DNA of 55,169 nucleotides from Bifidobacteriaceae bacterium (GTDB lineage: Bacteria; Actinomycetota; Actinomycetes; Actinomycetales; WQXJ01). Location of the stretch: positions 1-55,169 of the forward strand of contig JAITJZ010000011.1 of assembly GCA_031278655.1 (NCBI GenBank). Direction: 5' to 3'. Made by a program: the position numbers and the translations under genes. Under the pieces are notes generated by a model. The model had not been told where the DNA came from, ran no database searches, and was given only the letters and a program-made list of their open reading frames with translations. The first letter of the stretch is position 1. Every line of letters begins with the position of its first letter. Below are positions 1-55,169 of this stretch, piece by piece.

Positions 1-5
1 GATTC

Positions 6-443
6 ATGCCCGGAACAAGGAAGCTCGCGACTCTGGCCGCGTCGGTGTTCGGCCTCGGCGCGTTGGTGCTTGTTGGGTGCGTGCTCGACGCTGGTGCCCA
101 GCCCGCGCAAGCGGCCACCAACGTTAGCTGCTACAGGACGGTGCTCGTGCAGAGGGTGATCAACGGTTACCCCTATTGGACGTACTTCCCGGCCGCGAGT
201 AACACGACCTGCATCCTCGGGAACGGAAACCAGGGGTCGGCTGTCAAGGCGGTCCAAGAGGCGATGAACTTATCGGCGAATGGAAGCCAGGGCCTGAAGG
301 TCGATGGGATATGGGGCACCAAGACGACGAGTGCGATGGCTAACGTGCAGAGCCGGGTCGGCGCTCGGCCCGTCGATGGCGTGTACGGGCCGGTCACGCG
401 AGACAAGATGTATTGGCTGTGGCGCTACGGATTGGTGGCGTGA
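6..443 (+). CDS. Secreted peptidoglycan-binding-like protein
   Basis: Small exported protein of 145 residues. Residues about 7-25 are hydrophobic after a short basic start, and an AQA/A site near residue 36 could be cut by signal peptidase; an LVGC tetrad at 22-25 could alternatively be a lipobox. Residues about 73-138 resemble a peptidoglycan-binding type 1 fold: a G-x-Q-G-S-A-V-K-x-V-Q-E start followed by two 'VDGIWG / VDGVYG' turns that are typical of this domain. It would bind cell wall outside the cell. No catalytic domain is attached. Codon use is less G/C-extreme than the core genes downstream, fitting an accessory origin. The start lies five bases from the window edge, so upstream control cannot be seen. 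Confidence 0.75.
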   Translation: MPGTRKLATLAASVFGLGALVLVGCVLDAGAQPAQAATNVSCYRTVLVQRVINGYPYWTYFPAASNTTCILGNGNQGSAVKAVQEAMNLSANGSQGLKVDGIWGTKTTSAMANVQSRVGARPVDGVYGPVTRDKMYWLWRYGLVA

Positions 444-481
444 CCACAGGCCCTGGGAACTGCGGAGCGACGCGTCCGGGG

Positions 482-1660
482 ATGCGTTCCCAGAGCGCGG
501 GCCGGTGGTGGCCGGCCGCAATGGGAATGATCGGGCTCGTCTTTGCTGTGACCGCGTGCGCGGGGAGATCCGAGCCTGCTCGAACGGTCGGCGAGTCGGT
601 GAGTTCGCCGTCAACCGGGACTAGCGCGATCACGTCGTCGACGGCACCGCTCGCTCGCCGGGCGCAGGAGGCGGCTGTCAAGATGCCGTTCGCGGAGTAT
701 TTCGGGGTCGCATCACAAGCGGCGGCGAAAGATGCGGCGTCCTGGGCCGAAGCGGTGGGGCCAGCCTGGACCGCGCGGCAGGACTACCTGGCGAGTTGCA
801 TGGAAAAAGCGGGATTCGAGTACCACCCGGTCGAATTGCCGGTATCCGAATCAGTGCAGATCCCGTCAGGGACCGAGGTGGCGGTGCCTTGGCTCGCGGG
901 GTCCCGTGAATTGGTCGAGGAGCATGGCTACGGTCTGTCTGAGCCAGCCGACTTCCTGCCGGGCATGATGAGCGATGCGGAGCGGAAGAACCTGGAGTAC
1001 GTCGAGAGCCTGAGCCCTGAGGGGCAGGGCGAGTACTCGCGAGCCATGACCGGGGGCGAGGACGCCTATTCGGCGGCTGCGGGGGATGGCGGTTGCGTGG
1101 TCCAGGCCGATCTCCTCTACGGCGCGCTTGAGAGCGCCGCTGAGTGGGACGACTCGTGGTACGTCGAGCCGGTCCAGGGGATGGTGGCTGCCCTCGAGAC
1201 GCTGACCGGTTCGACTGTCGCTCAGGTCGACTTCGAGACCATGACTGCGATTCCTGCGCAAGTCGAAAGGGACCAGCGCTTGAAGGAGCTAGACGCCGAA
1301 TGGGCGTCGTGCATGAGGAGGTCTGGGTTATCCCGCGGGGCCGAACTATGGTCGGCTTCCGAACCGCTCGGCCCGGTCGCGGCTTTCGGGCTGGCCATCT
1401 CCACGGGCGCGGACGGCTCGGTACTGCCCCAGAGCGACAAGATCTATCAGGCTGGCGAAATCCCCGCCGATCAACAGTCGCTGATCGGCAGTCAGTACGA
1501 GGTCGAGATCGCAGTGGCCGATTTCGATTGCCGTGCTGAGACGGACTACCTCGTCCGATACACCAAGATCCAGTTCGACTTGGAGACTGACTATGTCGCC
1601 GCCCATCGGGAGGAATTGGAGAAGCTGGTGGCGACCTGGCAGCAACGACAGAGCGACTAG
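482..1660 (+). CDS. Putative lipoprotein of unknown function
   Basis: The track ORF starts at 413 inside the previous gene; ATG at 482 is preferred because it gives a clean lipoprotein signal: basic start, hydrophobic stretch, then the lipobox VTAC with Cys26. The mature protein (about 366 residues) is Ala/Glu-rich, hydrophilic and has no further membrane segment. Four later Cys residues (in ASCMEKAG, GGCVVQA, ASCMRRS and FDCRA contexts) may pair. I do not recognise a family. The upstream neighbour is also exported and has similarly relaxed base composition, so both may be cargo of the integrated element whose recombinase remnant follows directly. Confidence 0.75.
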   Translation: MRSQSAGRWWPAAMGMIGLVFAVTACAGRSEPARTVGESVSSPSTGTSAITSSTAPLARRAQEAAVKMPFAEYFGVASQAAAKDAASWAEAVGPAWTARQDYLASCMEKAGFEYHPVELPVSESVQIPSGTEVAVPWLAGSRELVEEHGYGLSEPADFLPGMMSDAERKNLEYVESLSPEGQGEYSRAMTGGEDAYSAAAGDGGCVVQADLLYGALESAAEWDDSWYVEPVQGMVAALETLTGSTVAQVDFETMTAIPAQVERDQRLKELDAEWASCMRRSGLSRGAELWSASEPLGPVAAFGLAISTGADGSVLPQSDKIYQAGEIPADQQSLIGSQYEVEIAVADFDCRAETDYLVRYTKIQFDLETDYVAAHREELEKLVATWQQRQSD

Positions 1661-1761
1661 AAGCGCAAGCGCTGCTCCGTCACGGCGACACCAGGACGCT
1701 CAACGTGTACTCCGACAGAGACCAAGCGGCCGCCCGAATCGACCCCGGCAAGCTCCTATGA
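1660..1761 (+). pseudogene. C-terminal remnant of a tyrosine recombinase (integrase)
   Basis: A 33-codon open stretch reads EAQALLRHGDTRTLNVYSD and runs to a TGA at 1759-1761. LLRHGDTRT-LNVYSD matches the end of tyrosine integrases, where a conserved His/Gly box is followed by the nucleophilic Tyr. Nothing upstream in this frame continues the protein; the frame is cut where the lipoprotein gene ends. It sits about 107 bp from the 3' end of tRNA-Lys, the usual place for an integrase next to its attachment site. The assignment rests on this short motif plus position, so it is moderate. Confidence 0.5.
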
Positions 1762-1868
1762 GCGCCGTCAGCGAAACCAAAGTTGTAGCAAAGTTGTTGC
1801 GGTGACCGACGCCAAGCCGCCAAAGGTGGCTCCCACCAGGTGTTTCACCGGAAAGTCTGGCCTCTGGT

Positions 1869-1944
<76 letters not shown>

Positions 1945-2017
1945 GCGTTTAGAGACTCTAGCAGGCTTTGGCGGGGGCGTGCCCTGCGGACAGCGCCCCC
2001 GCCCATCTTGGCGTCTC

Positions 2018-3022
2018 TCAGCCGTCGCCCTCCACGCGGCTGACGTGCGACTCCTCGACGGCCGAGAGGCCGGCCTCGGCCTCAGGCGGGAGAATCTCAA
2101 GCTCGGATTCGTCCAGGAGCGCCTCAGCGCCGGCGGCGCTGGGCAACTCGCTCAGCGCGCCGCCGGACCAGGCGCCGTCAGGCGCCAGGTCGAGGCTTTC
2201 CAGCACCGACCGGGCCTTGGCCAGGTCCTCGCCGAGGGCTTGGACGTAGAAGAAGGTGTCATCGGATCGGCGCACCGCCGACACCCACAGCTCAACGCCG
2301 TCCACGCTGACCGGGCCGAAGGCCGAGGCCTCGACCACTCCGCGCCCGCCGGACTCGCCCGGGCCAAACGAGAAGACGAACACGGCACTCGCCAGACCGC
2401 CGCCGTCCTCGCCCTGATCACCGCCGCCGGCGGCGGACCCCACGGCCACTCCCGCCGCGCCCGCGCCATCGCCACTTTCAAACTCAACTGTGAACCCGTC
2501 CAAGGATGGGGTCGGAAGAATCGCCAGCGACGAGTCCTCGCCCTCCAGTTTCAACCAGCCGGTCTCATCATCCGGGCTGTAGACCAGCAGAGCGCCCTCG
2601 GCCGCCTCCACATCCCCACGCTTCGACCAGACCCGCAACAGGCGCTGGTCGCCGTCCGGAGAGGTCAACTCGGTGATGACCGATGCCGCCCAGTCAGCCC
2701 CAGCCTCCCCCGCCGGCCGATGGACCACGTCGAGCACCCGGCCGGTGGTGGTTCCTGCGGCCGCCGGCGGCTCATGGCCCGGGACCAAGACGACGGCCAC
2801 GACCGCCGCGGCCGCCGCCAACGCCCCCACCAGCGCGAGGCGCGCCCCACGCCGACCGGGGCGGCCAGCGCCAACCGGGCGAGCGTCATCGGACACCAAC
2901 AACGACGGGTGGACGTGACTGGCCAACAGCGCGCGGGCCTGGGCGTCCAACGGCTCGGCCGCGCGGGCCGGGTCAACCGGATTGGCGGCGCGGATGGCGC
3001 CCGCCACTGACAAATGCTTCAT
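2018..3022 (-). CDS. Membrane partner of the ECF sigma factor (CU044_5270-like)
   Basis: 334-residue single-pass protein. ATG at 3022 is chosen because it overlaps the sigma-factor stop as ATGA; the longer track ORF would run back into the sigma gene. The N-terminus (AIRAANPVDPARA...LLAS) matches the actinobacterial family annotated CU044_5270, which is routinely paired with an ECF sigma factor. A transmembrane segment spans about residues 61-81, followed by a long extracytoplasmic Gly/Asp/Glu-rich domain. By position it is a candidate anti-sigma or sigma-modulating protein with a cytosolic N-terminus, but no zinc-binding HxxxCxxC motif is present, so the mechanism is inferred only. Confidence 0.8.
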   Translation of the reverse strand: MKHLSVAGAIRAANPVDPARAAEPLDAQARALLASHVHPSLLVSDDARPVGAGRPGRRGARLALVGALAAAAAVVAVVLVPGHEPPAAAGTTTGRVLDVVHRPAGEAGADWAASVITELTSPDGDQRLLRVWSKRGDVEAAEGALLVYSPDDETGWLKLEGEDSSLAILPTPSLDGFTVEFESGDGAGAAGVAVGSAAGGGDQGEDGGGLASAVFVFSFGPGESGGRGVVEASAFGPVSVDGVELWVSAVRRSDDTFFYVQALGEDLAKARSVLESLDLAPDGAWSGGALSELPSAAGAEALLDESELEILPPEAEAGLSAVEESHVSRVEGDG

Positions 3023-3681
3023 TGTGTTTCCTCCAATGCCACGAAAATGTCCTTGAAAGCGGCGCGGGCGCGCGTCAAACGCATCCAGACGGCCGGGATC
3101 GAGCAGCCGAGCAGGGCGGCGCATTCGGCGCCGCTGAGCCCGTCCCAATAGTGAGCCGCCAGCAGTTCGCGTTGCGCCGGGGCCAGCGCGGCCAAGGCCC
3201 GCTCAACGCGTTCCTTCAGCTCGTCGGCCTGCGACGCCGCCAGATTCGGGTCCCGCGTCAACTCGCCCACCAGGGCGCCTTGGGCGCGGTTCCAACGGGC
3301 CAGGGCCCGGTTCGAGTTCGCCAGCAGATTGCGCGCCGTCACGAACAGCCAGGGCGCGCCTGGCTGTTCGCCCTGGAGCGCGCGCTCCCAGGCCCAGCGG
3401 AAAACCTCGGCGCTCAGGTCGCGGGCGGTTTCCGGTTCGGCCACCCGCCGCAGCAGATAGGCCTGGACGCGCGGGTATTGGGACCGGAAAAGCTGCGCGA
3501 AGGCCCGGTCCCTGGCGGCGTCATCCAGACCGCCGTCACCCAGCTCGCCGTCACCCAGCTCGCTTTCATCCAGCGCGCCGTCACCCGGCTCGCTTTCATC
3601 CAGCGCGCCGCGATCCGGCCCGCACTGCTCGGCCGGCGCCGCCACGGCTTGACTCACCAACTCAGTCGCTAAGGCTTCCAC
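3019..3681 (-). CDS. ECF-type RNA polymerase sigma factor
   Basis: Directs RNA polymerase to a small regulon. Region 2 is visible as FAQLFRSQYPRVQAYLLRRV...DLSAEVFRWAW. Region 4 is LAALAPAQRELLAAHYWDGLSGAECAALLG followed by a recognition helix ending in R-A-R-A-A-F-K. The track start at 3780 would overlap the preceding GroES-like gene; GTG at 3681 leaves a 40-bp gap and is preferred, but no clear ribosome site is seen and the start is uncertain. The N-terminal part contains an acidic repeat (ALDES-x-x-GDG, twice) that is unusual for a sigma factor. The stop overlaps the downstream membrane partner by four bases, implying translational coupling. Confidence 0.85.
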   Translation of the reverse strand: MEALATELVSQAVAAPAEQCGPDRGALDESEPGDGALDESELGDGELGDGGLDDAARDRAFAQLFRSQYPRVQAYLLRRVAEPETARDLSAEVFRWAWERALQGEQPGAPWLFVTARNLLANSNRALARWNRAQGALVGELTRDPNLAASQADELKERVERALAALAPAQRELLAAHYWDGLSGAECAALLGCSIPAVWMRLTRARAAFKDIFVALEETQ

Positions 3682-3721
3682 ACCATATACATGTCCGCGC
3701 CGGGCCAAACCTAACGCCGGC

Positions 3722-4120
3722 TCAGAGATACATGCCGGTCGATTCGCGCCCCCCGGGCGCCTGGGCCACCCCGTGCACATTGCGCTCGCGCAGCAGCAGG
3801 TAGGTTTGGCCGCCGATCTCGACCTCGGCCCGGTCCTCCGGGTCGAACAGCACCCGCTCGCCCAGCGCCACCTGACGCACCGATTCGCCCGTGGCGACGA
3901 CGTTCGCCCAGGCCAGGCGTTTGCCGACGGCGGCCGTCGCCGGGATGAGGATGCCCCCGGCGCTGCGCCGCTCGGCCGACTCGGCGTCCAACAACACCAG
4001 CAGCCGGTCCGCCAGCAAGCGCACCGGCAGCGGCCCGTCCGGCAGCCTCGGGGGCGCGGCCCCTTTGCCCGATGCCGTCTGGTCGCCCTCGGCGGCGACC
4101 GCCAGTTGGTCGGTGGTCAC
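3722..4120 (-). CDS. GroES-like chaperonin-10 family protein
   Basis: 132 residues from a GTG that overlaps the DUF3618 stop as GTGA. The central and C-terminal parts follow the GroES pattern: LPVRLLADRLLVLLD, then AGGILIPATA in place of the mobile loop region, VVATGE, GERVLFDPEDRAEVEIGGQTYLLLRERNVHGV. No groEL is nearby. The first 25-30 residues are a polar extension absent from classical GroES. This may be a co-chaperone paralogue or a protein that reuses the GroES barrel. A pairing with DUF3618 next to a tRNA-Leu is, as far as I recall, common in actinobacteria. Its placement just before a sigma gene is less usual. Confidence 0.8.
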   Translation of the reverse strand: MTTDQLAVAAEGDQTASGKGAAPPRLPDGPLPVRLLADRLLVLLDAESAERRSAGGILIPATAAVGKRLAWANVVATGESVRQVALGERVLFDPEDRAEVEIGGQTYLLLRERNVHGVAQAPGGRESTGMYL

Positions 4121-4380
4121 TTCGAGCGCCTGACGATTCGCAGCGTTATCGCTGTCACTGTCAAGGCCACGGTGGCGGCGGCGACGATCCAAACCCAACG
4201 CTTCGGGCGGCCGGAGGGTTCGAGCGTGGCGGCCTTGACGGCATCGGCGGCCTTGTCTTTGCCCAAGGCGACCAACGCCTCCGGCGACAGTTCGGCTCTC
4301 AACTGCGAGACAGCCCGGGCCGTGGCGGCCTGCTGCTCCTTCAGCGCCGCGGCCAAGGAGTCAAGCGACGATTTGTTCAT
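4117..4380 (-). CDS. DUF3618 family small membrane protein
   Basis: 87 residues: an amphipathic, Ala/Gln-rich helix (about 1-40) with the SQLRAELSPEAL signature, then one transmembrane helix at about 61-83 and a basic tail. This is the DUF3618 layout; the function is unknown and the likely topology is N-terminus in the cytosol. ATG at 4380 is supported by a TAACCT -10 box six bases upstream, predicting a leaderless mRNA that would carry this gene, the GroES-like gene and perhaps the sigma pair. Confidence 0.82.
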   Translation of the reverse strand: MNKSSLDSLAAALKEQQAATARAVSQLRAELSPEALVALGKDKAADAVKAATLEPSGRPKRWVWIVAAATVALTVTAITLRIVRRSK

Positions 4381-4386
4381 CCCCCA

Positions 4387-4392
4387 AGGTTA
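4387..4392 (-). promoter_or_regulatory. -10 box for the DUF3618 operon (leaderless)
   Basis: TAACCT ends six bases before the ATG at 4380, so transcription should begin at or next to the start codon. Confidence 0.5.
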
Positions 4393-4457
4393 GCGGGCGC
4401 CACTGACGCCGTCCGGGCTTGGGCGGCGGCGCCCAACTCGGCTAGGGTCCTAGGTGC

Positions 4458-4539
4458 GCGCCAGTGGCGGAATTGGCAGACGCGCAGGATTTAGGTTCCT
4501 GTGCCCTCGGGCGTGCGGGTTCAAGTCCCGCCTGGCGCA
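4458..4539 (+). tRNA. tRNA-Leu (TAG anticodon)
   Basis: Acceptor arms GCGCCAG/CTGGCGC pair fully. The anticodon stem CAGGA/TCCTG holds the loop TTTAGGT (anticodon TAG). A long variable arm (GTGCCCTCGGGCGT) marks a class II tRNA, and the T-loop is GTTCAAGTC. The discriminator is A; the following bases are CCC rather than CCA, so CCA must be added enzymatically. Confidence 0.97.
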
Positions 4540-4693
4540 CCCATGGCGCGGCCCGAGGGCCCGCGCTCCCCTGACCCGCATCGTCGGCGGCGGGGGCCGA
4601 ACTAGCGCGCCGGGCCGGCATTTCCCGGTCCCGCGCCTCGCGGCTGATCGCCAAATTGCGCGGCGTGGGCGGTGGCGGCTGGAGGCTTTGGGT

Positions 4694-4933
4694 TTATGAG
4701 CTGCCGGCGCCGGTGGGGGGCGCGCCGAACGACCCCAGGGCCACGCCCAGCAGCAGGTAGGCGATGGCGCCGAGGGCCAAGCCCAACGCAATCCACAGGA
4801 GCAGGCGGGAGCGCGGCCGGAAGCAGCCAGCGACCAGCCCCGCCACCAGCGCGATCCAGGCCAGCGCCCAGGGCGTGGCCAGGCCGAACGAACTTCCCAC
4901 CAGCCCCACGATTATGCTTCCGATCAGGCTCAA
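4694..4933 (-). CDS. Small two-helix membrane protein
   Basis: 79 residues with two hydrophobic spans (about 18-38 and 42-68) separated by a short basic CFRPRSR loop and ending in a Gly/Pro/Ser tail. No family recognised. The reading frame has good high-G+C codon character and lies 41 bp downstream of the large surface-protein gene in the opposite transcriptional order, on the same strand. It may be the distal gene of that unit, but this is inference. Confidence 0.55.
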   Translation of the reverse strand: MSLIGSIIVGLVGSSFGLATPWALAWIALVAGLVAGCFRPRSRLLLWIALGLALGAIAYLLLGVALGSFGAPPTGAGSS

Positions 4934-4974
4934 CGCTCGCTTGAGCGCCTGCGGACTGGCGGCGCCAGGGGGCG

Positions 4975-7900
4975 TCAGGCGCAGCCGCAGCCAGGGGTGT
5001 CGCCGGGGTCAACCCGGCGGCGGACCACCAAGAGCGCCGCCCCGGCCAGCAGAGCCGTCACCGCCAGCAGCGCGATCCAGTCGAGATGCGTGCCGGTGAA
5101 CGGCAGGACCGGCGGCGGGTCATCGCCGCCAGACGGATCGATCGGCGTGACGGTGCAGACCATCCCGGCGGCCAGGTCGCAGACCGGCGGCGTCTCGACG
5201 GCGCCGGGCTGGAAAGCCTGCGGCTCGTAGCCCCCAGCTTCGACCACGAAGTTGTTGAAGACCATGTCTCCCACCTTGGTGACCTGGAACCGGTAGGTGA
5301 TCACCGCGGACTGGCCCGGCGCCAGCGCCCCCGAGAACTCGATCCGCCCGGACTCGGGCGCCCAGACGGCGCCCACCCCCGAGTGGTCGGAGGTCGGTCC
5401 GCCGGCCCAATCGCCATCGTCCAGGACCCAGTCCAAGAGATCGTGGTGGTCCACCGCCGCGTCGCCGTGGCCGCGGTTGGTGAACTCCACCCGGAATTCG
5501 GCCGTCTGGCCGGCTCGGAGGCGGGCCACGTTGACGGACTTGGTCACGGCCAGGTCCCGCACGGGTGTGGCGGTGCAGTTCGCCGCCTCAGGGGCGCACT
5601 CGGCCGGAGGGATTTGCCCAGCTGGCACCACCACGTTGGAGAGCAGATGGTCGCCGCGATCCTGGTGGGAACGGACCTTGACGGAGTAGACCACGTTGAC
5701 CTCGGACCCGCCCGGCGGCGGGATCGAGCCGACCAGCCGGATGACGGCGGCCTCCGGGTCCCAAATCACGTCCAGGTCCTGACTGTCGGTTTGCGGGGCC
5801 GCGAGCATGTCCGCGTCATCGAGAACCCCGGACAGGTCGTCGGTGGCGTCGACGCTGGCGGCCGCGGACCCGAGGTTCGTCAGCTTCAACGAGTAGGTGA
5901 CGACCTGGCCCGGTTCGGCCACCTGGCGATCAGCGGTTTTGACTATCTGGTAGTCATCGGTCAGCGTCTGGGTGCACCAGGTCGATTCGGGTCCGCAGCC
6001 CGCGGCCGGCACGGCCGGCGGGTCCACCAGATCGGCGGTCACAACATTGCGCAGGCGGTGGTCGCCGCGGCCGTCGAAGGCTTTGACTTTGACCCCGTAG
6101 GTCACGGTCGCGCTGGCCCCGGCGCCCTCGGGCAAGACGCCGCCGATGGCGAGCCGCGCGGCATCGGCGTCGAACTCGACCACCAGCCCGTCCGCGCTGG
6201 CCACCGGGCCGGCGATCAGTTCGGCGTCGTCAAGGACGTCCTGCAGGGCGTCGACCAGCGCCACCGTCCCCGGCGCCGCCCCCAGGTTGGTGAATGTCAG
6301 GGTGTAGGTGACGACTTGGCCGGGTTTGGCCGTCGCCCGGTCGACGCTTTTGACCATTTTGTAGTCGTCCACCAACGTTTCGGCGCAGAGCGGGTCGCCG
6401 ATGACGCATTCCCCGGGGGGCGGATCGTCCGGTTCGACCAGCCAGTTCGCCAGGCGGCCGTCGCCTCGGCCGGCGGCGTCTTTGATCCGCACCTGGTAGG
6501 TGACGGTGACCTTGGCGCCAGCGCCGACTGAGCCGCCAAGGCTGAGCCGGTCGCCCGCGCGCGTCACGGTCACCGAATTTGAGGACGCGGTCGGCCCGGC
6601 CTCCCAGACGGCGTCATCCAGCACCTGAGTCAAGTCATCGGTCAGGTTCACCGGGGCGGCCGCCTGGCCGCGCGCGTTGTCCAGCACCAAGGTGTAGGTG
6701 ACAACCTCACCGACTTTGGCCACCGCCTTGTCCGCCCGCTTCGAGGCGTGCAGGTCTGACCCGGGCGTGGACGTCGACACCTTCTCCCCCGGCGTCTGGT
6801 CGATCATGTCCACGGGGCGGATCGAGGCGGTGTTCTCCAGCAGCAGGTCGGACCCGCCCGCGTCGATGCCCGGATCGTATTTGACGGTGTACGTGACCGA
6901 CCGGCTGGCGCCCACAGCCAACGGCCCTGACCAGGTGATTTGTTCGTTCGCCGGGTCCCATTTGGCGTCTGCCGGCAGCAATGTGGCGGCGTCAAGGGTG
7001 GCGTCATCGAGCACCGCGCTGAGGTCGTCGGTCAGCTTGGCCGGGTCGGCGGCGGTGAACGCCGCGCGGCCGATGTTCGTGATCGTGACCGTGTACGCGG
7101 CGGTGTTGTCCTTCTTGTGCAACCCGGCGCTGTCGACGGTCTTTTCGATCTTCAACCCTGGCAGGAGCGTCTCGCTGACCTGCGCGGCGGGGTCGCAGCG
7201 GGTGTCGACTATGTCTCCGCCCGGGGTGGCGAAATCGGCGGCGCAGTCCGCCGGGCGGGCCGAGTTCAGCCTCGACGCGGAGTGCCCGGGGGTGACGGTC
7301 ACCCGGTAGGTGACGGTGGCGGTCTCCCCGGCTTTGAGCGGCCCCGTCCAGGTCATGACCCCGGCAGACTCGGCCGCGGTGGCCGCGGTGGCGGCGGAGG
7401 CGGTGGCGGCGCTGGCGCCGGAGTAGGCGGTGGTGAGATAGGTCCAGTTGGAGACATGCGCGGGCAGCGTGTCTTTGACCACCGCCGGGCGCTCAACCGT
7501 GAAGTCGGTTTCGCCGCCGGCCGCTGCGGCCGATGTGTTCTTGACCTTGACCGTGTAGGTGATCGCGCGCGTCTCCTTGCCCGCCGGGCCGGAGGCTGGG
7601 CTGAGCGCCCCGCTCTTGGACGTCACCGCCAACTGCCGCTCGAAGAATTGCTGCCAGGGGGCCGCCAGCGTCTCGTCGGCGGACAGATCGGACCAGACGC
7701 CGAAGGCTATGTCAGCGTTGTTGCCCCAGGAATCGTGGCCGCCCGGCCCGCTGGTCGGGTCCGCCCAGCCGTGGGTCGGCCCCGCCGATGTCGTCAGCCC
7801 AGTTGGCGGGGACACCAACGTGTTGCCGGGGGCGAGCAGCGACGCCATGACGTGCCCCGGGTTCGCGCCCGGGTCGCTGGCGACGTCGGTGTCATCCCAG

Positions 7901-9147
7901 TGCACCCCGACCCACACCGGCCCGCCGGCTTTGGCCGCCTCGTGGCCCCTGATCTGCTGAACTTGGACGCCTCTGAGCCATTCGACGTCCCGCAGCACCT
8001 GGTAGTACTCGTCGCCTTTGATCAGCCTGACGCTGATCTTGGGGGTGGCCGTGTTGGCCACCGCCGTCCCTTGGCCGTCTTTGCCGTCCCAGGTCCAGGT
8101 CACGTCCCCGGCCGCGACCGGCTTTTCGCGGGTGAGGACCCGGTCGGCCGGGTCGGCGGTGTCGCCGTCGCCGTTGGCGTCGATCAGGATTTGGTATTGC
8201 CCCCGGAACCCGTCAATCCCGAGCGTCCCGCCGGCCCCGATGAACGGGGTCTGCCAGGGCGCGCCTTCGGCCAGTCTCAGGTCCGGGTCGGGCCGGGTCG
8301 GCGGGCTGTATTGGGGCGCGACCATCACCGTCTCGCCCGCGTGGGTGGCGTGGGCGGGCAGGTCCGGGTCTGGTTGATCCGCGAACAGCGAGAACCAGGC
8401 CTGCCCGCAGTCGCTCTTGCCCGCCGCCGCGTCCAGGGAGTAGGCGGGTTCCGGATAGCTGGCCGCCAACCCGCCTTGGGTGCGGGATTTGCCCGTGGGC
8501 ATGCAACTGTCCGCCTTGTAGAGGCCCAAGCCGTCGGCGCCGATGGCCGAGTTGACCCCGCCGTAATCGGTGAACGTGGTCTTGAACATGGTCCCGTCCT
8601 CGGCCACGACCCACAGGTTGAATGTCGCCGAGGCCGAACCTTGCGCGCCCACGATCTGATGCGCGAACACCCGCCCGGTCTTGTCGACCGACCCGTCTGT
8701 CACCCAGGCGTCCTGGTAGAAGTAGTAGGTGCCGTCCGCGGAGGATGAGGTCTGCGGGGTGTCGAAGCGCACTTTCCAGAGCCCGGCTTTGCCGGACGCC
8801 GAGGCCGAGGTGGAGCCGCCCATCCCGGACGCGGTGGCGCTGGCCGCCACGGCGCCGTCCGGGTCGATCAGCGACACGCGCACCCGAGGGGTGGCCCCGC
8901 TGGCGTTCATGTAGTTGAGCCAGATGTCGTCCACCGCGCCGTGGACCACTTCTGAGCTGGTCTTCGCCCACACCCACCATTCCCGGGCGGCCTGGTGAGC
9001 GACGTTCGTCATTCCCGCCATGCCGGGTTTGGAGTGGGCCGCCTGAGCCATCTGCGGCGGGAGCACCACCACGGCGGCGAACGCCACCGCCGCCGCCGCG
9101 ATCAACGCCGCCGGCCGGCGCCCCGGAGTGAGTTTGCGTCTGAACAT
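4975..9147 (-). CDS. LPXTG-anchored surface protein with DUF11-like repeats
   Basis: 1390-residue exported protein. The track ORF starts at 9540, but ATG at 9147 gives a proper signal peptide (MFRRK..., hydrophobic core, cut after AQA near residue 35). The first 500 or so residues form an unidentified region rich in Trp and Gly (WWVWAKTSSEVVHG...). About six repeats of some 110-130 residues follow, each starting like K-x-x-D-x-x-x-A-x-x-GQVVTYTLTFTNLG and carrying an L-x-D-V-L-D-D turn, as in DUF11-type Ig-like modules. Linkers between the later repeats contain paired Cys. The C-terminus has a sortase motif LPFTG at residue 1348, a transmembrane helix, RRR, and an odd tail ending GCGCA. It should be covalently attached to the wall as an adhesin or stalk; no sortase gene is in this window. 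Confidence 0.88.
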   Translation of the reverse strand: MFRRKLTPGRRPAALIAAAAVAFAAVVVLPPQMAQAAHSKPGMAGMTNVAHQAAREWWVWAKTSSEVVHGAVDDIWLNYMNASGATPRVRVSLIDPDGAVAASATASGMGGSTSASASGKAGLWKVRFDTPQTSSSADGTYYFYQDAWVTDGSVDKTGRVFAHQIVGAQGSASATFNLWVVAEDGTMFKTTFTDYGGVNSAIGADGLGLYKADSCMPTGKSRTQGGLAASYPEPAYSLDAAAGKSDCGQAWFSLFADQPDPDLPAHATHAGETVMVAPQYSPPTRPDPDLRLAEGAPWQTPFIGAGGTLGIDGFRGQYQILIDANGDGDTADPADRVLTREKPVAAGDVTWTWDGKDGQGTAVANTATPKISVRLIKGDEYYQVLRDVEWLRGVQVQQIRGHEAAKAGGPVWVGVHWDDTDVASDPGANPGHVMASLLAPGNTLVSPPTGLTTSAGPTHGWADPTSGPGGHDSWGNNADIAFGVWSDLSADETLAAPWQQFFERQLAVTSKSGALSPASGPAGKETRAITYTVKVKNTSAAAAGGETDFTVERPAVVKDTLPAHVSNWTYLTTAYSGASAATASAATAATAAESAGVMTWTGPLKAGETATVTYRVTVTPGHSASRLNSARPADCAADFATPGGDIVDTRCDPAAQVSETLLPGLKIEKTVDSAGLHKKDNTAAYTVTITNIGRAAFTAADPAKLTDDLSAVLDDATLDAATLLPADAKWDPANEQITWSGPLAVGASRSVTYTVKYDPGIDAGGSDLLLENTASIRPVDMIDQTPGEKVSTSTPGSDLHASKRADKAVAKVGEVVTYTLVLDNARGQAAAPVNLTDDLTQVLDDAVWEAGPTASSNSVTVTRAGDRLSLGGSVGAGAKVTVTYQVRIKDAAGRGDGRLANWLVEPDDPPPGECVIGDPLCAETLVDDYKMVKSVDRATAKPGQVVTYTLTFTNLGAAPGTVALVDALQDVLDDAELIAGPVASADGLVVEFDADAARLAIGGVLPEGAGASATVTYGVKVKAFDGRGDHRLRNVVTADLVDPPAVPAAGCGPESTWCTQTLTDDYQIVKTADRQVAEPGQVVTYSLKLTNLGSAAASVDATDDLSGVLDDADMLAAPQTDSQDLDVIWDPEAAVIRLVGSIPPPGGSEVNVVYSVKVRSHQDRGDHLLSNVVVPAGQIPPAECAPEAANCTATPVRDLAVTKSVNVARLRAGQTAEFRVEFTNRGHGDAAVDHHDLLDWVLDDGDWAGGPTSDHSGVGAVWAPESGRIEFSGALAPGQSAVITYRFQVTKVGDMVFNNFVVEAGGYEPQAFQPGAVETPPVCDLAAGMVCTVTPIDPSGGDDPPPVLPFTGTHLDWIALLAVTALLAGAALLVVRRRVDPGDTPGCGCA

Positions 9148-9638
9148 GCTCAGCCTCGTTTCTGGTTTCGACTTTCCGGATTCGACACCCGGTTCGGCTG
9201 GCGCGGCCCGCCCGCGACCAACCGTGCCTCGAAAACTAGCGCCGCCGCGACCCGCCGGGGCGGCGGAAGGCCGCGGGCCTGTGGACGAAGAATTATCGGC
9301 GGGCCGGAGCTTGAAGGAACTGATCGGCCTGGGCAAGACCGCGATCCGCGAAGCGGTCCGGCTTGCGGCCCTGGTGGGGGGCGGGGTTTGGAACCGCCTC
9401 GCCCGATGCCGAGTGGTGACTCCCAGCCCCGTCCCCGGTCCCAGCCCGCCCGCCATCGGCGCGGCGGCGCCAGCGGCTGACCGTCTTCGCGCGCCCAGTT
9501 CCGTTCGTGACCTCACATAGGCTGAACTGCGCAAACTCACCGGTTGAGGTAAGCCGAGCCTTCTTATGAGCGGTTTAGGGCCTCAGGCCAACTCAGTCTC
9601 ACTTGGTGAGCACAGCCAACTCTTCGCGGCCCTTCCGG
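9148..9638. other. 490-bp intergenic region upstream of the surface-protein gene
   Basis: No convincing gene. It is the 5' region of the surface-protein gene and the 3' side of rdgB, both on the reverse strand. It contains one CCGATGCCG copy (9403-9411) and a weak DtxR-box-like 19-mer near 9545 that I did not accept. Small ORFs crossing it are shadows with poor codon character. Confidence 0.6.
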
Positions 9639-10292
9639 CTACGGCCACAACGCGCGAATCGCGGGGGCGAGGGCCCGGAAGGCGCGGCCCCGATGCGAGA
9701 TGGCGTTCTTGCGCTCCGGGGTCAATTCGGCGGCGGTGACGGCCATGCCGTCCGGGATCAGAATCGGGTCGTAGCCGAACCCTCCGCCGCCGCGCGGCTG
9801 GCGCGCCAAGCGCCCGGTCAGCCGGCCGACCTCGACGCGCTCACGGCCGTCCGGCGTCACCAGCGCCGCGGCGCACTCGAACCACGCCGCCCTGTGTTTG
9901 TCAGGGACATCGCGCAATTGGTCCAACAGCAGCGCCAGGTTGGCCGCGTCATCGCCGTGGCCGCCGGCCCATCTGGCCGAGAACACCCCCGGCGCGCCGC
10001 CCAAGGCGGCGACGCAAAGACCGGAATCATCCGCCACGGCCGCCAACCCGGTGGCGGCGCAGCAGGCCCGCGCCTTGATCAAGGCGTTGTCCGCGAAGGT
10101 CAGCGCGTCCTCCAACGGCGCGGGCACGTCCAACTCGCCCGCGCCGACCACTTCGGCGGGGCCGAGGGCCCCGGCGGCGTCCAGAATCGCCCGCAACTCC
10201 GCCACCTTGTGCGGGTTGTGGGTGGCCAGAACCAGGCGCGCTCCCGGCGCTCCCGGCGCCCCGGGCGACCCAAGCGCCCCCGGCGCGCTCAC
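9639..10292 (-). CDS. rdgB: RdgB/HAM1 family non-canonical purine NTP pyrophosphatase
   Basis: Hydrolyses dITP, XTP and related nucleotides to monophosphates, cleaning the nucleotide pool. 217 residues. The substrate loop [10 protein letters not shown] is near residue 24, DNALIKARA and the catalytic [23 protein letters not shown] follow, then GGFGYDPIL and HRGRAF near the end, all family landmarks. The GTG start overlaps the rph stop by four bases (GTGA), so it is translated as the second gene of an rph-rdgB operon, a widespread pairing. The first 15 residues ([14 protein letters not shown]) are a Gly/Ala/Pro micro-repeat not normally present. Confidence 0.95.
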
Positions 10293-11023
10293 GCCGCCAG
10301 CGCCTCAGCCTGGATTCGGCTCAACTCGGCGCAACCGGCCAGCGCCAAGTCCAGCAGGCGGTCCAATTCGACGCGCGAGAACGCCGCCCGCTCGGCGGTG
10401 CCCTGAACCTCGACAAAGCGCCCGGCCCCGTCCACGACCACATTCATGTCCGTCTCGGCCCGGACGTCCTCGCAGTACGGCAGGTCCAGCATCGGCGTGC
10501 CGCCCACCACCCCAACCGACACGGCCGCCACCGACCCGGCCAAAGCGGCCGCGTCGCGGCCGACGTGACCTTTGGCGCGGGCCCAGGCGACGGCATCGGA
10601 CAAGGCGACGTAAGCCCCGGTGATGGCGGCCGTGCGGGTGCCGCCGTCCGCCTGCAGCACGTCGCAGTCGAGTTGGATCGTGTTCTCGCCCAGCGCCCGC
10701 AGGTCCACGGCCGCGCGCAGCGCCCGGCCGATCAGCCGCGAAATCTCATGGGTGCGGCCGCCGATCTTCCCGCGCACCGACTCCCGGTCGGTGCGCTCGG
10801 TGGTGGCGCGCGGCAGCATGGCGTATTCGGCGGTCACCCAGCCCTCGCCCCGGCCGCGCCGCCAGCGGGGCACGCCGGTGGTGAACGATGCCGCGCACAA
10901 CACCCGGGTGCTCCCGCAAGTTATCAGCGCCGAACCTTCGGCGGTGTCGAGCCAGCCACGCTCGATCGTCACGTCGCGGAGTTGGTCTACTTTGCGGCCG
11001 TCGGCCCGAATGAATCCAGTCAC
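10289..11023 (-). CDS. rph: Ribonuclease PH
   Basis: Phosphorolytic 3'-5' exoribonuclease that trims tRNA precursors. 244 residues, normal length. Landmarks: RADGR start, [40 protein letters not shown], the active-site [18 protein letters not shown] and the acidic [19 protein letters not shown] at 11023 is supported by a TAGGGT -10 box eight bases upstream. First gene of the rph-rdgB operon; immediately upstream lies a 12-unit decamer repeat. Confidence 0.96.
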
Positions 11024-11031
11024 AGGCTAAG

Positions 11032-11037
11032 ACCCTA
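11032..11037 (-). promoter_or_regulatory. -10 box for rph (leaderless)
   Basis: TAGGGT lies eight bases before the GTG start of rph. The decamer repeat begins about 45 bp further upstream. Confidence 0.5.
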
Positions 11038-11080
11038 TCTGTCCGCGCGCGCGAACGCTGACACCGCGGCGGCGCGCTCG

Positions 11081-11200
11081 CTTGGGCTCGCTTGGGACCG
11101 GCCCGGCTCGGCTGGGCTCGGCGGGGACCGGCCCGGCTCGGTTGGGCTCGGCTGGGCTCGGCTGGGCCCGGCCCGGCTCGGTTGGGACCGGCCCGGCCCT
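11081..11200. repeat. Twelve tandem 10-bp repeats
   Basis: Exactly 10-bp periodicity over 120 bp. Units vary between cttgggctcg, gcccggctcg, gctgggctcg, gttgggaccg and gcggggaccg, with a loose higher-order order of 'gcccggctcg' followed by 'gntgggnccg' types. The array fills the space between the MBL hydrolase stop and the rph promoter. Confidence 0.9.
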
Positions 11201-11985
11201 CAAATGACGAACGACGCCCGATGCCGCGCCAGGTAGACCGGGCCCGGGTAAACCTCCCTGATCGCGTCCAGCGTCACGGCCGGGTTGTTCCAAGGCGGCA
11301 GATGGGTGGCCACGACCTGGCGAACGCGGGCGGCCCTGGCGACCTGGCCGGCCCGCCTGCCGGTCAAATGGACTCCGCGCGAGACGTCGCGGCCGTCCTC
11401 GAAAGCCGCCTCGGCGAGCAGCAGATCGGCCCCCGCCGCCAACGCCGTCAGGCCCTCGCAAGTGTCCGTGTCGCCGCTATAACTCAAGGTCACACGCTTG
11501 CCGGGGCTGATGTCAGAGGGTCCGTCTAACCTGAAACCCCAAGCCTCAACTGGGTGTTGGACAGGGAAAGGAGTGATTGTGAATGGACCGACCGAGATGC
11601 CGACCCCCTCCGCCCAAACGCCGTAGTTGAAGTCGCCGCCGTCCGAGCCCGGGTCGTGCGAATACTGCAACTCGGTCAGATGGTGGGGCGTGTCGGCGGG
11701 GCCGTACACCGGCAGCGACGCCATGGCGGCGCCCGGACGGTACTTGGCGTAGACCGCCAGCCCGGTCAGATCGGCGCAATGATCGGGATGGAGATGGCTC
11801 AACCCGACAAAGTCCAGCGCCTCCGGCGGCATCATGCTCTGCAGCACCCCGAAGGCCCCCGAGCCCATGTCGAGGGCGATCGTCCAGAGCCTGCCCGAAC
11901 GGTCCCGCGTTTGGACCAGGTAGCTGGAGGCGGGAGAAGTTGGTCCGGACAGGGACCCGGTGCAGCCGATGACGAGCAGCCTCAT
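11200..11985 (-). CDS. MBL-fold metallo-hydrolase
   Basis: 261-residue metallo-beta-lactamase-fold enzyme. The metal motif [11 protein letters not shown] (HxHxDH) is near residue 83, a further ligand His is in [12 protein letters not shown], the Asp ligand is in SYSGDTDTC, and the last His is in [10 protein letters not shown]. This arrangement matches the RNase Z-like/AtsA subgroup that hydrolyses small esters or phosphodiesters; the substrate is unknown. ATG at 11985 overlaps the murI stop (ATGA), placing it downstream of murI in one operon, a linkage common in actinobacteria. The stop codon touches the decamer repeat. Confidence 0.9.
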
Positions 11986-12896
11986 CGCGCCAACCCCGCA
12001 GTCGCGCTCGGCGCCAGGGGGACGCCCAGGTCGGCGCCCAGGTCGGCCCCCAGGGTCGCGTTCGGCGCCAGGGGCATGCCGCCCGGCAGGGTCTGATCGG
12101 CAGCCTCCCAGGCCGGGGCCTGCGGCCCGAGGAACCGGCGGACCAACCGCGCGAAGGCTGGGCTCTCGGCCGTGGTGCAGAAGCGGTGGACAGGCGTGCC
12201 CGAGCCCTGGCGCAGGCGCCCGCCCGCCACCAGCCTGGCGAACACATCCTTGGCGGTCTCCTCAGCCGAAGACACCAGCGTCACATCCGGCCCCATGACA
12301 TAGGACAGCGCCCCGGTCAGCAGCGGATAGTGGGTGCAGCCCAGCACCACCGTGTCCACCCCGGCGTCCTGCAGGGGGGCCAAGTAACGCTGGGCGGCCG
12401 CGATCACCTCCGGGCCGGAGGTCGAGCCGGCCTCGACCAGTTCGACAAATCGCGGGCACGCCCGCGCCGTCAGGCGCAGATGCGGCGCGGCCGCGAAGGC
12501 GTCGTCGTAAGCGCGCGAGTCGATCGTCGTCTGGGTGCCGATCACCCCGACGCGCCCGTTGCGCGTGGCGCCCACGGCCCGGCGCACGGCCGGGCGGATG
12601 ACCTCCAAGACCGGCACGCCGCGACCTTGCTCGTAACGTTCGCGGGCGTCCGCCAAAACCGCCGCCGATGCCGTGTTGCAGGCTATGACCAGCAGTTTCA
12701 CCCCAGCGTCGACCAGTCGGTCAAGGCCGGCCAAGGCCAGCTCCCGAACCTCGGCGATGGGCCGGGGGCCGTAGGGGGTGTGGGCGGTGTCGCCCAGGTA
12801 GAGCACCGGCTCGGCCGGCAGCTGATCGAGCACCGCTCGGGCCACCGTCAACCCGCCCAGGCCGGAGTCGAAAATCCCAATCGGCGCGTCACTCAC
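11982..12896 (-). CDS. murI: Glutamate racemase
   Basis: Makes D-glutamate for peptidoglycan. Landmarks: [17 protein letters not shown] at the start, [13 protein letters not shown], the first catalytic Cys in [11 protein letters not shown], and the second in [14 protein letters not shown] at 12896 ([12 protein letters not shown]) is chosen over the track start because it begins just before the conserved domain and has a TACCCT box six bases upstream. The last 40 residues are a low-complexity tail with [10 protein letters not shown] beyond the normal end. It leads an operon with the MBL hydrolase and is divergent from pncB. Confidence 0.95.
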
Positions 12897-12902
12897 GCTC
12901 CC

Positions 12903-12908
12903 AGGGTA
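12903..12908 (-). promoter_or_regulatory. -10 box for murI (leaderless)
   Basis: TACCCT lies six bases before the GTG start of murI, within the 76-bp murI/pncB divergent spacer, which also carries one CCGATGCCG motif. Confidence 0.5.
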
Positions 12909-12958
12909 ACCGAGCCTCGCTGGGGCTGGGACTTGGCCAGACGGCATCGGGCGGCCAA

Positions 12959-12964
12959 TAGACT
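12959..12964 (+). promoter_or_regulatory. -10 box for pncB (leaderless)
   Basis: TAGACT lies eight bases before the ATG at 12973 and supports that start over the upstream in-frame TTG. Confidence 0.45.
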
Positions 12965-12972
12965 TGGCCCCC

Positions 12973-14313
12973 ATGGGCACGGCGCTGCTGACCGACAAAT
13001 ACGAACTGACCATGCTGGAGGCCGCGCTGGCGGACGGGACGGCCGGGCGGCGCTCCGTCTTCGAGGTTTTCGCGCGGCGCCTGCCGCGTGGGCGGCGCTA
13101 CGGCGTGGTCGCGGGCACCGGCCGCCTGATGGAGGTGCTGGACTCGCTCAGCTTCGACACTCCCGACGGCTCGCTCGAGTGGCTGGTCGAGTCCGGGGTC
13201 GTGGGCGCCGCCACCGCCGAATGGCTGGCGTCCTACCGGTTTGGCGGCTCCATCAGCGGCTACGCCGAGGGCGAGTTGTATTTCCCGGGTTCGCCGGTGC
13301 TGACGGTGGACGGCACCTTCGCCGAATGCGTCATCCTCGAGACCCTGATCCTGTCGGTGCTGAACCACGACTGCGCGGTGGCCTCGGCCGCGTCGCGCAT
13401 GACCGCCGCCGCCGGGGACAGGCCCTGCCTGGAGATGGGCGCGCGCCGAACCCACGAGCAGGCGGCCGTGGCGGCCGCCCGCGCCGCCTACGTGGCCGGG
13501 TTCGCGGGCACATCGGTGCTGGAGGCGGGGCGGGCCTGGGGCATCCCGACCATCGGCACAGCCGCCCACGCCTTCACCCTGGCGCACGATTCTGAACGTG
13601 AGGCCTTCGTCTCGCAATTGGCCGCGCAGAGCGCGGCCACAACCCTGCTGGTGGACACCTACAACGTCAAGGAAGCGGTCAAACTGGCCGTCGAATTGGC
13701 CGGCCCGGCGCTGAAGGCGGTGCGCCTCGACTCCGGCGACCTGCCGCAATTGGCCCGCTCCGTCCGCCAGTGGCTAGACGCCCTCGGCGCCCCCAACACC
13801 GCCATAACCGTGACCTCTGACCTGGACGAATACTCCATCGCCGGCCTGGCCGCAGCCCCGGTTGATTCCTACGGGGTGGGCACCAAACTGGTCACCGGCT
13901 CCGGCGCGCCAACCGCCGAGATGATTTTCAAACTGGTCGCCCGCGAGGGCGCCAGCGGCAGATTGGAGCCGGTCGAGAAGCGGTCATCGGGCGGCAAGTC
14001 AACCATCGGCGGCGCCAAGTGGGCCGGCCGACGGATCGATGACGCGGGCGTGGCGGAAGAAGAAGTCATCCTGACCGGGCCGGGCGTCCGGCCGGTCGCG
14101 CCCGAGGACTACGGGCTGCGCCCGCTCCAAGTCAATTACATCAGCCGGGGCCTGATCGACCCTGCCCACCTGGGCGCCGCCCAACTGGGTCGCGCCCGCG
14201 AACACCACCTGGCCTCGCGCGCGGAATTGCCGCCGGCCGGCCTGCGCCTCTCCGAAGGCGAACCGGCCATCCCCACCACCGTCTCCAACGTGCGGGCGGG
14301 CGCCGGCGCCTGA
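12973..14313 (+). CDS. pncB: Nicotinate phosphoribosyltransferase
   Basis: Joins nicotinate to PRPP to form nicotinate mononucleotide in NAD salvage. 446 residues. Landmarks: [16 protein letters not shown] at the N-terminus, [18 protein letters not shown], the central [52 protein letters not shown] and [11 protein letters not shown] near the C-terminus, which form the phosphoribosyltransferase core and substrate pocket. The upstream in-frame TTG in the ORF track is unlikely. A strong palindrome ends the transcript immediately after the stop. Confidence 0.95.
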
Positions 14314-14317
14314 CCCG

Positions 14318-14337
14318 GCCCGCCGCGCGCGGCGGGC
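14318..14337. terminator. Bidirectional hairpin between pncB and DUF3039
   Basis: Perfect 20-bp palindrome GCCCGCCGCGCGCGGCGGGC between two convergent genes (pncB stop 14313, DUF3039 stop 14347). There is no U-tract on either side, so it is a GC hairpin rather than a textbook intrinsic terminator. Confidence 0.6.
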
Positions 14338-14346
14338 GAGCCAGCC

Positions 14347-14646
14347 TCAGTCCGAGCCGCCGTCGCCGCCGCCGGTCAGCGACTCATAGATGGCCTTGCA
14401 GGCGGGGCAGACCGGGAACTTGGACGGGTCGCGCCCTGGCACCCAGACCTTGCCGCAGAGCGCCACCACCGGTTTGCCGGTGACGGCCGAGGCCGCGATC
14501 TTGTCCTTGCGGACGTAGTGCGCGAAGCGCTCGTGATCCCCCGGATCGAGGCGAGTCTCCTCACGCTCGAGCAACTCGGTGCCGGCGCCAGGCGACAATG
14601 AAGGCGGCTCAGGCCGCCGATGCGGTTCAGGAGGACTCGAAGTCAC
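14347..14646 (-). CDS. DUF3039 family protein
   Basis: 99-residue actinobacterial protein of unknown function. After a Pro-rich start come ETRLDPGDHERFAHYVRKDKI and VTGKPVVALCGKVWVPGRDPSKFPVCPACKAIYESL, where C-G-K and C-P-A-C suggest a small zinc-binding fold. A Gly/Asp tail ends the protein. GTG at 14646 is supported by TAGAAT six bases upstream. Confidence 0.9.
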   Translation of the reverse strand: MTSSPPEPHRRPEPPSLSPGAGTELLEREETRLDPGDHERFAHYVRKDKIAASAVTGKPVVALCGKVWVPGRDPSKFPVCPACKAIYESLTGGGDGGSD

Positions 14647-14652
14647 CCCGCC

Positions 14653-14658
14653 ATTCTA
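14653..14658 (-). promoter_or_regulatory. -10 box for DUF3039 gene (leaderless)
   Basis: TAGAAT, a near-consensus -10, ends six bases before the GTG start at 14646. Confidence 0.5.
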
Positions 14659-14785
14659 CGTTCCTCCCCCGCCCACCAGCCGCCGCCCGCCTGAGCGGCG
14701 AACACCGACCGTCTTCGCGCCGCGATCTGCCGCGTCGGCCCAGTGCCGCAGTGGCCGATGGCGCGGGGGCGGGCGCGCGGGTGGG

Positions 14786-16303
14786 TCAGGAGGTGAGGCG
14801 CTCCAGGATCAGCTCGCGGACGCGGGCGGCGTCCGCCTGGCCGCGGGTGGCTTTCATGACCGCGCCAACTATGGCCCCGGCCGCGGCCACCTTGCCGCCG
14901 CGAATCTTCGCCGCGACATCGGGTTGGGCGGCCAAAGCCGAGTCGATGGCCTCAAGCAGGGCGGCGTCATCGGACACTATCCCCAGGCCGCGGGCGGCCA
15001 AAACCGCCTCGGGGCCGCCCTCACCAGCCAAAACGCCATCCAAGACCTGACGGGCGAGCTTGTCGTTGAGACGCCCGGAGGCGACCAGGCCCTCAAGGGC
15101 GGCGATGTCCGCAGGCGTCACCGGCAACTCGGCCAACTCGACCCCGCCCTGGTTGGCGGTCCGCGCCAACTCGCCCATCCACCACTTGCGCGCCCCGGCC
15201 GGGGGCGCGCCGGCCGCGACGGTGGCGGCGATCAAGTCCAAAGCGCCGGCGTTGACCACGTCGCGGAACTCCAGGTCAGAAAAGCCCCAGGCCGCCTGGA
15301 GGCGGCGGCGGCGCTCAGCCGGCGGCTCCGGCAGGGTCCGCCGCAATTCCTCGACCCAGGCGCGGGACGGCTCGATCGGCAGCAAATCCGGTTCCGGGAA
15401 GTACCGGTAGTCCTCGGCCTGCTCCTTCGAGCGCCCCGGCGAGGTCGCCTCGGTGTCCTCATGCCAGTGCCGGGTCTCTTGGACCACAGGCCGCCCGGCG
15501 GCCAGCAGCGCCGCCTGGCGCCGGATCTCATGGCGGATGGCCTTCTCGATGGCGCGCAGCGAGTTGACGTTCTTGGTCTCGGAGCGCTTGCCGAACGGCA
15601 CCTGGGCTTGTTCGGCGGGGCTGGCGGCCTTCGGCCGGAGCGACAAGTTGACGTCCGCCCGGATCGAGCCCTGGTCCATGCGGGCGTCGGAGATGCCCAA
15701 GGCGATCACCAGCTCCCGCACGGCCGCCACATAGGCGCGGGCCAGCTCCGGCGCCCGGGCGCCCGCGCCCTCGATCGGCTTGGTGACGATCTCGACCAGG
15801 GGCGTGCCGCCCCGGTTGTAATCGACCAGCGTGTAGTCGGCCCCCTGGATGCGGCCCGTGGCCCCGCCCACATGGGTGTTCTTGGCGGCGTCCTCCTCCA
15901 TGTGGGCGCGCTCGATCCCGATGCGGCGGACCACGCCATCGGACAACTCGACGTCGAGGTGGCCGTCGAAGTCGATCGGGTCCTCGTACTGCGAGATTTG
16001 GTAGTTCTTCGACAGGTCCGGGTAGAAGTAATTCTTGCGCGCGAAGGTGCAACGCTCGGCGATCTGGCAGTTCAGGGCCAGGCCCAGGCGGATGGCCGAC
16101 TCGACGGCCTTGTGGTTGAGCGCCGGCATGGCCCCCGGCAGGCCCACGCAAACCGGGCAGACCTGGGTGTTCGGCGGCGCGCCGAAGCGGTTGGCGCAGG
16201 AGCAGAACATCTTGGTGCGCGTGTTCAACTCGACATGGATTTCAATGCCCATGACCGGGTCGAAACGCTCCACCGCCGCCTCGAAGCTGAACAGACCGCT
16301 CAT
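14786..16303 (-). CDS. gatB: Asp-tRNA(Asn)/Glu-tRNA(Gln) amidotransferase subunit B
   Basis: Transamidase subunit that activates mischarged Glu-tRNA(Gln) or Asp-tRNA(Asn) and guides the tRNA. 505 residues, normal length. Visible landmarks: [12 protein letters not shown], the CSCANRF...[12 protein letters not shown] zinc/Cys region, [35 protein letters not shown]-type segment ([15 protein letters not shown]), and a C-terminal GatB/YqeY helical domain. The start overlaps the gatA stop (ATGA). Last gene of gatC-gatA-gatB. Confidence 0.97.
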
Positions 16304-17838
16304 TTGACGCCTCCTTCAGTCCGGCTGGGCCCCTGCGGCAAACCGGGCGCCCGGGCCAGCAACGGCGCCCCCCACTTCGCCTCCAACGCCGCCTCCAGCG
16401 CGCCGCCGACTTGATAAAGGAAGGCGTCCGCCCGGGCGGGCGCCAAAATCTGAAAGCCCACCGGCAGCCGGTCCTCGGCCAGCCCGCACGGCACCGACAT
16501 GCCGGGGATCCCGGCCAGGTTGACGGGGATGGTGGCCACGTCCGCCAAATACATCGCCAGCGGATCGTCCAGCTTCTCCCCCAACTTGAAGGCGGTGGTC
16601 GGCGATGTCGGGCTGACCAGCACATCGACCTGCTCCCAGGCGTTCTCGAAGTCCTGCTGGATGAGGGTCCTGACCTTCTGGGCGCTGCCGTAATAGGCGT
16701 CGTAATACCCCGCCGACAAGGCGTAGGTGCCAAGGATGATCCGCCGCTTGACCTCCGCGCCGAAACCGGCCGCGCGGGTCGCGCCCATCACCGTCTCGGC
16801 CGTCACCGGCCCGGTCTGCGGGTCCACCCGCAGGCCGTAACGCATGGCGTCGAAACGCGCCAGGTTCGAGGACGCCTCCGAGGGCATGATCAGGTAATAG
16901 GCCGGCAGCGCGTAGCGGAAGGAGGGGCAGGAGATCTCGCGCACGGAGGCGCCCAGGGAGCGCAGCTCGCCCAGCGCCTCGTCGAAGCGGTCCAGCACGC
17001 CACGTTGGTAGCCGCGACCGCCCAGTTCGCGCACGATGCCGACGCGCAGGCCTTTGACGTCGCCGCCAAGTCCCAGCCGGGCCGCGTCGACCGCCCGAGC
17101 CACCGGTTCATTGAGCGAAGTCTGGTCCTTCGGGTCGTGGCCGCCGATCAGCTCGTGCAGCAGGGCCGTGTCGAGCACATTGCGCGCCACCGGGCCGACC
17201 TGGTCCAACGACGAGGCCATGGCCACCAGGCCGTAGCGGCTGACCGCGCCGTAGGTCGGCTTGACGCCGACGGTGCCGGTGACGGCGGCGGGCTGGCGGA
17301 TCGACCCGCCCGTGTCCGAGCCCAGCGCCAGCGGCGCCTCGAAGGCCCCGACCGCCGCGGCCGAGCCGCCGCCGGAGCCGCCGGGAATGCGCTCCAGGTC
17401 CCACGGGTTGCGGGTCGGGCCGAAGGCCGAATGCTCGGTCGACGAGCCCATGGCGAACTCATCCATGTTGGTCTTGCCCAGCACCGGCAGGTGCGCTTGA
17501 CGCAGTTTGCGGACAACCGTCGCGTCGTAGGCGGGAATCCAGTTCTCCAGAATCCGCGAGCCGCAGGTGGTCCTCAGCCCCTTGGTCGCCAACACGTCTT
17601 TGACCGCTATCGGCACCCCCGCCAAGGCGGGAAGGTCCTCCCCGGCCGCCCGGGCGGCATCGGCGGCCTGGGCTTGCGCCAAAGCGGCCTCCGGGAGCGT
17701 CTGCAAGAAGGCGTGCACGGCGCCGTCGACGGCCTCGATGCGGTCCAAGTGGGCCTGGGTCAATTCGACCGAGGAAAGCTCGCCGTCGCGCAGCAATCGC
17801 GCCATCTCGGCCGCGCCCAGGCGGGTCAGGTCGCTCAC
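16300..17838 (-). CDS. gatA: Asp-tRNA(Asn)/Glu-tRNA(Gln) amidotransferase subunit A
   Basis: Amidase-signature subunit that releases ammonia from glutamine for transamidation. 512 residues. The catalytic triad fits the family: Lys80 in GVPIAVKDV, Ser155 in the GGSGGGS loop, and Ser179 in [23 protein letters not shown] and the substrate loop follow. The start overlaps gatC by four bases and the stop overlaps gatB by four, so all three subunits are translationally coupled. Confidence 0.97.
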
Positions 17839-18134
17839 GGCTCCTCCCCCAGGATCTGCGGGACCTTGAACTGGTCAGCCTCGCGGGCTGGCGCCGACTG
17901 CAACGCCGCCTCGACGCTCAGCGACGGGTGCACCGCGTCCGGGCGGTAGACGTTGACCAGCGGGATCGGGTGGGAGGTGGCGGGCACATCGCCGCCGGCG
18001 GCTTCGCTGACCGTGCGCACAGCCTCGACGATCGAGTCGAGTTGGCTGGCCATCTGGTCCAATTCGGCGTCCGCCAGCGAGATGCGGGCGAGCGCCGCGA
18101 CGCGCGCCACTTCCTCGCGTGAGATAGCAGGCAT
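17835..18134 (-). CDS. gatC: Asp-tRNA(Asn)/Glu-tRNA(Gln) amidotransferase subunit C
   Basis: 99-residue stabilising subunit that wraps around Gat[40 protein letters not shown] is the family signature. The ORF track starts 71 codons upstream inside purE's 3' side; ATG at 18134 matches the family start and has TAAACT seven bases upstream. First gene of gatCAB. Confidence 0.95.
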
Positions 18135-18141
18135 GCAGGCC

Positions 18142-18147
18142 AGTTTA
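18142..18147 (-). promoter_or_regulatory. -10 box for gatCAB (leaderless)
   Basis: TAAACT ends seven bases before the gatC ATG at 18134, separating gatCAB from the purE transcript. Confidence 0.5.
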
Positions 18148-18174
18148 GGACCTCCGGCCGCTGAGGCGGCGCGA

Positions 18175-18699
18175 CTACAGCCCGTCGCCCGCCAGCCGCT
18201 CACGCAGGCGGTCGCCTTTGGCGCCGACCTCGGCCGCCTGGCCGGCTTGGAAAGCCTCCAGGGCGGCGCGGGCGGCGCCGGCCTCGGCCCCGTCGCCGGC
18301 AGCGATGATCCGCGCGGCCAACAGGCCGGCGTTCTTGGCGGCGCCAATCCCGACCGTCGCCACCGGCACGCCAGCCGGCATCTGGACTATCGACAACAGC
18401 GAGTCCAGGCCGTCGAGCGCCTTCAACGCCACCGGCACGCCGATCACCGGCAGATGCGTGACGGCCGCGAACATGCCGGGCAGGGCGGCCGCCCCGCCGG
18501 CCCCGGCGACTATCACCCTGAGGCCGCGCCCGGCCGCCTCGCGGCCGTACTGGACGGTTTGATCGGGAAGGCGGTGAGCCGAGATGACATTGACTTCGTA
18601 GCCGATGCCGAGTCCCGCCAGTGCCCCGGCGGCGGCTTTCATAACCGGCCAGTCTGAGTCAGAGCCCATGACGATGCCGACGCGAACAGGTTTGGTCAC
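18175..18699 (-). CDS. purE: N5-carboxyaminoimidazole ribonucleotide mutase
   Basis: Class I PurE: converts N5-CAIR to CAIR in purine synthesis. 174 residues. Landmarks: [14 protein letters not shown] phosphate loop, [11 protein letters not shown] with the catalytic His, and [19 protein letters not shown] at 18699 ([16 protein letters not shown]) is preferred over the TTG three codons upstream because TATTCT sits eight bases before it. No purK neighbour is present; a GtrA-like gene diverges upstream instead. The C-terminus is an Ala/Glu-rich helix. Confidence 0.95.
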
Positions 18700-18707
18700 G
18701 GCACACA

Positions 18708-18713
18708 AGAATA
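18708..18713 (-). promoter_or_regulatory. -10 box for purE (leaderless)
   Basis: TATTCT lies eight bases before the GTG start at 18699 and decides between two in-frame starts. Confidence 0.5.
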
Positions 18714-18778
18714 GGCGACCGTCCGCGCCGCGCGGCCGGGCGCTGGTGGGCGTGGACGGCGCCCGGAGCGCGCCTGGC

Positions 18779-18784
18779 TATAGT
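18779..18784 (+). promoter_or_regulatory. -10 box for the GtrA-like gene (leaderless)
   Basis: TATAGT, close to consensus, ends six bases before the GTG at 18791 and fixes that start well inside the longer track ORF. Confidence 0.55.
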
Positions 18785-18790
18785 GGCCCG

Positions 18791-19288
18791 GTGAGTTTGT
18801 TGGAACGCCTGGAGGCGGCGGCGGCCAATCCAGGCCACCGCCTGCGGCGTCTCGCCAAACTGTTCCTGTGGGCTTATGAGGCGGCCAAATTCGGCGCCGT
18901 CGGCGCCGTCGCCTGGCTGGTCGACAACGGCGCCTACCTGCTGTTGACCGAGGGCCCGGGCGGCCTCATGGCCGCCTACCCTGTGCGAGCCTCGATCATC
19001 GCCTCGGCTGTCGCCACCGCCGTCTCCTACCTGGGCAACCGCTACTGGACCTTCGCCGGGCGGCGGGCCAAGCTGCCGCTCAAGGAGGCCGCGGCGTTCG
19101 TGGCCGCGAACGGCATCGGGCTCCTGATAACCGGCGGCTGCCTCTACCTGTCGCGCTGGGTGTTCGGCTTCCACGGCGCCGGGCCGGACGTCATCGCCCG
19201 CAACCTTGGCATTGTGCTGGGCACGGTGTTCCGCTACCTGGCCTACAAGTTCTGGGTCTTCACCGCGAGGACGACAGAAAAACCGTGA
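18791..19288 (+). CDS. GtrA family membrane protein
   Basis: 165-residue membrane protein with four predicted helices (roughly 30-50, 62-80, 95-115, 135-152). The pattern KFGAVGAVAWLVDNGAYLLL...SYLGNRYWTFAGRR...RYLAYKFWVF is the GtrA signature; family members are proposed to help lipid-linked sugars move across the membrane or assist glycosyltransferases. Start GTG at 18791 gives a basic cytosolic N-terminus. Its last 29 bases overlap the 3' end of the histidine kinase on the other strand. Confidence 0.88.
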   Translation: MSLLERLEAAAANPGHRLRRLAKLFLWAYEAAKFGAVGAVAWLVDNGAYLLLTEGPGGLMAAYPVRASIIASAVATAVSYLGNRYWTFAGRRAKLPLKEAAAFVAANGIGLLITGGCLYLSRWVFGFHGAGPDVIARNLGIVLGTVFRYLAYKFWVFTARTTEKP

Positions 19289-20507
19289 ACACCGGGGGCT
19301 GGCGCTGGCTCAACTCCAGGCGCCCGCCTTCGGCGGCCACCAAGTCGCGGGCGACAGCCAAACCCAGGCCGGTCGAGCCGCCGGTGGAGAACGAGCGCTC
19401 AAAAATCTTGGCGGCCAGTTCGGGGTTGACGCCCGGGCCCTCATCAGCCACTTCGATGGCGACGCCGCCCTCGACCTTGCGCCCGCGCAGGGTCGTCACG
19501 CCGTCGCCGTGGGTCAGCGCGTTCTCCAGCAACGTGGCGATGACCTGGCTGAGCGCGCCCGGGTTGGCCGTGACCGTGAGCGAATCGTCCACCTCCACGA
19601 CCAGGCTGCGGTCGTCTTCGGCGAACATCGGCAACCATTCCTGCTGCTGCTGGTGGAGAACCTCGGCCAGGCGCAGCCAGCGCCTGGCCGACCCAGAACC
19701 GGACCGGTTGCGCCCCAGCAGCTCGTCAATTGTGGTGGCCAGCCGCTCGATCTGTTCCAACGAAATGCGGGCTTCCTCGCGGACGTCGTCCTGCGTGGTC
19801 AGGTACTCGATCTCCTCCAGACGCATGGCCAGGGCCGTCAACGGCGTGCGCAGTTGGTGGGAGGCGTCGGACGCGAACTGCCGCTCGACTGAGAGCCGTT
19901 TGGCCATGCGGTCGCCGGACCGGGCCAGTTCCTCCCCGACCAGATCGATTTCCTCGATCCCGCTCTTGGGCGGGCGGATCCGCATCTGCCCGGAACCCAG
20001 TTGTTCGGCGGTCGCCGAAAGGTAGACCAAGGGCGCCGACAGGCGCCGGGCCTGCCGCGCGGCGAAGACCGCGCCCACCGACATGGCCACCAGGCAGCCC
20101 AGCAGCACCAGCCCCACAGCCGGCAGCGCCCGCAGCTGCAACTCCCACCACGACACCTGGAAAGAGACGCTGGTGGCCGTCAACGGCGAGGCGTTGACCT
20201 CGACGCGCGGCCCGGAGATCGGCTGGCCGGCCGTCATGGTGGCGCCGCCGCTCAGTTCGACATCGATGTGAACTCGCAGTTGGCTCGGCGACCTGGACAG
20301 ATACGAGTCCAGGAGCGACTGGTTGACCGGATCGGGGACCGACTCGTAGCTGTCCAGCAAGGCGGCCAGGGCGTCGGCGCGGGTCTGGATCTCCGCCTTG
20401 GCGTCTGACTTCGCCAACTGCCCCGCGAAGACGGTCAGGGGCGCGCCCAGCAGCATCACCGCCACGGCCACGGCCATGGTGGTGGCGAGCATCAAGCGAC
20501 GGCGCAC
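19260..20507 (-). CDS. Sensor histidine kinase
   Basis: 415-residue membrane kinase of a two-component system. A transmembrane helix at about 8-28, an extracytoplasmic sensor of some 100 residues, a second helix at about 128-150, then a HAMP-like linker. The phosphorylated His217 lies in FASDASHQLRTPLTAL. The ATPase domain shows the N box (VIATLLENALTHGD), DEGPGV and GLGLAVARDLV. It starts six bases after the response-regulator stop, so both are one operon. The stimulus is not evident; the small sensor and the neighbouring GtrA suggest envelope sensing, which is inference. Confidence 0.93.
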   Translation of the reverse strand: MRRRLMLATTMAVAVAVMLLGAPLTVFAGQLAKSDAKAEIQTRADALAALLDSYESVPDPVNQSLLDSYLSRSPSQLRVHIDVELSGGATMTAGQPISGPRVEVNASPLTATSVSFQVSWWELQLRALPAVGLVLLGCLVAMSVGAVFAARQARRLSAPLVYLSATAEQLGSGQMRIRPPKSGIEEIDLVGEELARSGDRMAKRLSVERQFASDASHQLRTPLTALAMRLEEIEYLTTQDDVREEARISLEQIERLATTIDELLGRNRSGSGSARRWLRLAEVLHQQQQEWLPMFAEDDRSLVVEVDDSLTVTANPGALSQVIATLLENALTHGDGVTTLRGRKVEGGVAIEVADEGPGVNPELAAKIFERSFSTGGSTGLGLAVARDLVAAEGGRLELSQRQPPVFTVFLSSSR

Positions 20508-20513
20508 TTGAAG

Positions 20514-21197
20514 CTAGCTGGCGGTCTCGAAGCGGAAGCCCATGCCCCGGATGGTGGTGATGTAGCGCGGCGAGGTCGCGTCATCGCCCAATTTGCGTCT
20601 GAGCCAGGACACGTGCATGTCGAGCGTCTTGGTCGAGCCAGCCGCCGGCTCCGAGCCCCAGACCTCGCGCATCAGCGCGTCGCGGCTGACCACCGAGCCG
20701 CCCTCCCGCACCAGGGCTTTCAGCAGGTCGAACTCCTTGGCGGTCAGGTGCAACTCACGCTCGCCGTGGAAGGCCCGGTGGGACAAGACCTCCACCCGCA
20801 CGTCCTGCGCCCGCAATTCGTCTCCGCCGTCCGCCTCCGCGCCCGAGCGGCGCAGCAACGCCCGCACCCTGGCCAGCAGCTCTGCCAGCCGGAACGGCTT
20901 GGTGACATAGTCATCAGCGCCCGCGTCCAGGCCGACCACCAGATCGACCTCGTCCGCCCGCGCGGTCAGGATCAAGATGGGCGGCAGCGGGCCGCGCGCC
21001 CGCAGCGCCCGCGCCACGTCCAAGCCGTCCATGTCCGGAAGACCAAGGTCGAGGATCACCAGGTCAGGGGCTTCCGGGGAGTCGATCACCGTCTGGCCGG
21101 TGTCGAAAACAGTTACGTCATAACCTTCGCGGGTGAGTGCTCGAGCCAAAGGATCGGCGATGGCCGAGTCGTCTTCCGCCAGTTGAATGCGCGCCAT
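20514..21197 (-). CDS. OmpR/PhoB-family response regulator
   Basis: 227-residue regulator. The receiver domain has acidic Glu/Asp at positions 8-10 (AEDD), the phosphoacceptor Asp50 in VILDLGLPD, Thr in ILTAR, and Lys in VTKPF. The C-terminal winged helix is recognisable from LTAKEFDLLKALV through KTLDMHVSWLRRKLGDD and YITTIRGMGFRFE. ATG at 21197 is supported by TACAAT seven bases upstream; the track ORF wrongly extends 101 codons. It precedes its histidine kinase. Confidence 0.95.
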   Translation of the reverse strand: MARIQLAEDDSAIADPLARALTREGYDVTVFDTGQTVIDSPEAPDLVILDLGLPDMDGLDVARALRARGPLPPILILTARADEVDLVVGLDAGADDYVTKPFRLAELLARVRALLRRSGAEADGGDELRAQDVRVEVLSHRAFHGERELHLTAKEFDLLKALVREGGSVVSRDALMREVWGSEPAAGSTKTLDMHVSWLRRKLGDDATSPRYITTIRGMGFRFETAS

Positions 21198-21204
21198 GAA
21201 GGGA

Positions 21205-21210
21205 ATTGTA
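21205..21210 (-). promoter_or_regulatory. -10 box for the two-component operon (leaderless)
   Basis: TACAAT ends seven bases before the ATG at 21197. Confidence 0.55.
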
Positions 21211-21348
21211 GGGCAAAAGCGACAAAATCTGGCTGACGATTGACCCATTCTTGACTCATTTTGAGATGTCGGCCTGTGGCTCGCCGCCCGCGCCCCGCCC
21301 GCACCCCGCCCTCGCTGGCCGCCCGCTGGCCACCGCCCGGCCCCCGGG

Positions 21349-21384
21349 CCGGGCCTCAGTCCGGGCTTCAGTCCGGGCCTCAGT
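21349..21384. repeat. Three 12-bp repeats over the SigE-like stop codon
   Basis: ccgggcctcagt, ccgggcttcagt, ccgggcctcagt. Read on the reverse strand each unit carries TGA in the sigma-factor frame, so the stop codon itself has been triplicated in frame. Confidence 0.85.
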
Positions 21385-21952
21385 CCGCCATCGCGCAGCG
21401 CGCCTGAGCCCGCGCCCGGTGCAACCGCGACCGCACCGTCCCCAACCGCACGCCCAGCGTGTCGGCGATCTCCTGGTAGCTCTTGCCTTCCACGTCGCAC
21501 ATCACCAGCGCCCGCCGCAAATCGGGGCTGAGCTGCGACAACGCCCCATCCAAGCGGTCGTCCAGGCTCATCAGCTCGACCGCCCGCTCGGGGGTTGCGG
21601 CGGCGTCCGCAACCTGCCCGGCCTCATCGTCAAGGGCCTCCAGGCGCATCCGCGCCTCCCGCCGCTTGGCGTCCAGGAACAGGTTGGTGGTGATGCGCCG
21701 GAGCCAGCCCTCGAAGCTGCCTCCCGGTTGGTAACTGTCCCACGAGCGAAAGACCCGGAAGAAAGTTTCTTGCGCGAGGTCTTCGGCATCGGCCTTGTTT
21801 CCCGTCAGGTTGTAAGCGATGCGGTAGACGGTGGCGTAGTGGTCCTCGGCGACTTCGGCCCAAGTTGTTCGATCCAGGCTGACGGGCCCGGGCGGCGGTC
21901 CCGGAATCGTGGGCAGCGCCTCCCGGTCAGCGCTCGTGGTTGCGACTGACAT
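21380..21952 (-). CDS. SigE-type ECF sigma factor
   Basis: 190-residue ECF sigma factor. Region 2: HYATVYRIAYNLTGNKADAEDLAQETFFRVFRSWDSYQ, ending in GWLRRITTNLFLDAKRR. Region 4: LSQLSPDLRRALVMCDVEGKSYQEIADTLGVRLGTVRSRLHRARAQ. This pattern matches actinobacterial SigE, which responds to envelope stress. Unusually the next gene downstream is not an anti-sigma factor of the RseA type. ATG at 21952 is preceded by a GGGGAAG ribosome site, so this gene is leadered. It is divergent from an O-methyltransferase, the same neighbour found beside sigE in many relatives. Confidence 0.93.
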   Translation of the reverse strand: MSVATTSADREALPTIPGPPPGPVSLDRTTWAEVAEDHYATVYRIAYNLTGNKADAEDLAQETFFRVFRSWDSYQPGGSFEGWLRRITTNLFLDAKRREARMRLEALDDEAGQVADAAATPERAVELMSLDDRLDGALSQLSPDLRRALVMCDVEGKSYQEIADTLGVRLGTVRSRLHRARAQARCAMAD

Positions 21953-22111
21953 ACGAACTTCCCCTCGGGGTGGGTGCGTTGGCGATGCGGGCGCCCGCCT
22001 CCGGGTTCCGACCGCTCCGCGATACCTTCATGCTACCGGCGCCGCACTGTGAATTGGCTGCTCAACGGCCTAAATGTGACCAACATCACAGTTGTCCCGG
22101 CAGGCCCCGCC

Positions 22112-22214
22112 CGCACGCCCCGTCGCCCGATGCCGCCCGCCCACTCGCCCGGGAGCCGCCCGCCCGCCGCCGGGGTCGCTCGCACGCCCCGCCGCCCGAT
22201 GCCGCCCGCCCACT
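22112..22214. repeat. 34-bp direct repeats in the sigE/O-methyltransferase spacer
   Basis: cgcacgccccgtcgcccgatgccgcccgcccact at 22112-22145 recurs at 22181-22214 with one mismatch, 69 bp apart. Each copy contains a CCGATGCCG motif. The rest of this 356-bp spacer shows no gene. Confidence 0.85.
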
Positions 22215-22296
22215 TTCACCTCCACGCGCCCGCCCGGCCCGTGCCAGCCCCGTGAACTCGCCCCGCGTTTGGGGTGATGCCCGTGGCCTGGTCCGA

Positions 22297-22302
22297 TACC
22301 AT
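22297..22302 (+). promoter_or_regulatory. -10 box for the O-methyltransferase (leaderless)
   Basis: TACCAT ends six bases before the ATG at 22309. Confidence 0.45.
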
Positions 22303-22308
22303 CGGTTC

Positions 22309-22965
22309 ATGGCCGGAGGCGTCGATTACGTGGCGAACTGGGTGTTCGCCGAAGACTTCATCCCCGAATCAGAGGCTTTGACCCACGCCCGCGCCCGCGC
22401 CCGCGAGCTCGGCGTCACCGCCCCCAGTCCCGGGGCGGGCGCGCTGCTGGCGGTGGTGGCCGGCGCCCTCAAGGCGGGCGCCGCCGTCGAGATCGGCACC
22501 AGCGCCGGGATCGGGATCATTTATCTGCTCGGCGCCATGGCGCCTGGCGGGATCGTCACCTCGATCGACGTCGAGGTCGAACACCAGCACGCCGCCCGCG
22601 AGGCCCTGATGGAGGCCGGGCTGGCGCTGAGCCAGGTCCGCCTGATCAACTCCCGTCCCGCCGAGGTTCTCCCCCGCCTCGCCGATTCCGCCTATGACTT
22701 GGTGTTGTTGGGCGGCAACAAGCTCGATTTCGGGGACCGCCTGGGCGACTCCCTGCGTCTGCTGCGGCCGGGCGGCGTGCTGGCGATCGACGGCGCCCTG
22801 GCGGACGGCCGCGTGCCGGACCCGGCCCGCCGCGATCCGGTCACGGTCACGGTCCGCGAGGTCGGGCGCGAGTTGCGCGAACGCGAGGACCTGTCCGTGG
22901 CCCTGAACGCCGCCGGCGACGGCCTGCTCCTGGCCGTCAAGCGCCGCCTCCCACCCATGTCCTGA
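22309..22965 (+). CDS. SAM-dependent O-methyltransferase
   Basis: 218 residues with a Rossmann methyltransferase fold of the catechol O-methyltransferase-like family 3. The N-terminal EDFIPESEALTHARARARELG matches this family; the SAM loop is AAVEIGTSAGIGIIYLLGAM, followed by GIVTSIDVEVEHQHAARE. The metal-site Asp expected in a typical D-A-D-K motif is replaced by VLLGGNKLDFG, so metal binding may be lost. The substrate is unknown. ATG at 22309 replaces the over-long track start. It diverges from the SigE-like gene. Confidence 0.88.
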   Translation: MAGGVDYVANWVFAEDFIPESEALTHARARARELGVTAPSPGAGALLAVVAGALKAGAAVEIGTSAGIGIIYLLGAMAPGGIVTSIDVEVEHQHAAREALMEAGLALSQVRLINSRPAEVLPRLADSAYDLVLLGGNKLDFGDRLGDSLRLLRPGGVLAIDGALADGRVPDPARRDPVTVTVREVGRELREREDLSVALNAAGDGLLLAVKRRLPPMS

Positions 22966-23002
22966 CAAACGCGCTCGCGGCCAAGCGCGCGCCCCGGCGC
23001 CG

Positions 23003-23243
23003 GTGGTCAAATTGACCAGTCGAGGGCCAAAACCGCGTTGAGTGGTCAATTTGACCACTCCAAAACCAGCCCCGCCCGATGCCGCCGGGCCGGGTTTTCG
23101 TGTTTGGCCAGGTCAAGCCGCCGCGCTGGTTTGGGGTCGTCCGGGCGCGGCCCGGCGCGAGTGGTCAAATTGACCAGTCGACGGCCAAAACCGCGTTGAG
23201 TGGTCAGTTTGACCACTCCAAAACCAGCCCCGCCCGGCGCCGT
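23003..23243. repeat. Palindromic repeat array, copy A (two 158-bp units)
   Basis: One full unit and a partial second unit at exactly 158-bp spacing. Each carries the palindrome GTGGTCAAATTGACC and, 39 bp on, GAGTGGTCAATTTGACCACTC, with conserved spacers such as GGCCAAAACCGCGTTGAG and TCCAAAACCAGCCCCGCC. A near-identical array lies at about 54738-54979. It fills almost the whole gap between the O-methyltransferase and the DUF6541 gene. Confidence 0.95.
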
Positions 23244-23264
23244 CGCGCTCGGAGCACAGGCGAC

Positions 23265-25184
23265 CTAGTCGCAGGCCGTGATCCGGTAGACGGCGGCGGC
23301 GCCGCCGCTGTCGACCAGTTCCAGGTTGCCCTCGACGGTCAGGCCATTGGTCATGTCCGCGAAGGTGTCGATGCCGCCGTAGGCGCGAGAGTCCAGGTAG
23401 ACGTATTCGACGCCGAGTTCGGCCAGCGCGGAGCAGACGCCGGCGTCATGGCCCAGGTCGCCAAAGTGTTCCAGGAGGTAGCGGCGCGGTTCGTCCCACT
23501 TGCCGGTGACGTGGGTGAACACCACCGGCTGCGCCGCCAGCGAGTACAGGAAAGCCGATCCGTTGGCCGGGTCGCCGAGCACGGCCGCGCCCGGGTCGAG
23601 TTCCCCGGCCAGGCGGCCGATCATGGCGTATTCGTCGGCGTCGAAGAAACGCCGCTCGGCGGCGGCGGCGCTGACGCCCAGGTCGTAGTAGAGCAGGTGC
23701 ACTCTGAACGGCCGCACGGCCGTCAAGCAGACGGCGCTGGCCAGGCCGAGCGCGCCCACGGCCGCGATCCAACGCCGGGCCGGCCCTTTGGGCCGGCCCC
23801 GCCAGACGCCGAGCGCCCAATCCAGCCCCCACAGCATCAGCGGTATCCCGGCCACGGCCAGCAGCGGCCCCAGCCGGGTGCGGTCGGAGTAGAACAGCCC
23901 GGTCAGCGGTTCGAGCAGTTTGATCTTGGCGACCGCGCCAACGTAAAGGACAGTCACAACCGCGAAGCTGAGGATCAACCAGCGGCGGCTGCGCCGCCGC
24001 AGCGCCGCCCAGGCGCCGGCCGCCAAACCGGCTGTCACCAGCAAGTTCGGCCCGATCTGAAAGAGGCTGGTGGAGTCGGTCAGCGCCATGGCGCCGGCCA
24101 CGAAGACATTGGTCGAGCCAACCCAGCCACCGAAGGCCAGCACCGACTTGACCTCGGGCACGGCGTAGATCGCCAGGGCGGCGCCAACCAGCAGCGCCGC
24201 CAACGCCGCCACCCCGGCCACGGTGGCCACCCGGTAGCCGGATCGCCAGCCACGCAGCGCCACTGTCCAGACTATGTAGACCGCGATTGGGCTGGCCACC
24301 GCCGCGTAAGCGAACATCGCCGCCGGGTGGGCGAAGGCTGCCCCGACCACCGCCACCAGCAGGATCAGCGACCGGGCGACGCGGCCCTTGGTCGCCACCG
24401 TCACCACCCGCGCCAATTGCACCGACCAGCCCAGCAGCGCCGGCAGCAGCGCCGCCCCAAGCGTGTTCGCCATCAGCGGCACCATCGATGTCGGCTGGCC
24501 CTGATAGAGCACTGCCAGGGCGGCCGCCGCCAGGGCGAACTTCGGCCGGCCGCCGAACAGCACCCGCGCCAGGTAGACCACGCCGAGCACCCACACCACC
24601 GAGCCAGCCACCAGGCGAACCATGTTCAGGGCGGGCCAGACCTGGGTGGCCGCCGGCGCCAGCGCCGCGATCGCGTGCAGGCCGGAGGGATAGTAGGCGC
24701 TGGCGGAGGCGGGCGCGTTGAGCGTGCCGGCGTGGAACGGGGAGGCGTTGCCGGTCTCAAGGATGAACCGCAGCAGATTACCGTGAAAGACCAGGTCACC
24801 GCTGTGCGGCAAGCCGCCCGCCCCTCCCATGGCGGCCAGGTTGGTGGCGTAGATGAAGGCCGCCGCCGCCACCGCGCCGCCAGCCACCGCCAACCAGTCC
24901 CGCCTCGACCACCGGGGCAGGAGCCGGGGCGCCCGGATCGGGGCGATCCGGGCCACCGCCCAGGCCACCGCCGCACCGAAGGCGGTCGCCCCGAGCGCGG
25001 TCAGCCAATTCCAATCGAGCCCCAGCCAAGGCGCCACCAACGAGCCGCCGCCCAGCGCCGCCAAGGTCAGCGCCGGGCTCAGCGCCAGCAGCGACAGCCC
25101 GCGCATGCCGACCGCCCAACCCACGGCCAGGCCGGGTGCGAACAGCCAGACCAGCGCCGCCGCCGTGGCCAGCGCGGCGATCAA
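23265..25184 (-). CDS. DUF6541 family polytopic membrane protein
   Basis: 639 residues with about a dozen hydrophobic helices over the first 430 and a soluble C-terminal part from about residue 500. An extracytoplasmic loop after the fourth helix carries GGLPHSGDLVFHGNLLRFILETG...PSGLHAIAAL, the pattern of DUF6541, thought to be GT-C-like glycosyltransferases or transporters of envelope polysaccharide. The ATG overlaps the DUF2304 stop (ATGA), so it is the last gene of a glycosyltransferase-DUF2304-DUF6541 operon, a set seen repeatedly in actinobacteria. The enzymatic role is inferred from fold and context. Confidence 0.85.
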   Translation of the reverse strand: MIAALATAAALVWLFAPGLAVGWAVGMRGLSLLALSPALTLAALGGGSLVAPWLGLDWNWLTALGATAFGAAVAWAVARIAPIRAPRLLPRWSRRDWLAVAGGAVAAAAFIYATNLAAMGGAGGLPHSGDLVFHGNLLRFILETGNASPFHAGTLNAPASASAYYPSGLHAIAALAPAATQVWPALNMVRLVAGSVVWVLGVVYLARVLFGGRPKFALAAAALAVLYQGQPTSMVPLMANTLGAALLPALLGWSVQLARVVTVATKGRVARSLILLVAVVGAAFAHPAAMFAYAAVASPIAVYIVWTVALRGWRSGYRVATVAGVAALAALLVGAALAIYAVPEVKSVLAFGGWVGSTNVFVAGAMALTDSTSLFQIGPNLLVTAGLAAGAWAALRRRSRRWLILSFAVVTVLYVGAVAKIKLLEPLTGLFYSDRTRLGPLLAVAGIPLMLWGLDWALGVWRGRPKGPARRWIAAVGALGLASAVCLTAVRPFRVHLLYYDLGVSAAAAERRFFDADEYAMIGRLAGELDPGAAVLGDPANGSAFLYSLAAQPVVFTHVTGKWDEPRRYLLEHFGDLGHDAGVCSALAELGVEYVYLDSRAYGGIDTFADMTNGLTVEGNLELVDSGGAAAVYRITACD

Positions 25185-25690
25185 GACGGCTCCTGTCCGC
25201 TCTCCCCGGCCGCCCCGGGGGCAGCCCCACCCGGCGCAGCCCCGGCCGCCCCGGGCGCAGCCCCACCCGGCGCAACCCCAGCCGCCCCAGCCGCCCCGGG
25301 CGCAGCCCCACGCGGCGCAGCCACACCCGGCGCAACCCCAGCCGCCCCAGCGGCCCGGGGCGCGGGCGCCTCCAGCAGGGCCACGCGCCGGGCCAGCGCC
25401 GTCAGCTGACGCCAGGTCCGCTGGTCGCGGACGTGGCGTGTGGACACATACGACAAGAACACCACGATCAGCGCGTACAGCAACAGGTCCGCGCCGCGCC
25501 CGACGTTGATCTTCTGCGCCACCCAGGTGAGCATGTCCGGCTGCAGGATCGAAGCCACCGCCAGGCCGGCGAAGGCGGCCAGGCCGAGGCGCCTGAGCGC
25601 CTGGCGGCGGGCGCCGTGCCCCCGGCCCATCACCAGCGCCACCATCACCACGGCGGCTATGAGCACAATCTTGATGACCACGACCCTCAC
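25181..25690 (-). CDS. DUF2304 family membrane protein
   Basis: 169 residues. Three hydrophobic segments (about 4-20, 33-48, 66-84) and the DUF2304 motif GRGADLLLYALIVVFLSYVSTR, then a cytosolic helix RTWRQLTALARRVALLE. Residues about 108-165 are a pure Ala/Gly/Pro repeat (GAAGVAPGGAAPGAAGAA...), encoded by a degenerate tandem array that also gives long artificial shadow ORFs. DUF2304 proteins accompany polyprenyl-phosphate glycosyltransferases. The start overlaps the glycosyltransferase stop. Confidence 0.85.
   Translation of the reverse strand: MRVVVIKIVLIAAVVMVALVMGRGHGARRQALRRLGLAAFAGLAVASILQPDMLTWVAQKINVGRGADLLLYALIVVFLSYVSTRHVRDQRTWRQLTALARRVALLEAPAPRAAGAAGVAPGVAAPRGAAPGAAGAAGVAPGGAAPGAAGAAPGGAAPGAAGESGQEPS
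25194..25374. repeat. GC-rich tandem repeat encoding the DUF2304 tail
   Basis: Irregular tandem copies of 'ccgggcgcagccccacccggcgcagcc'-type units over about 180 bp. In the reverse frame they encode APGGAAPGAAG repeats at the C-terminus of the DUF2304 protein. Confidence 0.8.
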
Positions 25691-26370
25691 CTCACCAGCA
25701 GGTCGACCAGGATGTTGACGGAGTTGAGCAGCGACTGGCCCTTGGAGCGCGAGTAATCCGAGTAGCGAATCTCGACCGCCTCCTCGGTGTGGCTGAGCCC
25801 GGCCGTCCTGACCCGTTCCACGATTTCGGTGGCGTGGGCCATCCCTGATTGGGACAGGTTCATCGCCGCCACGCCTTTGCGGCTGAGCGCCCTGAGCCCA
25901 TTGTGGGTGTCGGTCAGTTTCACGCCGGTGGAGAAGTTGGTGTGCGCGACGGCCAGCTTCAGCACCAGTCGTTTGAGGCGCCCCATTTGCGGGGCGCTGC
26001 CCAAGAAGCGCGACCCCAGCACCACGTCGAAACCGTCGCCGAGGCGCCGGGCCAAGCGAACGGCATCGGACACCAAGTGCTGGCCGTCGGCGTCGAAGGT
26101 GACCAGGCGGGCCATCAGCGGGTCGCTCAGGGCGTAGTCGAAGCCGGTCTGCAGGGCCGCGCCCTGACCCAGGTTGATGGGATGGCGGACCAGGCGCGCG
26201 CCCTGGTCGAAGAACCCGGCCGCGATCGCGGCGGTGGCGTCCTGGGAGGCGTCGTCGACCACGCAGACGTGCGGGAACTGGGCCGTCAGCGCGGTCAGGA
26301 CGTGGTCGAGGACGCGCGCCTCGTTGTAGGCGGGGACCACCACCCAGAGGTCGTCGAATTCGCCGTCCAT
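25687..26370 (-). CDS. Family 2 glycosyltransferase
   Basis: 227-residue GT-A enzyme of the DPM1/polyprenyl-phosphate sugar transferase type. Landmarks: VVVPAYNEARVL, CVVDDASQDATAAIAAG, HPINLGQGAALQTGFDYAL, the metal motif TFDADGQH, and VLGSRFLG. There is no C-terminal membrane anchor, so the downstream DUF2304 protein may serve as one. It would load a sugar on a lipid carrier for the DUF6541 protein. Its start lies four bases after the pepA stop, so the whole set may be transcribed with pepA. Confidence 0.9.
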   Translation of the reverse strand: MDGEFDDLWVVVPAYNEARVLDHVLTALTAQFPHVCVVDDASQDATAAIAAGFFDQGARLVRHPINLGQGAALQTGFDYALSDPLMARLVTFDADGQHLVSDAVRLARRLGDGFDVVLGSRFLGSAPQMGRLKRLVLKLAVAHTNFSTGVKLTDTHNGLRALSRKGVAAMNLSQSGMAHATEIVERVRTAGLSHTEEAVEIRYSDYSRSKGQSLLNSVNILVDLLVR

Positions 26371-26374
26371 GGCA

Positions 26375-28132
26375 TCAGGCCAGCCGCTCCGCCAGCGCGA
26401 TCAGGGTGGCGACGCCGAAGCCGGTGCCGCCGGGCGCGGCCCAGTCGTGGCCGCCGGAGGCGCGGGCCGGTCCGGCCACATCCAGGTGCGCCCAGCGCCC
26501 GGTGCCGGCGAAGCGTTCGAGGAACAGGCCGGCGGTCACCGCCCCAGCCCCCCAGCCGTCTTTGCCTGTCGAACTCAGTTCCGCGTTTTCGCTGGTCAGA
26601 GCCTCACGATAGTCGTCAATCAGGGGGAGGCGCCACCATTGCTCGCCGTGGGCGGCGCCGGCTTGCTCGATTCGCGCGGCCAGCACGTCGTCGCGCGTCA
26701 TCACGGCGCCGGTGGTCAGCCCCAGGGCCACCTTGGCCGCGCCGGTCAGGGTGGCGATGTCGATCAGGTAGTCCGGGCGCAGGTTGGCGGCCGCGTAGGC
26801 CAGCGCGTCGGCCAGCACCAGGCGGCCCTCGGCGTCGGTGTCGCCGACCTCGACGCTGGCGCCGCCGTAGACCTCGATGACGTCGCCCGGGCGCATCGAG
26901 GCCGCGCCGATCGAGTTTTGCGCCAGCGGCAGGACGGCGCTGACCCGTGTCGCCAGGCCCAGGTCGGCCGCCGCCAGGACGGCCGCGAGCGCCGTGGCCG
27001 CGCCCGCCATGTCGGTTTTCATGGTCGCCTGGCCGCTGGCCGGTTTGAGGTCGATCCCGCCGGAGTCGAAGGTGATGCCCTTGCCCACAATCACGAGGTG
27101 GGGAGCGCCTTTGGTGTCCGATGCCGTGTGGCTGGCCAGGACCAGACGCGGCCCGCCGCTCGGGTCGGCGCCGGGACCGCGCCAGGCGGCTGCGCCCACG
27201 GCCAGGATGGCGTTCAGGCCCAGGCGCTCCAGTTCGGCCGGTCCCATGACCTCCAGTTGGATCGAGGGGCGGGCGGCCACGCCGCCCGCAGACCCGGCCA
27301 CGCCGCCCGCAGGTCCGGCCACGGACGGGGCCGCTGCCAGGGCTGCGGCCCGATCGGCGAGAGTCGCCGGGTTCTTGCCGTTGGACGGCCAGTTGACCAG
27401 GTCGCGGGCCAGGGCTGTGGCCCTGGCGATGACCTCGGCCTTGGCCGCCGCCGCGCGGTCGTGGGCGCCGACCAAGGTCAGGTCGCCGCTGGCCGGAGGC
27501 GGGCCGGAGGCGCGCACGCCCAAACCAGACGCGCCCAAGCCAGCCGCGCCCAAGCCAGACGCGCCCAAGCCGGCTGCGCCCGGGAAAGCGGCGGCGGCGT
27601 CATCGGCGGCGGTGTCAACGGCCTTGGCGCGGGGCGCGGCATCGGCGCTGAAATGCTTCACCGGCTGGTAGGCGCCCAGGAGGTAACCCTCGACCAAGGC
27701 GGCCGTCTCCGCGGCGGTCTGCGAACCGAACCCGGCCGTGACCGGACCCCTGCCCCGGGCCACGCGGGCGAGCTTGGCGCCAGCGCGGCGGTGCCCGTCG
27801 GGGCCGCCGGCCCCGGTGCCGACCAGCACAATGGTGGCGGCCAACGAAGCCCAGGCGCTGCTCTTGGCGTGCAGCACCGGCAGCTCCAGGACCAGCGCCT
27901 CCCCGGCGGCGCCCTTGAAACCGGCGCGCTCGGCGGTGGCGGCCAGGTCTATGCCGTAGCGGACGGCCGCGTCCGTGGTGCCCGGGCAGGGTTCGAGCCC
28001 ATCCGGCCCGGATGAGACTCCGAGCGCCAAAACTGAGGCGTTAGCGGCCTTGACCGCCGCCGACCGGCTGATCCGCCCGCGCGTCAGGCGGACGGACGGG
28101 AGCGCTTCGCTTCCGCCCGCTGTCGGGGCCAC
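26375..28132 (-). CDS. pepA: Leucyl aminopeptidase (M17 family)
   Basis: Two-zinc aminopeptidase acting on peptide N-termini in the cytosol. 585 residues, longer than the usual 500. The catalytic domain shows VIVGKGITFDSGGIDLKPA (metal Lys and Asp), KTDMAGAATALA, and DTDAEGRLVLADAL, where the usual first Asn of NTDAEGR is Asp. The extra length comes partly from low-complexity inserts: GAAGLGASGLGAAGLGASGLG at about 184-210 and GPAGGVAGSAGGVAA after the Lys/Asn linker. The GTG at 28132 lies seven bases after the DUF3117 stop. Confidence 0.93.
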   Translation of the reverse strand: MAPTAGGSEALPSVRLTRGRISRSAAVKAANASVLALGVSSGPDGLEPCPGTTDAAVRYGIDLAATAERAGFKGAAGEALVLELPVLHAKSSAWASLAATIVLVGTGAGGPDGHRRAGAKLARVARGRGPVTAGFGSQTAAETAALVEGYLLGAYQPVKHFSADAAPRAKAVDTAADDAAAAFPGAAGLGASGLGAAGLGASGLGVRASGPPPASGDLTLVGAHDRAAAAKAEVIARATALARDLVNWPSNGKNPATLADRAAALAAAPSVAGPAGGVAGSAGGVAARPSIQLEVMGPAELERLGLNAILAVGAAAWRGPGADPSGGPRLVLASHTASDTKGAPHLVIVGKGITFDSGGIDLKPASGQATMKTDMAGAATALAAVLAAADLGLATRVSAVLPLAQNSIGAASMRPGDVIEVYGGASVEVGDTDAEGRLVLADALAYAAANLRPDYLIDIATLTGAAKVALGLTTGAVMTRDDVLAARIEQAGAAHGEQWWRLPLIDDYREALTSENAELSSTGKDGWGAGAVTAGLFLERFAGTGRWAHLDVAGPARASGGHDWAAPGGTGFGVATLIALAERLA

Positions 28133-28139
28133 AACACCC

Positions 28140-28307
28140 TCAAGCCACGACAGCGTTGAGGCCTTCGCCGAGCGCGGCGGCCTCGGCCTGATTCAGCTCG
28201 ACCACCAAGCGGCCGCCGCCCTCGAGCGGGACGCGGATGACGATCCCGCGACCTTCCTTGACCACTTCGAGGGGGCCATCTCCGGTCCTCGGTTTCATGG
28301 CTGCCAT
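28140..28307 (-). CDS. DUF3117 family protein
   Basis: 55-residue conserved actinobacterial protein. AAMKPRTGDGPLEVVKEGRGIVIRVPLEGGGRLVVELNQAEAAALGEGLNAVV is the DUF3117 sequence almost in full. ATG at 28307 matches the family start, with a GGGAAGGGG ribosome site upstream and a TAGAAT -10 at 28348-28353, giving a leader of about 35 bases. Function unknown. It precedes pepA. Confidence 0.95.
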   Translation of the reverse strand: MAAMKPRTGDGPLEVVKEGRGIVIRVPLEGGGRLVVELNQAEAAALGEGLNAVVA

Positions 28308-28347
28308 GCTTGTCCCCTTCCCGGACTCCGACTTCCAAACTCCGGGT

Positions 28348-28353
28348 ATTCTA
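28348..28353 (-). promoter_or_regulatory. -10 box for DUF3117-pepA
   Basis: TAGAAT on the reverse strand, about 40 bases before the ATG at 28307. Unlike most promoters here, this one leaves a leader that contains a ribosome site. Confidence 0.45.
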
Positions 28354-28376
28354 CCGCCCACCTGCTCCAGGGCTGG

Positions 28377-28715
28377 TCAGCTTGGCGGCGAGGGCACGCC
28401 TGAGGCGTTCTGGGAGGCCTCGACTTCGACCCGGCGGCGGTGGGCGGCGTCCCAGTCGCGGCGGGCCAGCGACGGCGCCATGCCCACCCTCATCCTGGGG
28501 ACCGTGATCCGCAGGACCGTGATCCCGGGGATGGTGACACGCCAGACCAGGGGCCGCACCGAGCCGGCCTGCCCGTCCCGCGCCCAGACGGCGGCCACAA
28601 CCACGGCCGCCGCCACCGCCAGCAGGAACAACGGCGCCGGCGAGATGAAGCCGCCAAAGAAAATCCCGAGTTCGCGCACCACCACGCCGAAGCCAGCGCT
28701 GAACCTCTCGATCAT
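28377..28715 (-). CDS. Small membrane protein downstream of the LOG-family gene
   Basis: 112 residues. A hydrophobic span at about 12-43 (ELGIFFGGFISPAPLFLLAVAAAVVVAAVW) is followed by a basic, Val/Ile/Arg-rich cytosolic tail with repeats of 'RVTIPGITVLRITVPRMRV', and a helical end. ATG at 28715 overlaps the LOG-family stop (ATGA). I do not recognise the family. Confidence 0.7.
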   Translation of the reverse strand: MIERFSAGFGVVVRELGIFFGGFISPAPLFLLAVAAAVVVAAVWARDGQAGSVRPLVWRVTIPGITVLRITVPRMRVGMAPSLARRDWDAAHRRRVEVEASQNASGVPSPPS

Positions 28716-29470
28716 CGCCGCCCCATCCCGCCGCGCCGCGGGGTTTGCGCCGCCGACTCGATCACCGCCATCGCCTCGGCCGGGGTGTCCACGACCGAGA
28801 ACAGCCCCAGATCGGGCGCCGCCATGGCGCCGGTCGCCACCACCGTGCCCTCGAGCCAATCCGTCAGACCGGTCCAGTAGTCGGATCCCATCAGGACTAT
28901 CGGAAAGCCCTCGATCTTGTCGGTCTGCACCAAGGTCAGCGACTCGAACAACTCGTCAAGGGTGCCGAGCCCGCCGGGGAAGGCGACAAAGCCGCTGGCG
29001 TACTTGACGAACATGACCTTGCGGGCGAAGAAGTAACGGAAGTCGACGCCGACATCGACCCAGGGGTTCATGCCCTGTTCGGCTGGGAGTTCGATCCCGA
29101 GGCCAATCGACAGTCCCCCGGACTCATGGGCGCCGCGGTTGGCGGCCGCCATGATGCCCGGCCCGCCGCCGGTGATGACGCCGTAACCGGCCGTGGCCAA
29201 CCGGCCGGCCAGGTCGCGGGCGACGGCGTACCAGTGGTGGTCCGGCTTGGTCCGGGCGGACCCGAACACGGAGATGGCCGGGCCAACCCCGTCCAGCGCG
29301 TCGAAGGCCGCCACCAGCTCGGCTTGGATGCGCATCACCCGCCAGGGGTCGGAGTGGCGCCAGCGCGAGTCTGTGGTCTCGGCCAGGAAGGCTTGGTCGG
29401 CGGTCTGGCTGGGCACCTGCGAGCCGCGGTAGATCAGCGGCCCGGTCCGGTAAACCTGTTCTTCGCTCAC
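28712..29470 (-). CDS. LOG-family (TIGR00730) nucleotide phosphoribohydrolase-like protein
   Basis: 252-residue Rossmann-fold protein. AISVFGSARTKPDHHWY, GYGVITGGGPGIMAAANRGAHESGG and the family signature FPGGLGTLDELFE identify the TIGR00730/LOG family, which hydrolyses nucleoside 5'-monophosphates such as cytokinin riboside phosphates. The longer N-terminus (about 60 residues before the fold) matches the actinobacterial subgroup found beside dapE, as here. The GTG at 29470 has TAATCT six bases upstream. Confidence 0.9.
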   Translation of the reverse strand: MSEEQVYRTGPLIYRGSQVPSQTADQAFLAETTDSRWRHSDPWRVMRIQAELVAAFDALDGVGPAISVFGSARTKPDHHWYAVARDLAGRLATAGYGVITGGGPGIMAAANRGAHESGGLSIGLGIELPAEQGMNPWVDVGVDFRYFFARKVMFVKYASGFVAFPGGLGTLDELFESLTLVQTDKIEGFPIVLMGSDYWTGLTDWLEGTVVATGAMAAPDLGLFSVVDTPAEAMAVIESAAQTPRRGGMGRR

Positions 29471-29476
29471 CCGCCC

Positions 29477-29482
29477 AGATTA
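29477..29482 (-). promoter_or_regulatory. -10 box for the LOG-family gene (leaderless)
   Basis: TAATCT ends six bases before the GTG start at 29470. Confidence 0.5.
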
Positions 29483-29611
29483 GCCGGGCCCGTGCCCGGC
29501 CGCCGCCGCCTTCGCCCGATGCCGCGCGCCAATTCCCAGCGCCGGGTCGAGCCGGGCGGGTGGCGGCCCTCGGGACCGGCCTGCCACGCCGCGCCCCGGC
29601 CTTGGGCCGGG

Positions 29612-30682
29612 TCAGGGCTGGAGGAAATCGAGCAGGATGGCGGCCACGCGCTCAATCTGCTCGGTGGGGCAGGATTCGTCGTCTTGGTGGGCCAGGGATG
29701 GATCGCCGGGGCCGAGGTTGACCGCCGCCAGGCCGCGGGCGGCGAACCGGGCGACATCGGTCCAACCCTGTTTGGCGCGGGCCGGGCCGCCGCCCCGGGC
29801 TTCGACCAGGGCGGCCAGGCGCGAGGCGTCCGGCCCGGTCAGACCCGGGCGGGCGGCTGGCGCCGAATCGACCACTTCGAGTTGGTAGCCGGCGAACAGG
29901 GCCTCAAGGATGCGGACCGCCTCGGATTCGGACTTGTCCGGGGCGAAGCGGTAGTTGACGGTCAGGCTGGCGCGGTCGGGGATGACGTTCGCGGCGATCC
30001 CGCCGGTCACGGCGACGGCGTTGAGGGCCTCGCGGAAATCCAAGCCGTCAACCCGGATGGTGGCCGGCTCGAAGCGCACCAGCGCGTCGAGGGCCGCCGC
30101 CAGGCCGTGAATGGCGTTGACGCCCATCCAGGGGCGGGCCGCGTGCGCCGCCTTGCCGGTGGCCGTGAGCACCACCCGGACGGTGCCGTTGCAGCCGCCC
30201 TCCAGGCGCGCGGCGGTCGGCTCGCACAGAATGGCGAAGTCGCCCTCCAGCCACTCGGGGTGGTTCCGCAGCGTCCGGCCAAGCCCGGATTTGGCCGCCG
30301 CCACTTCCTCATGGTCGTAAAACACCCAGGTCACGTCGCAGGCTGGGGCCGTGGCGCGGGCGCCAGCGACCAGCATGGCCGCCAGGCCGCCTTTCATGTC
30401 GACCGCGCCCCGACCCCAGAGCACGCCACCGCCCAGGCGCCCAGGCAGGTTCCCGGCCACCGGCACCGTGTCCAGGTGCCCGGCCACGATCACGCGGCGC
30501 GGGCGCCCCAGGTCGGTCCTGGCCACGATCGTGTCGCCGTCACGGCAGCAATCCAGGTGCGGCAGGGCGGCCAAGGCGAGGGCGACGGCATCGGACAAGG
30601 CTTGTTCCTGGCCGGACACGGACGGGATGTCGACCAACCGCAACGCCAACTCGGCCGGCGGCGACCCAAGATCGAGCAACAC
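29612..30682 (-). CDS. dapE: Succinyl-diaminopimelate desuccinylase
   Basis: M20 metallopeptidase-like enzyme releasing LL-diaminopimelate in the succinylase lysine pathway. 356 residues. Metal ligands and neighbours: VAGHLDTVPV, GRGAVDMKGGLA, FYDHEEV, and CEPTAA; a His in HQDDESC near the end is the fifth ligand. The dimerisation domain starts at GTVRVVLTATGKAAHAARPWMGVNAIH. The GTG at 30682 has TACGCT six bases upstream. It diverges from dapD, its partner two steps earlier in the pathway, across 190 bp. Confidence 0.93.
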   Translation of the reverse strand: MLLDLGSPPAELALRLVDIPSVSGQEQALSDAVALALAALPHLDCCRDGDTIVARTDLGRPRRVIVAGHLDTVPVAGNLPGRLGGGVLWGRGAVDMKGGLAAMLVAGARATAPACDVTWVFYDHEEVAAAKSGLGRTLRNHPEWLEGDFAILCEPTAARLEGGCNGTVRVVLTATGKAAHAARPWMGVNAIHGLAAALDALVRFEPATIRVDGLDFREALNAVAVTGGIAANVIPDRASLTVNYRFAPDKSESEAVRILEALFAGYQLEVVDSAPAARPGLTGPDASRLAALVEARGGGPARAKQGWTDVARFAARGLAAVNLGPGDPSLAHQDDESCPTEQIERVAAILLDFLQP

Positions 30683-30688
30683 CGAGCC

Positions 30689-30694
30689 AGCGTA
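30689..30694 (-). promoter_or_regulatory. -10 box for dapE (leaderless)
   Basis: TACGCT ends six bases before the GTG start at 30682. Confidence 0.5.
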
Positions 30695-30858
30695 CCGCCA
30701 AAGCCCCCGCCGTCAGCGATTCCCGCCGCCTTTCAGCCAACTGCGGGGACCGGGCGGCTGGCCGTTCGCGGCCACCGGCGCGGCCTGTCGGCCGCGGGGA
30801 TGACCGCCGGCTCGCGCCGGGGGGCCGCGCGGCGGACCCATGCTCCCGCGCCGAAGGC

Positions 30859-30864
30859 TAATCT
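30859..30864 (+). promoter_or_regulatory. -10 box for dapD (leaderless)
   Basis: TAATCT lies eight bases before the ATG at 30873 and supports it over the upstream in-frame ATG at 30840. Confidence 0.45.
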
Positions 30865-30872
30865 GTTGGCCC

Positions 30873-31961
30873 ATGAACGAACGCATGGCCTGGGGCGTGG
30901 GCCTGGCCTGGAGGGACGCCGACGGGTCGGCGCTGGACTTTTGGTGCCCGTCGCCGCGGTTGGGGACCCCGCCCGCGTTGGCGGCGCCGCCCCGGCCAGA
31001 CCAGCCGGCCGCGCCGTCCCGGCCGGACCGGCCGGACCGGCCGGACACCGCGGGCACCCCGTCTGACCCCGCCGCCGCCTGGCCCGGTGAAGCCGAGTTG
31101 GCGCCGCTGGTCGGCGAGGACCGCGAACGCGGTCTGGTCCGCGCCCTGGCGCGGGTCAGCCTCGACCTGGACCAGGCGCCCGCCGGGGTTGAGGACGCCT
31201 ACCTGCGCCTGCACCTGCTCTCGCACCGCCTGGTCGCGCCCGGCCAAGTCAATTTGACGGGCCTGTTCGGGATCTTGCCGAATGTGGTCTGGACCAGCGC
31301 CGGCCCCTGCCGCCCCGAAGGCTTCGAGCAGACCCGGCTGCGCCTGGAAGCCGCCGGCCGGGGACCGGTGCGCGTGCACGGCATCGACAAATTCCCCGCC
31401 ATGACCGATTACGCGCTCCCGACCGGCGTCCGCGTCGCCGACTCGGCCCGCGTCCGCCTGGGCGCGCACCTCGCGCCCGGCACCACCGTCATGCACGAGG
31501 GCTTCGTCAACTTCAACGCCGGCACGCTTGGCGAATCGATGGTCGAGGGGCGGATCTCTCAAGGCGTGGTCGTCTCGCCCGGCGCGGACATCGGCGGCGG
31601 CGCCTCGATCATGGGCACGCTCTCCGGCGGCGGCCAGACCCGCATCAGCGTCGGCCCGCGCTCGCTGATCGGCGCCAACGCCGGTATCGGCATCTCGCTG
31701 GGCGCCGATTGCGTGGTCGAGGCCGGTTTGTACCTCACTGCCGGCGCCAAGGTGACGGTTTTGGGGGCCGCGACCAGTCCACCCGCCGATGCCGTCGCCT
31801 CCAGCCGGGCGGACCGGCCCGGCCGGGTGGTCAAGGCCGCCGAGTTGTCCGGGCAGGACGGCTGGCTTTTCCGGCGCAACTCCCAGACCGGCGCCATCGA
31901 GGCGGTCCCGCGCCTGGGCGGGGCCGGGGTCGAACTCAACGCCGAACTCCATGCCAACTGA
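30873..31961 (+). CDS. dapD: Tetrahydrodipicolinate N-succinyltransferase
   Basis: Transfers succinyl from succinyl-CoA to tetrahydrodipicolinate. 362 residues. The N-terminus (AWGVGLAWRDADG...LDFWCPSP) and the mid region (RLRLEAAGRGPVRVHGIDKFPAMTDYALPTGVRVADSARVRLGAHLAPGTTVMHEGFVNFNAGTLG) match the actinobacterial DapD type. The left-handed hexapeptide helix with VVVSPGADIGGGASIMGTLSGGG follows. A Pro/Arg/Asp repeat (PSRPDRPDRPDTAG) around residues 40-60 is an insertion not expected in the family. Confidence 0.94.
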   Translation: MNERMAWGVGLAWRDADGSALDFWCPSPRLGTPPALAAPPRPDQPAAPSRPDRPDRPDTAGTPSDPAAAWPGEAELAPLVGEDRERGLVRALARVSLDLDQAPAGVEDAYLRLHLLSHRLVAPGQVNLTGLFGILPNVVWTSAGPCRPEGFEQTRLRLEAAGRGPVRVHGIDKFPAMTDYALPTGVRVADSARVRLGAHLAPGTTVMHEGFVNFNAGTLGESMVEGRISQGVVVSPGADIGGGASIMGTLSGGGQTRISVGPRSLIGANAGIGISLGADCVVEAGLYLTAGAKVTVLGAATSPPADAVASSRADRPGRVVKAAELSGQDGWLFRRNSQTGAIEAVPRLGGAGVELNAELHAN

Positions 31962-31997
31962 GACCATCTTGACGGCGCTCGCGCGAGGGTCCGCGTG

Positions 31998-32909
31998 ATG
32001 GCGCGCCGGCGCCGGCGCGCCCTGGCCACGGCCCTGACAGTGGTCGCCGCCGCGGTGGTGCTGATCGGCGGCGGCCTGACGGCCGTCGCCCTGCTGGCGG
32101 GCCGCGACGGGCCGGTCAGTCCCGCGATCACCCCGCGCTGCGTCGCCACCACTGACGCCGGCACGGCCGAATTGGACCCGGAGCAGGCTGCCAACGCCGC
32201 CCTCATCGCGGCTGTCGGCCAGGCCCGCGGCATGTCGCCGCGGGCCGTCACGATCGCCTTGGCCACGGCCCTGCAAGAGTCGAAGCTGAGGAACCTGGAT
32301 TACGGCGACCGCGATTCTTTGGGACTGTTCCAGCAGCGCCCGTCCCAGGATTGGGGCACGCCCGAAGAAATCATGAACCCGCTTTATTCGGCCGGCGAGT
32401 TCTACTCAGAACTCGCCAAGGTGCCGGGCTTCGAGACCATGCCGATCACCGAGGCGGCCCAGGCCGTCCAACGCTCAGCCTTCCCGGACGCCTACGCCCA
32501 GCACGAGCCGGTGGCGCGCTCCTTCGCCTCCAGCTTGACCGGGCACTCCCCGGCCGCGCTGACCTGCGTCCTGGGCCCGGCCGGGGCCGGGCTCGGCCCC
32601 GAGGGGCTGGTGGCGGTGGTCCGCGCCGAATGGGGCGAGGCGGCTGGCGACCAGGCCACCATCAGCCCCGCCCAGCCCGCCGCCGAGGACCGCCCGGCCG
32701 AACCGGCCGCCGTCAAGCTGCGGGCCGGCTCCAGCGCCGAGGCCTGGGCTTACGCGCAATGGGCTGTGGCCAAGGCGGACGAACTGGCGATCGAGTCGGT
32801 GACCGTCGCCGGTCAGGCTTGGGGGCGCGAGACCGGCGGCTGGTCGCCCGCCCCGAGCGACGCGGGCGGCGGCGCGACCGGTGACGACGTCATCGTGCGG
32901 CTGCACTGA
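31998..32909 (+). CDS. Membrane-anchored lysozyme-fold protein
   Basis: 303 residues. A basic start (ARRRRRAL) and one hydrophobic helix at about 9-35 anchor or export it. The domain LATALQESKLRNLDYGDRDSLGLFQQRPSQDWGTPEEIMNPLYSAGEFYSELA has the catalytic-Glu helix and the SLGLFQQ core of lytic transglycosylase-like folds, so it may cut or bind peptidoglycan. The C-terminal 100 residues are Ala/Pro-rich and end with a short module GSSAEAWAYAQWAVAKADEL. It follows dapD by 36 bp. ATG at 31998 is used rather than the GTG one codon earlier. Confidence 0.75.
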   Translation: MARRRRRALATALTVVAAAVVLIGGGLTAVALLAGRDGPVSPAITPRCVATTDAGTAELDPEQAANAALIAAVGQARGMSPRAVTIALATALQESKLRNLDYGDRDSLGLFQQRPSQDWGTPEEIMNPLYSAGEFYSELAKVPGFETMPITEAAQAVQRSAFPDAYAQHEPVARSFASSLTGHSPAALTCVLGPAGAGLGPEGLVAVVRAEWGEAAGDQATISPAQPAAEDRPAEPAAVKLRAGSSAEAWAYAQWAVAKADELAIESVTVAGQAWGRETGGWSPAPSDAGGGATGDDVIVRLH

Positions 32910-32956
32910 CAACGGCGGCGAGCCGAAGGCCGGCGGCGCGAGCTGCGCGCGAAAAC

Positions 32957-34264
<1,308 letters not shown>

Positions 34265-34270
34265 GCCGGC

Positions 34271-34277
34271 ACCTCCT
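34271..34277 (-). promoter_or_regulatory. Ribosome binding site of gltA
   Basis: AGGAGGT with six-base spacing to the ATG at 34264. It excludes the longer track start at 34327. Confidence 0.85.
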
Positions 34278-34380
34278 AGGTTTCCTGGGACGGTTCGTGA
34301 CCAGTCCTTTAAACAAGCATTGGCCAATTATGCCGCAGGTCGCCCCCCTCTCTCCTAGGCCCTGACGCGGGCGGCGGGGG

Positions 34381-35511
34381 TCAGGCGGCTGTAAGGCGGG
34401 CGGCGGCTTCGGCGACGGCCGCGTCGGAGCCGGTCAGCGCCATCCGGACGAAGGCCGCCCCGCCGGCGCCGTAGAACGCCCCCGGGGCCACCAGGATGCC
34501 GAGCGAGGCCAGGTCCGCCACCGTCCGCCAGCAGTCCTGCCGGTCCGGCGTGGTGAACCACAGGTACAGCCCGGCGCCCGAGCCTTCCACCAGGTAACCA
34601 GCTTGGCCGATGCCGTCGAGCAAGACCCGGCGCCGCCGCCGGTAGGTTTCGCGCTGGCGGGCGACATGGGAACGGTCCGCCAGGGCGGCCGCCATGGCCG
34701 CCTGGACCGGTCCCGGCGGCATCATGCCCATGTGCTTGCGCAGCGCCGCCAGCCGCCCGATCAGCGCCGGATCGCCCGCCACCCAGGCCGCGCGGTAACC
34801 GGCCGCGTTCGACTGTTTCGACAACGATCCCAACGCCAACAGCCCGTCCAGCGAGCCGCCGCCCACGCGGGCGTCGAGCAGCGACGGCACCCCGGCCGAA
34901 GCCCAGGGCTCGTCCCAGGCCAGCGCCGCGTAACACTCGTCGGCCGCGACCACCGCCCCGCGCGCCCGGGCCCATTCGACCCAGGCGGCCAGGTCCGCCA
35001 CGCCGGCGACGCGGCCGTCCGGGTTGGCGGGCGAGTTCAACCAGACCAGTTTCACCCGCGCGCCCAATTCATCCGGCACCTGCCCGGGCGAGTCCGCTGG
35101 GACGGGCCGCGCCCCGGCCAGGCGCGCCCCGACATCGTAGGTGGGATACGCCACCGTCGGGTGCGCCACCGCGTCGCCCGGCCCCAAACCCAGGGCCGAG
35201 GCCAGCGACGCGATCAGCTCCTTCGAGCCGAGGGTCGCCAGGACGCCTTCCGGCGCCAGCCCTGTCACGCCCCTGGCGGCGGCGTAATGATCCACAACCG
35301 CCCGGCGCAGCGCCGCCGTGCCGATGGTTGGCGGGTAGCCCGGCGAGTCCGCCGCCCCGGCCAGGGCGTCCTGGATCAGCGGCGGCGTCGGATCGACCGG
35401 CGTGCCCACCGACAGGTCGATCAGGCCGCCGGGGTGGCGCGCCGCCTGGGCCTTGTGCGGCTCAAGCAGGTCCCAGGGGAAGACCGGGAGGGCGGCGGCG
35501 TCGAAGCCCAT
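34381..35511 (-). CDS. dapC: N-succinyldiaminopimelate aminotransferase
   Basis: PLP-dependent class I/II aminotransferase of the succinylase lysine branch. 376 residues. Landmarks: VGTPVDPTPPLIQDAL, GSKELIASLASALGLGPGDAV, WLNSPANPDGRV, ADECYAAL with the PLP-binding Asp, and the Schiff-base Lys in LGSLSKQSNAAGYRAAW. ATG at 35511 replaces the track start (35826), which would run through ferredoxin. It follows fdxA by ten bases, the standard actinobacterial fdxA-dapC order, and complements dapE/dapD in this window. Confidence 0.94.
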   Translation of the reverse strand: MGFDAAALPVFPWDLLEPHKAQAARHPGGLIDLSVGTPVDPTPPLIQDALAGAADSPGYPPTIGTAALRRAVVDHYAAARGVTGLAPEGVLATLGSKELIASLASALGLGPGDAVAHPTVAYPTYDVGARLAGARPVPADSPGQVPDELGARVKLVWLNSPANPDGRVAGVADLAAWVEWARARGAVVAADECYAALAWDEPWASAGVPSLLDARVGGGSLDGLLALGSLSKQSNAAGYRAAWVAGDPALIGRLAALRKHMGMMPPGPVQAAMAAALADRSHVARQRETYRRRRRVLLDGIGQAGYLVEGSGAGLYLWFTTPDRQDCWRTVADLASLGILVAPGAFYGAGGAAFVRMALTGSDAAVAEAAARLTAA

Positions 35512-35521
35512 GGCGCCCGCC

Positions 35522-35839
35522 TCAGCCCTTCGGGGCCAGCGCCGCCACCAGTGGCGCGTCGTAGGGCTGCGGCCCAACTTTGGCGGCCCCGCCGGGCGAG
35601 CCGACTTCTGTGAAGAAATCGCCGCTGGCCTGCGCGAACGCGGACCATTCAGCGGGCAGGTCGTCTTCGTAGAAGATGGCCACCTCCGGGCAGACCGGTT
35701 CGCAGGCGCCGCAGTCGACGCACTCGTCGGGTTGGATGTAGAGCGCGCGCAGACCTTCATAGATGCAGTCGACCGGGCATTCATCGACACAGGCCCCGTC
35801 TTTGACGTCGACGCACGGCTCGGCAATCACATAAGTCAC
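35522..35839 (-). CDS. fdxA: 7Fe ferredoxin
   Basis: 105-residue electron carrier with one 3Fe-4S and one 4Fe-4S cluster. The Cys pattern is EPCVDVKDGACVDECPVDCIYEG and ECVDCGACEPVCPEVAI. The C-terminal 45 residues (FYEDDLPAEWSAF...) are the long tail usual in this type. GTG at 35839 (VTYVIAEPC) is chosen over the TTG three codons upstream because it matches the family start and has TACGCT eight bases before it. First gene of fdxA-dapC. Confidence 0.95.
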   Translation of the reverse strand: MTYVIAEPCVDVKDGACVDECPVDCIYEGLRALYIQPDECVDCGACEPVCPEVAIFYEDDLPAEWSAFAQASGDFFTEVGSPGGAAKVGPQPYDAPLVAALAPKG

Positions 35840-35847
35840 GGCACCCA

Positions 35848-35853
35848 AGCGTA
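35848..35853 (-). promoter_or_regulatory. -10 box for fdxA-dapC (leaderless)
   Basis: TACGCT lies eight bases before the GTG start. The stretch into the gene is almost the same as at purE (T-TGnGTGCCGTG). Confidence 0.5.
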
Positions 35854-35880
35854 ATGCCGCCGCCCCGGGGCGGCGGCCGG

Positions 35881-35886
35881 TTTAAT
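35881..35886 (+). promoter_or_regulatory. -10 box for the small SH3-like gene
   Basis: TTTAAT ends seven bases before GTG at 35894 and overlaps the ATG at 35885. If used, it makes the GTG the true start. Confidence 0.4.
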
Positions 35887-35893
35887 GGTCCGC

Positions 35894-36109
35894 GTGGGCG
35901 AACCGGTGTGGATGGCGTGGCCGCTGGGCTCGCGCGTGACGATCCGCCGCCGCCTGGCCGAGGGCGGCTACGCCGACACGGTTGGCCGCCTCGAGGCCGC
36001 GGACGCCGATCACGTCGAAGTCCGCCACCGCAGCGGCCAATTGCGCCGCGTCGAGGCCGGTCAGATCGCCATCGCCCACCTGATCGAAGCCGCGCCGCCG
36101 CCTGGCTGA
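35894..36109 (+). CDS. Small SH3-like beta-barrel protein (possible DUF6725)
   Basis: 71 residues from GTG at 35894 (74 from the ATG at 35885, which lies inside the apparent -10 box). GSRVTIRRRLAEGGYADTVGRLEAADADHVEVRHRSGQLRRVEAGQIAIAHLIEAAPP reads as five short beta strands with a 'TD-x-x-G-x-L' turn, like the SH3-like N-domain of actinobacterial Rv0428c-type acetyltransferases and the stand-alone DUF6725 proteins. The name is from memory and uncertain. It is divergent from fdxA and convergent with the VanW gene. Confidence 0.6.
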   Translation: MGEPVWMAWPLGSRVTIRRRLAEGGYADTVGRLEAADADHVEVRHRSGQLRRVEAGQIAIAHLIEAAPPPG

Positions 36110-36138
36110 CAGCTAATCGCGGCCGCGGCCCGGCCGCC

Positions 36139-38124
36139 TCAGGGGGTGGCGTCCGCGTCCGGATTCTTGCAGACGATGGCGTTCATCGGGTCGTAGCGCC
36201 AGTGCCAGGTCTCCCTGTCTTGGGCGTTGCCCTCAGGATCGGTCTTGACCCGCCAATAGTCGACTTGGAAACCCGAGATGCCGCCGGACTGCGGTTTGCA
36301 ATCGCTCTTCGTCGACTCGATTGTGCGCGGGGCGGTGTAGGAGTACGGCTCGCCGATCTCCGCCTCCACCGTCCAGTATTTCGTGGACCACAATTCGACC
36401 CAGACTTTCAGGGAGTCGCTGACGCCCGCCCGCAACACCACGCCATAGGGCGTGTCGTTCTTGAACTGGTTGTCGATCTGCCCCTCCCAGATGGTCGCCT
36501 CGCGCCCGGTCGGGTAGCGCGAGAAGTAGTTGGCGTGCGGCGTGTGCTCCACGTCCACCATCCCGGCCAGGTGGGCGGCGTTGTAGAGGGTGGTTGAGAA
36601 CTGCGACAAACCACCGCCGATGCCGTCTTGGTTGACCCCGGCCACCACCACGCCGGCGTTGAACCAGCCGGTCTCCAGGCTGCGGTGCCCAAGGGCCTTG
36701 TCCAACGAGAACGTCTCACCGGGTTTGACCAGCATGCCGGTGACGATCTCAGCGGCTTTGCGCAGGTTCTTGGTGCGGTCCACGCTGTTGGTGGCTTGCG
36801 TCTCGAAACGCCCCACCACTTCCTTGACACCGAGTTGTTCCAGTTCCGCCCGCCCGGCCGCCGGGTCGGCCTCGGTCAGTTCGACCACCGCCCGGCGTTC
36901 CGCGCCGCTGGCCACCGCCGCCGCGGCCATGGCCGCGGCCAATCCGTCCGGGTCGATCTTCGCCCCTTTGACGCCGTCCTCGATCACTGGCTGGCCGTCA
37001 ACGAACACGAAGCGCGCGTCAGCGGCGGCGACCTCGATCCCGGCGGGCAGCCGTTTCGAGACCGACGCGCCCAACAACTCCTTGTCCCAGCCGAGCGCTA
37101 GCGTCCCGGCGTCATCGGCGGCTGGCTGGATGACGGCGGCGGCGGCCACCTCGCTGGCCGGTATCTCAACCGACGCCTCCCCCACGGCCACCGTCACCGG
37201 CCCCGACAGCAGCGGATCGGCGATGGCCGCGACCGCCCGCTCGACTTCTTCCGGGCCGATCGCCGGCGCCAACGCCTCGGTCGGCAATTGCCACGGCCCG
37301 TCTTTGACCAGGTAATCCTCTTGAATCTGGGCGAGCGCCTGGGCGGTCGCCAGTTGCAGGCCGGTGACCGGCTCGGTGATGACCACTTCCCCGGTCGCCA
37401 CGCCGACCGTGCCGCTGACAGGTTCCACGCGCGTCAGGGCGGCCAGCTCCTCGAGATGGGTTTCGAGGGCCGCCTGGTCAACGACCAAAGCCAGTTCCTG
37501 CTGGCCGATCCCTTTGACCTGTTCCCAGAGCCGAGTTGGGTCGAAGCTCAGGCCGGTCAAGGCGGCGACGGTGTTCTGGGGCGAGAAGCCGAGCCCGGCG
37601 AGGACCGGGTCGAAGTCGGCTTCCTCGTCCCCGATCACCACCGGCACGGTCTGCTTGGACTTCTCGTCCAGTTCGTCACGCAGGCGGGCGACGGCCGCGT
37701 CGGTGGTCAAGGCGCCGATGTCCACGCCCGCCACAGCGGCGCCCTTGGGCACGCGGTCGGCGAAGTAGTAGGCGGCGCCCACGTAGCCGCCGGCCGCCGC
37801 CACGACCACCGCGGCCGCGACGATCAGTCCGGTCAGCCGCCGATGCCGTCCGCCGGCTTTGACCTGTCCCGGCCGTTTCGGTCGTCCCGATTTGGTCAAC
37901 GGCAGCGGCGCCGTGTCTCGTTGCGCGGCCCGCGCCGGAGGGATCGCCGGCAGTTCGCCGGTGGCGGGCTCGCGGGCGCCGGCCGACGCGGAGCCCCCGA
38001 AGACTGAGACTCGCGGCGGCCCGGCGGCGTTGGTCCGCCCATCACCGTCAGGCGACCCGGCGGCATCGGCCTCATTGGCCGCCTGATCAGTCTCTGGACG
38101 TTCCTGCAGTTCATCGTCTGCCAC
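36139..38124 (-). CDS. VanW family membrane-anchored protein
   Basis: 661 residues. A cytosolic, low-complexity N-terminus of about 95 residues with many basic and Pro residues leads to a transmembrane helix at about 98-120. Two extracytoplasmic copies of the YoaR/PG-binding-4 module follow (about 125-245 and 255-400). The VanW domain runs from about 440: RTKNLRKAAEIVTGMLVKPGETFSLDKALG...GGGLSQFSTTLYNAAHLAG...EATIWEG. VanW proteins are wall-associated and of unknown biochemistry. The GTG start has a GGAGGTG ribosome site. Confidence 0.9.
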   Translation of the reverse strand: MADDELQERPETDQAANEADAAGSPDGDGRTNAAGPPRVSVFGGSASAGAREPATGELPAIPPARAAQRDTAPLPLTKSGRPKRPGQVKAGGRHRRLTGLIVAAAVVVAAAGGYVGAAYYFADRVPKGAAVAGVDIGALTTDAAVARLRDELDEKSKQTVPVVIGDEEADFDPVLAGLGFSPQNTVAALTGLSFDPTRLWEQVKGIGQQELALVVDQAALETHLEELAALTRVEPVSGTVGVATGEVVITEPVTGLQLATAQALAQIQEDYLVKDGPWQLPTEALAPAIGPEEVERAVAAIADPLLSGPVTVAVGEASVEIPASEVAAAAVIQPAADDAGTLALGWDKELLGASVSKRLPAGIEVAAADARFVFVDGQPVIEDGVKGAKIDPDGLAAAMAAAAVASGAERRAVVELTEADPAAGRAELEQLGVKEVVGRFETQATNSVDRTKNLRKAAEIVTGMLVKPGETFSLDKALGHRSLETGWFNAGVVVAGVNQDGIGGGLSQFSTTLYNAAHLAGMVDVEHTPHANYFSRYPTGREATIWEGQIDNQFKNDTPYGVVLRAGVSDSLKVWVELWSTKYWTVEAEIGEPYSYTAPRTIESTKSDCKPQSGGISGFQVDYWRVKTDPEGNAQDRETWHWRYDPMNAIVCKNPDADATP

Positions 38125-38160
38125 CGACGCACCTCCGGGTTTAGTGGGCTGCGTCCAATT

Positions 38161-38532
38161 CTAAGGCTTCGCTGAGCGAAACCACCGGCCCGGCAGCAGG
38201 GCGGTGGCCACGGCGGCGAGCATCGAGGCGACCGCCCAGGCGAAGCCGGTCGGGTCGGCCTGGATCAGCAGGTCGCCGCCGGGACCGGGCAGGGCGGTCA
38301 ACTGCGCCGCCGCGAAGGCGCCCATGGCGGCGGCGAACAGCCCCATCCAGCCGGCCGCCGCGCGGCAGGCCACGGCCCAGCCGAAGACACCGACCAAGGC
38401 CAGGATCAGCCCCAGGGGGAAGGCCTCGAACGGGCCCACGGCGATCACCGAGCGGTGCCAAATCCCCAGGCCGGCGGTGACCAGCGCGCTGCCAAGCCCG
38501 CAAGCCACCGCTTTGACAATGCGCCAGGCCAT
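38161..38532 (-). CDS. Four-helix membrane protein
   Basis: 123 residues with four hydrophobic spans (about 5-25, 32-52, 58-78, 92-112) and short loops; a Gly/Pro loop (PGPGGDLLIQADPTG) lies before the last helix. It follows typA by one base and is probably cotranscribed. No family recognised; small membrane proteins at this place after typA occur in related genomes. Confidence 0.75.
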   Translation of the reverse strand: MAWRIVKAVACGLGSALVTAGLGIWHRSVIAVGPFEAFPLGLILALVGVFGWAVACRAAAGWMGLFAAAMGAFAAAQLTALPGPGGDLLIQADPTGFAWAVASMLAAVATALLPGRWFRSAKP

Positions 38533-38533
38533 C

Positions 38534-40559
<2,026 letters not shown>

Positions 40560-40570
<11 letters not shown>

Positions 40571-41336
40571 ACGGTTCGTGTCCCCCTTGGGCGGCCGCGC
40601 CGGGCCGCATGCGTCTGGTGCGCGCCGCCGCTTCGGCCTGGCGCCAGGCCGCGATCTTGCCGTGGTGCCCGGACAGCAGGATCTCCGGGGCCCTCAGGCC
40701 CCGCCACTCGGGCGGCTTGGTGTAAACCGGGTATTCGAGCAACCCCGGACGGGTGTGCGATTCTTCCGCCAACGATTCCGCGTTCCCCACCACCCCGGGG
40801 ATCAATCGCGTCGTCGCTTCGATCATGACCAGGGCGGCGACCTCGCCGCCGGCCAAGACGTAATCCCCGATCGACAGTTCTTCGACGGTCACGTCCGGGC
40901 GCGTCCGGTAGTGCTCGGCCACGCGCGCGTCGATCCCCTCGTAGCGCCCGCAGACGAAGATCAGGTGGTCGGCGCCGGCCAGCCGCGCCGCCGTCGCCTG
41001 GTCGAACAATTTGCCCGATGCCGTCGTCACGACCAGCGTTGGCGCCGCGCCCGGGGTGGCGGGTCGGGCCGGGTCGGCCGGCTGCTCGCGGTCCTCGGCC
41101 GAGGTGGCGTCCGGGAGCAGCGCGTCGATGGCCCGGCCCCACGGCTCCGGGCGCATGACCATGCCGGCGCCGCCGCCGTAAGGCGTGTCATCGACCGTCC
41201 GGTGGCGGTCGGTGGTCCATTGCCGCAGGTCGTGGACCTGCAACTGGACAATTCCAGCCGCGGTGGCTTTTCCCAGCAGGGACAGGCGGGCTGGGGCCAG
41301 GTATTCCGGGAAGATGGTGATGATGTCGATCAGCAT
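40560..41336 (-). CDS. trmD: tRNA (guanine-N1-)-methyltransferase
   Basis: Methylates G37 of tRNA, preventing frameshifts. 258 residues. The SPOUT knot is formed by [28 protein letters not shown] and [15 protein letters not shown], and the C-terminal [25 protein letters not shown] is typical. A Pro/Ala-rich linker ([18 protein letters not shown]) is inserted before the [13 protein letters not shown] strand. Part of rpsP-khpA-rimM-trmD. Confidence 0.96.
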
Positions 41337-41343
41337 GGGTGGC

Positions 41344-41955
41344 TCAGCCTTCGGCCTCGGCTGGGCGGGCGGCCACCAGACCGGCGGGCGGGTCGATCAC
41401 GATCCGCCCGCGAGCCGGGTCGACCTCCGGCACCAGTTCCTTGACCAGCGGCACCAGCGCCGTGCCGGCGCCGGCCTGGGCGATCTCCAACAGGTCTTGG
41501 CCGGGCAGCGACACCAGGTCGCGGACTTCGCCGACGGGCGTGCCGTCCGGGAGGAACACCGCCGCGCCGCGCAATTGCGCCGCATACCAGGCGTCTGCTT
41601 CTTCCGACGGGTCGACATCGGCCAGCAGTTTGATCCCGCGCAGGGCCTCGGCCGCGGTGCGGTCGCGGATTTCCTCGAAGCCGGCCACGACTTGTTTGGG
41701 CGTGGCCCGGTAGCTCCGCAGCGTCAGCCGCCCCAGTTCGGCCCCGCCCGCCCCTATCGCGCCGTCCGCCCCAGCCGCGCCGTCCGCACCTATGGCGCCG
41801 CCTTCGGTCGCGCCGTCCGCTCCGGTCGGGGCGCCTTCGGTCGCGTAGGCGCGGCCCACGGCGAAGCGCTCGCTCGGACGGTCTGTCCGGATCTCCAACA
41901 CCACTTCGCCCTTGATTCCATGCGGACGGCCGATCACCGCCAAGACCACTTCCAT
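41344..41955 (-). CDS. rimM: 16S rRNA processing protein RimM
   Basis: Helps mature the 30S head domain by binding S19. 203 residues. The N-terminal RimM domain ([23 protein letters not shown]) and the PRC barrel ([38 protein letters not shown]...[28 protein letters not shown]) are clear. Residues about 40-72 are a low-complexity insert of [30 protein letters not shown] between two strands of the first barrel. Confidence 0.94.
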
Positions 41956-41971
41956 GGACTCGCGGCGACGC

Positions 41972-42211
41972 CTAACGGCGGTCAGTGTCGATCAAATCGA
42001 CGCGCACGTCGACGCCCGGCGCCAGGCCGTTGATGACGGCCCGAAGGGCGCTGGCGGTGCGCCCGCGCCGACCGATCACCCGGCCCATGTCCTCCGGCGC
42101 GACCTTGACCTCGAGAAACTCGCCGCGCCGGTTCAGCCTCGAACGCACCGACACGGCTTCAGGATTGTCCACGATCCCTTTGACCAGGTGCTCCATCGCG
42201 CGCGGAAGCAT
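41972..42211 (-). CDS. khpA: KH-domain RNA-binding protein KhpA
   Basis: 79 residues, a single type II KH domain. EHLVKGIVDNPEAVSV starts the fold and the RNA-binding loop is GRVIGRRGRTASALRAVI (GXXG). It sits between rpsP and rimM, the standard place. Its ATG overlaps the rpsP stop by one base (TGATG). Confidence 0.94.
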   Translation of the reverse strand: MLPRAMEHLVKGIVDNPEAVSVRSRLNRRGEFLEVKVAPEDMGRVIGRRGRTASALRAVINGLAPGVDVRVDLIDTDRR

Positions 42212-42852
42212 CAGGACTCCGGCGCCGCTTCGGCCGCCGCTGCGGCGGACTCCTTAGCCGGGCCGCCCTCGGCCGGCTCAGCCGCTGCGGCGGAAACCTG
42301 GCCGGGCGCCTCGTCGGCCGGCTCAGCCGCTTCGGCCTCGCCGCCAGCTCCGGCCTCAGCCTCAGCCTTGGCTTTGGCCTCAGCCTCAGCCTTGGCCGCA
42401 GCCTCCGCCTCAGCCTCTGCCTTGGCTTTGGCCTCAGCCTCTGCCTTGGCGTCGGCTTCAGCCTTGGCCTTGGCTTTGGCCTCAGCCTCAGCCGTGACCT
42501 TCTTCAGGGCCTCAGCCTCGGCCTGCTCCAGCGCGGCGGCGGCCGCCTGGGCGGCCTGGCGGGCCGGCACCTTGAGCTTGCCTTCCTCATAGGGCAGGCC
42601 CTTGAACTTCTGCCAGTCGCCGGTCAGTTTCAACTGGGCCAGGACCGGCGCGGTCGGTTGCGCGCCCACTGACAGCCAGTACTGCACCCGGTCTGACTTG
42701 ACCTCGATGTATGACGGGTCCTCGGTCGGGTGGTACTTGCCGATCTCTTCAATCACGCGGCCATCGCGCTTCACGCGAGCGTCCACAACCACGATGCGGT
42801 AATAGGGTGCCCGGATCTTTCCCAGGCGCTTGAGCCGAATCTTCACAGCCAC
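42211..42852 (-). CDS. rpsP: 30S ribosomal protein S16 with long C-terminal extension
   Basis: [73 protein letters not shown] is S16. GTG at 42852 gives the family start with a GGAAG site; the track start is artificial. The core ends near residue 100; about 110 further residues are Ala/Glu/Lys-rich ([21 protein letters not shown]...) then Ala/Glu/Pro-rich. Actinobacterial S16 often has a shorter tail of this type; this one is exceptionally long and built on six- to eight-base tandem codons. First gene of the rpsP-khpA-rimM-trmD-typA block. Confidence 0.96.
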
Positions 42853-43049
42853 GGCAGCGGTTACTTCCTTTGCTCTTTGAGATGGATTTCCGCCGCTGGG
42901 CCGCCCGTGGGGTGGGCCGCCTGGGCGGCAAACTGGACGCGCGCCAGATGGTTGAGAGGGTCCTTCAAGCACGCGCGTGACAAATCATTCTGCCAGAAAG
43001 GGCGCCCAGCGCCCAATCCGGCCCGGATCAGCCCCTTGGGCAAGCCAAA

Positions 43050-43091
43050 GGCCGCGCCGAAGGGTGGCCTGAACAACCCTTCGGCGCGGCC
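43050..43091. terminator. Perfect 16-bp stem hairpin between DUF1540 gene and rpsP
   Basis: GGCCGCGCCGAAGGGT and its exact complement ACCCTTCGGCGCGGCC flank a ten-base loop. It follows the DUF1540 gene and precedes rpsP, both on the reverse strand, so it should isolate the ribosomal operon. There is no U-tract. Confidence 0.75.
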
Positions 43092-43211
43092 CCATGGTCC
43101 GCCCCGGGTGGGCGGGGCGGCGTCCAAGTGCGGCGAAGCCGCCCACCAATTCTAAGGCCGGCGGGCCGCCGCCAAAGCCAGGCCGCCGCCAAAGCCAGGC
43201 GGCCGCCCGGC

Positions 43212-43514
43212 TCAGGCGGCCGCGAAGGTCAGGCAGTCGGCCTTGGTGTCGCCGCTGAGGCCAACTTGGATGGCCGGAGCGCCGCATTCGAGGTCGGCGT
43301 TGTGGGCGCACTCAACGTGCTGGCAGGCGCCAACGGCGCCGGCGGCCTCATCGAACCCGCCCTTGATGGTCAGGGGGATGAAGGTGGCGCAGCCGGCGTG
43401 CCCGGCCGGCCCGGAGATGGTGACGGCGCCGGCGTGGCAGGCGTCGGCCTGGTTGTAGGAGCAATCGGTGACGGAGCATTCGGAGACTTTGGACATTTCG
43501 CCAAGGGTCATCAT
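43212..43514 (-). CDS. DUF1540 family Cys-rich protein
   Basis: 100 residues with two copies of the DUF1540 module: VSECSVTDCSYNQADACHAGAVTISG...GCATFIP and ACQHVECAHNADLECGAPAIQVG...DCLTF. Each has four or more Cys spaced like a small metal-binding knuckle. Function unknown. Two start codons are adjacent (ATGATG); a GGAAGG site precedes them. It has its own promoter in an AT-rich spacer and a strong hairpin downstream, so it is probably a monocistronic gene. Confidence 0.88.
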   Translation of the reverse strand: MMTLGEMSKVSECSVTDCSYNQADACHAGAVTISGPAGHAGCATFIPLTIKGGFDEAAGAVGACQHVECAHNADLECGAPAIQVGLSGDTKADCLTFAAA

Positions 43515-43529
43515 GATTCTGGGTCCTTC

Positions 43530-43700
43530 CGGCTTATCGGTCGAATGGCGTGAACATTGTTTATAACACTAATACACCCCCGCCGCCCACAATGCAAACG
43601 AATACGCCGGCTAATACCATCCAATAAACACAGGCTTGCCTCTCCTAAACACCCCACATTATCTAAACACCACTGTTTTCAATAAACCCGCCTAGCGAAA
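43530..43700. other. AT-rich spacer upstream of DUF1540
   Basis: About 170 bp with clusters such as ttgtttataacactaataca, ccaataaacacaggc and ttatctaaacaccactgttttcaataaa, far richer in A+T than the rest of the window. It lies between DUF1540 and the sugar transporter. No ORF or RNA gene is evident. Confidence 0.8.
43569..43597 (-). promoter_or_regulatory. Candidate promoter of the DUF1540 gene
   Basis: TTGCAT (43592-43597) and TATTAG (43569-43574) with a 17-base spacer on the reverse strand. A second possible -10, TATAAA, is at 43560-43565. The leader would be about 40-50 bases with a ribosome site. Confidence 0.5.
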
Positions 43701-43813
43701 ATAGGCCCCCTCAAAACCATCCCCCCGCCGTCCCGGGGGCGCCGGCGGCGGCGGACCGACGCGCCACGACAACGCGGCCGGGGGCACGGCATCGGACAAC
43801 CGCGAAAACGCGC

Positions 43814-44788
43814 CTACCCCTTGACGGAACCCGCCAACAGACCGCGGACGAAATACCGCTGCAAGGCCAGGAAGACCACCATCGGCACAATCATCGAGAC
43901 GAAAGCCCCGGCGGAGAGCAAATGCCATTTCGCGCCCAACGACCCGGCCATGTCCGAGAGCCGCGCCGTGATCGGCGCCAAGTCGGGGGTGTTGCCGCCG
44001 AACGCCAAGGCCACCAACAGGTCATTCCAGACCCACAGGAATTGGAAAATGGCGAACGAGGCGATCGCCGGCACCATCAGCGGCAAAACGACGCGAAAGA
44101 AAATGGTGACGTGCCCGGCGCCATCGACGCGGGCGGCCTCGACCAGCGAACTGGGAATGTCCTTCATGAAATTGTGCAACAGGAATATCGCCAGCGGCAG
44201 GCCGAACATTGCGTGCGACAGCCACAGCACCCAAAACGACGCGTTCAACCCCAGGTTGACGTATTGCGTCAGCAGCGGCACCATCGCCACCTGGATCGGC
44301 ACCACCTGGAGCGCGAAAATACCGACGAACAGCAGATTCGAGCCCCGGAACGGAATCCAGGCGAAGGCGTAAGCCGCCAGCAGCGCCAGGAAGATCGGGA
44401 TGACGACGGCGGGCAGGGTGACGACGATCGAATTGATGAAGTAGTCGGCCAGGTTGGCGGTGCCGCTGCCGGACAGCACCGTCCGGTAATGGTCGAGCGA
44501 GAAACCCGACCAATTCGACGGGCTCAACGCCTGCCACCAACCCGTGCTCTGAATCTCCTTGACCGAACCCCGAAACGAGGTCACCAACAGCCCAAAGGTC
44601 GGCACCGACCAAAGCAGGCCAATCCCGATGGCGATCCCGGACGCCCACGGCGAGGTCAGGTTGCGCTTGGCGCGCGCCGCCCGCCCGCCAAGGCCCCGGT
44701 TCCCCCCGCCGATGCCGTCACCCCGGCCCGCGCCCGCCCGCCCGGACCCAGCCGTCACGGCCGCGGGCGCCGCTTGGATGCCGCTCAT
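43814..44788 (-). CDS. Sugar ABC transporter permease, MalG type
   Basis: 324-residue inner-membrane permease of the CUT1 family with six predicted helices. The ATPase-contacting EAA loop is EAARVDGAGHVTIFFRVVLPLMVPA, and the C-terminus FVRGLLAGSVKG is typical of MalG. The first 45 residues are a Gly/Arg-rich cytosolic tail. Start overlaps the upstream permease stop (ATGA). The operon ends here with no ATPase gene, so a shared MsmK/MalK-type ATPase encoded elsewhere is probably used. Confidence 0.93.
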   Translation of the reverse strand: MSGIQAAPAAVTAGSGRAGAGRGDGIGGGNRGLGGRAARAKRNLTSPWASGIAIGIGLLWSVPTFGLLVTSFRGSVKEIQSTGWWQALSPSNWSGFSLDHYRTVLSGSGTANLADYFINSIVVTLPAVVIPIFLALLAAYAFAWIPFRGSNLLFVGIFALQVVPIQVAMVPLLTQYVNLGLNASFWVLWLSHAMFGLPLAIFLLHNFMKDIPSSLVEAARVDGAGHVTIFFRVVLPLMVPAIASFAIFQFLWVWNDLLVALAFGGNTPDLAPITARLSDMAGSLGAKWHLLSAGAFVSMIVPMVVFLALQRYFVRGLLAGSVKG

Positions 44789-45774
44789 CGGATGTCCTCC
44801 GCTTTCCTGAGTTGGTGGACGTTGTAGGCGATCACGGGGACGACGATGACGAACAGCAACACCGCCAGGGCCGCACCCACGCCTTTGTCGTGGTTGTTGA
44901 AGGACTGGGTGTAGAAGTCATTGGCCACCACCGAGGCGTGGAAATGCCCGCCCTGCATGGTGCGGACAATGTCGAAAGCTTTCAGCGCGGTCATGGCCAC
45001 CGTGGTCAGGACCACCACCAGGGACGGCCGGATCATCGGCACCGTCACCCAGCGGAACAGTTTCACGCCAGTCAGACCGTCGAGCCGGCCAGCCTCAATG
45101 ATGTCATCGGGGATGGCCTTGATGGCGGCGCTCAGCACCGTCATGGCGAAGCCAGCCTGAATCCAGATCATCACCACCATCAGGAAAAATGTGTTCCAAG
45201 GCGCGTCCATCAGCCACTTCGGCGCTGTCGGGTCTTCAGCCCCGAGCCACCCGGCCACCGCCCGGTACGCCCGTGAGAGGATGCCGACCCGGTCGTCGTA
45301 GACGAACTTCCAGATGATCGACGCGCCGACCATTGAGATCGCCATCGGCAAGAAGATCAGGGTCTTGGCGAACTTCTCCACCCGGGCGTGATCGACCAGG
45401 ACGGCGTAGACCAGGCCAATCCCGGTGGCGAGCAGCGGCACCAGGATGACCCAGGCGACGGTGTTGCGCAGCGTGGTCAAGAACTCCGGGCTGGACAGGA
45501 TGGTGGCGAAGTTCTTCAACCCGACGAAGCTCGTCGAAGTCTGGTCGTAGAACGAGTTCTTGATCGTCACCAGCGCCGGGTAGATGAGGCCGAAGCAGAC
45601 CAGCGCCAGGGCCGGGAACAGGAAGACGGCGGCGGCGGCCCCTCGGGTTTGGCGCTTGGGCAACTGGGCCAGGCCCAGGACCGCGGCCATCACCAGCGCG
45701 AACAGCGCGATGGCGATGACCATCAGGAGCAGCTTTCCACCAATGGTGGTCGGATGCAGCAGCAAGGCGTCCAT
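44785..45774 (-). CDS. Sugar ABC transporter permease, MalF type
   Basis: 329 residues. An extra pair of N-terminal helices (about 13-35 and 48-68) precedes the six-helix core; the EAA loop is EAGRLDGLTGVKLFRWVTVPMIRPSL. GVSYSFY-like PALVTIKNSFYDQTSTSFVGLKNFATIL is the MalF-type periplasmic lead-in. It lies 71 bp after the binding-protein gene. Sequence and domain order resemble alpha-glucoside systems, but the sugar is not decided by the sequence. Confidence 0.92.
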   Translation of the reverse strand: MDALLLHPTTIGGKLLLMVIAIALFALVMAAVLGLAQLPKRQTRGAAAAVFLFPALALVCFGLIYPALVTIKNSFYDQTSTSFVGLKNFATILSSPEFLTTLRNTVAWVILVPLLATGIGLVYAVLVDHARVEKFAKTLIFLPMAISMVGASIIWKFVYDDRVGILSRAYRAVAGWLGAEDPTAPKWLMDAPWNTFFLMVVMIWIQAGFAMTVLSAAIKAIPDDIIEAGRLDGLTGVKLFRWVTVPMIRPSLVVVLTTVAMTALKAFDIVRTMQGGHFHASVVANDFYTQSFNNHDKGVGAALAVLLFVIVVPVIAYNVHQLRKAEDIR

Positions 45775-45845
45775 TGTCCTAGGTCCCCGTGTCCGGTGTT
45801 GTGCTCAGCTTCCCGTTCCCGTCCCGTTCCCGGCCCGGCGGGCGC

Positions 45846-47210
45846 CTACTTGGGCCAGGCCGCTTCGATGGCGTCAGCCACGGCCTGCTCCGACTTGCCC
45901 TCCGCGAAGTAGGAGGTCATCTGCTTGAAGAAGGCGTCCGCGCCGATCACGCCGGGCATCAGGTCAGACCCGTCGAAGCGGAACTCGGCCGAAGGATCGG
46001 CCAACAGGCCGAAGGCAAGCTGATCGACCGCCGACTTGAGATTGCCTTTCTCCAGCCCGCTGTTGGCAGTGGTCCAACCGCCCTCGGTGGCTTTGGCCTT
46101 GGTGTTGGCCCATTCCGGGCTGGACAAGAAGGTCTGGAAGGCGACCACTTCGGGGCGGTCCGCGAAGGCCGCCACGAAATCGCCGCCGCCCAGGATCGGC
46201 TTGGTCGACGGGTCCGATGACGGCAGGTAGAACGCCCAGATGTCGCCGTTCTCGGCCACCTTGGCGCCCGCGTCCGTGAAGTAGCCGCCGTAGAAGGACG
46301 CCTGGCGGTGCAGGAAGCACTGGCCGTCCATGACCGGCGTGCCCGCGTCAGACCACATGGTCGCGGCGATCGACTGAATGTCACCGATCCCGGCGTTGAC
46401 GTAGGCCCCGTCGCGCGTGATCTTCGACATCTCCTTCAACGAGTCCACGATTCGCGGGTCGTTGAACGGAATCTCATGGGCGACCCACTGGTCGTAAACC
46501 TCCGGCCCGGCTGAGCGCAGCACCAGGTCTTCGACCCAATCGGTCGCCACCCAACCGGTGGCGTCGCCATCGGCGATCCCGACGCACCAAGGTTTCGCCA
46601 CGCCGTCGTCGGCGATCCGCTTGGTCAGGTCGAGCAGTTCGTCCCAGGTCTCCGGGACGCTGTAACCGGCTTGGTCGAAGGCCGATGGCGAGTACCAGAC
46701 CAGCGATTTGACCGAGGCGCCCAGCGGCGCGGCGTAGAGCTTGCCGTCGACCGATCCGTAGTCCCGCCACGAGGCGGTCCAGTACTGGTCCACGTTCGCG
46801 GCCACGGCCGCCGGCGCCTCCAAGACTTTGCCGGTGGCGATCGCCTGTTGGAGCAGCCCGGGCTGCGGGAAGGCGACCAGATCGGCCACCGCACCGGCCT
46901 CGATGCGGCCGAGCACGTCCGCGGTCAACGACTTCGAGCCCTCGTATTTGATGGTCGCGCCGGTGCACTCGCTGAAGGGCTTGAAGGATTCCTCGTAGCT
47001 CGCGCCCTCAATGTCGACAAACGTGGTGTAAACACTGATCGATTTGCCTTTGAGGTCGCCGTATTGGTCATAGGCGGCGCAATCGCTCTTGGGCGTCTCG
47101 GCGGCGTCGCCGCCGTCCGCGCCGTTGGTGCCGCCGCAGGCGGCCATGCCCGCGGCCAAGGCCAGCCCGGTCGCCGCGGCCAGCGCGGCCTTGGTGGTTG
47201 AACGCTTCAT
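45846..47210 (-). CDS. Extracellular sugar-binding lipoprotein
   Basis: 454-residue substrate-binding protein of a CUT1 ABC importer. Lipobox AAC at Cys25 (ALAAGMAACGGTNG). The mature fold has SISVYTTFVDIEGASYEESFKPFSECTGATIKYEGS, then LYAAPLGASVKSLVWYS and GYSVPETWDELLDLTKRI, the usual hinge landmarks of family 1 binding proteins. Cys residues in KSDCAAYDQYG, SECTGA, PWCVGIA and GQCFLHR may form disulfides. It is first in the operon, with a GAGGAG site before the ATG. No LacI-type regulator is adjacent. Confidence 0.93.
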   Translation of the reverse strand: MKRSTTKAALAAATGLALAAGMAACGGTNGADGGDAAETPKSDCAAYDQYGDLKGKSISVYTTFVDIEGASYEESFKPFSECTGATIKYEGSKSLTADVLGRIEAGAVADLVAFPQPGLLQQAIATGKVLEAPAAVAANVDQYWTASWRDYGSVDGKLYAAPLGASVKSLVWYSPSAFDQAGYSVPETWDELLDLTKRIADDGVAKPWCVGIADGDATGWVATDWVEDLVLRSAGPEVYDQWVAHEIPFNDPRIVDSLKEMSKITRDGAYVNAGIGDIQSIAATMWSDAGTPVMDGQCFLHRQASFYGGYFTDAGAKVAENGDIWAFYLPSSDPSTKPILGGGDFVAAFADRPEVVAFQTFLSSPEWANTKAKATEGGWTTANSGLEKGNLKSAVDQLAFGLLADPSAEFRFDGSDLMPGVIGADAFFKQMTSYFAEGKSEQAVADAIEAAWPK

Positions 47211-47521
47211 TGTCGCTCCTCACTGTTCGGTTTCGTCTGGCGCCGGCCCGCCGGTGCGGCCCGGCCCTGATCCGCCAGCCCTCGCGTCAATGCCTGGTGA
47301 CGGACCTTTATGGTCACAACCTAGGCTGCCAAAGTTTGATCCGCGAGCGCTTGGCTGGGCCTTGGAGGATCACACTTTGGTCACGAGGCGCCGCCTTTGG
47401 CCTGATCGCGCCGCCGGCGCCGCCATCCCCGGGGCCGGCCCAGCCGGCCCCAATTGTGGCGCAATAGCAACGCCAGCCGGCCACCGTTACCAATCCGTGA
47501 CCCGGCCGCGCCGGCGCGCGC
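47211..47521. other. 311-bp spacer upstream of the sugar-transport operon
   Basis: No gene. It should hold the transporter promoter; a weak CTTTGG/CCATAA pair on the reverse strand near 47300-47335 is the only candidate I see. No clear operator palindrome. Confidence 0.5.
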
Positions 47522-48646
47522 CTACAGCGCCCCAGCGGTGACGGCCCCTGCCACCACGGCGCCGCGCAGCACAATCGCCTGCGGCGCCCGCAGCACGGCC
47601 ACGTCTTCGCGCGGGTCGGCGGCGTAAACAACCACGTCCGCGCTGGCGCCCTCCTCGATTCCGGGCACGCCCAGGTAGGCGCGGGCGCCATAGGTGGCGG
47701 CCTCGACTATGGCCTTCGGCGCTATCCCCGCCAGCGCCATCAAATCGGTCTCGGCCCAGTAGTCGCCGTGCGGGATGTTGGTCGACGAATCCGATCCGAC
47801 CAGCAGCTTGACCCCCGCCTCATGCAAGCGCCGGGCCTGGTCGTGGCGTTCCTCGTGCAGGCGCAGGAAGTGGCGCTCCCAGACCGGGTACTTCCCCCGG
47901 CCGGCGGCCGCGATCTCGGCGAAATGCTCGCGCTGGATCATGGTCGGCGCCACCGCCACGCCCTTGGCCCGCGCCTCGGCCATCATCGCCTCGTCCAGAC
48001 CGGTCCCGTGCTCAATGCAATCCAGCCCGCAACGCAGCGCCTGGGCGGCGCCCTCGGCCGAGAACACATGCGTGGTCACGCGCGCGCCGAGCGCGTGCGC
48101 GCGCCCAACGGCCTCGATCAGCTTGTCGTCCGGCCACAGCAGGGCCAGGTCCGGCTCTGGCAGCGAGCGGTCGATCCAGTCGCCCACCAGTTTGACCCAG
48201 CCGTCCCCGGCGAGCGCTTCCTCGGCCACGGCATCGGGCAATTCTTCTGGCACGATGTCGCGCGGCAGGTTGCGGAGATAGCGTTTGGCGATCGCCAGGT
48301 GCTGCCCGCTACGGATCATCCGCGGCGCCCAAGGCTCGGCGTCGAGCCACCTGGTCGAGTACGGCGCCCGCGGGCAGCCCGCGTCCCGCACCAGCAAAAC
48401 CCCGGTGTCGCGGTCGGCGATGGCCTGGCGGCGGGCCTCGTCCGGAGTCACCGCCCCGGCGTCATCCATCCCGATGTGGCAATGCACGTCCACCAGCCCC
48501 GGCAACACCACCCCATCTATCCGCAGGTCAGCCGCGCGGGCCGGCTTCTCAAAGGTCAGCCGCCCAGCGACCGACCAAAGGTCGGCCGCCTCCGTCTCGC
48601 CATCGACAACAATCGCCCCCGACAGGTGGATCACCTCGGTCGCCAT
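47522..48646 (-). CDS. Amidohydrolase family metal-dependent hydrolase
   Basis: 374-residue TIM-barrel enzyme related to imidazolonepropionase/prolidase-type amidohydrolases. Metal ligands: VDVHCHIG (His55, His57), TTHVFSAEG, CIEHGTGLD, and the catalytic Asp in LVGSDSST. A Lys in GDGWVKLVGDW is at the position used by carbamylated-Lys members. The substrate cannot be read from sequence. Position between the ffh region and rpsP is common in actinobacteria. ATG at 48646 has an AGGAGG site at six-base spacing. The gene ends in an Ala/Val-rich stretch typical of the small beta domain. Confidence 0.9.
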   Translation of the reverse strand: MATEVIHLSGAIVVDGETEAADLWSVAGRLTFEKPARAADLRIDGVVLPGLVDVHCHIGMDDAGAVTPDEARRQAIADRDTGVLLVRDAGCPRAPYSTRWLDAEPWAPRMIRSGQHLAIAKRYLRNLPRDIVPEELPDAVAEEALAGDGWVKLVGDWIDRSLPEPDLALLWPDDKLIEAVGRAHALGARVTTHVFSAEGAAQALRCGLDCIEHGTGLDEAMMAEARAKGVAVAPTMIQREHFAEIAAAGRGKYPVWERHFLRLHEERHDQARRLHEAGVKLLVGSDSSTNIPHGDYWAETDLMALAGIAPKAIVEAATYGARAYLGVPGIEEGASADVVVYAADPREDVAVLRAPQAIVLRGAVVAGAVTAGAL

Positions 48647-48738
48647 CAGGCGCCTCCTCGCTTCTTTGAACTCCGTGACGGCGGCCGCGCCGTCACCTCG
48701 GCCGCACCCCCATTAAACGTCACCAGGACCAACGTCCC

Positions 48739-48797
48739 AAATCGCCCGCCCCCGAGTCGCCCCCAAGTCGCCCCCGAGTCGCCCCCGAGACACCCGC
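48739..48797. repeat. Tandem 11-bp repeats
   Basis: GAGTCGCCCCC, AAGTCGCCCCC, GAGTCGCCCCC in register (48754-48786), with decayed units on both sides. They lie upstream of the amidohydrolase and adjoin the candidate MazF-like start. Confidence 0.8.
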
Positions 48798-48799
48798 CC

Positions 48800-48915
48800 G
48801 GATCTGGCCGCGCTTCATGATTCTGCGGGCCAGGCGTTCGCCTCGTCGAGCCACTCAAGGACGCCGTCCTCCCGGTCAGCTTCGACCAACGCGCGGCTCT
48901 GCCGCGCCGCCCCAG
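48800..48915 (-). pseudogene. Possible MazE/MazF-type toxin-antitoxin remnant
   Basis: Reverse-strand frame reads ...RQSRALVEADREDGVLEWLDEANAWPAES and stops at 48815-48817, which resembles the end of a ribbon-helix-helix MazE-like antitoxin. An ATG at 48818 overlaps that stop as ATGA and opens MKRGQIRAGVSG, reminiscent of a MazF start (M-K-R-G-x-I), but the frame then runs into the 11-bp repeat and carries no toxin domain. The antitoxin is truncated at its N-terminus. Based on short motifs and the overlap only. Confidence 0.35.
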
Positions 48916-48945
48916 CGGCGCCGGACAACGGCGATTCCGCAATGC

Positions 48946-49605
48946 TCAATTTGACCACTCTCGCAGGGCCGCGCGAAACACCGCGCCGACGCCCTTGGCC
49001 CCCCTGATCATCTCGCCGGGAGGACCGTGAACCGTTCCATCTGGCTCAACGTCTGGGAAAACGGCAGCCATTTTGTCGAAGAATAAGGGATGCTGGCGGG
49101 CGATTGCCGAATGAATCGACCCGGCACTTCTCGGCTCACGGCTCCGGCCGAGGGAGATTTGATCGAGGACCTCCCGGTAGACGCTCTCATCAACGACCGC
49201 CGTGAGAAACAAGTCAGGATGAACGACAGCCATATTGCGCGCCTCCAAGTCTGTACGACCGAAGTCGCTGACATTGCGCGACACCACAACTGTGATTCCC
49301 GCTTGCGCTGCAGCGGCCAAGACGTGACGGTCATCTGCGTCGGTATCCGCAAAGTCCATCGCGCTGGCCGGATCGGCTGCGGCGACTATGACGTGGTCCG
49401 CCCAGTCGAAACGCGCACGCAATCGCGTCAAGGATGTCTGCCCGGGGCGCAAGTGACGCTCAGCTTCGCACTCGACAGCCAGGCTCCAGCGGGGCGCGAA
49501 CCGACCGCGCGGATGTGTCCCGCACAGGATCAACAGGGTTCGCGTCAGGGGCGCCGCCAGCACATCGGCATCGATGAAGGCGCGGAACCACGTGTCAGAA
49601 GTCAT
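48946..49605 (-). CDS. PIN-domain toxin (VapC-like)
   Basis: 219 residues. Probable RNase toxin. The PIN acidic residues are present: Asp12/Asp14 in FIDADVL, Glu45 in AVECEAE, Asp91/Asp92 in TDADDRHVL, and Asp114 in SRNVSDFG, giving a full catalytic set. The C-terminal 80 residues (DESVYREVLDQISLG...FPDVEPDGTVHG) form an extension beyond the usual 130-residue VapC. ATG at 49605 overlaps the antitoxin gene by 11 bases. The last codons (EWSN, stop) are written by a half-copy of the palindromic repeat, so the natural end may have been replaced. Confidence 0.85.
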   Translation of the reverse strand: MTSDTWFRAFIDADVLAAPLTRTLLILCGTHPRGRFAPRWSLAVECEAERHLRPGQTSLTRLRARFDWADHVIVAAADPASAMDFADTDADDRHVLAAAAQAGITVVVSRNVSDFGRTDLEARNMAVVHPDLFLTAVVDESVYREVLDQISLGRSREPRSAGSIHSAIARQHPLFFDKMAAVFPDVEPDGTVHGPPGEMIRGAKGVGAVFRAALREWSN

Positions 49606-49921
49606 CGGCAACGGCGCCAGCGGTCTCGACCCACATCTGTTGGCGGTACCGATCAAGGTCAGAGGCTGCGATCAGCCAACGTGAGCCACGCCTCGTGGCC
49701 TTTATGGTGCCGTCGTCGATTCGGCGCCGAATGGTCATGCGCGAAACATGCGCCAGCGCCGCCGCCTCAGCGGGTGAGAACGTCTTCTCCTCCGCCGTGA
49801 CGAGCACGGTCTTGCCCTCGCCCGCCGCGCCGGAGACGAAGTCGAGCACCGCCGCCGCCCAGTCGGACTTGGTCGAGGGATTCAATCGCACCGACTCGGG
49901 CGGAATCACCAGGGCTTCCAT
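49595..49921 (-). CDS. Excisionase-type HTH antitoxin
   Basis: 108 residues. The MerR/excisionase-like helix-turn-helix KTFSPAEAAALAHVSRMTIRRRIDDGTIKATRRGSRWLIAASDLDRYRQQM occupies the second half; the N-terminal 45 residues are a separate small module. Such HTH proteins next to PIN toxins form type II toxin-antitoxin pairs. ATG at 49921 is supported by TAGTAT seven bases upstream. It would bind its own promoter and neutralise the toxin. Confidence 0.87.
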   Translation of the reverse strand: MEALVIPPESVRLNPSTKSDWAAAVLDFVSGAAGEGKTVLVTAEEKTFSPAEAAALAHVSRMTIRRRIDDGTIKATRRGSRWLIAASDLDRYRQQMWVETAGAVADDF

Positions 49922-49928
49922 GAACCGG

Positions 49929-49934
49929 ATACTA
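49929..49934 (-). promoter_or_regulatory. -10 box for the HTH/PIN toxin-antitoxin operon (leaderless)
   Basis: TAGTAT ends seven bases before the antitoxin ATG at 49921. Confidence 0.5.
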
Positions 49935-50023
49935 GCGCAGAACCGGGCAGTGCTGCCACCACAACTGCCCACAAGTGATCAGCCGCAAGAACCGGCGCGC
50001 CAGGCGCGCCAGAGGGGCGCGGG

Positions 50024-51580
50024 TTAGCTGAACAGGCCGCCCAGGCCGGTTGGGATCTTGCCCGGATCGGCCGGGGAAGCCCCACCCAGCCCAAAAGCCG
50101 AACCGGCCTTGTCCGGCTGAGGCGGGCGCACGGCATCGGACTGGGCTTCCCGAAAGGCCCGTTCCTCGGCCGCCCTCTTGGCGGGATTGCCGGAGCGCGA
50201 CTTCTTGCCGCGGCGGCTCGGGGCCTGCATCCGGCCCTTGGACTTCTTGCCGCCGCCGCCGAACCCCGGGCGGCCGCCGCGCGCCATTGACCGCATCATC
50301 GTCTTGGCCTGGTCGAAACGCTGCAACACCTGGTTGACGGCCTGCACGGTGTTGCCGGAGCCGCGGGCGATGCGGGCGCGGCGCGAGCCGTTGATGATCT
50401 TGGGGTTGGCGCGCTCGCCGGGGGTCATCGAGCGGATGACGGCCTCGACGCGATCGACCTCGCGCTCATCGAACTGGTCCAGCGCCTCGCGCATCTGGCC
50501 CGCGCCGGGCATCATGCCGATCAGCTTCTTGATCGACCCCATCTGACGGACCTGCTGGAGCTGCGCCAAGAAATCATCGAGCGTGAAATCGTCGCCCTCG
50601 CCTTTGAGCTTGCGTTCGAGGGCCTTGGTCTGCTCCTCGTCGAAGACCCGCTGCGCCTGCTCGATCAGGGTCATGATGTCGCCCAGGTCGAGGATCCGCG
50701 AAGCCATCCGGTCGGGGTGGAAGACCTCGAAATCGGTCAGTTTCTCGCCGGTCGAAGCGAACAGGATCGGCACGCCGGTGACGGATCGCACCGACAAAGC
50801 CGCGCCGCCGCGCGCGTCGCCGTCCAGTTTGGTCAGCACCACGCCGGTGAAACCAACCCCGGCTTTGAACGCCTCGGCCGTGGTGACCGCGTCCTGGCCG
50901 ATCATCGAGTCGATGACGAAAAGCACGTCATCGGGCTGGACCTGATCCCTGATCTGGGCGGCCTGCCGCATCAGCCCGTCGTCAACGCCGAGCCGGCCGG
51001 CCGTGTCCACCACCATGACGTCGTAGTAGCGCTCCTGGGCGTGCCGCAGCGCCGCCCCGGCCACGGCCACCGGGTCGCCGATCCCGTCGCCCGGCTCGGG
51101 CGCGAAGACATCGACCTCAGCCTGCCCGCCAACGATCTGCAACTGCCTGACCGCCCCCGGGCGTTGCAAATCCGCCGCCACCAGCAGCGGTTTCTTGCCC
51201 TGTTCGCGCAGCCAGAGGCCGAGTTTCCCGGCCAGCGTGGTCTTGCCCGAGCCCTGCAGCCCTGCCAGCAGGATCACAGTGGGCGGGCGCCTGGCCAGGT
51301 CCAGTTCGGCGGTCTCGCCGCCGAGGACCTCCACCAATTCCTCGTGGACAATCTTGACGACCTGCTGCGACGGGTTGAGCGCCTTGTTGACGTCCTCGCC
51401 GAGGGCGCGCTCGCGGACGGCGGCGGTGAACTGGCGCACCACCGGCACGGCCACGTCGGCGTCCAGCAAGGCGCGCCGGATCTCGCGGATGGTCGCGTCC
51501 ACGTCGGCGGGCGACAGCCGGCCCTTGCCGCGCAACGATTTGAACGTGGCGGTCAGGCGGTCGGAGAGTGAGTTGAACAT
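50024..51580 (-). CDS. ffh: Signal recognition particle protein (SRP54)
   Basis: Binds signal sequences on nascent chains and delivers ribosomes to FtsY. 518 residues. N domain MFNSLSDRLTATFKSLRGKGRLS; G domain with LLAGLQGSGKTTLAGKLG, DTAGRLGVDDGLM, and TKLDGDARGGAAL; M domain with LEDFLAQ-like region FTLDDFLAQLQQVRQMG, MIRSMTPGERANP, RRARIARGSG and a Gly/Lys-rich end. The C-terminal 70 residues are a low-complexity tail (GGGGKKSKGRMQAPSRRGKKSRSGNP...). ATG at 51580 is nine bases after a TAGCCT that may be its -10. Confidence 0.97.
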   Translation of the reverse strand: MFNSLSDRLTATFKSLRGKGRLSPADVDATIREIRRALLDADVAVPVVRQFTAAVRERALGEDVNKALNPSQQVVKIVHEELVEVLGGETAELDLARRPPTVILLAGLQGSGKTTLAGKLGLWLREQGKKPLLVAADLQRPGAVRQLQIVGGQAEVDVFAPEPGDGIGDPVAVAGAALRHAQERYYDVMVVDTAGRLGVDDGLMRQAAQIRDQVQPDDVLFVIDSMIGQDAVTTAEAFKAGVGFTGVVLTKLDGDARGGAALSVRSVTGVPILFASTGEKLTDFEVFHPDRMASRILDLGDIMTLIEQAQRVFDEEQTKALERKLKGEGDDFTLDDFLAQLQQVRQMGSIKKLIGMMPGAGQMREALDQFDEREVDRVEAVIRSMTPGERANPKIINGSRRARIARGSGNTVQAVNQVLQRFDQAKTMMRSMARGGRPGFGGGGKKSKGRMQAPSRRGKKSRSGNPAKRAAEERAFREAQSDAVRPPQPDKAGSAFGLGGASPADPGKIPTGLGGLFS

Positions 51581-51597
51581 AAGGCCTTAAGGCTACC

Positions 51598-51686
51598 CGC
51601 CCAGCAACCGGCCATGCCTCGCCACCACGGCGGCCGCCTGGCGACGCCAAAAGGTCGCGTCAAGCGCCGCCGCCAAAACTAGGCAG
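51598..51686. repeat. 89-bp duplicated segment, copy 1
   Basis: cgcccagcaaccggccatgcc...ccgccgccaaaactaggcag, one mismatch from copy 2 at 54091-54179. It sits 17 bp upstream of ffh. Read on the reverse strand both copies encode CLVLAAALDATFWRRQAAAVxARHGRLLGG, and it contains a GCGAC/GTCGC inverted repeat. Confidence 0.95.
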
Positions 51687-51779
51687 CGGATCTGTGCACC
51701 TCCTTCAATCGAGGGCGACTTTTTATGCATGTTTGGCGGGTCATTTCGCAGCTCACCTTGGAGTTCACCGCCGGATCTT

Positions 51780-51840
51780 GCACAAAAGATCGTCCTCGTT
51801 TCACCAGGGCGCACAAAAGTGCTGCCTCGTTTCCGCGAGG
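51780..51840. repeat. Two imperfect 31-bp direct repeats
   Basis: gcacaaaagatcgtcctcgtttcaccaggg and gcacaaaagtgctgcctcgtttccgcgagg, period 31 bp, in the spacer between ffh and the hipA fragment. Confidence 0.65.
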
Positions 51841-51874
51841 GGCCCGCGGCGGCCTAATCGCGCCGTTTTGGGGC

Positions 51875-52274
51875 GCCGGGCGGCGAAATCGTTCCCGCCT
51901 GGCTGTGGCAGCTCGTGTTCCGGATTCTGATCGACGACAACGACGCCCACGTCAAGAATTTCGGTTTCCTGCACGGCCAGGCCACCGGCCTCACCGACGT
52001 GTCCGATGCCGTGCCCAGCCTTCACCAGGCAGGCTGGGTCTCGTACGACCTGGCTTTGGCGGTGGACGGCGAGTTCGGCTGGCGGCGGATGACCGCCGAG
52101 CGCATTCGGGCCGGGGTCCAGTCGTGGGGTTTGCTGCCAAAACGCCAAGCCGAAACCATCATCGCGGGCGCCGTCCAGGCTTTCGCGGACGCCTCCGAGG
52201 AATCCAGACCCCCGCGCGGAGCGACCCCTGGCCTGCGCGCACATTTTCTCGCCGCCGCTGAACGGCTGAGTTGA
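51875..52274 (+). pseudogene. hipA: HipA-family toxin, 3' fragment
   Basis: In one frame: GGEIVPAWLWQLVFRILIDDNDAHVKNFGFLHGQATGLTDVSDAVPSLHQAGWVSYDLALAVDGEFGWRRMTAERIRAGVQSWG. The catalytic-loop pattern N-D-A-H-x-K-N-F and the later Y-D-L-A-L-A-V-D-G segment belong to HipA serine/threonine kinases. The N-terminal two-thirds and any hipB antitoxin are missing; the frame opens in repeat-rich DNA. It is a truncated, presumably inactive copy. Confidence 0.85.
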
Positions 52275-52403
52275 CAGGCCTTGGGCGGCACCGCCCGACC
52301 GCCCCCGTCGCCAGCGTCCAGCGCCGCGGCCCGGCCTCGCCGCCATCCCCTCCACCGGTGACCCGCGCCGAAGACCCCGCTGGCAACAGAATCGGGACGG
52401 CAG

Positions 52404-52424
52404 CTAGATAGTCAAGCGATCTAG
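52404..52424. promoter_or_regulatory. Candidate PadR operator
   Basis: CTAGAT-N9-ATCTAG inverted repeat over the -35 region of the PadR gene, a likely autoregulatory site. Confidence 0.5.
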
Positions 52425-52432
52425 ATTGCCGC

Positions 52433-52438
52433 TACGAT
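52433..52438 (+). promoter_or_regulatory. -10 box for the padR operon (leaderless)
   Basis: TACGAT ends six bases before the GTG start at 52445. Confidence 0.5.
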
Positions 52439-52444
52439 ATAGCC

Positions 52445-52789
52445 GTGGATCTGGAAGAGTGGCCGACTGAATGGCTGCGCGCCGCCTTGGAGCTGGCCGT
52501 GTTGGGGGCGGCGGCTCACGGAACCACCTACGGCTACGAACTGGCCTCCCGACTGGCCGCGAACGGCATCGGGCAAATCAAAGGCGGCACGCTCTACCCG
52601 CTGCTAGGGCGCCTGGAGCGCGAAGGGCTGCTGGACGCCCGCTGGGGTCCGGGCGACGGCGGCCCCGGCCGCAAGTATTACAACCTGACCCCGGCCGGGC
52701 GCGACCGGCTGGCCGCCCTGGCCGAGGCCTGGCGGCGCTTCTCCGCCCACATCTGCGAACTGACCGAGAGGACACCGGACAATGCCTAA
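52445..52789 (+). CDS. PadR family transcriptional regulator
   Basis: 114 residues, winged helix of PadR type: ALELAVLGAAAHGTTYGYELASRLAANGIGQIKGGTLYPLLGRLEREGLLDARWGPG, then RKYYNLTPAGRDRLAALAEAW. A short dimerisation helix ends the protein. GTG at 52445 follows a TACGAT box by six bases. Its stop region overlaps the downstream membrane-protein gene by eight bases, the standard PadR-HAAS arrangement, so it presumably represses its own operon. Confidence 0.93.
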   Translation: MDLEEWPTEWLRAALELAVLGAAAHGTTYGYELASRLAANGIGQIKGGTLYPLLGRLEREGLLDARWGPGDGGPGRKYYNLTPAGRDRLAALAEAWRRFSAHICELTERTPDNA

Positions 52790-53516
52790 TCCCAGCGACG
52801 ACATCGGCCGCCGCATCGCCCCCCACATCGACGCGCGCTGGTCCGACAACTTCATAACCGAGCTGCGCTTGTCCGGCACCGGCGGGACCGCCATCGGCGC
52901 GGCCCTGGCCGAGGCCGAGAGCCACGTGGCGGCCTCTGGCCTGACAGCCCAAGAGGTCTTCGGCGACCCGCGCGCCTACGCCCAGGCGCTCGACCCGCCG
53001 GCGTCCGCCGATCAATCCCCGCGCGCCATCGCCGGCTCGCTCTGGCCAGTCCTGGTCCAGCTCATCGGCCTGTGGCTGGCGCTGGGCGGGGCGCGCGGCC
53101 TGGGCGCGGGCGAACCGGCGCGCTTCGGATTGGGGCTGGTGGTTTTGATCGGCTTGACGGCGACGGCGCCGTGGACCGGGACTTGGTGCCTGCGTCTCTT
53201 CTTCGATCATCCGGTCCGGGGATTCCTGGTCTGGTGGGCCGCCTTTCTGGCGGTGCTGCTCCCAGAGGCGCTGATCCCGCTTAACCTGCCGGCCCCGGCC
53301 GCGGTGACGGCGGCCGTCGGCGCCGGGGCGCTGGCCTGTGGCGCGGTGGCGGCTTGGCGGGTCGGCCGGCACAAACCGCTGGAAGACCCGGTCAGCGCAC
53401 CAACCGGCTACGCTCAATCCGGGGCGGCCTCTCACGGGCGCGGCTTCAAACTCGCCCCGCTCGCAATCCCGGCAGCCGCCGCCGTCCTCGCCCCCATCAT
53501 CTGGCTGATCGCGTGA
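52782..53516 (+). CDS. HAAS-like membrane protein encoded with PadR
   Basis: 244 residues. The N-terminal 80 residues (IAPHIDARWSDNFITELRLSGTGGTAIGAALAEAESHVAASGLTAQEVFGDPRAYAQALD) form a helical domain like HAAS/DUF1700, often the sensory part of PadR operons. Several hydrophobic helices follow (about 85-105, 112-130, 145-165, 175-195, 220-243). Overlap with padR indicates coupling. The regulated function is unknown. Confidence 0.8.
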   Translation: MPNPSDDIGRRIAPHIDARWSDNFITELRLSGTGGTAIGAALAEAESHVAASGLTAQEVFGDPRAYAQALDPPASADQSPRAIAGSLWPVLVQLIGLWLALGGARGLGAGEPARFGLGLVVLIGLTATAPWTGTWCLRLFFDHPVRGFLVWWAAFLAVLLPEALIPLNLPAPAAVTAAVGAGALACGAVAAWRVGRHKPLEDPVSAPTGYAQSGAASHGRGFKLAPLAIPAAAAVLAPIIWLIA

Positions 53517-53596
53517 CCGCGAACCCCGGGCTCCGGAACGCGCGACCTGGCGGTCTGTTTCGGAAAGGCGCGCGCCGCCGGGCCGGGCCAAGACTG

Positions 53597-54046
53597 TCAG
53601 AGATGACGAATCCAACCCATGATGTCGCCTGCGGCCTGGGGTAAGACCAGCCAGAACAGCCACGGAGCGACCAGCGCCGCCAGGGCGCCCGCCACCAGCC
53701 AGCGCGGCCTGGCCCGCGCACACCTCCGCGACGCCAAGCTGGCGACGGTGCCCGGAAGCAGCGCCAGCGCCAGTCCGATCAGTGAATAGAACAGCATGGC
53801 CCAGGCAAAGTCCCTCTCGTCCGGGTCCATGATGTCTGGCCAGGGGGTGCCAAACCAGTCGATCGCGGCTTGCTTGCCGATCCCGAACAGCAGCACCAAA
53901 GGGATCATCGCCGCCAGGGCGCTGACCAGGTCAGCAACCGCCACGCCGATGATGGCGACGGCTCGGCGCCAGCCGCCTGGGGCCGCCCGGGCCGCGCCAT
54001 CGCCGCAATCGCCGCCACCGCCCACAGCCCACCTCCCGGCACCCAT
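53597..54046 (-). CDS. Membrane protein of unknown function
   Basis: 149 residues from ATG 54046; the track start (54409) would pass through the 89-bp duplication and is rejected. A Gly-rich start is followed by three hydrophobic spans (about 28-55, 75-100, 115-138) and a VLPQAAGDIMGWIRHL end. The gene is convergent with the padR operon. No family recognised. Confidence 0.65.
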   Translation of the reverse strand: MGAGRWAVGGGGDCGDGAARAAPGGWRRAVAIIGVAVADLVSALAAMIPLVLLFGIGKQAAIDWFGTPWPDIMDPDERDFAWAMLFYSLIGLALALLPGTVASLASRRCARARPRWLVAGALAALVAPWLFWLVLPQAAGDIMGWIRHL

Positions 54047-54090
54047 CGAGCCCGCCGTCCTCACGCTCGCGCGCGGCCAATCTACCGGCC

Positions 54091-54179
54091 CGCCCAGCAA
54101 CCGGCCATGCCTCGCCAGCACGGCGGCCGCCTGGCGACGCCAAAAGGTCGCGTCAAGCGCCGCCGCCAAAACTAGGCAG
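54091..54179. repeat. 89-bp duplicated segment, copy 2
   Basis: Differs at one base from 51598-51686. It lies 44 bp upstream of the membrane-protein gene at 54046, in the same orientation relative to the following gene as copy 1 has to ffh. Confidence 0.95.
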
Positions 54180-54299
54180 TTGCGTCCCTTAGCGTGGTGT
54201 ATCGGGTGGCCTGGGGCTTGACCCGCTGAGCGCGGTGACGGGCGCCGGGTTCCGCGCCGAGGTCCACAAGCTGAGCGCCTCGTCGCGGCTGAACCCCCA

Positions 54300-54440
54300 G
54301 CCGTCGATGGGCCGAGGCGAGGTGGCGCGCAAACGTGCCGCCAAGGTGTTCCGGCATCAGGTCTGGTGCCAGGTCGGCCACCGTCCGCAGCCCCTCGCCC
54401 GACAGCCACACTCGCAGCACCTCCCTGGTCTCAACCACGC
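54300..54440 (-). pseudogene. Possible IS21-type transposase (IstA) fragment
   Basis: Reverse-strand frame VGVVETREVLRVWLSGEGLRTVADLAPD... . The first 25 residues match the helix-turn-helix entry of actinobacterial IS21 IstA proteins (VVE-REVLR-WL-GEGLRTVA-LA), but the usual GVDRKTVRRYV continuation is lost and no further transposase motif follows. The surrounding 54.2-54.7 kb contains only short, shifted frames with unclear origin. Confidence 0.4.
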
Positions 54441-54737
54441 CGACCTCCCTGAAACCGTTGACGCCCTCCTCGCTGATCGGAAACCCCGACCCGCGAAGCC
54501 AACCGCTGACGACGCCCCACGCCCCGGCAGGCGCGCCGGGAGGTCCCATGTTCCTGGCAGAAACCCCCAAACACCGGTCCCAAGAATCTGGCATTACGCC
54601 GATGTCGGCATTACTGGCAGATGACAAATTTGACCAGTCCCGAGCCGGCGTAGCCCGGCGCCGCCCGCCCGCGCCCAAGCGTTTCCGCACGTCAGCACCG
54701 AGCCCAGGCCCTGGCCCGCCCAGGCGCGGCCGGGCGC

Positions 54738-54979
54738 GAGTGGTCAAACTGACCACTCGAGGGCCAAAACCGCGTTGAGTGGTCAATTTGACCACTCCAA
54801 AACCAGCCCCGTCCGATGCCGCCGGGCCAGGTTTTCGTGTTTGGCCAGGTCAGGCCGCCGCGTTGGTTTGGGGTCGTCTGGGCGCGGCCCGGCGCGAGTG
54901 GTCAAATTGACCACTCGAGGGCTAAAACCGCGTTGAGTGGTCAATTTGACCACTCCAAAACCAGCCCCGCCCGGCGCCG
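54738..54979. repeat. Palindromic repeat array, copy B (two 158-bp units)
   Basis: Same layout as 23003-23243: palindromes near 54740, 54778, 54898 and 54937, period 158 bp, with the same intervening spacers and only scattered substitutions. Its right edge runs into the transposase start described next. A solo half-copy lies at about 54629-54639. Confidence 0.95.
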
Positions 54980-55135
54980 CGCGCCGAGCACCGCCACGGT
55001 GATCAACTCAGAGTCGGTGGTCTTCGGGGCGAACCCCTCGGCGGGCCTGGGCGGCGCCCATTCGGGGTGCTCTTTCAACAGATCGTCGATTGTGACGTGG
55101 AGTGCGGTGGCGAGGGTGTCCAGGTCGGTGTCCAT
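54941..55135 (-). pseudogene. IS982-like transposase, truncated after about 53 codons
   Basis: MDTDLDTLATALHVTIDDLLKEHPEWAPPRPAEGFAPKTTDSELITVAVLG is the conserved N-terminus of actinobacterial IS982-family transposases. After this the frame leaves the family sequence and reads RRRAGLVLEWSN into the palindromic array, where it stops. The catalytic DDE domain is absent. The gene was interrupted or replaced by the repeat. Its upstream end lies 34 bp from the window edge. Confidence 0.75.
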
Positions 55136-55169
55136 TGAACTGGCCTTTCAGGTCGGGGAAGTGGCCTTT

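Follow-up and report, generated by a model that had tools for sequence, protein, structure and literature searches.

Dispersed hairpin arrays in a Bifidobacteriaceae genus, a probable family of short non-autonomous mobile DNA elements

A stretch of 55,169 nucleotides from a Bifidobacteriaceae bacterium (hereafter the window) contains two arrays, A and B, built from the same 21-bp palindrome. Are such arrays mobile palindromic repeats, clusters of operators for a binding protein, or just the outcome of one segmental duplication? We addressed this question by analyzing the anatomy of the arrays, their distribution in the host genome and their counterparts in related species.

Anatomy of the repeat unit

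The window harbors nine matches to the 21-mer with at most three mismatches, compared with 0.00 in dinucleotide shuffles. Each array comprises four palindromes spaced by 39, 119 and 39 bp, yielding a 158-bp unit, and identity between the two arrays amounts to 95% over 240 bp (94% over 256 bp), as the first-pass annotation had described with respect to both spacing and a near-identical second array at 54738 extending over ~240 bp. Two properties of the repeat had been missed. Palindromes are centered on AAATT in the first and on AATTT in the second member of each pair; therefore, one palindrome of a pair is the inverted copy of the other, which makes a 60-bp inverted doublet the natural unit. 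Further, only four of the eight palindromes are exact (23040, 54777, 54896 and 54935), with three carrying one mismatch and the first one, at 23001, carrying three. The repeat unit consists of a 60-bp long hairpin (arms of 21, loop of 18) and a linker of 98–99 bp. The earlier inventory of two arrays likewise stands, yet it had overlooked a degenerate unit to the left of array B and a solo half-copy (Table 1).

Table 1 Features of the arrays in the window (palindrome starts from a window scan) and stem arms of sister species
Feature	Position	Strand	Sequence	Remarks
Array A, hairpin 1	23001..23060	+		Palindrome 23001-23021, 18-nt loop, inverted palindrome 23040-23060
Array A, linker	23061..23158	+		98 bp
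Array A, conserved linker box	23100..23116	-	TTGACCTGGCCAAACAC	13/17 positions; 6/500 shuffles as good
Array A, hairpin 2	23159..23218	+		Palindromes 23159-23179 and 23198-23218
Solo half-copy, partly decayed	48943..48974	-		Palindrome and left-flank letters; 91% identity over 32 nt
Left of array B, weak degenerate remnant of a further unit	54606..54664	+		Covariance-model match, E ~0.5 for the genome; by eye
Array B, hairpin 1	54738..54797	+		Palindrome starts 54738 and 54777
Array B, linker	54798..54895	+		98 bp
Array B, conserved linker box	54837..54853	-	CTGACCTGGCCAAACAC	2/500 shuffles as good
Array B, hairpin 2	54896..54955	+		Palindrome starts 54896 and 54935, both exact
Stem arms, G011			GAGTGGTCACAACTGCGGGTAA / TTACCCGCAGTTTTGACCACTC	
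Stem arms, G010			GTGGTCAAAACTCGCC / GGCGAGTTTTGACCAC	
Stem arms, G004			CGTCAAACTGCCCTTTCAAG / CTTGAAAGGGCACTTTGACG	
Stem arms, G007			TGACCCCAGTGG / CCACTGGGGTCA	
Stem arms, G005			GACCGAAATGACCGCCGAACG / CGTTCGGCGGTCAGTTCGGTC	

Seventeen doublets were aligned, one of which (C35) is partly degraded. Between arrays, the 60-bp doublet (21+18+21) is 92–98% identical, whereas linker identity ranges from 95% down to 58%. The doublet folds into a single 21-bp hairpin with an 18-nt loop, at predicted energies of -41.2 kcal/mol as RNA (z -10) and -24.1 as DNA (z -9.6). Linkers are homologous to one another and no T-run follows the hairpins on either strand, in line with the initial view that the arrays are neither CRISPR nor terminators.

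The window contains further repeats. The motif CGGCATCGG occurs 36 times versus 2.6 expected (e.g., at 2680, 4069, 22127 and 54813), mostly inside genes, but also in the array linkers and in relatives, and is possibly a Chi-, uptake- or segregation-type motif. A 91-bp stretch is present at 51596-51686 and, with 99% identity, 2.5 kb apart at 54089-54179. At positions 11076-11197, a 30-bp sequence (GCTCGGCTGGG...) is repeated in tandem about four times, mostly between two predicted minus-strand genes.

Dispersal in the host genome and empty sites in relatives

The host draft genome (2.73 Mb in 167 contigs, GC-rich) contains 35 matches to the 21-mer with at most two mismatches, distributed over about a dozen sites, compared with 0 for a reversed control pattern, and arrays A and B are accordingly not the only two copies. 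Of 12 array sites, a tally that includes a further stem family on C135 (AACCCCGGTCAAGTT, with a distance of 167 bp between its two units), six are found no more than 220 nt from the end of a contig, versus ~3% expected. The assembly hence seems to be broken at arrays and the true copy number is probably higher; in genomes of this group, further copies are probably concealed by breaks between contigs. All placed sites are located between predicted genes. Array A is separated by ~36 bp from the stop codon of the O-methyltransferase gene that precedes it and by ~46 bp from the 3' end of a DUF6541 gene in convergent orientation, and array C50 is likewise positioned between convergent genes near their stop codons. 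Remaining arrays occupy convergent, tandem or divergent gaps next to genes of unrelated function, one of them adjoining an FCD/GntR gene; no defence genes were found near the copies.

Arrays A, C50, C158, C122 and C125 have flanks with little in common beyond the unit. Array B (at 54.7 kb), by comparison, shares ~80 bp of its right flank with the C22 array and its left flank with C34. Judged by these flanks, a single segmental duplication, the explanation that had been put forward as the one to exclude, cannot account for the family, though duplication did take place locally. The flank common to B and C22 was considered as a mobile element in its own right and rejected, as it offers a 46-aa reading with no NCBIfam hit. 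A plasmid or phage origin was rejected for want of a DNA match. The 19-mer core is found elsewhere at nine single sites in genome contigs and nine in viral contigs, none of them in arrays, which we read as chance or single operators. At the end of C22 (L038:14250-14606), a cluster of DnaA-box-like TTGTGGATA/TTTTCCACA motifs, likely an origin region, was seen by eye ~400 bp from one array.

Model R2 identifies a hairpin at all three host loci omt/DUF6541, rarA/gntR and dapB (3/3), and no hairpin at any of the three orthologous loci of nine sister species, several of which carry such hairpins at other loci. Array positions are therefore lineage-specific. The convergent arrangement of omt and DUF6541 is kept across the genus, with the two genes nearly abutting or overlapping in G012, G009 and G004 and separated by unrelated sequence in G005, G008, G007 and G011. 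Similarly, the rarA/gntR gap measures ~27 nt in G012 versus ~350 nt in the host. Although empty sites are thus found, the intergenic DNA of the relatives is too diverged to be aligned and to define a target-site duplication.

Stems and linker box across the genus

With at most one mismatch, the palindrome is absent in 17 of 17 other genomes of the family. A covariance model of the doublet revealed the same architecture, built from other stem sequences (Table 1), in a further five species of the genus, with arms of 13–24 bp, periods of 130–167 bp and 2 to 5 units per array. Within one element, arms pair in 90% of cells, compared with 59% when arms are combined across genomes, and at least two Watson-Crick types occur at 19 of 21 pairs; these counts were taken on a structure-fitted alignment, but an alignment-free approach recovered the arms as well. 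RNAalifold reports two-sided changes at 16 of 16 pairs, a count that takes in both strands. Long inverted repeats of this kind are rare elsewhere in the DNA stretches examined by an alignment-free scan. Single arms are not palindromic in most sister species, and the conserved feature is thus the long inverted repeat rather than the 21-mer. Within each species, one stem recurs at several dispersed loci, which amounts to a concerted change of the kind that copying of an element would produce. When the model was run against 297 genomes from the order, no clear members were recovered outside the genus; the rest of the order gave two single hits with E values of 0.003–0.006, approximately chance level for 280 genomes, both of which fold as long hairpins.

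Linkers, 80–126 bp in length, share a box STGACCTGCGNAAACGC across species, at a distance of ~34–61 nt from the end of the hairpin. Matches were obtained in G000, G004, G005, G010 and G011, with 0–6 of 500 shuffles scoring as well, G011 being no independent test since the search word was derived from it. G007 retains only TGACCTGCGG at a match that is not significant, and no significant match was obtained in array C50. By eye, the box often contains a small inverted repeat, GCG-NAAA-CGC, or CGG-NTTTA-CCG in G007. Two linker alignment entries (G011_C392 and G011_C118) have incorrect boundaries and should be disregarded. Arrays upstream of similar GntR/UTRA genes occur in both G010 and G011 (L124:2667-3591 and L128:3362-4400), with stems that differ, possibly marking a shared ancestral array site.

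Candidate explanations and known repeat systems

We favor the view, at a probability of roughly 0.6, that the arrays are short non-autonomous mobile DNA elements without genes, forming one family across the genus and resembling REPINs and BIMEs. Observed here are the dispersal of the units, their inverted-repeat anatomy, covariation across species, conservation of the box, positions specific to the lineage and, within the search scope, restriction to the genus. The unit would be a long inverted repeat (arms of ~13–24 bp) that forms a long hairpin as a single strand, joined to a linker with the box. At a single-stranded DNA stage, a hairpin-recognising enzyme supplied in trans might copy or move this unit to intergenic sites, where unequal recombination or slippage would give rise to tandem arrays of 2–5 units. 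Copying would homogenise the stems of each species, while stems would drift between species, both arms together; the elements would presumably lack a host function. A copy number that is low for a REP family and the local spread of some copies (B, C22 and C34, with common flanks) speak against mobile elements, as do the different REP at the resident RAYT, the half-kept box of G007 and the lack of a significant box match in C50. More tentatively, the arrays might constitute a new class of hairpin satellites, characterized by a perfect inverted repeat, a box with a mini-hairpin, tandem multimers and a putative single-strand-acting enzyme of rolling-circle or HUH type; being recognised by structure, their stems would be free to change wholesale in sequence from one species to the next.

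It appears unlikely that the arrays are operators, the other possibility raised by the first-pass annotation. The 21-mer would in this case bind a dimeric repressor or a nucleoid protein, the site being doubled at 39 bp and differing between species. The near-perfect dyad TGGTC-N5-GACCA is compatible with such a site, as are the far better conservation of the doublet compared with the linker and the 39-bp spacing, which is constant within doublets. Copies inside the host species show no covariation and the sequence itself is conserved, as for a site that is read by sequence, and regulator genes of GntR type neighbor one host array (FCD/GntR) and the G010 and G011 arrays (GntR/UTRA). However, the arms are not individually palindromic in most sister species, and operators are a less good account of lineage-specific positions among unrelated neighbors and of a stem that changes between species at many loci at once, genome-wide. 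Operators for one neighboring regulator family were rejected, as the neighbors are unrelated.

A function as RNA is improbable. Transcribed hairpins in 3' or 5' untranslated regions, stabilising mRNA or stopping transcription, could be selected for structure, which would agree with the great stability of the hairpin, with compensatory pairing across species and with the position of arrays A and C50 between convergent genes. Yet the hairpins lack a T-tract, arrays are also located in divergent and tandem gaps, and orthologous genes of relatives do without them; Rfam 15 returned no match above the gathering score, with only chance-level microRNA hairpin hits below threshold.

Equally little weight falls on passive repeats, in which slippage, segmental duplication, gene conversion and quasi-palindrome correction would act with no element-specific copying. 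Units are very alike within an array, flanks are shared by B, C22 and C34, and hairpin-templated correction alone could produce perfect arms of changing sequence. Linkers are nevertheless 92–95% identical even between arrays with wholly unrelated flanks, and a linker box common to several species together with one stem at many loci per species requires spreading. Gene-less, structure-recognised attC arrays of integron type are very improbable: these too are tandem, structure-conserved hairpins with a comparable size and period that are uniform within a species and differ between species, but the arrays described here occupy a dozen dispersed sites without cassettes, their long perfect arms carry no extrahelical bases, and no RYYYAAC/GTTRRRY core-site ends were seen by eye.

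Among mobile elements, REPINs are REP doublets that form hairpins (Bertels and Rainey 2011, PMC3116915), and Pseudomonas fluorescens SBW25 harbors the inverted doublet with tandem clusters including flanking sequence (PMC3116915). The arrays resemble them in the inverted doublet with a conserved short spacer that forms one long hairpin (z about -10), in extragenic dispersal over about a dozen sites and in ordered tandem clusters with flanking sequence. They differ in that sister arms are not palindromes, the linker box is conserved, and tandem arrays are the rule and single units the exception. An unpaired GTAG or CGTC tag (as defined in PMC3733652) is found at neither palindrome end in the doublet alignment. 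Alternating palindromes between genes, with short and long linkers, are also a property of enterobacterial REP/BIME, which differ from the perfect 21-mer described here in their usual asymmetry, whereas the present family has few copies and is genus-restricted within our search. REP families without a transposase, CGTC-tagged as well as untagged, have been described (Di Nocera 2013, PMC3733652), and the arrays share with them palindromic dimers for which no dedicated transposase was found. CGTC families possess 8–9-bp stems, 4–5-nt loops and an unpaired tag (PMC3733652), in contrast to the untagged arms of 13–24 bp found here; CGTC letters in G004 lie inside the paired stem. Like MITEs, the elements are short, gene-less and bounded by inverted repeats, but neither a target-site duplication nor a parent transposon is defined.

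In the current view, REP and REPIN elements are bound up with a single transposase family by which they are recognised. The only RAYT-like Y1 transposase of the host (236 aa, C135:35196, L048:961-2116) scores 69.6 bits against NF047646, below the cut-off of 80, and is flanked by an unrelated REP, AATGGGGACGGTCCCATT, present in five copies and, within the host genome, only at this locus. RAYT-driven REPs were thus rejected as the origin of the arrays, the RAYT carrying its own REP. The initial assignment to a REP/BIME type is supported by the dispersal of the copies, their arrangement in inverted doublets and tandem clusters, their location between genes and positions specific to the lineage, and not by the RAYT partner; owing to the different REP at the sole Y1 transposase and the missing GTAG or CGTC tag, we do not file the arrays as REPINs. 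Hairpin architecture and linker box are retained across the genus, while stems are replaced from species to species and change together inside each genome, next to a mismatched RAYT. This provides a natural series for separating recognition of structure from recognition of sequence and points to an undiscovered mobiliser. Palindromes of the form GGGGACGGT, related to AATGGGGACGGTCCCATT, are abundant in the sister species G012.

IS481-like ends abut a hairpin loop in four of four cases found, which come from two species (both ends in C125, C62 and G011:C74; L044:3806-5437, L042:3243-3332 and L128:4392-4507). As the DNA scanned was biased toward arrays, the exact placement at the loop alone deserves note. 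In C125, outward-facing copies of loop plus arm are present on both sides of the IS481-like element, which suggests recombination between IS copies.
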